A stretch of DNA of 35,136 nucleotides, from assembly GCA_024103215.1 (NCBI GenBank), contig JAGFIY010000114.1, positions 1 to 35,136 of the forward strand, given 5' to 3'. This DNA is from Melioribacteraceae bacterium. Its GTDB lineage: Bacteria; Bacteroidota; Ignavibacteria; Ignavibacteriales; Melioribacteraceae. Position 1 is the stretch's first letter. Each line of letters starts with the position of its first letter. Made by a program: the position numbers and the translations under genes. Below the pieces are notes generated by a model, which did not search any database, was not told where the DNA came from, and saw nothing but the letters and a program-made list of their open reading frames with translations. Of this stretch, positions 1 to 35,136 are shown piece after piece.

Positions 1-1169
1 CCTTGTTTTTTGTCGTGCTTATAGGCAATTCTTTTTTCACCGTTGGCGGTTTCTGTAAATCCAGTCAGTGTGACGACGTGACCGCGCCAGCCTCCTTCGC
101 CATCAGGCCATTTATAAAGAAGTTCAACGTCTTCCCCGTCAATCATCTGCTGTTTCAACCAATCCCATGTTGGATAATTTCCGTCGTTATCATTTCTAGC
201 ATAAGCAAAACCGAAGGAACCGCGTACTGTATCCGTTATTGATTCACTCTGAAATTTTACATTAATATTTAATCCAAATTCAGTAATAAAGTCCAATTTT
301 CCCCTTATGAATTGTTCGGCACTGACTCCTTTATTTCTTTGACGCTGCATAAAATTACTTAGCTGTTCAAGCAAATCTCTGTGAGGCAGATTTATCGTAA
401 CTCCATTATCTGGAAGGTCCGACAACCATTTTAAACTATTTGCAGCGGCTGCCGGCCCGCACGCATTTTTATCCCCGGCATAAGTATCTGTATCGGGATG
501 ATTTGAATCATCGAGATCGATATTAGGGACGGTACAGCCATAATAACAAGTTTGAGTTACATCAGCTGTGATATTGTTATTCGGTGTCGGGTCTGTAATT
601 GCCGGTTCAGTTGGTTCGGTTGGATCGCCGTACTCATTATCTGCATCATCTACTCCTTGTTCAACCATTGCATCAAACTGAGCGAATGGATGTGATGTCG
701 GATCATCCATACGAGTTTGGGAATAATGTACAAAGAAACTAAGTCCGTTGACAGGGTCGAATGGAACTCCCAAAATTGCACCGAGTAATGTCAAATTAAA
801 TCGTAGAGCTAAGATTTGAACACCCGCTGCAAAAGCAAATGACGGCAGATAAAGATTATTAATTATTAGAGCAAACATAAAATTATCGTTGTTCTGAACC
901 CCGACTGTTATATAATAACCAACCGATCCAGCAAGATAAGTAAGAACCATTAACCCAACTATCGAGTGGTTTAGCGGTTCAGCCATATTTAACAATGATA
1001 ATTGCTGCACGGTTAAGCCTTCAAAGACGGGTGCATCTTCCTGAATTACACTCTTTATCGTTTGTTTTTGTGGATTTTGAGCATTGCTTTGTGCATTTAC
1101 AGCAATCGGATTTGAGATAAGACATGCAATCAGGAGAAGATAAAATACGTAATGAATGGAATTTTTCAT
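1..1169 (-). CDS. Secreted papain-fold (C39-like) peptidase, C-terminus cut off by window edge
   Basis: The minus frame stays open from ATG at 1169 to the left window edge, giving 389 codons without a stop. The N-terminus is a signal peptide: KN, then a hydrophobic stretch from about residue 8, ending in VNA|Q near residue 26. LIAC at 13-16 also resembles a lipobox, so lipoprotein processing is possible. Hydrophobic stretches follow at about 70-90 and 97-135. An acidic, proline-rich linker (DPTEPTEP) is near 181-188. The C-terminal part has the hallmarks of a C39-like cysteine peptidase: Cys237 in NACGPAAAANSLKWL and His364 in GHVVTLTG. Those two positions fit the catalytic Cys and His of papain-fold peptidases; the later Asp/Asn would be at or beyond the edge. 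The substrate is unknown. The gene diverges from the AbgT gene. The fold call is fairly firm; the function is not. Confidence 0.72.
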   Translation of the reverse strand, partial: MKNSIHYVFYLLLIACLISNPIAVNAQSNAQNPQKQTIKSVIQEDAPVFEGLTVQQLSLLNMAEPLNHSIVGLMVLTYLAGSVGYYITVGVQNNDNFMFALIINNLYLPSFAFAAGVQILALRFNLTLLGAILGVPFDPVNGLSFFVHYSQTRMDDPTSHPFAQFDAMVEQGVDDADNEYGDPTEPTEPAITDPTPNNNITADVTQTCYYGCTVPNIDLDDSNHPDTDTYAGDKNACGPAAAANSLKWLSDLPDNGVTINLPHRDLLEQLSNFMQRQRNKGVSAEQFIRGKLDFITEFGLNINVKFQSESITDTVRGSFGFAYARNDNDGNYPTWDWLKQQMIDGEDVELLYKWPDGEGGWRGHVVTLTGFTETANGEKRIAYKHDKKQ

Positions 1170-1434
1170 AATACTCCTTGTCCTATTTTATGATTGTAAA
1201 ATATTTAATTAAAAGTTATCCTCTAAAAAAAAAAGATGAAAATAAGTTTGAAAAAAGGAAGGAGTAAAAGTATTGCAGAAAAAGTAAGGGATTAATTAAG
1301 CAAAATCAACTAGGTAGAAGTGATAATTCACATTCGTACCTGTGAAAAAACTCAAAACAATAATAAATTTGTAAAAATCACTTAAGAATTATAAATTCTC
1401 CACTTCTTCTCACAATATTATCAGAAAATCCAAT
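1170..1434. other. Divergent intergenic region between the secreted peptidase and AbgT genes
   Basis: This 265-base AT-rich spacer separates divergent genes and must hold both promoters. I see a purine-rich stretch around 1228-1266 and one candidate promoter toward AbgT, listed separately. I found no ORF, RNA gene or clear hairpin. Confidence 0.5.
1341..1371 (+). promoter_or_regulatory. Candidate Bacteroidota-type promoter for the AbgT gene
   Basis: TAAATTTG at 1364-1371 matches the Bacteroidota -7 element TAnnTTTG. TGTG at 1341-1344 lies 19 nt upstream and matches three of four bases of the -33 TTTG box. The start codon is 64 nt downstream. It is weak because the region is AT-rich and the -33 box is imperfect. 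Confidence 0.3.
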
Positions 1435-2949
1435 ATGAAAGAAAAAAAAGGTTTTATAAATAGATCTCTATCCTTAATTGAAAAAATCGGGAATGCACTT
1501 CCCCACCCAGCAACTTTATTTTTCTTGTTTGCATTGGGTGTTGTTCTTATTTCTTGGTTTGTTTCCCTTTTTGATTTATCGGTGATCCATCCGGGAACCG
1601 GAGAAACGGTCACTCCCGTCAACTTGCTCTCCGTTGAAGGACTTCATTTTATTCTCACTACAATGGTTGATAATTTCACCGGATTCGCCCCGTTAGGAAC
1701 AGTTCTTGTTTCTATGCTTGGTATCGGAATAGCCGAGAGCAGCGGGTTAATTGGAACCTCGCTGCGATTACTTGTAATTTCAGCACCTAAAAAACTTTTA
1801 ACTTTCGTTTTGGTTTTTGCTGGTATTTTATCTAATACTGCAAGCGAAGTAGGATATGTACTTTTAGTTCCGTTAGGTGCAATAATTTTTCTTGCAGTCG
1901 GTAGACATCCTATCGGCGGTATGGCCGCAACCTTTGCTGGAGTTTCAGGAGGATACAGTGCAAACCTTCTACTTGGTACAATCGATCCATTGTTAGCGGG
2001 ACTATCTCAAGAGGCAGCCAACATAATTCAAGAAGGATATAAAGTAAGCGCCGCTGCAAATTATTACTTTATGGTGGTATCAACATTTGTAATTGCAGTA
2101 ACAGGAACTTGGGTAACCGAAAAACTGGTAATGCCAAGACTGGGTAAATACACAGGAGACGAAAAACCCGAAGAACTAAAAAAGATTAATGAAACTGAAA
2201 GGCGAGGATTAAGATTTGCTCTAATTGCTTCGGTGTTATTAGCAGTGTTTATTGTCGCCGGACTGATCCCGGAACAAGGATATCTTCGTGATCCTCAAAC
2301 CGGAGATATTCTCCACTCTCCTTTTATGGACGGTATTGTTGCCTTCATTTTTATCGGTGCCGGTATTGTGGGTATCGCGTACGGTATAGGTGCCGGTACA
2401 TATAAAAACGATACTATGGTTATGAAGGGAATGGGAAAAGCAATGGAAACATTGGGAATTTATATTGTTTTAGTTTTCTTTGCCGCTCAATTTGTCGCTT
2501 ATTTTAAAGAGACAAATCTCGGGTTGATTTTTGCAATTGAAGGCGCTGAAGTGTTAAAAGCATCCGGACTTGGCGATATTCCACTGATGTTGGCATTTAT
2601 TTTCCTTTCGGGTTTAATAAACATGGTGATGGGAAGCGCTTCGGCAAAGTGGGCTATTATGGCTCCCGTTTTTATCCCGATGTTTATGCTTCTTGGATAC
2701 TCACCGGAACTTGTTCAGGCAACCTATAGAGTTGGAGACAGTGTAACAAATATAATCTCCCCGATGATGTCATACTTTGCCCTGATCGTTGCATTTATGG
2801 AAAAATACGACAACAAAGCCGGGATTGGAACTGTGATCTCAACTATGCTCCCATATACAATCACTTTTACGATTGTCTGGTCAATTTTACTAATTATCTG
2901 GCTAATTCTGGGAATTCCTTTAGGGCCTGACGCCGGACTATACTTGTAG
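1435..2949 (+). CDS. abgT: AbgT-family transporter (p-aminobenzoyl-glutamate type)
   Basis: This is a 504-residue integral membrane protein, the usual length for the AbgT family. Characterised members (E. coli AbgT, MtrF, YdaH) move p-aminobenzoyl-glutamate or export sulfonamides, driven by an ion gradient. Family-typical segments are visible: [17 protein letters not shown] near the N-terminus, [18 protein letters not shown] near residue 135, [21 protein letters not shown] near 180, and a C-terminal block with [17 protein letters not shown] and [16 protein letters not shown]. The last two lie in the conserved substrate-binding core. Start ATG 1435 is followed at once by the Lys-rich MKEKKG cytoplasmic end. 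E. coli abgT sits beside the abgAB amidohydrolase genes. Here the nearest M20 hydrolase is 1.8 kb downstream and separated by two genes, so an operon link is not supported. The family is firm; substrate and direction are unproven. Confidence 0.9.
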
Positions 2950-2982
2950 TTTTTGCCAAATTAATAATCGAATTTTATAGCG

Positions 2983-3001
2983 ATGAGATCATGTATCTCA
3001 T
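2983..3001 (+). terminator. Small hairpin after the AbgT gene
   Basis: ATGAGAT (2983-2989) and ATCTCAT (2995-3001) form a 7-bp stem around a CATGT loop, 34 nt after the AbgT stop. No T-run follows, so this is not a classic rho-independent terminator. It may be a 3'-end-stabilising hairpin or chance. Confidence 0.25.
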
Positions 3002-3219
3002 TAATACAATTCTTGACTTTACAAATCGTTAAATTCTTGTGTGGCATCATTTTTAAGACAATAAGATTCTTTTCACATTAATCAAATATTTTAGCAAATA
3101 AAACAAAATAAAACATTCCTATATAGTTACTTTCGAAAATACTATTAAATAGTCTTGAAAGTTTATACATTTAATATTATCATTAGCCATACTATCAAAT
3201 AATTAATTAAGAGTTAATA

Positions 3220-3654
3220 ATGGCAAATAAATGGGAAGAATTAATTAAAAAGGAAAAACAAAACTCGGAAGAAATAAAAAGATTAGTAGAAAAACATAAA
3301 ATCTCGATTGGGATGCTTAACGTAGCTACAAATTTGGGAGCACCAATTGTTGCATCCTACTTGCGCAAACAGAGAATCAGCGAAAAAAAATATCAAGTTC
3401 TCAAAGCGGGAATTGAAAAAATTCTTTCAAATAAAATCAGTAAAAACGAAATTTACACACTCGCTCCTAGAAAAACTTTTAAAACAGTAAGTTCGAAGAA
3501 ACTCAAGTCGTTGTTGAAAAAAAATAATCTATCGGTAAAAACTGCTGCCGAAAGAGCCAACTTGAATTTCGATTATCTTAATTCACTATTAAAGCAGGAA
3601 AAAATTCCTGATCGAACATTCGAAAAATTATTACGAAGATTAAAAATCAGATAA
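3220..3654 (+). CDS. Small basic protein made of two HTH-like repeats
   Basis: This is a 144-residue, strongly basic cytoplasmic protein without signal peptide or membrane helix. I do not recognise a named family. Residues 19-68 and 95-144 align with each other over about 50 positions without gaps. Shared positions include the opening K-x-x-L, K-x-x-x-(I/L)-S-(I/V), N-L, S-x-L and (K/R)-I, with about ten identities and many conservative changes. Each unit looks like a short bundle of the Cro/C1 (XRE) helix-turn-helix sort; the second (KKNNLSVKTAAERANLN, then YLNSLLKQ) is the better match. The two units are joined by a basic, Thr/Lys-rich linker (about 70-94). Role in DNA binding is inferred from the fold resemblance and charge. 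The gene stands alone: 270 nt follow the AbgT gene, and the next gene is convergent. Confidence 0.65.
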   Translation: MANKWEELIKKEKQNSEEIKRLVEKHKISIGMLNVATNLGAPIVASYLRKQRISEKKYQVLKAGIEKILSNKISKNEIYTLAPRKTFKTVSSKKLKSLLKKNNLSVKTAAERANLNFDYLNSLLKQEKIPDRTFEKLLRRLKIR

Positions 3655-3723
3655 ATCGAATCGATCTGATGATTTGTTTTATATTCTGGAACTGAGACAC
3701 TTTAAGAATTTCGGTCAAAATTT

Positions 3724-4617
3724 CTATCCTAGGAAAGGTCGATCGAGGTTGAATTCACTCTCTAAATATTTTTGAGTTTCGATTAAATCTTTCTTACTTG
3801 TCATATCAGGAACGTGTTCACAAACTTTGTAAGTAAACATTCCATCGACATGATCTTTAATCATCAAATTTATTGTAGTTGGTATTTCCTTTTCATCCCT
3901 ACCGTGTGTTAGTGGTGTATTTTGAAAATAAGGGAACATTAGATCATAATCGAACTTGAAAATATTCATGCTAATTCCGGTATATCCCATTTCCTCTTTT
4001 AATTTTTCTATTTCCTCTTCTGAAGGTTTTTCGATTATCGATCTGAGATAACCGTTTTTCGAAACTGAGATAACCGCAAATTTTTTATGTCGATCATCGG
4101 TAAATCTTAACCCTTTCAGATCGTAATTTATCATTGAATTTTTCTTATCGGAATTTAACAGCAGCTTTAATGTATTTACCGAATAAAGATTATCCGAATT
4201 ACAAACAGTAAATTTTCCACCGCTCCAATCCGGTCGGCTCATCATTCCTTGAAAGACGGCATCAGCTGTTCCCATCGGTTTCGACCTTCCTTCCGGAATA
4301 GATTGGACGGTAAAAGAAAGATTTAGATTTCCTAGTTTTTTGTCATTTTCATTTTCAAGTTTGTAATATTTTTTAATAAACTCATCTTTTTCATTAATGA
4401 TAAACAGAACCTCTCTATATCCCGCTTCAGTAATATTAAACAAAAGATAATCCATAAACGGACGATTGTCTTTTCCCACTCCAATCATACTTTTTGATAT
4501 TGTATCAGCTTCGTGTATAAGTTTTTCATCAGCTGTTATTGTGTTGTCCGGCTTTTTCATTCTGCTCGAAACACCGGCAGCGAGGATCATTATTTTCCCA
4601 TCCAAAATAAATCTCAA
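3724..4617 (-). CDS. Sugar-1-phosphate nucleotidyltransferase-like protein
   Basis: This 297-residue protein has the N-terminal signature of nucleotide-sugar pyrophosphorylases: KIMILAAGVSSRMKK, the G-x-x-S-R nucleotide-binding loop. Further family features are RPFMDYLLFNITEAGYREVLFIIN after the loop, PMGTADAVFQG (the G-T-A-x-A uridine/nucleotide pocket) and TVCNSDNLYS, where the Asp would bind metal. IIEKPSEEE resembles the sugar-pocket E-K-P motif. Members join NTP and a sugar 1-phosphate to make NDP-sugars; which sugar cannot be told. The longest frame starts at a TTG (4617); ATG at 4590 would begin right at MILAAG and clip the first strand, so the TTG at 4617 or 4605 seems likelier. It diverges from the M20 gene. 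An insertion at residues 22-45 between the loop and the DNRPF motif is longer than in textbook members. Confidence 0.75.
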   Translation of the reverse strand: MRFILDGKIMILAAGVSSRMKKPDNTITADEKLIHEADTISKSMIGVGKDNRPFMDYLLFNITEAGYREVLFIINEKDEFIKKYYKLENENDKKLGNLNLSFTVQSIPEGRSKPMGTADAVFQGMMSRPDWSGGKFTVCNSDNLYSVNTLKLLLNSDKKNSMINYDLKGLRFTDDRHKKFAVISVSKNGYLRSIIEKPSEEEIEKLKEEMGYTGISMNIFKFDYDLMFPYFQNTPLTHGRDEKEIPTTINLMIKDHVDGMFTYKVCEHVPDMTSKKDLIETQKYLESEFNLDRPFLG

Positions 4618-4680
4618 TTTGTGATATATATAATAAACGAAAAATACTTCCTTATTAAGATGTTAAAAAATATTAACAAA

Positions 4681-4712
4681 TTTGGACTTACTTACTAATA
4701 TGTTTAGTTTTG
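4681..4712 (+). promoter_or_regulatory. Bacteroidota-type promoter for the M20/alr pair
   Basis: TTTG at 4681-4684 and TAGTTTTG at 4705-4712 match the Bacteroidota -33 (TTTG) and -7 (TAnnTTTG) boxes exactly, with a 20-nt spacer in the preferred 19-21 range. The start codon at 4742 is 29 nt beyond the -7 box, implying a short leader. This is the best two-box promoter in the window. Confidence 0.55.
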
Positions 4713-4741
4713 ATGCAAAATGACAATTAAGACAAATACAT

Positions 4742-5890
4742 ATGTTGACAAATACAGAATTAAATTCACTTGTTCGATTAAGAAAAGAAATTCATAGAAC
4801 TCCCGAACTTGCACATAACGAGATACAAACTGCAAAAAGATTATTAGAATATTTAAAAAGTAAATCAGATCATGTAATAACAAATATCGGTGGTAACGGA
4901 ATCGCGTTTATTTTCGACAGCGGTAAACCGGGGGCAACAATATTATTTAGATCGGAACTCGATGCTCTGCCTATTATGGAAACCAATGTTTTTAAACATG
5001 CTTCTGTTTATAAAAACGTCTCACATAAATGCGGTCATGATGGTCATATGACCGTTCTCGCCGGATTAGGATTAATTTTATCAAAAGAAAAACTGAATTC
5101 CGGTAAAATTGTTTTACTTTATCAACCTGCCGAAGAAACTGGTGAAGGCGCAGAATTAGTTTTAAATGATGAAAATTTTTTAAAATTACAGCCTGATTTC
5201 ATTTTTGCTCTTCATAATCTGCCGGGATTTCCGCTTGGTAAAATTATAATCAAAAACGAACACTTTGCTGCAGCTTCAAAGGGAATGATAATCAAGTTGG
5301 AAGGAAAAACAAGTCATGCGGCGGAACCTGAAAACGGAATTTCACCGACAAATGGAATGATTAAAATTATTGATATGATACAAAAATTGGTTTCAACAAG
5401 TGAACTTAAAGACTTTGCACTTATTACCATAATACATGCAAAACTTGGGGAACGCGCTTTCGGAACGTCACCGGGTTCGGCTGAGATAATGTGTACACTT
5501 AGGAGTTTCAGAAATGACGATATGGAAATTTTGACAAATGCCGCAGTTGAGACCGCTAAAAAAATTGCCGTATTAGAGTATCTTAAAATCAATATTAAAT
5601 TCACTGAAGTTTTTCCAGCTACTATAAACGATCCGGAATGTACAGGTATTGTAAAAAAAGCATGCGAAAAACTTAATCTGGAATACGAGATGATAAATGC
5701 GCCATTCAAATGGTCGGAGGATTTCGGTCATTTTACTGATAAGATTAATGGTGCTTTGTTTGGAATCGGAGCAGGGGAGAATACCCCTTCCCTTCACAAT
5801 CCAAATTATGATTTTCCTGATGAACTTATCGAAACGGGAAGTAAATTGTTTTATCAAATTGTAAAAGAAATTACGGGAAGTAATGTTTAA
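4742..5890 (+). CDS. M20D-family amidohydrolase (N-acyl amino acid / IAA-amino acid hydrolase type)
   Basis: This is a 382-residue metallo-amidohydrolase of the M20D group, which cleaves amide bonds of N-acyl or conjugated amino acids. The metal-site signature CGHDGH is at residues 97-102, with Cys97 and His99 as expected ligands. LYQPAEETGEGA follows at 127-137 and carries the catalytic and metal-binding glutamates 131-132. His158 (ALHN) and His192 (SHAAEPENG, in the dimerisation domain) are present, and LHNPNYDFPDE near the C-terminus holds the last ligand. There is no signal peptide, so it is cytoplasmic. Its 3' end overlaps alr by 8 nt, implying co-transcription and possibly coupled translation. 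The pairing with alanine racemase hints at D/L-amino acid or wall-peptide metabolism, but the substrate is not fixed by sequence. Confidence 0.88.
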   Translation: MLTNTELNSLVRLRKEIHRTPELAHNEIQTAKRLLEYLKSKSDHVITNIGGNGIAFIFDSGKPGATILFRSELDALPIMETNVFKHASVYKNVSHKCGHDGHMTVLAGLGLILSKEKLNSGKIVLLYQPAEETGEGAELVLNDENFLKLQPDFIFALHNLPGFPLGKIIIKNEHFAAASKGMIIKLEGKTSHAAEPENGISPTNGMIKIIDMIQKLVSTSELKDFALITIIHAKLGERAFGTSPGSAEIMCTLRSFRNDDMEILTNAAVETAKKIAVLEYLKINIKFTEVFPATINDPECTGIVKKACEKLNLEYEMINAPFKWSEDFGHFTDKINGALFGIGAGENTPSLHNPNYDFPDELIETGSKLFYQIVKEITGSNV

Positions 5891-7037
5891 TACATCCACA
5901 ATTGAACTTAGCAAGGGCGCTTTAAAATCGAATTACAGTTACATACAAAAGGTAATCGGCAAAAACGTAAAACTTTCCACTGTTGTTAAAGGAAATGCTT
6001 ATGGACATGGAATTGAGCCTTTCGTTAAACTTTCCCAAGTCTGCGGAATAAATCATTTTTCTGTTTACAGCGCGGACGAAGCACTTCGAGTACTAACAGT
6101 CGCACGTAAGCACACAGATATAATGATAATGGGCTGGATAGATGATGCTGAAATTGATTGGGCGATTAAAAAACAAATTCAATTTTATGTGTTCGATCTT
6201 GAACGTTTGCGAAAAACGATTTCAATTTCGAAAAGACTTAAGATTCCCGCAAGAATTCATATTGAATTAGAGACAGGAATGAACAGAACAGGATTTTCCG
6301 AAAGAAATATCGGGAAACTAGTTGAACTGATAAAACAGAATAAAGAGAATCTAATTATCGAAGGAATATGTACTCACTACGCCGGAGCCGAAAGCATTTC
6401 GAATTATGTTAGAGTCCATAATCAGTTCGAAAAATTCGAAAAAATGTTTATGGAGTTAAAACGAAAAGGAATCGTTCCCAAATATAAACACTCTGCAAGT
6501 TCCGCAGCCGCTATGACTTATCCTGAAATGCGAATGGATCTGGTAAGAATAGGTATACTTTGTTATGGATTTTGGCCGAGCCCTGAAACTTTCATTGATC
6601 ATTTAACGAAAAAACATCTGTTTGAAAAAGATCCGCTCAAACGCGTACTTAAATGGACAAGCATAGTTATGTCCACGAAGACAGTGAAGATGGGAGAATT
6701 TATTGGTTACGGGAATCATTACCTTGCGGAGCGGAAAACTAGAATTGCCGTTATTCCTATCGGTTACGCGCATGGGTTCAGCAGAAGTTTGAGCAATAAC
6801 GGTAAAGTGCTAATAAAAGGAAGGTTTGCTCCGGTTATCGGGTTAGTCAATATGAATTTAATAATAGTTGATATAACCAACTTAAAAGGAGTCCGACGCG
6901 GTGATCAGGTTGTGATTATCGGCAAACAAGGGAAGAACGAAATTTCCGTTGCATCGTTTATGCAGATGGTAAACCAGTTAAACTACGAACTACTTTCAAG
7001 ATTGCCGGAAAGCATTCCGCGTATCGTTACAAAGTAA
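5883..7037 (+). CDS. alr: Alanine racemase
   Basis: This PLP enzyme interconverts L- and D-alanine, supplying D-Ala for peptidoglycan. At 384 residues it has normal family length. The PLP lysine is Lys36 in VVKGNAYGHG. HIELETGMNRTGF and HSASSAAAM are the usual barrel motifs. VRIGILCYG carries the arginine that contacts the PLP ring nitrogen. GYGNHYLAERKTRIAVIPIGYAHG matches the C-terminal domain region that supplies the catalytic tyrosine from the partner subunit. One departure: the usual C-M-D-Q segment near the active-site entrance reads N-M-N-L (in LVNMNLIIVDIT). ATG 5883 lies inside the last codons of the M20 gene, an 8-nt overlap. The 3' end stops 2 nt from the converging GH97 gene. Function is likely, although activity with this substitution is untested. 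Confidence 0.9.
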   Translation: MFNTSTIELSKGALKSNYSYIQKVIGKNVKLSTVVKGNAYGHGIEPFVKLSQVCGINHFSVYSADEALRVLTVARKHTDIMIMGWIDDAEIDWAIKKQIQFYVFDLERLRKTISISKRLKIPARIHIELETGMNRTGFSERNIGKLVELIKQNKENLIIEGICTHYAGAESISNYVRVHNQFEKFEKMFMELKRKGIVPKYKHSASSAAAMTYPEMRMDLVRIGILCYGFWPSPETFIDHLTKKHLFEKDPLKRVLKWTSIVMSTKTVKMGEFIGYGNHYLAERKTRIAVIPIGYAHGFSRSLSNNGKVLIKGRFAPVIGLVNMNLIIVDITNLKGVRRGDQVVIIGKQGKNEISVASFMQMVNQLNYELLSRLPESIPRIVTK

Positions 7038-7039
7038 AA

Positions 7040-9106
7040 CTATTTCTTAACGAAACTAACTGCTGCTCCCCCACCTTCAGCTAAAATCAAATTTAATGTA
7101 TCGCTGCTTGTTAATTCTCTATTCTCAATTTCATAAGCTGTGGGATTGTTATCCCAGTGAGAATCCGGGGCATCTTTATAAATAACTGAATAATAAACTA
7201 CTTCAGGTTCAAGGAATGATAAATCGATTGTAAACTCGCGTGAATTTTCATCAGTGATACTTCCCAAAAACCAGTTGCCTGTTTCTTTTTCTTTCCTTAC
7301 AATTGTTACGTAATCTCCTATCTCACCATTTATAACTTTTGAATCTTCCCAATCAATTCCGACATCCCTTATAAATTGAAATGCCGGATGTCCTTCATAA
7401 TTTTCCGGAAGGTCGGCAGCCATCTGAAGCGGGCTGTAAATAACAACATACAAAGCAAGCTGATGAGCAAGTGTTGTATTAACTTGATTGTTCGGTTTGT
7501 ACTTTTCTAATTTTATATCAAAAATGCCCGGTGTAAAATCTATTGGACCTGCTAACATCCTTGTAAATGGAACTATCGTCAAATGTTCGGGCGGATTTCC
7601 ACCGTCCTGCGACCAAGCATTAAATTCTTGCCCGCGCAGTCCTTCGCGACTTACCATATTTGGGAAAGTTCGTCTTATCCCCGTTGGTTTTATTGGTTCG
7701 TGAGAATTTATCATAATCTGATATTTTGCTGCGGACTCCAGCACTTTACGGTAATGATTTACCATATACTGACCGTGATGATATTCTCCTTTTGGAATGA
7801 TTTTCCCTACATACCCTGTTTTTACGGCGTTTATACCAAGTCGTTTGCACAGTGAATATGCTGTATCAAGTTGTGTTTCATAGGTTTGCACAGCGGCTGA
7901 AGTTTCATGGTGCATTATAATTTCAATTTCTCTTTCATTCGCATATCTTACAACTTCCCAGAGATCGTAATCCGAGTATGGAGTAACAAAATCGAACACT
8001 CCTTCTCTGTCCTCAAAACCTATCCAATGCTCCCAACCCGTGTTCCATCCTTCAATTAAAACTGCATCTATATTGTTCTCTGCGGCAAAATCGATATAAC
8101 GTTTTGCGTTTTCAGTCGTTGCTCCATGCTTCCCGCTTTTCATATCCCAACTTGATTTATCGACATGCATCTCCCACCAAATTCCGACATATTTCATTGG
8201 TTTGATCCACGAAATATCTTCAAGCTTATTTGGTTCGTTCAAGTTTACAATTAATTTTGATTCGATCAATCCACCAGCCGTTTCACTAATTTGAATAGTT
8301 CTCCAAGGGGTTTTAAATGGAGTAGTAACTTTTACTTTCGATTCATCCGGGGAACCAACAAGTTCACTCTGCATTAATTTTTTATCGTTGTCTATCAACA
8401 GGGTCATACCGGAATAGTTTGTAAGATTGGCTTCATGAAAACTTAGATATATACCGTCATCAGTTTTCATAGTTACCGGAGTGTTTACCGCATTATAAGG
8501 GATATAAGTTTGTGCCAGCGAGTTTTCAAACATTACCGGATCTACTTTTATTTCGCTTACCCGTGTTGTTCTGTAGAGATGTTCATAAATATCCCAATCA
8601 CCGGGAATCCACCAAGATTTGTGATCTCCGGTAAGTTGAAATTGAGTGAGTTCATCCATAATTATGACTTCTTTAAGATTTGATTGTTCGGGTAATTCAT
8701 ACCGGAATCCAATTCCGTCATCAAATGCACGGAAAACCAAATTCATTTTTCTTTCAAGCTTGGTTTCATCCTGCAGTTCCACGATGATCTCGTTATAGTT
8801 ATTTAATACTTCCGATTGCTCACCCCAAGGCATTCTCCAAACTTCGGAGAATGAACATTCAGAGACATTTACGATTCTAAAGTCCCTATCAAACGGTCCG
8901 GTATTTTTTAAATCGAATCCAAGAGTTGAAGTATCAACAATGATTTTATTATCATAGAAAACCATGTAAGCCGGTTTATTATTTTCGACAAGCAGAAATC
9001 GAATATTAACTCTTCCATCCGGTGAAGACACCGAAATATCACTATAAGAGGAACAACAAGTGAAATTAATCGAGGCTAAAAAAATTATTAAAAATATTTT
9101 TTTCAT
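7040..9106 (-). CDS. GH97-family alpha-glucosidase, inverting (SusB-like) type
   Basis: This large glycoside hydrolase resembles SusB of Bacteroides, which releases glucose from alpha-linked glucosides. From the ATG at 9106 it has 688 residues. It begins MKKIFLIIFLASINFTCC, a signal peptide that probably ends in a lipoprotein cysteine. A 15-nt longer frame starting at TTG (9121) would add five residues before this signal, so I prefer the ATG. GH97 catalytic positions are visible: Glu401 in MHHETSA, Glu470 in NSHEPIKPTG and Glu494 in LRGQEF. From memory of SusB, these keep the spacing of its two general bases and its acid (69 and 93 residues), and the metal-binding Glu in SREG is also kept. 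VKTGYVG replaces the Asp nucleophile segment of retaining members. It lies 28 nt downstream of the sodium/sugar symporter in one operon. Likely periplasmic or membrane-anchored. Confidence 0.9.
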   Translation of the reverse strand: MKKIFLIIFLASINFTCCSSYSDISVSSPDGRVNIRFLLVENNKPAYMVFYDNKIIVDTSTLGFDLKNTGPFDRDFRIVNVSECSFSEVWRMPWGEQSEVLNNYNEIIVELQDETKLERKMNLVFRAFDDGIGFRYELPEQSNLKEVIIMDELTQFQLTGDHKSWWIPGDWDIYEHLYRTTRVSEIKVDPVMFENSLAQTYIPYNAVNTPVTMKTDDGIYLSFHEANLTNYSGMTLLIDNDKKLMQSELVGSPDESKVKVTTPFKTPWRTIQISETAGGLIESKLIVNLNEPNKLEDISWIKPMKYVGIWWEMHVDKSSWDMKSGKHGATTENAKRYIDFAAENNIDAVLIEGWNTGWEHWIGFEDREGVFDFVTPYSDYDLWEVVRYANEREIEIIMHHETSAAVQTYETQLDTAYSLCKRLGINAVKTGYVGKIIPKGEYHHGQYMVNHYRKVLESAAKYQIMINSHEPIKPTGIRRTFPNMVSREGLRGQEFNAWSQDGGNPPEHLTIVPFTRMLAGPIDFTPGIFDIKLEKYKPNNQVNTTLAHQLALYVVIYSPLQMAADLPENYEGHPAFQFIRDVGIDWEDSKVINGEIGDYVTIVRKEKETGNWFLGSITDENSREFTIDLSFLEPEVVYYSVIYKDAPDSHWDNNPTAYEIENRELTSSDTLNLILAEGGGAAVSFVKK

Positions 9107-9134
9107 TTCAAATTTATCCAAGATTATTAATGAT

Positions 9135-10772
9135 CTACCAAAATACAGTATAAAGCAGTGCTAATATCAGCAAAATGATGTAAGCGGAAATATTAAAAGC
9201 TCCTTCGGTTTTAAATGTTTCCGCAGTAAGTTTAATTCCTTTAGGATCGTCATCAGTTTTCGATTGTGTTAAACTTATCATAGCAATAATTACAAGAGTA
9301 ATCAAAAAAGTATAAAGCATTTCATCCATCCAGGCAAGACCAATAAAGTCCAACTTTAAAAATAAAGCAGTGGGGATTGAAAGTATCGCACCCCAAATTG
9401 CTCCCTTTGTTGTAGCTTTTTTCCAGAATAAACCTATCATCGCAACAGCAAGAATCCCCGGGCTTACGACACCGGTGTATTCTTGAATATATTGAAATGC
9501 TTGAGGGACGCTTCTAAGCAGTGGTGCAGAAAATGCTGCAATAATCAAAGCTGCGGCTGCACTTATTCTTCCGACTCTAACTAATTTTTGTTCCGATGCT
9601 TGTTTATCAACATAAGGTTTAAAAATATCCATAGTAAAAATTGTTGAGGTCGAATTGAGCATTGAAGCAAGTGAAGAAACTATTGCAGCAGTCAACGCAG
9701 CAACTATCACTCCTTTTAAACCAATTGGAATGAACATACTAATCAGCCAAGGATATGATTTATCATAATTTAATGTTCCGTCGGCTTTGGTGAATGATTC
9801 TTTAACTCCGTCTATAACCGCTGTTCCTTCTGGCTGTGCATACATAACATATGCAATGATCCCGGGAACAACGACAATTAACGGGATCAACAACTTGAGA
9901 AAAGCGGCAAACGCAATTCCCTTCTGCGATTCTTTAAGAGATTTTGCTGCTAACGTTCTTTGGATAATATACTGATTGAAGCCCCAGTAATATAGATTAG
10001 CAATCCACATTCCTCCAATCAACACTGCGATACCGGGAAGGTTATCAAATTCCGGATGACCTTTTTCAAGTATCATATGAAATTTATCCCCGGCTTTGTC
10101 GTATATGTGGGAAAGTCCGTTGAATAAACCTCCTTCTGGTGTAACATTGTTCAACGCAATAACTGTTGCTATAATTCCTCCGAAAACAAGTAGTATTACC
10201 TGAACCACATCAGTCCAGGCAACAGCAGACAGACCGCCGTATAAAGAATAAGCAGCGGCAATAAGTCCAAGTAAAATTATAAATACTACAATCAATGACC
10301 CATCACCTATTCCAATAATTGTATCGAGTGCTTTTGCACCAAGAAATAGAACCGATGTTAAATTCACAAAGATGAAGAGGAAAATCCAGAAAATTGCAAG
10401 GATGGTTTTAAGTGTTGTATTGTATCGTTGTTCAATGTATTCGGGGATGGTGTATATTTTTTTCTCTATAAAAATTGGAAGGAAATATTTGCCGACAATT
10501 ATAAGCGTAATTGCAGCCATCCATTCGTATGAAGCAATCGCAAGTCCGATTGCAAAACCTGAGCCTGACATTCCAATTATCTGTTCTGCCGAAATGTTTG
10601 CCGCAATTAGCGAAGCTCCGATAGCCCACCAGGTTAGAGATTTTCCCGCCAGGAAATAATCTTGTGAATTTTTTGTGTGACCTTTCTTAGTTCGTGAGAC
10701 GTAAAGCCCTAGACTTACAATTCCGATTATATAAACCGCAAAGACAATAAAATCCAACGTAGAGAAGTTCAT
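9135..10772 (-). CDS. Sodium/sugar symporter of the SSS family, vSGLT-like
   Basis: This 545-residue, roughly 14-helix transporter closely resembles Vibrio parahaemolyticus vSGLT, which imports galactose or glucose with Na+. Residues matching the vSGLT sugar site are in place: Gln64 (AEQIIGMSGSG), Glu83 (SYEWMAA), Asn259 and the gating Tyr262 (ANLYYWGFNQY), Lys293 (AAFLKLLIP) and Gln427 (QAFQYIQEYTG). The sodium-site helix SSLASMLNSTSTIFTMDI is also present. These matches are from memory of the vSGLT sequence. ATG 10772 is preceded by GAGG with 6-nt spacing, a good ribosome site. The GH97 glucosidase gene follows directly on the same strand. Together they suggest hydrolysis of alpha-glucosides outside the inner membrane followed by Na+-driven hexose uptake. 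The family is very firm and hexose specificity likely. Confidence 0.93.
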   Translation of the reverse strand: MNFSTLDFIVFAVYIIGIVSLGLYVSRTKKGHTKNSQDYFLAGKSLTWWAIGASLIAANISAEQIIGMSGSGFAIGLAIASYEWMAAITLIIVGKYFLPIFIEKKIYTIPEYIEQRYNTTLKTILAIFWIFLFIFVNLTSVLFLGAKALDTIIGIGDGSLIVVFIILLGLIAAAYSLYGGLSAVAWTDVVQVILLVFGGIIATVIALNNVTPEGGLFNGLSHIYDKAGDKFHMILEKGHPEFDNLPGIAVLIGGMWIANLYYWGFNQYIIQRTLAAKSLKESQKGIAFAAFLKLLIPLIVVVPGIIAYVMYAQPEGTAVIDGVKESFTKADGTLNYDKSYPWLISMFIPIGLKGVIVAALTAAIVSSLASMLNSTSTIFTMDIFKPYVDKQASEQKLVRVGRISAAAALIIAAFSAPLLRSVPQAFQYIQEYTGVVSPGILAVAMIGLFWKKATTKGAIWGAILSIPTALFLKLDFIGLAWMDEMLYTFLITLVIIAMISLTQSKTDDDPKGIKLTAETFKTEGAFNISAYIILLILALLYTVFW

Positions 10773-10795
10773 ACATCACCTCTATTGTTCTTCGC

Positions 10796-10803
10796 CAAAA
10801 ATA
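10796..10803 (-). promoter_or_regulatory. Candidate -7 box for the symporter/GH97 operon
   Basis: Read on the minus strand this is TATTTTTG, a match to TAnnTTTG, 24 nt upstream of the symporter ATG. No TTTG lies at the expected -33 distance, so support is partial. Confidence 0.3.
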
Positions 10804-10893
10804 AAAAACTTAATCGTAAAAGTTAATCGGAATAAGATAAGATTATTTTACAGAGAGGAGATGTCCAATTTGAGCGACATTACTTTATTAGAT

Positions 10894-11349
10894 TTAACCG
10901 TTCGTAGTTTCATTGTAAATGGTAATCCATTTCCCGATACGGTCATCCCAGTACTTAACTTGTTTTCTGAGTTTTCCTTTATTTGTATATTGATGAAATC
11001 CGATCATTCTTACCGTATTGCCATTGCCGTCAGCGGCATACGAATGAATTTGGATCTGAACCTTGTTTTTATTTGCCGTAATCTGTTTGGGTTTGATATA
11101 GCCGAGACCATCGATCTTCATCAACTGACGCGAAGGCTTCCATCCTTTGAAAGATTGCCCTCCTCCACCTAAATCTGTCGGAGTTTTGTAATAAACTTCA
11201 GCATTTTCAAGAAGATGATTCGTCATATTCAACATTTCATCAATTCTTGCTTGATCACTGAAAGATCGGAAAAGATCCGTTCCCGAAGAAATTGCAAGGC
11301 CCACGATTATTATACCAAGTGCAATCAATAAAAGTTGTTTTGTACCCAT
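10894..11349 (-). CDS. Pilin-like small membrane protein
   Basis: This is a 151-residue protein with one N-terminal hydrophobic helix, MGTKQLLLIALGIIIVGLAI, followed by an amphipathic helix (about 25-54, RSFSDQARIDEMLNMTNHLLENAEVYY) and a soluble, beta-looking C-terminal part. This layout, an N-terminal helix that continues into an alpha spine and then a small globular head, resembles type IV pilin-like proteins. I see no cleavage motif with G|FxxxE, so it could equally be a membrane-anchored protein. A Gly-rich loop, LGGGGQSFKGW, follows the spine. ATG 11349 has AGGA 8 nt upstream. It lies 8 nt downstream of the sigma/FecR-like fusion gene in the same orientation, so the two are probably co-transcribed. 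I do not recognise a named family. Confidence 0.7.
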   Translation of the reverse strand: MGTKQLLLIALGIIIVGLAISSGTDLFRSFSDQARIDEMLNMTNHLLENAEVYYKTPTDLGGGGQSFKGWKPSRQLMKIDGLGYIKPKQITANKNKVQIQIHSYAADGNGNTVRMIGFHQYTNKGKLRKQVKYWDDRIGKWITIYNETTNG

Positions 11350-11357
11350 TTTATTTC

Positions 11358-13061
11358 CTATTCAATCATGAATGAATCGGAAAGCGCTTTAACAGATTCA
11401 ACAAGAAATTCGTACGCTGCTTTATCGTTCTGAAGAATTTTATTTTCAATATTATTATCGATAAAAGGAACAAATTCTTTAATCTTGTTCAAAGCTGTTC
11501 TTTTTTGTTCTTGATCTAAATAAACAAATGCTGAAAGAAGCGTAAAAATATCATTCTCTCTTAGATTCGGAATTATAAAGTCTGCATTTGCCTTAAACGT
11601 CTGCGAATTTTTAACTAAAGATTTTAGTTCCTCTGTCAAGTCATCTCTCATCGGCAGATCATAAAGCGATGTATAAATAAATTTATATCCCGAGCCGATA
11701 AAAATGCGTACATCATTCGAGAGTTCAATCGTTGCAACACCAGAAATTCCCTCAACTGCTTTTTCTGATATGTTAATATTAAAAGCTGATCCATGCTCAG
11801 CAATTATATTTCCAAACTCTGTTATAATAGTCAAATTGTATTCCGGATCTAGCTTTGTATTTGGTTTTGTTTTCGATTCATATCTAAGCGAACCAGATTT
11901 AAGGTTAATTTTTGGCGTAACTTTCGAATCATCAAGCAATACAAATTCAGTTTCTTCGTCGACGGCAATCTCAGCAATTCCGGGAATTCCAATTACCACT
12001 GAAGAAAACCGTTTGGTATGGAAAACATCATCTTGTGATATCTCTCTAATTCCCTGCTCGGAATTTATTGTATATGCACCAAAATTTGTTTTTACATCCC
12101 AACTAACTGAAGGTGTATGAAAAAAAAGAAAGTAAACTACTATTACAGCCAACAAAAGAAGAACAGATGAAAACTTTAATATCGATAGCAGTAATTGAAT
12201 TTTGTCAGTCTTCGTCTTTTCCTTTTCTTCAAGGTTTTTGAACGTATTTCCAAGAACCTTTGAAACATCGGTACTTTTTATGAGTTTATCAGTCTGTGCT
12301 TTTCTTTTTGCTTTCTCAGCAGGTTTTGGGTCAATCGCCTGCATTAAAAATTCTGTAACACCTTTTATTATCTCTGAGCTTACATCAACATTAGTGTAAA
12401 GGTTTTTTATATCCGCAATCATTTTGAAAAAAACCTGCTGCTCACCCATATCCGGGTCTTGTTCCTTGACTGAAATATCTTTATTACTGAATAGATACTC
12501 GTAAATTTTATCACGCTCATATTGAAAAACATGATCCGGATTCGAAAGATTATAGAGCTGATTTAAAGTATCGCATATTAGAAATCTTATATCCTCGATA
12601 CTTTTTTTCGGCATTAAATTTGCGATTGATTCGATTTCGTAATTTAGTTTGAGATATAGTATCAAAACTATTCTGCTAATGTCATCAATTTGTGGAAACG
12701 ATTTTTCAAGACTTGAGAACTTATCGAGTTCCTCTTCCTTAAATGTAGCTTTAAGGTTAGATTCCCCGTTATTATCCTTCTCACCATTACCTAGTTTGAT
12801 TTTATTAAACGAGTTAACAATCACCAAACTCTTAATCCATTCCTGATAAGTCATTTCATCAGGAAGGGCCGAGAGATTTTTGTAAGTGAAGGTGAAAATT
12901 TCTATTGTAGTTTCAAGCGCTTTCTGCTTATCGGCTAAAAGAAGATATGCTATCTGAAAAATTTCTTTATGTACGAAGCCAACTAATTCAAGAAAAGCGT
13001 TTCTATGTCCACGTGATGCGTTTAGGACCAAATAATTTATATAATCGCCCTGCTTCGCCAA
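11358..13061 (-). CDS. Membrane-spanning fusion of a sigma-70-like N-terminus and a FecR-like C-terminus
   Basis: This 567-residue protein has three parts. Residues 8-90 resemble sigma-70 region 2 of ECF factors, with NAFLELV...HKEIFQIAYLLL and EWIKSLVIVNSFNKI. Residues 125-172 resemble region 4, with SRIVLILYLKLNYEIESIA. The usual acidic Ae-D motif of region 2 is lost (reads KALETT) and the region-4 recognition helix is poor. A charged linker (about 175-288) leads to one membrane helix at 289-314. Residues 321-462 resemble FecR: an inward beta-rich section with VVIGIPGIAEIAVDEETE, LKSGSLRYES and LTIITEFGNIIAEHGSAFNI. A helical tail follows (about 475-567). The start is TTG at 13061. GAGGA at 13066-13070 supports it, and no in-frame ATG lies between it and the upstream stop. 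A pilin-like gene follows 8 nt downstream. The fold calls come from pattern recognition; the function is unknown. Confidence 0.75.
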   Translation of the reverse strand: MAKQGDYINYLVLNASRGHRNAFLELVGFVHKEIFQIAYLLLADKQKALETTIEIFTFTYKNLSALPDEMTYQEWIKSLVIVNSFNKIKLGNGEKDNNGESNLKATFKEEELDKFSSLEKSFPQIDDISRIVLILYLKLNYEIESIANLMPKKSIEDIRFLICDTLNQLYNLSNPDHVFQYERDKIYEYLFSNKDISVKEQDPDMGEQQVFFKMIADIKNLYTNVDVSSEIIKGVTEFLMQAIDPKPAEKAKRKAQTDKLIKSTDVSKVLGNTFKNLEEKEKTKTDKIQLLLSILKFSSVLLLLAVIVVYFLFFHTPSVSWDVKTNFGAYTINSEQGIREISQDDVFHTKRFSSVVIGIPGIAEIAVDEETEFVLLDDSKVTPKINLKSGSLRYESKTKPNTKLDPEYNLTIITEFGNIIAEHGSAFNINISEKAVEGISGVATIELSNDVRIFIGSGYKFIYTSLYDLPMRDDLTEELKSLVKNSQTFKANADFIIPNLRENDIFTLLSAFVYLDQEQKRTALNKIKEFVPFIDNNIENKILQNDKAAYEFLVESVKALSDSFMIE

Positions 13062-13065
13062 AAAT

Positions 13066-13070
13066 TCCTC
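13066..13070 (-). promoter_or_regulatory. Shine-Dalgarno supporting a TTG start
   Basis: GAGGA on the minus strand lies 4 nt before TTG 13061. It is the only ribosome-site-like sequence in the open frame here, and no ATG is available upstream of residue 70 of this protein. Confidence 0.5.
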
Positions 13071-13249
13071 AAAATACTTTCGAAATATTCTTTAAAAAAT
13101 AATATTTTACAAAAAATTCATAGAACAATATTAATGAAAGCACAAATAACTTTTATAAGAATTCAATCTTTCTTTAATATACATAAAATATGGAATTTAT
13201 TAATCTGATTTAAGTTTCTGTGAGCGAAAAACAAATAAGTAGGTGGTAC

Positions 13250-13339
13250 TGGCGGAGAGAGTGGGATTCGAACCCACGATACCCGTGAAGGTATACCCGC
13301 TTTCCAGGCGAGCCAGTTCAGCCACTCCTGCATCTCTCC
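13250..13339 (-). tRNA. tRNA-Ser (anticodon GGA)
   Basis: Read on the minus strand, GGAGAGA (13333-13339) pairs with TCTCTCC (13254-13260) as the acceptor stem. The anticodon loop is CTGGAAA, giving GGA, which reads UCC/UCU serine codons. The long variable arm (GGTATACC...GGGTATC) is typical of tRNA-Ser. The T-loop GGTTCGAATCC is canonical. The discriminator base is G, as expected for Ser, and CCA is encoded (13250-13252). It diverges from the second tRNA-Ser. Confidence 0.95.
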
Positions 13340-13352
13340 AAAAAAAAGAGTT

Positions 13353-13360
13353 CAAATATA
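13353..13360 (-). promoter_or_regulatory. -7 box for tRNA-Ser(GGA)
   Basis: Minus-strand TATATTTG matches TAnnTTTG, 13 nt before the tRNA 5' end. A -33 TTTG at 19-21 nt spacing is not seen. Confidence 0.4.
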
Positions 13361-13412
13361 TCAATTCCGAAATTTATAATGAAATTAGGAAGGAAAAGAA
13401 AGAAGATTTTTT

Positions 13413-13420
13413 TAAGTTTG
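13413..13420 (+). promoter_or_regulatory. -7 box for tRNA-Ser(CGA)
   Basis: TAAGTTTG matches TAnnTTTG, 16 nt before the tRNA 5' end. No clear -33 box is present. The mirror arrangement with the other tRNA's box makes chance less likely. Confidence 0.4.
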
Positions 13421-13436
13421 TACTCACAAAAAAAAC

Positions 13437-13525
13437 GGAAGGGTGCCGGAGTGGTTGAACGGGGCGGTCTCGAAAACCGTTGATCCCTTTTTTGGGATCC
13501 GAGGGTTCGAATCCCTCCCCTTCCG
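13437..13525 (+). tRNA. tRNA-Ser (anticodon CGA)
   Basis: GGAAGGG (13437-13443) pairs with CCCTTCC (13518-13524). The anticodon loop CTCGAAA gives CGA, reading UCG serine codons. The variable arm is long and self-complementary (GATCCC...GGGATC), typical of tRNA-Ser. The T-loop is GGTTCGAATCC and the discriminator G. CCA is not encoded (the gene is followed by CAA), so it must be added by CCA transferase, unlike the neighbouring tRNA-Ser. Confidence 0.95.
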
Positions 13526-13848
13526 CAAATTTTCAAAAAAGATAATTTCTACTCTGATCCTTTTTAGATCTACCCGCATCTAATAATTGTGTTTTGTGAA
13601 CTTGAATCAAGTAATAACATCAAGTTTAGCAAAACAACTAAAGAAATATTCTATCTATTCGATTATAGTTGTAGGGAAAACCACGAATTATTCGAATAAA
13701 TTTTTATTTACTTTCCCTTCGACCATATTATAATTTTTAAAGTCTATTGTACTTTAACCAATAAGTGGTAGGGAATAATTTGTTTTAATAAATTTATTAG
13801 AGAATTTTATCATATTTTCTTTATTCCTTTTTTTTGAAAAGAAAAAAC
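13526..13848. other. 323-base noncoding spacer with a small palindrome
   Basis: The spacer lies between tRNA-Ser(CGA) and the first histidine kinase. ACTTGAATCAAGT at 13600-13612 is a perfect odd-length palindrome, and its ATCAAGT half recurs at 13619-13625. GTAGGGAA occurs at 13671-13678 and again at 13768-13775. I see no ORF, RNA gene or two-box promoter; the repeats could be operator sites. Confidence 0.35.
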
Positions 13849-15867
13849 ATGAAACAAAAATCAAAACCTGAAAACAGTTTACAGAACATTGATATTCAAA
13901 ATCTCCTTTACGATGTTTCACTCCTTTCCTTCAAAAATTTTAGACTGCGTGATTTTCTTAAGGAAATTCACAAGCGCATTTCCGGCTTAATGTCGGCAAA
14001 AAATTTTTTCGTTGCGCTTCATCATAAAACAACAGATACATATACGTTTCCATATTATATTGATGAATTCGACACTATTGATCCGGAGACTCATTTGAAG
14101 TTGCAGAATACTCTTACAGATTACGTCTGCAAATCAAAGAAAGCTGAAATTATTACCTCAGAACGTGAGAGAGAGATCTTCAAAAATAAATTTCAAGTTA
14201 TTGGAGAATATTCTCCCGTATGGATTGGAGCTCCATTGTTCAATCCTACTACAAACGAAGTGATCGGCGTTATTGCTCTGCAAGACTACGAAAACGAGAA
14301 TGCATATAATTTAAAAGATTTAAAAACCCTTGAGATCATCGCAAGAAATATCGGACTTTTTATTGATCGAATTCGTACACTTTCAATTCTTCAAGAAAGC
14401 GAAGAGCGCTTTAGAACAATTTTTAAAGAAGATAAAACGATTAAAATAGTGATCGATCAAAAAACCGGTAGAATTGTTGAGGCAAACGAAGCAGCTTTTG
14501 AGTTTTATGGGTATAATGATTTAACTTCCAAATATATCTTTGATATTAATATTCTTCAACCGCAGCAAGTTCGTTCAGCTATGAACAGAGCAATAAAAAA
14601 ATCCATAAACAAGTTTAATTTTAAACATAAGACCGCATCCGGTGAGATAAGAGATGTGGATGTGTTCTCTACTCCGATGAAAGTAAACAACAAAGATGTT
14701 CTGTTCTCTATGATCTTTGATGTAACTGAACGGAATAAAATTGAAGCTGCTCTTAAAGAAAGTGAGCAAAAATTGAATGAAGCAGAGAAGATAGCACATC
14801 TTGGCAATTTCCAATTTAACTTGAAGACGGGTGAAACAAACTGGTCGGACGGTGCTTTTAAAATTTTCGGGCTTGATCAAAAAAAAGACAAATTACTTTC
14901 GATTGAAGATTTTTACAGTTTTGTCCACGTTAATGATAGAAAATTACTTAAGCAAGAAATCGAAAAATCAAACAAACAAAATCGAACACTAAACACGACA
15001 TTCAGAATCATTCGAAAAGATAATAAAACCAGGTATATTCATAAAATCGGTAAGATTAATTTCAGTGCCGATGGGAAGACAAAATATTTATTTGGAGCTA
15101 TTCAGGATATAACAAACTCTAAACGTGATGAAGAACTTTTGCTTCAGAGCAAAAAGCAACTGGAAATTGCAAATGCAGCAAAGGATAAATTCTTTTCAAT
15201 AATTGCTCACGATCTTAGAAATCCGTTTCAACATTTAGTAAATACAACCGAATTGTTATTATCGGAACTGGGTCAAAACATTGACCCCAGCGCAAAAGAA
15301 CTAGCTACTATAATTCATAACTCCGCACGTTACAGTTATGGACTGCTGGAAGACCTTCTGCTTTGGTCGCGTTCACAAATGAATTCGATGGAATACTATC
15401 CCCAAAATATTCCACTTAGCGAATATGTTCAAAGTGAGTTGAAACTAACTAATAACTTAGCTGATAAAAAGGGAATCAAACTAACTGTAAGCATTCCAAA
15501 AAAATTGAATGTTTATGCCGATGAAAACATGCTTAAATTTATTTTAAGAAATCTCCTCACCAATGCAATTAAGTTCACAAAAAGAGGAGGCACAATAAAG
15601 CTTAGTGCAGGGAAGACGAAAAGTCATTCGTATATTTCAGTTGAGGATACAGGAATCGGAATGACAAAATCAGAAATTGATAGTTTATTCAAAATTGGGA
15701 AAAGGTACTCAAGTTTAGGAACAGAAAAGGAAAAAGGAACGGGACTTGGTTTGGTACTCTGCAATGAGTTTATAAAATATCACGGGGGAAAAATCGTTGT
15801 AAAAAGCAAAATTGATCAGGGAAGCAATTTTAAATTCACCCTGCCTTTTCCTAATAAGAATAAATAG
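13849..15867 (+). CDS. Cytoplasmic GAF-PAS-PAS sensor histidine kinase
   Basis: This 672-residue sensor kinase starts at ATG 13849; a TTG five codons earlier is possible but less likely. The order is a GAF domain (about 30-175), a PAS domain (about 185-300, with FRTIFKEDKTIKIVI and IVEANEAAFEFYG), a second PAS (about 305-425, PAC-like IQDITNSKRDEELL) and the kinase core. His454 in IIAHDLRNPFQHL is the phosphorylated residue. ATP-binding motifs are NLLTNAIKFTKRGG, DTGIGM and GTGLGLVL. There is no membrane helix, so it senses something inside the cell, and no receiver domain. No response regulator is adjacent, so its partner is elsewhere. A second kinase follows after 236 nt. The kinase call is firm; the signal is unknown. 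Confidence 0.9.
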   Translation: MKQKSKPENSLQNIDIQNLLYDVSLLSFKNFRLRDFLKEIHKRISGLMSAKNFFVALHHKTTDTYTFPYYIDEFDTIDPETHLKLQNTLTDYVCKSKKAEIITSEREREIFKNKFQVIGEYSPVWIGAPLFNPTTNEVIGVIALQDYENENAYNLKDLKTLEIIARNIGLFIDRIRTLSILQESEERFRTIFKEDKTIKIVIDQKTGRIVEANEAAFEFYGYNDLTSKYIFDINILQPQQVRSAMNRAIKKSINKFNFKHKTASGEIRDVDVFSTPMKVNNKDVLFSMIFDVTERNKIEAALKESEQKLNEAEKIAHLGNFQFNLKTGETNWSDGAFKIFGLDQKKDKLLSIEDFYSFVHVNDRKLLKQEIEKSNKQNRTLNTTFRIIRKDNKTRYIHKIGKINFSADGKTKYLFGAIQDITNSKRDEELLLQSKKQLEIANAAKDKFFSIIAHDLRNPFQHLVNTTELLLSELGQNIDPSAKELATIIHNSARYSYGLLEDLLLWSRSQMNSMEYYPQNIPLSEYVQSELKLTNNLADKKGIKLTVSIPKKLNVYADENMLKFILRNLLTNAIKFTKRGGTIKLSAGKTKSHSYISVEDTGIGMTKSEIDSLFKIGKRYSSLGTEKEKGTGLGLVLCNEFIKYHGGKIVVKSKIDQGSNFKFTLPFPNKNK

Positions 15868-15935
15868 TGGATAATTTTTTTCAAAAAAAACGTATTAAAT
15901 AGAGATTATTTCTTATAATTATACATAGATAAAAT

Positions 15936-15947
15936 TACAAATTTGTA
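15936..15947. repeat. 12-bp perfect palindrome upstream of second histidine kinase
   Basis: TACAAATTTGTA is a perfect 12-bp palindrome in the 236-nt spacer between the two kinases, 156 nt before the second start. It could be an operator, but palindromes of this base composition arise by chance in AT-rich DNA. Confidence 0.25.
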
Positions 15948-16103
15948 CCGGGAATAGTATATAAGATGAATTAACACTCATTATGTGCTTTTTCTCACAG
16001 CTAATTATTCGGGAAATATTAGCTTTGTTGGCATCATATTTGTTTTTCATTAATAATAGATTCAATCAACAAGATCATTGAAGGAACCACCCAGAGAGGA
16101 AAA

Positions 16104-17744
16104 ATGGGAATTACTGAGAGAACACTACTCGTTAAACCGCTGAGAATTTTGGCTTATCTCACAATATTTTCGGGATTGATTGCCCTTATATTCGAAGTAA
16201 GATATTTCACCGAAGTATCACTGCATGTTTATTGGGCAAGATATGTTGCAATAGCGGCTGCATTTTGGGTTTTATTATTCTCAATGAACCCTAGTGTAAC
16301 AAAATACGTAGTTGCGCTGATTCATACCTTACTTCTCTCAATTATAATTTCATTTGGTATTATAATCTCCATACTTCCCTCAACGGTTTTGGTCAATTCG
16401 AGCATTGCTGCATTAACAATCTTTACCGCAGCACTATTCCTAAATTGGGATGTAAAAAATCAGATCATAGTTGCAATTTATTACAACTTAGTTTTTGCCG
16501 CAGCTCTGTTTTTGAATAGGGCAGATATTTACTTCCAACCGAACTTGTTCGAAACCGTAATACTTGTGAGTTTAATGAGTTCTATTTCTGTTGCCGCTTG
16601 TATGGTAAATAATAAGCTGAGAGAGGATATTTTAACAAAGACAAAACAAGTAAAAGAATCTGAAAGGAGATTTAAACAAATATTCGATACTTCTCGCGAA
16701 GGAATTTTTCAATTATCAAGATCATTTGATTTGATAATCGCAAACGATGCTTTCAAAAAAATTGTATCAATAGATAATCGCTCGGATGTAAGAAAATATA
16801 ATTTCCTAAACGATTTTATTTTAGAAGAGAGCGATAAGAAAACCTTAATGAATTACGTAAACTCCGGCATCGAAGTAACAAATATGTCGCTCAAATTAAG
16901 AGTAACAACAAAACCAACTATAGTAAATCTCAACTTGATGGCCAGTTATGATGCCGAGAATAAAATACAATTTTATCAAGGCAGCATTCATGATATAACA
17001 ACCGCCGAAGAGATTAAAGAAAACCTAATAAAAGCTAAAGAAAGAGCAGAAAGAGCAAACGAACTAAAAACAGAATTCCTTGCACAAGTATCTCACGAAA
17101 TAAGAACTCCTATTCACGTGCTTCTCGCATTTTCTAATCTTATCAGGGAACAGCTTGAAGAGAAAGTAGGTGTTGAAGACCCTGATGCATTTCACATAAT
17201 AGAAACTGCCGGCAGAAGAATAATTAGAACCATAAATATGATATTGAATATGTCTGAGCTTCAAACAGGAACATATGAATATGAAATTAAGAAGTTTGAC
17301 ATATACAAAGATATTCTTCCTTTAATTATAGCTGAGTTTGAAGAGGAAGCCAAAGCTGCAGGATTAAAAGTTGAAGTTAAAGTTGATACAGACGATACAT
17401 CTTTAATCGCTGATCAGTATGGAGTCGAGCAAATTATTGCAAATCTCTTAAGCAACGCGATAAAGTTCACCAACCAAGGAAATATCGATATCATTTTCAA
17501 ACGAGACAACCAAAACAAACTTTTTGTTGAAGTAAGAGATACGGGAATCGGAATTTCAAAAGAATACTTCGAAAAAATATTCGATCCATTCACGCAAGAA
17601 AATCAAGGCTACGCCAGACCCTTTGAGGGGAACGGTTTGGGATTGGCAATTGTTAAGAAGTTTTGTGAAATGAATAAAGCCAATATTGATTTTGAGAGCG
17701 AAAAAGGAAGAGGTTCTTCATTTAGAGTTACTTTCAACTCCTAG
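16104..17744 (+). CDS. Membrane-bound PAS sensor histidine kinase
   Basis: This is a 546-residue kinase with about six N-terminal membrane helices (residues 12-170), forming a membrane sensor without a large periplasmic loop. A short linker helix leads to one PAS domain (about 185-305, FKQIFDTSREGIFQL, ending YQGSIHDITTAEE). The kinase core has His331 in QVSHEIRTPIHVL, the N-box NLLSNAIKFTN and the ATP-lid motifs DTGIGI and GNGLGLAIVKKF. GAGAGGA at 16094-16100 just before ATG 16104 is a good ribosome site. It has no receiver domain and no response regulator next to it. Its core differs from that of the kinase upstream (S-H-E-I-R rather than A-H-D-L-R), so the pair is not a recent tandem copy. 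Confidence 0.9.
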   Translation: MGITERTLLVKPLRILAYLTIFSGLIALIFEVRYFTEVSLHVYWARYVAIAAAFWVLLFSMNPSVTKYVVALIHTLLLSIIISFGIIISILPSTVLVNSSIAALTIFTAALFLNWDVKNQIIVAIYYNLVFAAALFLNRADIYFQPNLFETVILVSLMSSISVAACMVNNKLREDILTKTKQVKESERRFKQIFDTSREGIFQLSRSFDLIIANDAFKKIVSIDNRSDVRKYNFLNDFILEESDKKTLMNYVNSGIEVTNMSLKLRVTTKPTIVNLNLMASYDAENKIQFYQGSIHDITTAEEIKENLIKAKERAERANELKTEFLAQVSHEIRTPIHVLLAFSNLIREQLEEKVGVEDPDAFHIIETAGRRIIRTINMILNMSELQTGTYEYEIKKFDIYKDILPLIIAEFEEEAKAAGLKVEVKVDTDDTSLIADQYGVEQIIANLLSNAIKFTNQGNIDIIFKRDNQNKLFVEVRDTGIGISKEYFEKIFDPFTQENQGYARPFEGNGLGLAIVKKFCEMNKANIDFESEKGRGSSFRVTFNS

Positions 17745-17860
17745 AAATCTAAGTCCGGGAAAATAATTCAAGAAATGAAAATACTACCTGTAGATTTTTC
17801 CTTTCAACGTAATTTTTCCACATTGAACCAGCCTGGTTTCTTTTAAATTTATTTTTATAC

Positions 17861-17890
17861 TTTAATTTTACAGTAAAGTTATTATTTTTG
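17861..17890 (+). promoter_or_regulatory. Candidate promoter for the secreted-protein/SET pair
   Basis: TATTTTTG at 17883-17890 matches TAnnTTTG; TTTA at 17861-17864 is a near-match to the -33 box with an 18-nt spacer. The start codon is 32 nt downstream. Moderate support because T-runs are common here. Confidence 0.35.
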
Positions 17891-17921
17891 TATTTGATTT
17901 TTAAACCGAAGAGATAGTTAT

Positions 17922-18362
17922 ATGAAAATAAATTTCCCTTTTTTGATAATACTTATTGCTTTGCTTAACCTTCCGCTTTTTCCGCAGAACCCTGGTGAAA
18001 TTTGGGTAAGCACGGACAAAACTTATGGAGGCGGACTTTTTATTGACGTTTACGGTCTTAACAGTTTTAAGGGTGATGATTTTTATGTTTGGTCGCTTCA
18101 AGATGCTGTTCCACCTCTTGAAATGGAAGGAATAGATAAAGAAGTTCACAAAATTAAGACGTATTACCTCATAAATAGAGAATTGAAAAAATACAGTATT
18201 CTTGAAATGGTATTCTTTGATGAAAATGATAACGTTGTTAAGAGTTTTAATTACAAAGTTGACACTCAGATTCTTGCATATAAATACAGCTATCCAATTT
18301 ACCCGAACAGCGATGCTGATTTTATTCTAAAAAAATCGTTGGAATATCTTGGCTCGAAATAA
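17922..18362 (+). CDS. Secreted protein of unknown function
   Basis: This 146-residue protein starts with MKINFPFLIILIALLNLPLF, a signal peptide likely cut near PQN at about residue 22. The mature part is about 120 residues, probably beta-rich, with YGGGLFIDVYGL and FYVWSLQDAVPPLEMEG. No cysteine is present, so it is not a lipoprotein. I recognise no family or catalytic motif and assign no function. Its last 14 nt overlap the TTG start of the SET gene, so the two are probably co-transcribed, even though one product is exported and the other is cytoplasmic. Confidence 0.7.
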   Translation: MKINFPFLIILIALLNLPLFPQNPGEIWVSTDKTYGGGLFIDVYGLNSFKGDDFYVWSLQDAVPPLEMEGIDKEVHKIKTYYLINRELKKYSILEMVFFDENDNVVKSFNYKVDTQILAYKYSYPIYPNSDADFILKKSLEYLGSK

Positions 18363-18783
18363 ATCGCAAAAGTACTCCACAAGTTGGGAAAAACACATCT
18401 ATGTAAAAGATTCATCCATTCATGGAAAGGGAATCTTTTCCTCTGTTAAAATACCGGAGGATTCGTTGGTAATGGTGATCAAAGGCGAAGTTATAGATGG
18501 TTTTGAATGTGAAAGACGCGAAGAGGAAGAAAACAACGTTTATATTTTTTGGAACGGCGATTATTATATCGATACGTTTAAAACGGAAAAGATTAAATAT
18601 ATAAATCATGACTGTGACCCCAACTGTATAGTTCTAGACAGAGATGATAAATCACTAAACTTAGTTTCATTAAGAGTTATTGAACCGGGCGAAGAAATAA
18701 CAATGGATTACGGTTACGAAGAAATTTATGAAAATTGCAGTTGCAGAACTTGCGCAGCCAAAGCTAAAGTTGTTTTAGAATAG
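18349..18783 (+). CDS. SET-domain protein (putative lysine methyltransferase)
   Basis: This is a 144-residue stand-alone SET domain, the protein lysine methyltransferase fold common in eukaryotes and scattered in bacteria. The SET motifs are in order: HGKGIF (25-30) in the S-adenosylmethionine site, NHDCDPNC (86-93) and GEEITMDYGY (114-123), whose Tyr121 is the expected catalytic residue. A post-SET-like zinc cluster is visible: Cys93 and the C-x-C-x-x-C at 130-135. The start is TTG 18349, 14 nt inside the upstream secreted-protein gene. No ATG precedes the conserved GKGIF, so a TTG start is required. The last 20 nt overlap mtgA, which converges. The methylation target is unknown. Family call is firm from motifs. 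Confidence 0.85.
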   Translation: MARNKSQKYSTSWEKHIYVKDSSIHGKGIFSSVKIPEDSLVMVIKGEVIDGFECERREEEENNVYIFWNGDYYIDTFKTEKIKYINHDCDPNCIVLDRDDKSLNLVSLRVIEPGEEITMDYGYEEIYENCSCRTCAAKAKVVLE

Positions 18784-19489
18784 CTTCCCCTCCTATTTGA
18801 TCCATTCTTAATTTTATTTTTTCCCTTTTACCTAGCAGAAAATTTGTTGGTTTGCTTAAGTTATAGCGTTTTGGATAAGGCAATATCGCAGCAAGCAAAG
18901 CAGCTTCGGATCGACTTAATCTTTTTGCGGGTTTATTGAAATGTTCGAACGATGCTGCCTCTATCCCGTAAATTGAATTCCCCAGTTCGGCTATGTTTGC
19001 ATAAATTTCCAATATTCTTTTCTTCCCCAAAATAATTTCCATCCATAAAGTTATATATGCTTCAACTCCTTTTCGAATAAAATCTTTTCCGCTCCAGAGA
19101 AAAAGATTTTTGGCAGTTTGTTGTGTTATAGTGCTTGCACCTCTAATTCTGTGTCCTCTATCCCTTTCCTCAATCGCTTTTTCAATCTGTTGAAAATCAA
19201 ATCCAAAGTGTTCTAAAAACCGTTGATCCTCCGATGCGATTACACCAACGAGAAAATCTGGCGAAATATCATCGAATGAAACCCAGTTTTGTTTGTATTC
19301 CTGGACTCCAAAGGATATAAAGTTTTCGACAGTTGTGTTCGAAACGATGAAAGCACTAACAGGAGGATTTATCCATTTAAAGATGATGAGAATAACTACT
19401 AGTAAAATTGTAAATACAAAAAATACTTTCACCGGAAAGATTACCATGGTAAAGACACTAAACTTCTTTTTTTTAATTTTTGAACTCAT
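18764..19489 (-). CDS. mtgA: Monofunctional peptidoglycan glycosyltransferase
   Basis: This 241-residue GT51 enzyme polymerises lipid II into glycan strands. It has a basic N-terminal tail, one membrane helix (about 17-40) and no transpeptidase domain, so it is the MtgA type rather than a bifunctional PBP. Motifs: EDQRFLEHFGFD with catalytic Glu87, GASTITQQTAKNLFL, the region around RKGVEAYITLWMEIILGK, and ILEIYANIAELGNSIYGIEAA. It starts at ATG 19489. It lies 16 nt downstream of the M14 carboxypeptidase gene on the same strand, a likely operon of cell-envelope enzymes, and its 3' end overlaps the SET gene by 20 nt. Confidence 0.93.
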   Translation of the reverse strand: MSSKIKKKKFSVFTMVIFPVKVFFVFTILLVVILIIFKWINPPVSAFIVSNTTVENFISFGVQEYKQNWVSFDDISPDFLVGVIASEDQRFLEHFGFDFQQIEKAIEERDRGHRIRGASTITQQTAKNLFLWSGKDFIRKGVEAYITLWMEIILGKKRILEIYANIAELGNSIYGIEAASFEHFNKPAKRLSRSEAALLAAILPYPKRYNLSKPTNFLLGKREKIKLRMDQIGGEAILKQL

Positions 19490-19505
19490 TTCTAAGTAGT
19501 AATAT

Positions 19506-21251
19506 CTATCTTAAAATTTTATAAACTGGATACTCTCGGTACTTTTTGTCGAAATATTCCGAACGTTCGTAGAAAAAATTTAATCTTGCATAAAGATTTT
19601 TTGCAAAATTTTCGTCCTTAAGTTTTTCTTCAAATTCAGTTCTCAAGTGTTTATTGTTTTTATACATCTGCTGTGCTATTGGTTCCATCGAATAAACCTC
19701 AAAATATTCCTTTCTTTCGAAGATGTGATTGAAGAATCCCCATTTCATAAACGAATCCGGGGCATTTACTTCAAGTAGATGAACTATCACAGGCAGTGTC
19801 CTTTGATTAGTTTCTATCAAGTAACCACCTCTGAGTAAGGTTCTAGTTTCTGTAAATTCGTTATAAGTAAATGTCGGCTGAAATCTGTTCTCGAAAGGAT
19901 TTGATGGAAATTTTACATCGTCAAACTTTGTTACGACTACTTCCCTATCCTCGTTATCATTTAGCTCCTTCACCTCAATTCCATGAAGTTTTAGCCTTAC
20001 AACTATTTCTTCATATTCTTTAGGAATATAATACGACAGCGGAATTAATGCAGAATCTTTCACTTCAAAAACATCGTAAACCGGAACCTCAATTTCAAAA
20101 GGTATATCCGAATAAACAGTAATCTCAGTACCTGCTATTTCACTAAACTTTCTAACAGATTTGAAACCCTTATATTTCATTGTGGAAAACGAAGTATCCA
20201 ATAATGTTAAGTTCAGCGGTATATGTCTAAGTGATCGGTTGGAATAATATTCATCAGCTTCACGATTGATTGAAAGCAGAAGGTCAGAGTCTTTACCAAC
20301 TTTTTTAATCGTAGCTTCCAATAAAATCTGAGTGGAAAATACACGGTCTTTATATGGTTTTAGCATATGAGTTTCAATTAAAAGTCCGGGTCTGTTTTGT
20401 ACGACAGCATATCCATGAGAAAATCTCGGTGAAGAAGCCCAATATGTCACACCGTTTTTTACATCTCGCTTTTTATATCCTACATACGGCGAAATAAAAT
20501 AACTGCTTTTATCAAACTCGGATTCTATAAATGGAATATATTCATCGCTTATCCACTTCGACGCAGCCGGATATACATTCTGCCATCTTTGAATATCGTA
20601 CGTGATAGTGTACTGATAATCTGCACCGTTTGTTGTGTGTGTATCTATATAAAAATCCGGGAGAAAATCACTAAATAACTTTAGAAGCGCCTGCATTTCT
20701 GGCGCATCGGCTTTCATAAAATCCCGGTTGAGATTATAATTCTGTGAGGTCGTTCTCCATCCCATTTCTTGTGGACCGTTTTGGTTAATTCGATTGAACG
20801 GACTTTTCCTTTCGTGTCCGTCGACATTAAAGATAGGGATTATCAAGAGATCAACGTTGTCTAAATAATTAAACTTTTCCTTTGTAATTAAAATTTCCCG
20901 CAGCATTATCATACAAGCGTCTTTTCCTTCGATCTCCCCGGAGTGAATACCATTCTGAATCATCACAAGAGGCACTTTCCTTTGGCTTAAGGGAACGGGA
21001 TCAAAGTTCTGATTTTTACTAACTATAACCGCTGCAAGCTCTCTGCCTTGAGGCGAAACACCGAATGTAAAATAATGTGCGTACTCAGAATTTTCTGCTA
21101 ACTTCTTGAAATAAGCAGCAGAATTTTCATAATCATCAGTTGATAGATAATCAGATTTTTCAAATTTTGTCAACCACTCGTCAAGATTCTGTGCTGATGT
21201 GAATCCGCTGAGCATTAGTAATACAATTGATAATACGATAAAATTTTTCAT
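19506..21251 (-). CDS. Secreted M14-family zinc carboxypeptidase
   Basis: This 581-residue exported metallopeptidase starts MKNFIVLSIVLLMLSGFTSAQ, a clear signal peptide cut before Gln21. The M14 zinc site reads His103 and Glu106 in NGIHSGEIEGKD and His205 in YIDTHTTNG. Arg177 in NYNLNRDFMKA corresponds to the substrate-binding Arg of NLNRDF. The catalytic domain covers about residues 30-330; the remaining 250 residues are an uncharacterised C-terminal part without a T9SS signal. It likely trims peptide C-termini outside the cytoplasm. M14 enzymes act on diet-type peptides or on wall peptides, and the operon with mtgA (16 nt apart) favours neither firmly. Confidence 0.87.
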   Translation of the reverse strand: MKNFIVLSIVLLMLSGFTSAQNLDEWLTKFEKSDYLSTDDYENSAAYFKKLAENSEYAHYFTFGVSPQGRELAAVIVSKNQNFDPVPLSQRKVPLVMIQNGIHSGEIEGKDACMIMLREILITKEKFNYLDNVDLLIIPIFNVDGHERKSPFNRINQNGPQEMGWRTTSQNYNLNRDFMKADAPEMQALLKLFSDFLPDFYIDTHTTNGADYQYTITYDIQRWQNVYPAASKWISDEYIPFIESEFDKSSYFISPYVGYKKRDVKNGVTYWASSPRFSHGYAVVQNRPGLLIETHMLKPYKDRVFSTQILLEATIKKVGKDSDLLLSINREADEYYSNRSLRHIPLNLTLLDTSFSTMKYKGFKSVRKFSEIAGTEITVYSDIPFEIEVPVYDVFEVKDSALIPLSYYIPKEYEEIVVRLKLHGIEVKELNDNEDREVVVTKFDDVKFPSNPFENRFQPTFTYNEFTETRTLLRGGYLIETNQRTLPVIVHLLEVNAPDSFMKWGFFNHIFERKEYFEVYSMEPIAQQMYKNNKHLRTEFEEKLKDENFAKNLYARLNFFYERSEYFDKKYREYPVYKILR

Positions 21252-21340
21252 AATGTACCAAAAATTATTTTTAATTTGTAAGTAAAAGATTCTATTCCAA
21301 AATTTAACACAAAGATTTATAAACAGACAATCAAAATAGA

Positions 21341-22780
21341 ATGTTTGAACCGGAAATATTAAAATTAGTCCCGCCGCTTACTGCTATTATTCTTGCAATC
21401 ATAACAAGGAAAGTTTATTCTTCATTGTTGATAGGAATTCTGCTTGGAGGCATAATTATAAAAAAGGATTTTCTTTACGGTACACTATATGTCACCGAAA
21501 TTATTTCCGGGGTTTTTTCAAGCTCGGGAAATACTAAAGTAATATTATTCACTTTGCTGATCGGGGTACTAATTATCCTAATGCAAAAATCGGGCGGCAC
21601 AGCAGCATTCATAAACTTTCTCGAGAGAAAATTATTTAAGGACAGCAGCGCTGATTCGAAAAAGAACAAAATATTGTTAAATCTATCCGCAGCAATTTTG
21701 GGCAGCGTAATTTTTATCGAAACAAATGTTAGTCTTTTGACTTGCGGAACTACTTTCAGACCGGCATTCGACAAATTCAAAATTAGCCGCGATAGACTTG
21801 CTTACATTGCCGATACGAGTTCATCCCCCATCTGTATTCTTGTTCCATTCAATGCATGGGGAGCTTTCGTACTAGGCTTAATCGCATTGGAAGGATTTTC
21901 AAATCCTTTCGAAATTTTTCTTAAAAGTATTCCCTTAAATTTTTACCCCATATTCGCATTACTCCTTATGTATTTATTGATAATAACTAATAAAGATTTC
22001 GGTACAATGAAGAAATCTAAGCACACTGAAGAGCACGAGACCAATGAGGGAAATAAAGATCCCAACTCGAGTAAAGGAAAATTGCGGAACTTTTTCATTC
22101 CGATTTTTGCGTTGATGGGAAGTATGCCGATTTTTTTAATCTTATCCGGTCACGATAGCTTGTTAAATATTTTCGGAAAAACTGCTGCAGAAATAATTTT
22201 TGAAGGAATAAAAAACGGTTCGGGTTCAACGGCTGTATTGCATTCAGTAATAATTGCACTACTAACTGCATTTTTGCTCCACAACAGAGACAGGACCATT
22301 AAAAAAAAAGCAACGGGCAGAATTATTTTGAAAGGAATTAGTGATATGCTCCCGATGGCTTTTATAATGTTACTTGCTTTTGCGATTGGAGATGTTTCGC
22401 GGGAGTTAGGGACAGGAACTTACCTTTCAGGAATTGTCGTCGGGAAAATACCGGAATTTCTGTTTCCGTTGATCGTGTTTCTCATCTCTGCTTTAATATC
22501 CTTCTCAACCGGGACTTCTTGGGGAACGTTTGGAATAATGATCCCAATTATTTTCCCAGTCGCTCAGTCGCTCGGATTGGATTTCAGTTTAGTATTAGCA
22601 GCAGTTTTAGGCGGTGGTGTATTCGGGGATCATGCATCTCCAATTTCAGACACAACAATAATAGCATCAATGGCAAGTGGAACCGATCATATATCTCATG
22701 TAAGGACTCAACTTCCGTATGCTTTGACCGCTGCTCTTTTGAGCGCAGTAAGTTTTACGATTGCCGGATTTCTCTTCTAA
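21341..22780 (+). CDS. NhaC-type Na+/H+ antiporter family protein
   Basis: This is a 479-residue protein with about 11 membrane helices. It shows the NhaC-superfamily signatures ADTSSSPICILVPFNAWGAF, SFSTGTSWGTFGIMIP and FGDHASPISDTTIIASMASG (the last near residue 430). The family includes the Bacillus Na+/H+ antiporter NhaC and tyrosine or malate/lactate exchangers, so ion exchange is likely but the exact substrate is open. A Lys/Glu-rich cytoplasmic loop sits near 220-245. ATG 21341 has no strong ribosome site. It diverges from the M14 gene and is followed 110 nt later by the CrtC/polyprenyl synthase fusion on the same strand. Confidence 0.87.
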   Translation: MFEPEILKLVPPLTAIILAIITRKVYSSLLIGILLGGIIIKKDFLYGTLYVTEIISGVFSSSGNTKVILFTLLIGVLIILMQKSGGTAAFINFLERKLFKDSSADSKKNKILLNLSAAILGSVIFIETNVSLLTCGTTFRPAFDKFKISRDRLAYIADTSSSPICILVPFNAWGAFVLGLIALEGFSNPFEIFLKSIPLNFYPIFALLLMYLLIITNKDFGTMKKSKHTEEHETNEGNKDPNSSKGKLRNFFIPIFALMGSMPIFLILSGHDSLLNIFGKTAAEIIFEGIKNGSGSTAVLHSVIIALLTAFLLHNRDRTIKKKATGRIILKGISDMLPMAFIMLLAFAIGDVSRELGTGTYLSGIVVGKIPEFLFPLIVFLISALISFSTGTSWGTFGIMIPIIFPVAQSLGLDFSLVLAAVLGGGVFGDHASPISDTTIIASMASGTDHISHVRTQLPYALTAALLSAVSFTIAGFLF

Positions 22781-22806
22781 TCGAAATTAGAAATATTATT
22801 TTTTTA
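22775..22806 (+). terminator. Weak rho-independent-like terminator after the antiporter gene
   Basis: TTCTAAT (22775-22781) pairs with ATTAGAA (22786-22792) around a CGAA loop. A T-run at 22800-22806 follows. The 7-bp AT-rich stem includes the stop codon, so strength is doubtful. Confidence 0.35.
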
Positions 22807-22890
22807 TAAATATTCTGTAGTGAAATAATTTTTTTTTTGCGTATTTTGCTTTGGGTTGCAGTTTATTAAGTCATCTTCGTATTAAAAATT

Positions 22891-25074
22891 ATGAGAGAAG
22901 AAAAGCCGCATTCATCAATTTCTGAGATCGAGAAACCTCATCCAGATAGAAAAACCGAGTGGTGGTTTTTCCAAGGATATTTTCAAGAGCACACCGAAAC
23001 AAAATTCTATTTCATGCTTAGCTTTTTCAGAATCAAATTTCCGGCTTATGTAGAAAATAATTCTGAGGGTTATTCGCTTCTCTTTTCAATTCTTAATGCT
23101 GAGACGAAAGAGAGTAAGTACTACAGTTTGATTGATCAAAGTGCACTAGACGGACTATTAAAAGCTTTTAAGACCGAGAAGGAATTAGATTTCGACCAGG
23201 ATTTGATAGATGTATTAGTAAAAGAAATTGGTTACCACGGACCGCCACTGCCAATAAAACTAAAGGAAGTAAAATTTAATTCAAATGAAGAATTTCTGAA
23301 AATTGACTGGAAGGATTTTCAACTTTATCATACAGAAAATAGATTCGAAATTATTTTTCCCCATTTGAAGGAAGATTCTCCATGTAAAATCACTATTCTT
23401 ACTGAAAAGAAAAAATATTCACTAATAGAATATCAAAAGTCTTTCGACCCGCAAATAGGTTATAGTTGTTATCCGAATGTAAATTTTATGGGACAATCCG
23501 GCGAAAACAATATTACAGGTGAAGTGTGGATGGATCATCAATGGGGCGGTTACGGATGGGTTGTTGACGAGGATAAAGAAAAGAAAATATTGGGCTGGGA
23601 TTGGTTTGGAATTAATCTCGATAACGGAATGAACTTAATAGTGCTTGCACATAAATATGTAAAAACTAATGAAGTTTTTTATTTGGCTGCTTCTTTAATG
23701 ATCCCAGGCGAGCAGAGTAGAACTTATAAGAATGTAAAACTTACTCCGCTAGAAAATTGGGAAAGTCCTGTAACACATATTGAGTATTCGATCTCATGGA
23801 AGATTGAGGTAAATGAGCTTAACTTGAACCTGATATTCACACCGATAATTGAAGATCAAGAGCTGCAGATATTCGGAATTGCAAGAGCAGTTTGGGAAGG
23901 AGTCGGATTTGTTGAGGGGACATATAAGGGCAAGTCAATTAGCGGAAGAGCAAGAGGAGAGTTTTTCGGAAACGGATACATTTTTGATTTTCAAAATTAC
24001 CTTCAGCGTTTAGCAGATCGAGTGGATAAACGAATTGAAGAATTTCTCCCGAAAAATTTTGACGAAGATAGAATAGAATATTTTTTAGGCAAGCCATATT
24101 GGCAAAACGAGCCTAAAGCATACACCGAACTAATTTCTGTTCCAGTCTGGGATTTGATTTTAAGACGCGGTAAGAGATGGAGACCAATTTATGGACTTCT
24201 AATGCACGAAGCTCTCGGAAAACCCAGCGGGAATTATGAAAGATCATGCTGCCTAGCTGAATTGATCCACAGCGGAGCCTTGATAATCGATGACATTGAA
24301 GACAACTCAATTTTAAGGCGTGGTGACAAAGCACTCCATCTTAAATATGGATTGGATGTCGCACTTAATGCAGGAAACATGCTTTATTTTCTTCCTTCTG
24401 CAGAGCTTTTTAACCACGAACATCTCACCGAAATGCAGAAACTACACATTCATGAAATAATGATGAAAACTTATTTGGAAGCCCATTTCGGACAAACCCT
24501 TGATATTTACTGGTCAAAAAACATGTCTAAAGAAAATATTGACCTCTGGCTGGATGATAATATCGAAAGTAAAATTCTGCAAATGTACGATTATAAAACT
24601 GCAGCTGGACCAAAAGGTTTGGCTGAAATTGCTGCGCTGCTGAACGATTCAAGTGACGAAATAAAAAAAGCAGCAATCGATTTTTCAAGAGCATTTGCTG
24701 TCGCATTTCAAATAATTGATGACGTTCATAATTTCAGTAATTCATCAAAGTGGACAAAAGAATGCGGCGAAGATATTAAAAACGGAAAGCTGACATTTGT
24801 GATTGCTAAGACACTAAAATTCTTTGAAGAAAAAGAGCAAAACAGATTCAAAGATATTTTATGCGACATTAAACTTAGAAATGACAATGATTCGCTTTCG
24901 GAAGCAATAGAATTAGTAAGAAAATCGGGTGTGCTCGAAGAGAGCAAAGATTATGCAAAACAATTAAGCCTCGAAGCTTGGGATAGATTTTCAGAAATCG
25001 TCCCAAGCTGCGAAGCTAAAATAATGCTGAACTTGCTATGCCTTAAAATGTTGGATCTAGCTTACGACACTTAA
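22891..25074 (+). CDS. Fusion of a CrtC/AttH-like lipocalin domain with a polyprenyl diphosphate synthase
   Basis: This 727-residue protein has no signal peptide. Residues about 15-365 resemble the two-lobed CrtC/AttH-type lipocalin domain of carotenoid 1,2-hydratases, with TEWWFFQGYF (22-31), GEVWMDHQWGGYGW (210-223) and GWDWFGINLDNGMNLI (235-250). Residues about 375-727 form an all-alpha isoprenyl diphosphate synthase. Its motifs are RRGKRWRPIYG (425-435), the first Asp motif DDIED at 467-471 followed by RRG, and the second one, DDVHN, at 610-614, where the usual third Asp is Asn, then GEDIKNGKLTF (626-636). Such synthases chain-elongate IPP with allylic diphosphates. The fusion suggests that a prenyl chain made in one half is hydrated or otherwise processed in the other, which is inference. 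ATG 22891 starts the first domain directly. The 3' end stops 3 nt from the converging T9SS protein gene. Confidence 0.85.
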   Translation: MREEKPHSSISEIEKPHPDRKTEWWFFQGYFQEHTETKFYFMLSFFRIKFPAYVENNSEGYSLLFSILNAETKESKYYSLIDQSALDGLLKAFKTEKELDFDQDLIDVLVKEIGYHGPPLPIKLKEVKFNSNEEFLKIDWKDFQLYHTENRFEIIFPHLKEDSPCKITILTEKKKYSLIEYQKSFDPQIGYSCYPNVNFMGQSGENNITGEVWMDHQWGGYGWVVDEDKEKKILGWDWFGINLDNGMNLIVLAHKYVKTNEVFYLAASLMIPGEQSRTYKNVKLTPLENWESPVTHIEYSISWKIEVNELNLNLIFTPIIEDQELQIFGIARAVWEGVGFVEGTYKGKSISGRARGEFFGNGYIFDFQNYLQRLADRVDKRIEEFLPKNFDEDRIEYFLGKPYWQNEPKAYTELISVPVWDLILRRGKRWRPIYGLLMHEALGKPSGNYERSCCLAELIHSGALIIDDIEDNSILRRGDKALHLKYGLDVALNAGNMLYFLPSAELFNHEHLTEMQKLHIHEIMMKTYLEAHFGQTLDIYWSKNMSKENIDLWLDDNIESKILQMYDYKTAAGPKGLAEIAALLNDSSDEIKKAAIDFSRAFAVAFQIIDDVHNFSNSSKWTKECGEDIKNGKLTFVIAKTLKFFEEKEQNRFKDILCDIKLRNDNDSLSEAIELVRKSGVLEESKDYAKQLSLEAWDRFSEIVPSCEAKIMLNLLCLKMLDLAYDT

Positions 25075-25077
25075 ATT

Positions 25078-26106
25078 TTATTTTAATAAAGTCATTTTAA
25101 TAATTTTCGAAAAACCACCACTTACTAATTGTGCAAAATAAACTCCGCTCGACAAATTTGATGCATCAAAATTAACATTGTATATACCTGGACTTTTATA
25201 ATCATCAACCAACGTTCCTACCAAATTTCCAATTAAATCATAAACTAGTAGTTTTACATTTTCCCCCTTTGGAACAGCGTATTCAATTGTTGTTGTGGGA
25301 TTGAACGGATTCGGGAAGTTTTGTGCAAGTCTGTACTCATTTACAATCACTTCTTCTTCCGCCTCGGATGCATCGTTCACAAACCACATCATAGTTCCAA
25401 TCATGATTTCACCGGTGTCTGCTGCTCCCCAACCTAAAAACATGATGAGAACATCGGCTTGATCTGTGAGAAGAAAAAAAACTTTTGTAGTATCAGGACC
25501 AAATCCGAAATCCCTAATTTGATAATCTCTTACTAGTAGTGCATCGGCAATTTTTCCAGTAGGAAGGATAACCTGACCGAATGATTCAATTTTTGATTGA
25601 ATGATTAATGTATCGCCGTTTTTCCCGGGATCTATGTAACTTTCAGTCCCCTCATAAGTCCATGACATTCCATACTCAAGAGGAAAAACTATTTCTCTGG
25701 GCGGCACTAATGGAATTACAGTTTGTCCCGTTCTATCGCTCACCGCTTCACCATAATATAAAACTCTGTCTTCAAGAACTTTAAGAAAACCATAAATATT
25801 CAGATCACTCTCAGTTCGATATAAATGAGTTGAAACTTCAGAGCCTTCGAAAAAATCAGAATAGTCCGTTTCTGCAGCATCGATAAATTGACAAGTCATT
25901 TCGTCCGAATCCGGTATGTTCGAAAAATCCCAGCTTGTTTCTCCGAAAGTGCCGATATCAACCGTGAATCCGCTTACTTCATAAATAGTTATCATATCTC
26001 CTAACGTTCCATTACCTAAAAATGAACTAATAGGGATAGTTGTTTGAGATCTAAGAGTTGAAACTGTAATGATACTGAGAATAAGAAGAAATAGACGTGC
26101 CCTCAT
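25078..26106 (-). CDS. Secreted protein with a T9SS type A sorting domain
   Basis: This 342-residue protein has a signal peptide (MRARLFLLILSIITVSTLRS, cut near residue 20). Its passenger region of about 230 residues has no recognisable family. The C-terminal domain, about residues 258-342, is the Por/T9SS sorting module: AQNFPNPFNPTTTIEYAVP, VKLLVYDLIGN, YNVNFDASNLSSGVYFAQL and the closing KIIKMTLLK. Type IX secretion carries such cargo across the outer membrane, where the domain is cleaved and the protein attached or released. AGGAGG at 26111-26116, 4 nt from the ATG, is a strong ribosome site. The domain is typical of Bacteroidota/Ignavibacteria and is the main lineage marker in this window. 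Confidence 0.9.
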   Translation of the reverse strand: MRARLFLLILSIITVSTLRSQTTIPISSFLGNGTLGDMITIYEVSGFTVDIGTFGETSWDFSNIPDSDEMTCQFIDAAETDYSDFFEGSEVSTHLYRTESDLNIYGFLKVLEDRVLYYGEAVSDRTGQTVIPLVPPREIVFPLEYGMSWTYEGTESYIDPGKNGDTLIIQSKIESFGQVILPTGKIADALLVRDYQIRDFGFGPDTTKVFFLLTDQADVLIMFLGWGAADTGEIMIGTMMWFVNDASEAEEEVIVNEYRLAQNFPNPFNPTTTIEYAVPKGENVKLLVYDLIGNLVGTLVDDYKSPGIYNVNFDASNLSSGVYFAQLVSGGFSKIIKMTLLK

Positions 26107-26285
26107 GCTTCCTCCTTATAGATATGTTTAATTTATTGTAATTAAACAAAAAAACTAGATTACTCAAAGAGAAATTTTTTAAATTTTCTGTAATCAGACA
26201 AACTATCCGAATCATTATTAAAATGACCGTGAATTTATTACATTTATAAATAAACCAAATTCATTTTCTAAATGATAAGGGAAGT
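26107..26285. other. Intergenic region between T9SS cargo gene and the Mrp operon
   Basis: This 179-base AT-rich spacer holds the divergent promoters for the T9SS gene and the seven-gene Mrp operon. I see no exact TAnnTTTG box on either strand. Confidence 0.4.
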
Positions 26286-28589
26286 ATGCTATTTGCAGCT
26301 CTATCGGGATTTATTTTTGTTTTATTGATCCCGATTATAAATAAATACGCTAAAAACTCAGTTGGGTGGATTGCTTCTATCTTTCCCTTGGCACTTACCG
26401 TCTATTTTATCTCCTTTTACACAAATGTGATAGACAAGGGAAATTCCATCCTAGAATCTACTAGCTGGGTACCTTCGCTTGGCATCAATCTAAGTTTTTA
26501 TCTGGACGGCTTAAGTCTGACCTTTTCACTGATAATTACGGTCGTAGGATTCGTTGTTTTTCTTTATGCGGGAAGTTATATGAAGAATTACGATTCATTG
26601 GGTAAATTCTACATATACATAATCCTATTTATGTCCTCGATGATAGGATTGGTACTTTCGGATAATATCATAACAATGTTCGTATTTTGGGAACTCACGA
26701 GTATCACTTCTTACCTCTTAATTGGTTTTAACCATGAAAAAGAAACCGCCCGTAATTCAGCTCTTCAAGCTCTTTTAATAACCGGAGGCGGAGGTCTTGC
26801 TCTTTTAGCCGGATTGATAATACTCTCCGGAATTTCCGGGAGCATGTCGATTTCGTCTCTTGCATCAATGAATGACATACTAACAGAACATAGATTGTAT
26901 GCCCCAGCAGCATTATTGATTCTAATCGGAGCATTTACAAAATCGGCACAATTTCCATTTCACTTTTGGCTACCAAATGCGATGGAAGCTCCGACACCGG
27001 TCAGCGCATATCTGCATTCAGCAACAATGGTAAAGGCGGGAATCTATTTGATTGCAAGAATGAATCCTTCCCTTGGCGGAACGGAGCTTTGGAATTATAC
27101 AATAATGTTTGTAGGAGCAGTAACTATGCTCTTTACCGCGGTTCTATCCTTCAAGCAAACTGATCTTAAAAAATTACTTGCTTATTCTACATTAAGTGTG
27201 CTGGGCACATTAACAATGCTTATTGGCATCGGAAGCGACCTTGCAATTAAAGCATTTATGATTTATCTAATCGCGCATGCACTTTACAAGGCAACACTTT
27301 TTCTGACTGCCGGAATGATTGATCATTCAACTGGTACAAGAAACATAGAAGAATTGCAAGGTTTAAGAAAAGTTATGCCTATAACGGCAGCAATTGCAAT
27401 TTTAGCGTCGCTTTCTAAGATGGGAATCATTCCTTTAATTGGTTTTGTTGGGAAGGAAACAGTTTATGCCGCCACAATTGAATACACTAATTTTGGTTTT
27501 CTTTTCATCACGCTTGCAATTGCGGCAAATATTTTTGTTGTATATATAACAATGACCGTAGGTTTTAAACCGTTCTTCGGAAAATTTCGAAAAACACCAA
27601 AAACTCCTCACGAATTACCTTTTCGTATGTGGTTCGGTCCCATGCTCCTTGCGTTTGGTGGTTTAACACTAGGAATATTTTCATCATTCATTATCGGGAA
27701 GTTGATCAACAATACCGAACTTGGAATAATAACAGCAAAATTGAATATCCCGGTGAAACTTTGGCATGGATTTACACTTGAACTTATGCTTAGCTTTATA
27801 ACCGTCCTGCTGGGAATTTTATTGTTTTGGAAACGAAACCAGTTACTAAAGTATGTTGATAATATTTCATTTATAGATGAAATCACACCTTCTTATCATT
27901 ATCAAAAATTGTTTAATGGAACTTTGAAGTTGGCAAAACTTCAGAGCAGAATCCTTCAGAATGGATTCTTAAGATATTACATAATGGTTATTATTATATC
28001 AACGATTATTCTTGGCGGTACAACTTTATTCTCGCTAGGAGAAATGGATTACACTGGAATAATTGAAATGCCAGGATTTGAGGAAATTATTATCGCAATT
28101 GTTATGATGACCGCAACCTATATGACGGTAAGAGCAAAAACAAGATTAGCAGCTATTGTTGCTGTGGGAGTTATCGGTTATTCTATCGCGTTAATTTATA
28201 TAATGTACGGTGCGCCTGATCTTGCGATGACTCAATTTGCAATTGAAACTTTAACAGTAATACTATTTGTACTTGTGATTTATAGACTTCCCGGATATCT
28301 ACCGTTCTCCAGTACAGCAAGAAGAATCCGTGATTTTATAATTGCCGGTGCCGGAGGATTGCTGATGAGTTTGATATCTATTATAATTTTATCTAATCCT
28401 CTTTCATCCGAGTTGAAAAATTATTTTGCTAAAAATAGTTATGCGATTGCCAAAGGGAAAAATATAGTAAATGTAATATTAGTAGATTTTCGTGCTCTGG
28501 ATACAATGGGTGAAATAACAGTTCTTGCTGTTGCTGCTATAGGTGTTTTTGCCCTGCTGAAATTAAGAAAAGGAGCCGACGAGAAATGA
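26286..28589 (+). CDS. mrpA: Mrp Na+/H+ antiporter subunit A
   Basis: This is the largest subunit of the multisubunit cation/H+ antiporter, 767 residues, normal for MrpA. The N-terminal two-thirds is homologous to the proton-pumping subunits of complex I, with Glu136 in [12 protein letters not shown] and Lys219 in [14 protein letters not shown]. The block [19 protein letters not shown] with Lys250 also matches. The C-terminal third carries the MrpA-specific DUF4040/MbhE-like part, about 595-765 ([59 protein letters not shown]). It starts the operon. Its TGA overlaps the mrpB ATG as ATGA. AAGGGAAG just before ATG 26286 is a plausible ribosome site. Firm call. Confidence 0.95.
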
Positions 28590-29002
28590 AAACCTCAGTT
28601 ATTTTATCGACTGCTGTTAAGTATTTGATTCCTCTCTTATTGATCTTTTCATTTTTCCTATTTCTTAGAGGACACAACGAACCCGGTGGTGGATTTGTAG
28701 GTGGACTTGTTGCTGCATCAGCTTTTGCACTTTTTGCAATTGCAAATGGTTTTGATGAAGCTAAAAAATTCATGAAGATCGAACCAATAATGTTGATCGC
28801 TCTTGGTTTGTTGATTGCATTATTAAGCGGTTTAGTTCCCATGTTTTTTGGTCTGGATTTTTTAACAGGGATATGGTTTGAAAAGAACTTCCCTATTATT
28901 GGAAAGTTAGGAACACCTTTAGTTTTTGATATTGGTGTTTATTTAGTTGTGTTGGGAATCTCAACAAAGATTATCTTCTCTTTAGCAGAGGAGGAAAAAT
29001 AA
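28586..29002 (+). CDS. mrpB: Mrp antiporter subunit B
   Basis: This is a 138-residue, four-helix membrane subunit. [23 protein letters not shown] is the MnhB signature and fits MrpB domains. The start ATG 28586 overlaps the mrpA stop by 4 nt, and its own TAA overlaps mrpC by 1 nt. Such overlaps point to coupled translation in one mRNA. Role is structural and ion-path-forming within the complex. Confidence 0.93.
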
Positions 29003-29349
29003 TGAATCTGCTCTTAGTGATAATCATTGGTTTACTTTACACTGCCGGACTTTATATGATGATGAGGAGAAGTTTTGTGAAGGTAATTATTGGTTTGATT
29101 CTCCTTAGTCACGCAGCAAACATGCTGATCTTTACTGTAGGAAGAATTACTAAAGGCAATCCCGCGTTTTTAAATAAAGACGGAGCAATTTTTGAACCTT
29201 TTTCAGATCCGCTCCCTCAAGCATTAATTCTAACTGCAATTGTTATTGGATTCGGTGTACAGGCTTTTGCAATAGTTTTGTTTAAGCGCGCTTATCAAAC
29301 GGCAGGAACTGATGATCTTGATGAAATGAAAAAAACAGATGAGGATTAA
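29002..29349 (+). CDS. mrpC: Mrp antiporter subunit C
   Basis: This is a 115-residue three-helix subunit homologous to NuoK of complex I. The stretch [27 protein letters not shown] has the helix-2 pattern, and [22 protein letters not shown] carries the conserved PLPQALVLTAIVI segment. ATG 29002 begins within the mrpB stop codon. An 86-nt gap to mrpD follows, unusual for this operon. Confidence 0.93.
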
Positions 29350-29408
29350 ATTCTTTTGCAATCGTTAAGGAAATTATATAATAAACTTGGAATGACCGGT
29401 ATAAAGAA

Positions 29409-29423
29409 TTACCAAAATGGTAA
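29409..29423 (+). repeat. Short inverted repeat just before mrpD
   Basis: TTACCA (29409-29414) and TGGTAA (29418-29423) are perfect inverted arms around an AAA loop, 12 nt before the mrpD ATG. It sits in the only sizeable gap in the Mrp operon and covers the place where a ribosome would bind. Confidence 0.3.
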
Positions 29424-29435
29424 AAACAAGATAAA

Positions 29436-30926
29436 ATGTTAATTGCCCTCCCTATTATATCGCCTTTCTTCTTCGGCATTTTGATGATGCTGTTCTGGAA
29501 AAATTTTAAAGCACACAGTTACCTTAATCTTTTCTCGTCGGTAGTATCGGTTATAATATCAGTCTTATTAATTGACCGGGTAATTGAACAAGGTATTATC
29601 ACTCTTCAAATCGGAGGATGGAAAGCACCATTCGGCATCGTCATTGTCGCAGATTTGTTTAGTTCGATAATGGTTGTAATCACTGCTGTAATAGGATTTG
29701 CAACTGCTTTATATTCTATGGCAACAATGGATCATGATCGTGAAAAGTTTGGATACTATCCCCTTTTGCAAATATTATTGATGGGAATTAATGGAGCTTT
29801 TCTTACCGGTGATATTTTCAATCTTTACGTCTGGTTTGAAGTAATGCTCATCAGTTCATTCGTTCTGCTGGCTTTAGGAGGAAAGCGTGAACAGTTGGAA
29901 GGTGCAATTAAATACGTTACTCTTAATTTACTATCTTCGGCATTGTTTTTAGCTGGTGTGGGAATTCTTTACGGTTTAGCCGGCACGTTAAACATGGCAG
30001 ACCTTGCAGTGAAACTCCCTAATTTAGAAGATCCGGAAATGACAACAGTTGTATCAATTCTTTTCTTAATCGCTTTCGGTATAAAATCGGCTGTGTTCCC
30101 ACTTTTCTTCTGGCTTCCCGCTTCTTATCATACACCGCCGGCTGCTGTTTCAGCAGTCTTTGCCGGACTTCTCACAAAAGTTGGGGTTTATGCTTTAATT
30201 AGAGTTTTCACGCTTATTTTTGTCAACGATATTTCTTTTACTCATACAATAATATTAGTCATTGCAGCTCTGACTATATTGACCGGTGTACTTGGCGCAG
30301 CAGCACAGATGAACTTTAGGAGAATTCTCTCGTTCCACATTATTAGTCAAATCGGTTATATGATTATGGGGCTTGGACTTTTCTCTTCCTTGGCAATTGC
30401 TGGCGGAATTTTATATATCATTCATCATATAATTGTAAAGACAAATCTCTTCCTAGTAAGTGGTTTCGTAAACGAACTTCGCAGCACGTATGATCTAAAA
30501 AAACTTGGGGGTTTGTATAAACTTTATCCGTTGGTGGGTTTACTGTTTCTTATTCCAGCTCTATCATTATCGGGAATTCCACCCCTCAGCGGTTTTTGGG
30601 CAAAGTACAGTGTTATAAAAGCCGGCATCGAGTTAGATGAATTTTATATTGTTGCTGTCGCTCTGTTTGTAGGTTTGCTAACACTTTTCTCAATGACAAA
30701 AATATGGCATGAAGTATTCTGGAAAAAGAATCCCGAAGAAGAAAAAACATTTAACACGATAAATAATACAAAGCAGAAGGTGCTTTCGTTTCTTCCGATA
30801 ATTCTCCTTGCATTGATTACCATTATAATTGGGTTAAATGTCGAGCCGTTTTTTAACATAGCGCAGAAAGCCGCAGATCAATTACTAAATCCTGAAATTT
30901 ATATTAAAGCAGTGCTAGGAAACTGA
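29436..30926 (+). CDS. mrpD: Mrp Na+/H+ antiporter subunit D
   Basis: This 496-residue subunit belongs to the complex-I-pump family (NuoN/NuoM-like). It has Glu135 in YVWFEVMLISSFVLL and Lys217 in FGIKSAVFPLFFWLPASYHTPP. GLLTKVGVYALIR and RRILSFHIISQIGYMIMG are also typical. The start is fixed: an in-frame TAA lies 15 nt upstream of ATG 29436. The gene ends with TGA and mrpE starts 2 nt later. Confidence 0.95.
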   Translation: MLIALPIISPFFFGILMMLFWKNFKAHSYLNLFSSVVSVIISVLLIDRVIEQGIITLQIGGWKAPFGIVIVADLFSSIMVVITAVIGFATALYSMATMDHDREKFGYYPLLQILLMGINGAFLTGDIFNLYVWFEVMLISSFVLLALGGKREQLEGAIKYVTLNLLSSALFLAGVGILYGLAGTLNMADLAVKLPNLEDPEMTTVVSILFLIAFGIKSAVFPLFFWLPASYHTPPAAVSAVFAGLLTKVGVYALIRVFTLIFVNDISFTHTIILVIAALTILTGVLGAAAQMNFRRILSFHIISQIGYMIMGLGLFSSLAIAGGILYIIHHIIVKTNLFLVSGFVNELRSTYDLKKLGGLYKLYPLVGLLFLIPALSLSGIPPLSGFWAKYSVIKAGIELDEFYIVAVALFVGLLTLFSMTKIWHEVFWKKNPEEEKTFNTINNTKQKVLSFLPIILLALITIIIGLNVEPFFNIAQKAADQLLNPEIYIKAVLGN

Positions 30927-30928
30927 TA

Positions 30929-31402
30929 ATGAATAAATTGCTGCTCAACATACTTCTTGCAATAACCTGGATGTTCCTAACGGGTGATTTAGAGTTTATG
31001 AATTTTGTCGAAGGGTTCGTAATCGGTTTTGTGATACTTTGGATAAGCCGCTATGCATCCGAGAGCACTAAGTATATCAGTAAGGTTCCGAAAGTTATTA
31101 GTCTGGTTCTATATTTTTTGTACGAACTTCTTGTTGCAAATATCAAAGTTGCTTATGATATAATTACACCTCGACATAGGATGAAACCATCGATTATTGC
31201 GCTTCCATTAAGCGTGGATAAAGATTTTGAGATAACAATTTTAGCGAACATGATAACATTAACACCTGGCACGTTAAGTCTTGATGTTAGTTCAGATAAA
31301 AAGATTTTATACGTTCACTCAATGTACGTTTCCGACCCGGAAAAATTCAAGAAGGAAATCAAAAATGGTTTTGAGCGAAGACTTATGGAGATCACCCGCT
31401 GA
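30929..31402 (+). CDS. mrpE: Mrp antiporter subunit E
   Basis: This is a 157-residue subunit with an N-terminal pair of membrane helices and a cytoplasmic C-terminal domain. YELLVANIKVAYDIITPRHRMKPSIIALPL and ILANMITLTPGTLSLDVS are the MnhE family marks, and HSMYVSDPEKFKKEIKNGFERRL is a typical C-terminus. Its TGA shares bases with the mrpF ATG. Confidence 0.93.
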   Translation: MNKLLLNILLAITWMFLTGDLEFMNFVEGFVIGFVILWISRYASESTKYISKVPKVISLVLYFLYELLVANIKVAYDIITPRHRMKPSIIALPLSVDKDFEITILANMITLTPGTLSLDVSSDKKILYVHSMYVSDPEKFKKEIKNGFERRLMEITR

Positions 31403-31671
31403 TGTTCGAGTTAGTAATAACATATTTTGCAATACCTGTTATTGCAATATCGATATTTATCGTACTTTTAAGGGTGATAAAGGGACCTACTATTGAGGAT
31501 CGTATAGTAGCCTTCGATGTTTTAACTGCAATCGGCATAGCTTTTATTGCTGTTTATGCAGTCAAATCGGAGTCGATTAAACTGCTGGACGGTGGACTAA
31601 TTTTGGCACTACTTGCATTTTTAGGAACAGTCGCCTTCGCTTATTATTTGGAAAGGAGAACAAGAAAGTGA
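31402..31671 (+). CDS. mrpF: Mrp antiporter subunit F
   Basis: This is an 89-residue, three-helix subunit. RVIKGPTIEDRIVAFDVLT is the conserved MrpF/MnhF motif with the essential Asp. ATG 31402 starts inside the mrpE TGA; its own TGA overlaps the GTG start of mrpG by 4 nt. Confidence 0.92.
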   Translation: MFELVITYFAIPVIAISIFIVLLRVIKGPTIEDRIVAFDVLTAIGIAFIAVYAVKSESIKLLDGGLILALLAFLGTVAFAYYLERRTRK

Positions 31672-32018
31672 AAGAATTTATAAGTGTAATTCTTGTTATA
31701 ACTGGATCGTTGTTTATTCTTATTTCGGCCATTGGGATGCTGAGAATGCCGGATTTGTATATGCGAATGTCAGCAACAACAAAAGCAGCGACATTGGGAG
31801 TAGGATTTGTTTTACTCGGAACAGCAATTCACTTTTGGGAAGTCGGCATTGTAAGCCGTTCGCTGATAATAATTTCTTTTTTGATGCTTACTGCCCCGGT
31901 TGCAGCACATATGATTGGGAGAGCTGCTTATTTCGACGGGGTACCTTTGTGGAAGGAAACAATTCACGACGAATTACAGGGCAAGTACGATGAAGAAACT
32001 CACGAACTAAAAAGCTAA
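31668..32018 (+). CDS. mrpG: Mrp antiporter subunit G
   Basis: This is a 116-residue, three-helix last subunit. GMLRMPDLYMRMSATTKAATLGVG and LTAPVAAHMIGRAAYFDGVPLW match MnhG. The start is GTG 31668, overlapping mrpF by 4 nt, with an AGGAG-like sequence (GGAAAGGAG) just upstream. The operon ends here; DinB converges 8 nt away. Confidence 0.92.
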   Translation: MKEFISVILVITGSLFILISAIGMLRMPDLYMRMSATTKAATLGVGFVLLGTAIHFWEVGIVSRSLIIISFLMLTAPVAAHMIGRAAYFDGVPLWKETIHDELQGKYDEETHELKS

Positions 32019-32026
32019 ATGCAATT

Positions 32027-32527
32027 CTATTCCTGAGGTTCCATCCCGTAATTTTTCCATTCCTCTTTTGAAGGACCATAAATACCAGGCACTTGAAGTC
32101 CGAGCAATCTCATTAAGATCGTCATTTGTGCACGATGATGAATTTGATGATTAACCAGCATTTCTAAAATTCTGCTTCTCTCCCAGTTTTCTCCGTAAAG
32201 TTCCATCTTTTCTGAGAGCATCTCATCATTCCAGCGTGACTTAATATTTTTTGCAAGCAGCGAAGAATATTTTTCATACACTTCGATAATTTCCTTTACC
32301 TTACTTGGGATCGGCAAATCAGCAAGATCATCATTATCCAGCAAGCCTACTTTGCTGTTCATTTCAGTCAGAGTTTGAGTAATATGCCAAGCTAATCTTC
32401 CCAAAGTTCTCACTTCTTCCGAAACTGATGATTGCAGCGATTCATCGTTTAATCCAGTAAATATTTTTAAAGTTGCATCTTCTTCAGTTTTCCAAGTTCT
32501 AAGAAAGTCTCCGATTGATCTATACAT
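32027..32527 (-). CDS. DinB-family protein
   Basis: This is a four-helix-bundle protein of 166 residues. Histidines expected to bind a divalent metal are His48 (LAWHI) and the H-x-x-x-H pair His127/His131 (NHQIHHRAQM). DinB-family members are induced by DNA damage in Bacillus or act as thiol transferases, and many have no known activity, so no function is assigned. ATG 32527 is chosen over GTG 32533: the ribosome site GGAG at 32533-32536 is 5 nt from the ATG and overlaps the GTG. It converges with mrpG. Confidence 0.82.
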   Translation of the reverse strand: MYRSIGDFLRTWKTEEDATLKIFTGLNDESLQSSVSEEVRTLGRLAWHITQTLTEMNSKVGLLDNDDLADLPIPSKVKEIIEVYEKYSSLLAKNIKSRWNDEMLSEKMELYGENWERSRILEMLVNHQIHHRAQMTILMRLLGLQVPGIYGPSKEEWKNYGMEPQE

Positions 32528-32665
32528 TTCCACTCCAAATTAAAAATTGTCATCGGGAAAATACTTCTGAAATAATTAAAAGTGAACTAAGTTTTCGAAA
32601 TAATCAAAATTATTTCCTAATAAATTCAACACAGATAGTAATTGTAATTTGGGATTAACTAATAA

Positions 32666-33523
32666 TTATTCACTAAGCAACAGAATTGCTATAAAGATAA
32701 GAATACCTAAAGTTGAGCCTAAATATATTATACGAATATACTTTCTGCCGAAATCATCATTCTCTATTTTATAAAGTTTTATAACCGGAAAAAGAATAAA
32801 AGCATCCATGATAAGGATTGGAATGAGATAGATAACAGAAAACCAAGAGAGCAATAAAGGTAGAAATGAGAACGTAATTACAACCAAGAAAATAATAGTG
32901 CTTACTTTTAATGCGAACGGTTTTCCATATTTAATTGCCAATGAATTTGATCCAATTAGCAAATCGCCCTTTGCATCCATTGCATCAGAGGCAATTTCTT
33001 CACCAAGATCGATTAGTGCTGCTGTGAATGCAAAAAACAAAATATGCTTATCCAGTGGAAATCCGACAGAAATCCCGCCGTAAATAAACGTCATTCCCAC
33101 AGAAAAACTGACTATGAGATTTCCCAACAATCCGCATTTCTTGAATCTGCGATTATATAAATACCCAAGTAAGGTCAGCACAAAAATGCAAATAAATGAA
33201 TTTATGTTAATCAGCAAACTTGAAGCAAAACCTATGATCAGCAAAAAGATTGAGAAATACAATGCTTCTGTTTTTGTTAAAACATTAGAAGGAATTGGTC
33301 TATATGGTGCATTTATTTTATCTGTTTCTATATCAAAATAATCGTTAAGTACTAATATTGAAGCCGATATAGTAAACACAGACAAAAACCCTAAAGCAGC
33401 AAGTTGCATTGAAGGAAATTCTTTTAATGCTAGTAATTGCCCTGATAAGACGCAAATTCCGGCAGCAAAGGGAAGTTCGAATCTAATTAATTTGAAAAAA
33501 CCTTTTAGTTTTTTAGCATTCAA
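32666..33523 (-). CDS. UbiA-family membrane prenyltransferase
   Basis: This 285-residue protein has about nine membrane helices. It has two Asp-rich motifs of aromatic/lipid prenyltransferases: NDYFDIETDK starting at Asn60, followed by the conserved RPIPSN (75-80), and DAMDAKGD at 180-187, followed by KYG. Such enzymes move a prenyl chain from its diphosphate to an acceptor such as a quinone ring, heme or a glycerol phosphate. The first motif resembles that of archaeal-type digeranylgeranylglyceryl phosphate synthases more than MenA, but this is from memory and the acceptor is not fixed. The start is TTG 33523; no in-frame ATG precedes the conserved helix. Its prenyl donor might come from the synthase fusion 8 kb away, which is only a guess. 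Confidence 0.85.
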   Translation of the reverse strand: MNAKKLKGFFKLIRFELPFAAGICVLSGQLLALKEFPSMQLAALGFLSVFTISASILVLNDYFDIETDKINAPYRPIPSNVLTKTEALYFSIFLLIIGFASSLLININSFICIFVLTLLGYLYNRRFKKCGLLGNLIVSFSVGMTFIYGGISVGFPLDKHILFFAFTAALIDLGEEIASDAMDAKGDLLIGSNSLAIKYGKPFALKVSTIIFLVVITFSFLPLLLSWFSVIYLIPILIMDAFILFPVIKLYKIENDDFGRKYIRIIYLGSTLGILIFIAILLLSE

Positions 33524-33634
33524 ATTTTATAGCTGGATTTTTCATTTATTGTCTGCAAATTAGATGTTGTTTTATAATTTCCGAAATATTTTTATTGATA
33601 TTTATACTTCATTTATTTTATAAATAATTTTCAA

Positions 33635-34003
33635 CTATTTCTTGAAGATAAAGTATACCGCTAAAATCAAAAAAATAAATCCAATTAAGTGATTCATTCT
33701 GAAAGTTTCGGTTTTGAAAAGCAGTAATGAAAAAACCGTAAATACAGTTAGAGTTATAACTTCTTGGATAACTTTTAGTTCAACCAAACTAAATGATCCG
33801 CCGTTGCCATTGTAACCTATACGGTTTGCGGGAACTTGAAAACAGTACTCAAAAAAAGCAACTCCCCAACTAATCAAAACTATCGTAAACAATCCTAAAT
33901 TTGAGAATGATGGAATTTCCTTGAATTTTAAATGACCGTACCATGCGAAAGTCATAAATGTGTTTGATGCAACCAAAAGCAAGATTACCAGAATACCGCT
34001 CAT
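33635..34003 (-). CDS. DUF486-family small membrane protein
   Basis: This 122-residue, four-helix protein matches the DUF486 family of DMT-like membrane proteins. VASNTFMTFAWYGHLKF and ISWGVAFFEYCFQVPANRIGY are diagnostic, as is the final FRMNHLIGFIFLILAVYF. Function is unknown. It starts at ATG 34003 and stands alone, 169 nt from the GNAT gene upstream and 111 nt from UbiA downstream. Confidence 0.87.
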   Translation of the reverse strand: MSGILVILLLVASNTFMTFAWYGHLKFKEIPSFSNLGLFTIVLISWGVAFFEYCFQVPANRIGYNGNGGSFSLVELKVIQEVITLTVFTVFSLLLFKTETFRMNHLIGFIFLILAVYFIFKK

Positions 34004-34172
34004 TATTTTTCCTTATAGAAAGTTATTTAAAAAATAACTGCGGTATATAGAAAGAATTTTTCTATTCGTCAATATGAATTTTACTTTATTTGCTACTAGT
34101 AATTAAAGTAATATTGCTTTTGTAATTGCACTAACAATAAATATGCTGAGATATCAGGGTGGGTGGAGTTAT

Positions 34173-35036
34173 TTACCCCAATTCAAAAGTGGTAATTCCG
34201 AATATTTTGTTTACGGGAACATTCGGTGGAGTTCCGTAATACATTCTTGCACATTCAAAAACATATTCCATTTTATATTTCTTTACAAGTTCGCGTGCGG
34301 CTTCATTTACAATTGGTATATCCAAATAAAAATATTCGCCTTTTGCTGCTGAGGAACAAGCTTTTAACAGTTCTTCGGCAATTTCCGATGTATCAGCAAA
34401 GAGCGGACAAATTTTATATCCCTTATTAGCCTTACGTAAAACTGCAAATCCTTTTAGTTCTCTATCTTCGACATACTTAAACTTTCTTATCTCGGGCATT
34501 TCCATCCAATTGATCATAAACTGCGGTCTATTGAAGCCGAAACACATTTTGTCATACTCTAATATTTTAGTGTAATCACTTTTCTCAATAGACGAAATAT
34601 TTTTATTTGTTGAATATTCCTTTCCAATTCCTTCATAACGTAAATCGCGAAATGCGATTTCAAATCCTCCTCGATTATAAAACTGCTGCATTTCAATAAC
34701 CCCATCCATCCCAATTGATGCACCTCTATTTAGTCTTTTTAACAGAGTGTCTCTTCTTAAATGCCAAAGTTTTTTCCCGATTCCGTTGGATCGATATTCT
34801 GGTCTAACGATGAAGAAACCCATAAAACCAAAATCACCGTTATACGAAACGATTGAGCCTCCGGCAATCAACTCTCCCTTATCAAAGAACCCATAAAATC
34901 CGCCAGGGTCGGTTCGCCAGTAAACATCAGCATCATATGGACCGGGATTCCAGCCTTCTTCGTCAGCCCATTTTATTAGTATGTCAACTTGTTTGCAATT
35001 GAGTTTTATAAATTTAAATTTATTTTGAAAGTTCAT
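34173..35036 (-). CDS. GNAT acetyltransferase with a C-terminal second domain
   Basis: This is a 287-residue GNAT-family protein. The acetyl-CoA motif is RPEYRSNGIGKKLW (98-111), preceded by GFMGFFIV. The N-terminal WADEEGWNPGPYDADVYW is a pattern seen in a YitH-type GNAT subfamily. The C-terminal part (about 150-287) resembles the second, GNAT-like half of those proteins, with YDKMCFGFNRPQFM and GFAVLRKANKGYKICPL. The acetyl acceptor is unknown. Its ATG overlaps the stop of the upstream VOC gene (ATGA), so the two are translationally linked. Confidence 0.85.
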   Translation of the reverse strand: MNFQNKFKFIKLNCKQVDILIKWADEEGWNPGPYDADVYWRTDPGGFYGFFDKGELIAGGSIVSYNGDFGFMGFFIVRPEYRSNGIGKKLWHLRRDTLLKRLNRGASIGMDGVIEMQQFYNRGGFEIAFRDLRYEGIGKEYSTNKNISSIEKSDYTKILEYDKMCFGFNRPQFMINWMEMPEIRKFKYVEDRELKGFAVLRKANKGYKICPLFADTSEIAEELLKACSSAAKGEYFYLDIPIVNEAARELVKKYKMEYVFECARMYYGTPPNVPVNKIFGITTFELG

Positions 35037-35136
35037 TCAGAATTTTCCATTGTCTCCGCAAAAGCAATTATATAACCGTCGGGATCTTCAAAATAAATTG
35101 CTCTGTGACCCCAATCTCTTTCTTTTAAGTCGTCTA
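35033..35136 (-). CDS. VOC (glyoxalase/bleomycin-resistance) protein, C-terminal end only
   Basis: Only the last 33 codons are inside the window. WGHRAIYFEDPDGYIIAFAE is the closing strand of a VOC-fold domain. The metal-ligand glutamate normally two residues after the DPDG-x-x-I strand does not sit in the canonical place (reads A), so it may bind ligand rather than catalyse. The TGA (35033-35035) overlaps the GNAT ATG by 4 nt. Function cannot be assigned from this fragment. Confidence 0.78.
   Translation of the reverse strand, partial: DDLKERDWGHRAIYFEDPDGYIIAFAETMENSE

Follow-up and report, generated by a model that had tools for sequence, protein, structure and literature searches.

A sigma factor is normally held in check by a membrane sensor that is made as a separate protein. 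This is the case for SigW and RsiW, a class I zinc anti-sigma, and to our knowledge RsiW has no FecR domain. The FecI-FecR pairs, which include LIC12757-LIC12756 of Leptospira (PMC12155086), likewise consist of two proteins, an ECF sigma and a FecR-type membrane regulator, with the iron systems of Gram-negative bacteria relying on a TonB transducer. Single-chain versions are nevertheless known. IutY of Pseudomonas putida, an ECF243 hybrid of sigma and anti-sigma, is released by the proteases Prc and RseP (PMC5411451, PMC8999054), and other sigma/anti-sigma fusions occur in ECF48, ECF52, ECF53 and some members of ECF36 (PMC8999054). In ECF48, ECF52 (SCO4117) and ECF53 of the Actinobacteria, the sigma is fused at its C-terminus to a zinc-finger anti-sigma and membrane helices, and release is presumed to be proteolytic (PMC8999054).

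Here we analyze a gene for a protein of this kind in a 35,136-nucleotide stretch of DNA from a Melioribacteraceae bacterium (the window). An earlier note on this DNA had set the protein against the usual arrangement of separate sigma and anti-sigma proteins. The window protein is indeed a fusion, but its layout is already known from IutY (PMC5411451) and from ECF48, ECF52 and ECF53 (PMC8999054). Like IutY, it is one chain with an N-terminal ECF sigma, a single membrane helix and a periplasmic FecR-family anti-sigma domain. IutY, however, belongs to an aerobactin/TonB-receptor system, whereas no STN domain (PF07660, E 1e-3) was found in the window genome, the neighboring gene encodes a pilin, the tail of the protein is helical, and the DNA contacts of its sigma lineage, which is one of the Ignavibacteria, are eroded. 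The actinobacterial fusions come from another phylum, carry other periplasmic domains (for example, carbohydrate-binding ones) and have a described zinc-finger domain, whereas the window protein has a FecR-type domain and has lost the zinc motif. SigW provides the closest solved fold for its sigma half, and its split relatives carry an anti-sigma of the zf-HC2 class. The closest solved fold for its periplasmic beta domain is the C-terminal signaling domain of PupR (6ovk); in PupR that region partners the signaling domain of a siderophore receptor, whereas residues 474-567 of the window protein form a helical domain. Thus, what is new here is not the layout but the phylum, the pilin partner, the zinc-less anti-sigma segment, the helical tail, the family-wide loss of DNA-contact charge and the origin of the fusion. 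Among the papers searched, none dealt with ECF/anti-sigma systems of Ignavibacteria or with this kind of ECF linked to a pilin. We put the probability at roughly 0.6 for the reading in which this ECF sigma, tethered to the membrane as part of one chain with a FecR-type anti-sigma of its own, is freed by proteolysis in response to an envelope signal. The gene also links a FecR-type system to type IV pilins instead of iron uptake.

Domain anatomy of the fused protein

The gene is one uninterrupted frame (13061-11358, minus strand) that begins with TTG and encodes 567 amino acids. Pfam returned neither a sigma nor a FecR match on the window protein, so its identity was derived by way of its relatives, most of which have the sigma and the anti-sigma in two separate genes (the split form). 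The features assigned are listed below with the evidence for each.

13067..13070, minus strand: Shine-Dalgarno-like GAGG, seen in the sequence 5 nt ahead of the TTG start
12762..13061, minus strand: sigma region 2, residues 1-100, predicted cytoplasmic (NCBIfam ECF models, split-sigma profile, AlphaFold model)
12546..12740, minus strand: sigma region 4, residues 108-172, with a degenerate recognition helix (split-sigma profile to residue 168, SigW alignment, net charge)
12210..12545, minus strand: putative remnant of an anti-sigma domain, with linker, residues 173-284; the zinc motif is gone (same position as zf-HC2 of split partners, profile scores in fused relatives)
12120..12203, minus strand: single transmembrane helix, residues 287-314 (hydropathy, AlphaFold helix at 282-314, lysine-rich N flank)
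11643..12104, minus strand: FecR-type periplasmic beta domain, residues 320-473 (split-FecR profile, PupR structure match)
11361..11642, minus strand: C-terminal helical domain, residues 474-567 (alignment with split partners, AlphaFold helices)
10894..11349, minus strand: type IV pilin paralogue of 151 amino acids, beginning 8 nt past the stop of the fused gene on the same strand (family alignment)

In the sigma half, residues 11-152 are covered by NCBIfam ECF models (TIGR02954, E 5.8e-9; PRK09641, E 9.9e-8), the best curated matches being general ECF/SigW-like models. Residues 3-168 score 91.3 bits against a profile built only from the split sigmas of relatives, while the best of 2000 shuffles scores 9.8. 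Residues 1-172 contain regions 2 and 4 only, the two-domain ECF form that lacks regions 1.1 and 3. Two separate AlphaFold2 models were made, one of residues 1-285 (pLDDT 83) and one of residues 281-567 (pLDDT 86). The sigma-half model is closest to SigW in the SigW-RsiW crystal (5wuq; Z 13.5 over 158 residues, 3.7 A), with SigW residues 2-187 aligned to model residues 5-176, and its region 2 matches the E. coli sigmaE region 2 structures with Z of 12.5-12.9. By descent and by predicted fold, and leaving promoter binding aside, the N-terminal part of the window protein is classed as an ECF sigma.

For the periplasmic half, residues 301-556 score 88.5 bits against a profile built only from split FecR partners (best of 2000 shuffles, 9.0). 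The corresponding model matches PupR over residues 342-473 (Z 13.1, 124 residues, 2.6 A) and BDI_1681 with a Z of 12. A fold search with the model found no convincing structural match for the tail, residues 474-567; in split relatives the tail ends ..FPPPxxVTRxGII..WWxEIEWQL. Profiles and predicted folds therefore agree with the earlier note, which had proposed a single chain joining a sigma-like N-terminal part and a FecR-like periplasmic domain through one membrane helix at residues 289-314, a position that hydropathy and the predicted helix support.

That note had also proposed that the protein might be a regulator with no need of a separate anti-sigma. If this is taken to mean that no anti-sigma is present, it is probably wrong, since residues 173-284 sit where split relatives have their zf-HC2 domain. 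The segment is predicted by AlphaFold2 to contain helices at residues 183-191, 206-219, 228-243, 247-263 and 266-284, and it contains no Cys. An anti-sigma-domain profile scores 4.3 bits on the window protein, a collinear match at residues 207-242 that lies below significance. The same profile gives 33 bits on the fused relative L129, 25 on L128, 18-20 on L121, L123 and L125, and 17.6 on L031. The shared position and the significant scores in fused relatives thus point to descent of the segment from an anti-sigma domain. On this comparison, the window chain probably contains its own anti-sigma, in degenerate form, instead of doing without one, the origin of the segment being below significance (4.3 bits) in the window protein itself. 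Of 30 split proteins, 21 carry a zinc motif, H-x3-C-x2-C; among 27 fused proteins only one has it, and the window protein does not. The sole fused protein that still has it (HLLLCSYC, in L129:1480-3168) looks like an intermediate between the split form and the zinc-less fusion.

Several features of the surrounding DNA were also observed. Genes for tRNA-Ser(GGA) and tRNA-Ser(CGA) lie just upstream of the fused gene at 13250-13339 and 13437-13526 and are divergent, the GGA gene being 5' of the fused gene and in the same direction. Judged by eye, positions 18349-18783 encode a small SET-domain-like protein with post-SET cysteines, positions 22891-25074 a 727-amino-acid ORF in which a CrtC/AttH-like N-terminal region is followed by a polyprenyl synthase that has a DDIED motif, and positions 26286-32018 genes like those of an Mrp/Mnh multi-subunit antiporter operon.

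Split operons and fused genes in related genomes

Relatives were sought in 294 genomes of the class; a first scan of genome contigs with the window protein alone as query gave no match. Most relatives, found in Melioribacteraceae and Ignavibacteriaceae, consist of two neighboring genes, a sigma followed by a zf-HC2/TM/FecR anti-sigma, which usually overlap by 4 bp. The ECF sigma has about 170 amino acids. Its partner has about 400, with one membrane helix, a FecR-type end and an N-terminus of the form MNCEEVKxxLHDYxDE..HLRxCxxC. Pfam finds Sigma70_r4_2 in 31 and Sigma70_r2 in 27 of 36 sigma-region rows, and among 26 split-partner rows it finds zf-HC2 in 23 and FecR (PF04773) in 17. The named relatives are Melioribacter and Stygiobacter species, and an isolate, Stygiobacter electus 09-Me, carries the split operon. 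At the level of homology, the window gene is shown to descend from this two-gene sigma / zf-HC2-TM-FecR operon, which is common in both families.

The fused layout recurs among these relatives, for which the earlier note had suggested a search. Full-length fused forms are present in 29 of the 164 genomes of the order (G371, in which the frame is broken, is left out of this count), including the single-contig assemblies G119 and G165. In a tree built on the sigma and FecR parts, the window protein lies on a long branch (1.94) in fused clade A (8 rows, support 99/94), together with G323, G215, G394 and four genomes of genus g17. Fused clade B, whose members frequently lie at an lpd/DUF255 locus, accounts for a large part of the other family. 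The window genome has a single copy of the module and no split copy; G323 and the g17 genomes retain a split copy as well, and a fused, more degenerate copy occurs together with a split copy in G323, G296, G294, G277, G218, G347, G387 and G388. Three or more transitions between the split and the fused state are required by the tree. One common origin for every fusion is borderline in AU tests (p 0.049 and 0.066), which makes multiple origins likely, and the fusion probably arose more than once. Forms without FecR, consisting of the sigma and the anti-sigma-like segment only, were seen at the same lpd/DUF255 locus (L059:4902-5639, L061:7603-8388, L068:6566-7315 and L069:7534-8088) and are a further reduction of the fused form. 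One bacterial order thus offers a series from a two-gene operon through a zinc-keeping fusion to zinc-less fusions, plus the FecR-less forms, and with such a natural series the effect of covalent linkage on anti-sigma control can be asked.

The pilin neighbor and its family

The gene 8 nt downstream, described in the earlier note as pilin-like, turns out to be paralogous to the type IV pilins that the genome encodes. Pfam gives no match on this 151-amino-acid protein, and its family includes two tandem genes at the head of a PilC-PilB-PilT-PilM-like operon in the window genome, the Pil names having been assigned by eye from the sequences. This type IV pilus operon, with two tandem MGQQQLLLIVLGV.. 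pilins followed by PilC, PilB, PilT and a PilM-like gene, was seen at G000:C150 (L166:446-5937) and at L191 and L192. A type III leader with E5 was not found in the neighbor's family, in which only an M-G ahead of the helix is invariant. Prepilin peptidase (PF01478) was not found in 69 of 75 family genomes, including the single-contig G113 and G153, and no Peptidase_A24 gene was found in the window genome.

A search of relatives for the downstream gene, also suggested earlier, shows that pilin adjacency is conserved. At 35 of the 78 module loci, a gene of the pilin family occurs no more than 600 bp away; these comprise 24 of 44 loci with the split form, 11 of 31 with the fused form and none of 3 with the reduced form, and adjacency is found in seven of the eight clade A tree rows. 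Given that there are only about three such pilin-family genes per genome, adjacency at 35 of 78 loci is beyond chance. The pilin gene lies upstream of split operons and mostly downstream of fused genes. It may be a target of the regulator, as the earlier note suggested, a source of its signal, or both. In L137, upstream of position 5495, the pilin gene before a split sigma seems to be broken, with readable C-terminal codons and no full ORF called.

The sigma domain, its probable mode of action and alternatives

The recognition helix of the window protein has a net charge of -1, in keeping with an earlier description of it as poor in basic residues. The median net charge is +1 in split forms, 0 in fused clade B and -2 in fused clade A, compared with +5 in ordinary ECFs, the latter being 20 paralogues from same-family genomes, most of which look like orthologues of one gene and thus do not count as independent; for a further five ECFs the mean is +5.2. 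Throughout the whole family, split forms included, the recognition helix and region 2.4 are without most of their basic residues. In region 2.4, where an IARN/IAVN motif is usual, most members lack its N or have another residue in its place. Ordinary promoter binding is therefore doubtful. Since the split sigmas are eroded as well, the erosion of DNA contacts is common to split and fused forms and not specific to fusion. Similarly, the region 2 acidic pair, to whose absence the earlier note drew attention, varies family-wide (EE, EN, KK, LE) and does not mark the fusion.

The suggestion in the same note that the sigma part may have lost promoter binding is unsupported: when related fused proteins are compared two by two, the sigma is usually the domain with the highest conservation, with dN/dS of 0.03-0.24. 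Sigma and FecR identities are 99% and 92% in the G215/G149 pair (dN/dS 0.05), 81% and 51% in G277/G218 (dN/dS 0.09), and 64% and 44% in G296/G294 (dN/dS 0.16), where the middle segment is equally conserved (65%). The split paralogues of G277 and G218 behave alike (sigma 80%, partner 55%). Saturation of dS affects several pairs, as well as the comparison of the window protein with G323. The nearest fused relative of the window protein has 28% identity to it in the sigma part, and with dS saturated we infer selection on the window copy from other members of the clade rather than measure it. The strong purifying selection in related fusions argues that the sigma part of this family is no relic.

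Taking the anatomy together with the precedent of IutY, we regard a tethered sigma freed by regulated proteolysis as the best account. At rest, the part of the chain that follows region 4 would keep the sigma closed and bound to the membrane. Covalent linkage may make a zinc-stabilized, high-affinity anti-sigma fold dispensable, which would explain why nearly every fusion has lost the zinc motif. The periplasmic FecR domain and helical tail would sense an envelope signal, and this signal may be the state of inner-membrane type IV pilins. No STN transducer was found in the genome, so the TonB route of the FecR and IutY systems does not apply. The signal would trigger stepwise proteolysis, ending with a site-2 protease, and Peptidase_M50 genes, of the site-2 protease family, are present in the window genome. 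The freed N-terminal sigma would then direct RNA polymerase to a small set of envelope or pilus genes.

Another explanation, which we consider rather unlikely but worth serious attention, is that the sigma-like domain has passed beyond promoter recognition and acts through protein contact, for example by binding or titrating an anti-sigma or RNA polymerase itself, while still under membrane control. The sigma-like domain of PhyR, which binds NepR, is a model for such behavior, and PhyR-NepR structures are among the fold matches of the sigma half, with Z of 7-8; ordinary ECFs, however, fit the fold better (Z 13.5). The recognition-helix charges of clade A, clade B and split forms relative to ordinary ECF paralogues and the missing or replaced N in region 2.4 are consistent with it, but charge loss by itself is no proof of lost DNA binding, and the Pfam Sigma70_r2/r4 models continue to match split members and a part of clade B. 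The eight genomes in which a more degenerate fused copy coexists with a split copy would suit this explanation, whereas in the window genome there is no split copy that the fused protein could regulate. A broader and more speculative idea, which we rate as doubtful, is that these proteins form a pilin-coupled Ignavibacteria signaling family in which an ECF-derived sigma domain without conventional promoter recognition, under strong selection and repeatedly fused to its anti-sigma, might report the state of the membrane type IV pilin pool.

It is improbable that the sigma works at the membrane without being released, with the FecR domain shifting its conformation. The degenerate anti-sigma segment and the disappearance of the zinc motif from nearly all fusions would be compatible with such an arrangement, but IutY, the only experimentally characterized protein of this layout, is released by proteolysis (PMC5411451, PMC8999054), and members of the site-2 protease family are present. 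That the gene is a decaying relic of a sigma/anti-sigma operon seems very improbable; the long window branch and the absent Pfam sigma match might suggest it, but the 567-codon ORF is uninterrupted, the sigma domain of related fusions is under strong purifying selection, and the fusion recurs widely. A sequencing or assembly error that merged two genes, conceivable in a draft assembly of 186 contigs, was rejected as next to impossible, the fusion being repeated in 29 genomes, two of them single-contig assemblies.

Inspection by eye of the upstream regions of about 48 operons revealed no obvious common ECF-type promoter. A TTGAAG-N17-TATCAT-like box is common to several Melioribacter operons, where it lies upstream of pilin or sigma genes (L138, L144, L147, L151-L153 and L158). 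These boxes resemble housekeeping promoters and are possibly the promoters of the operons.
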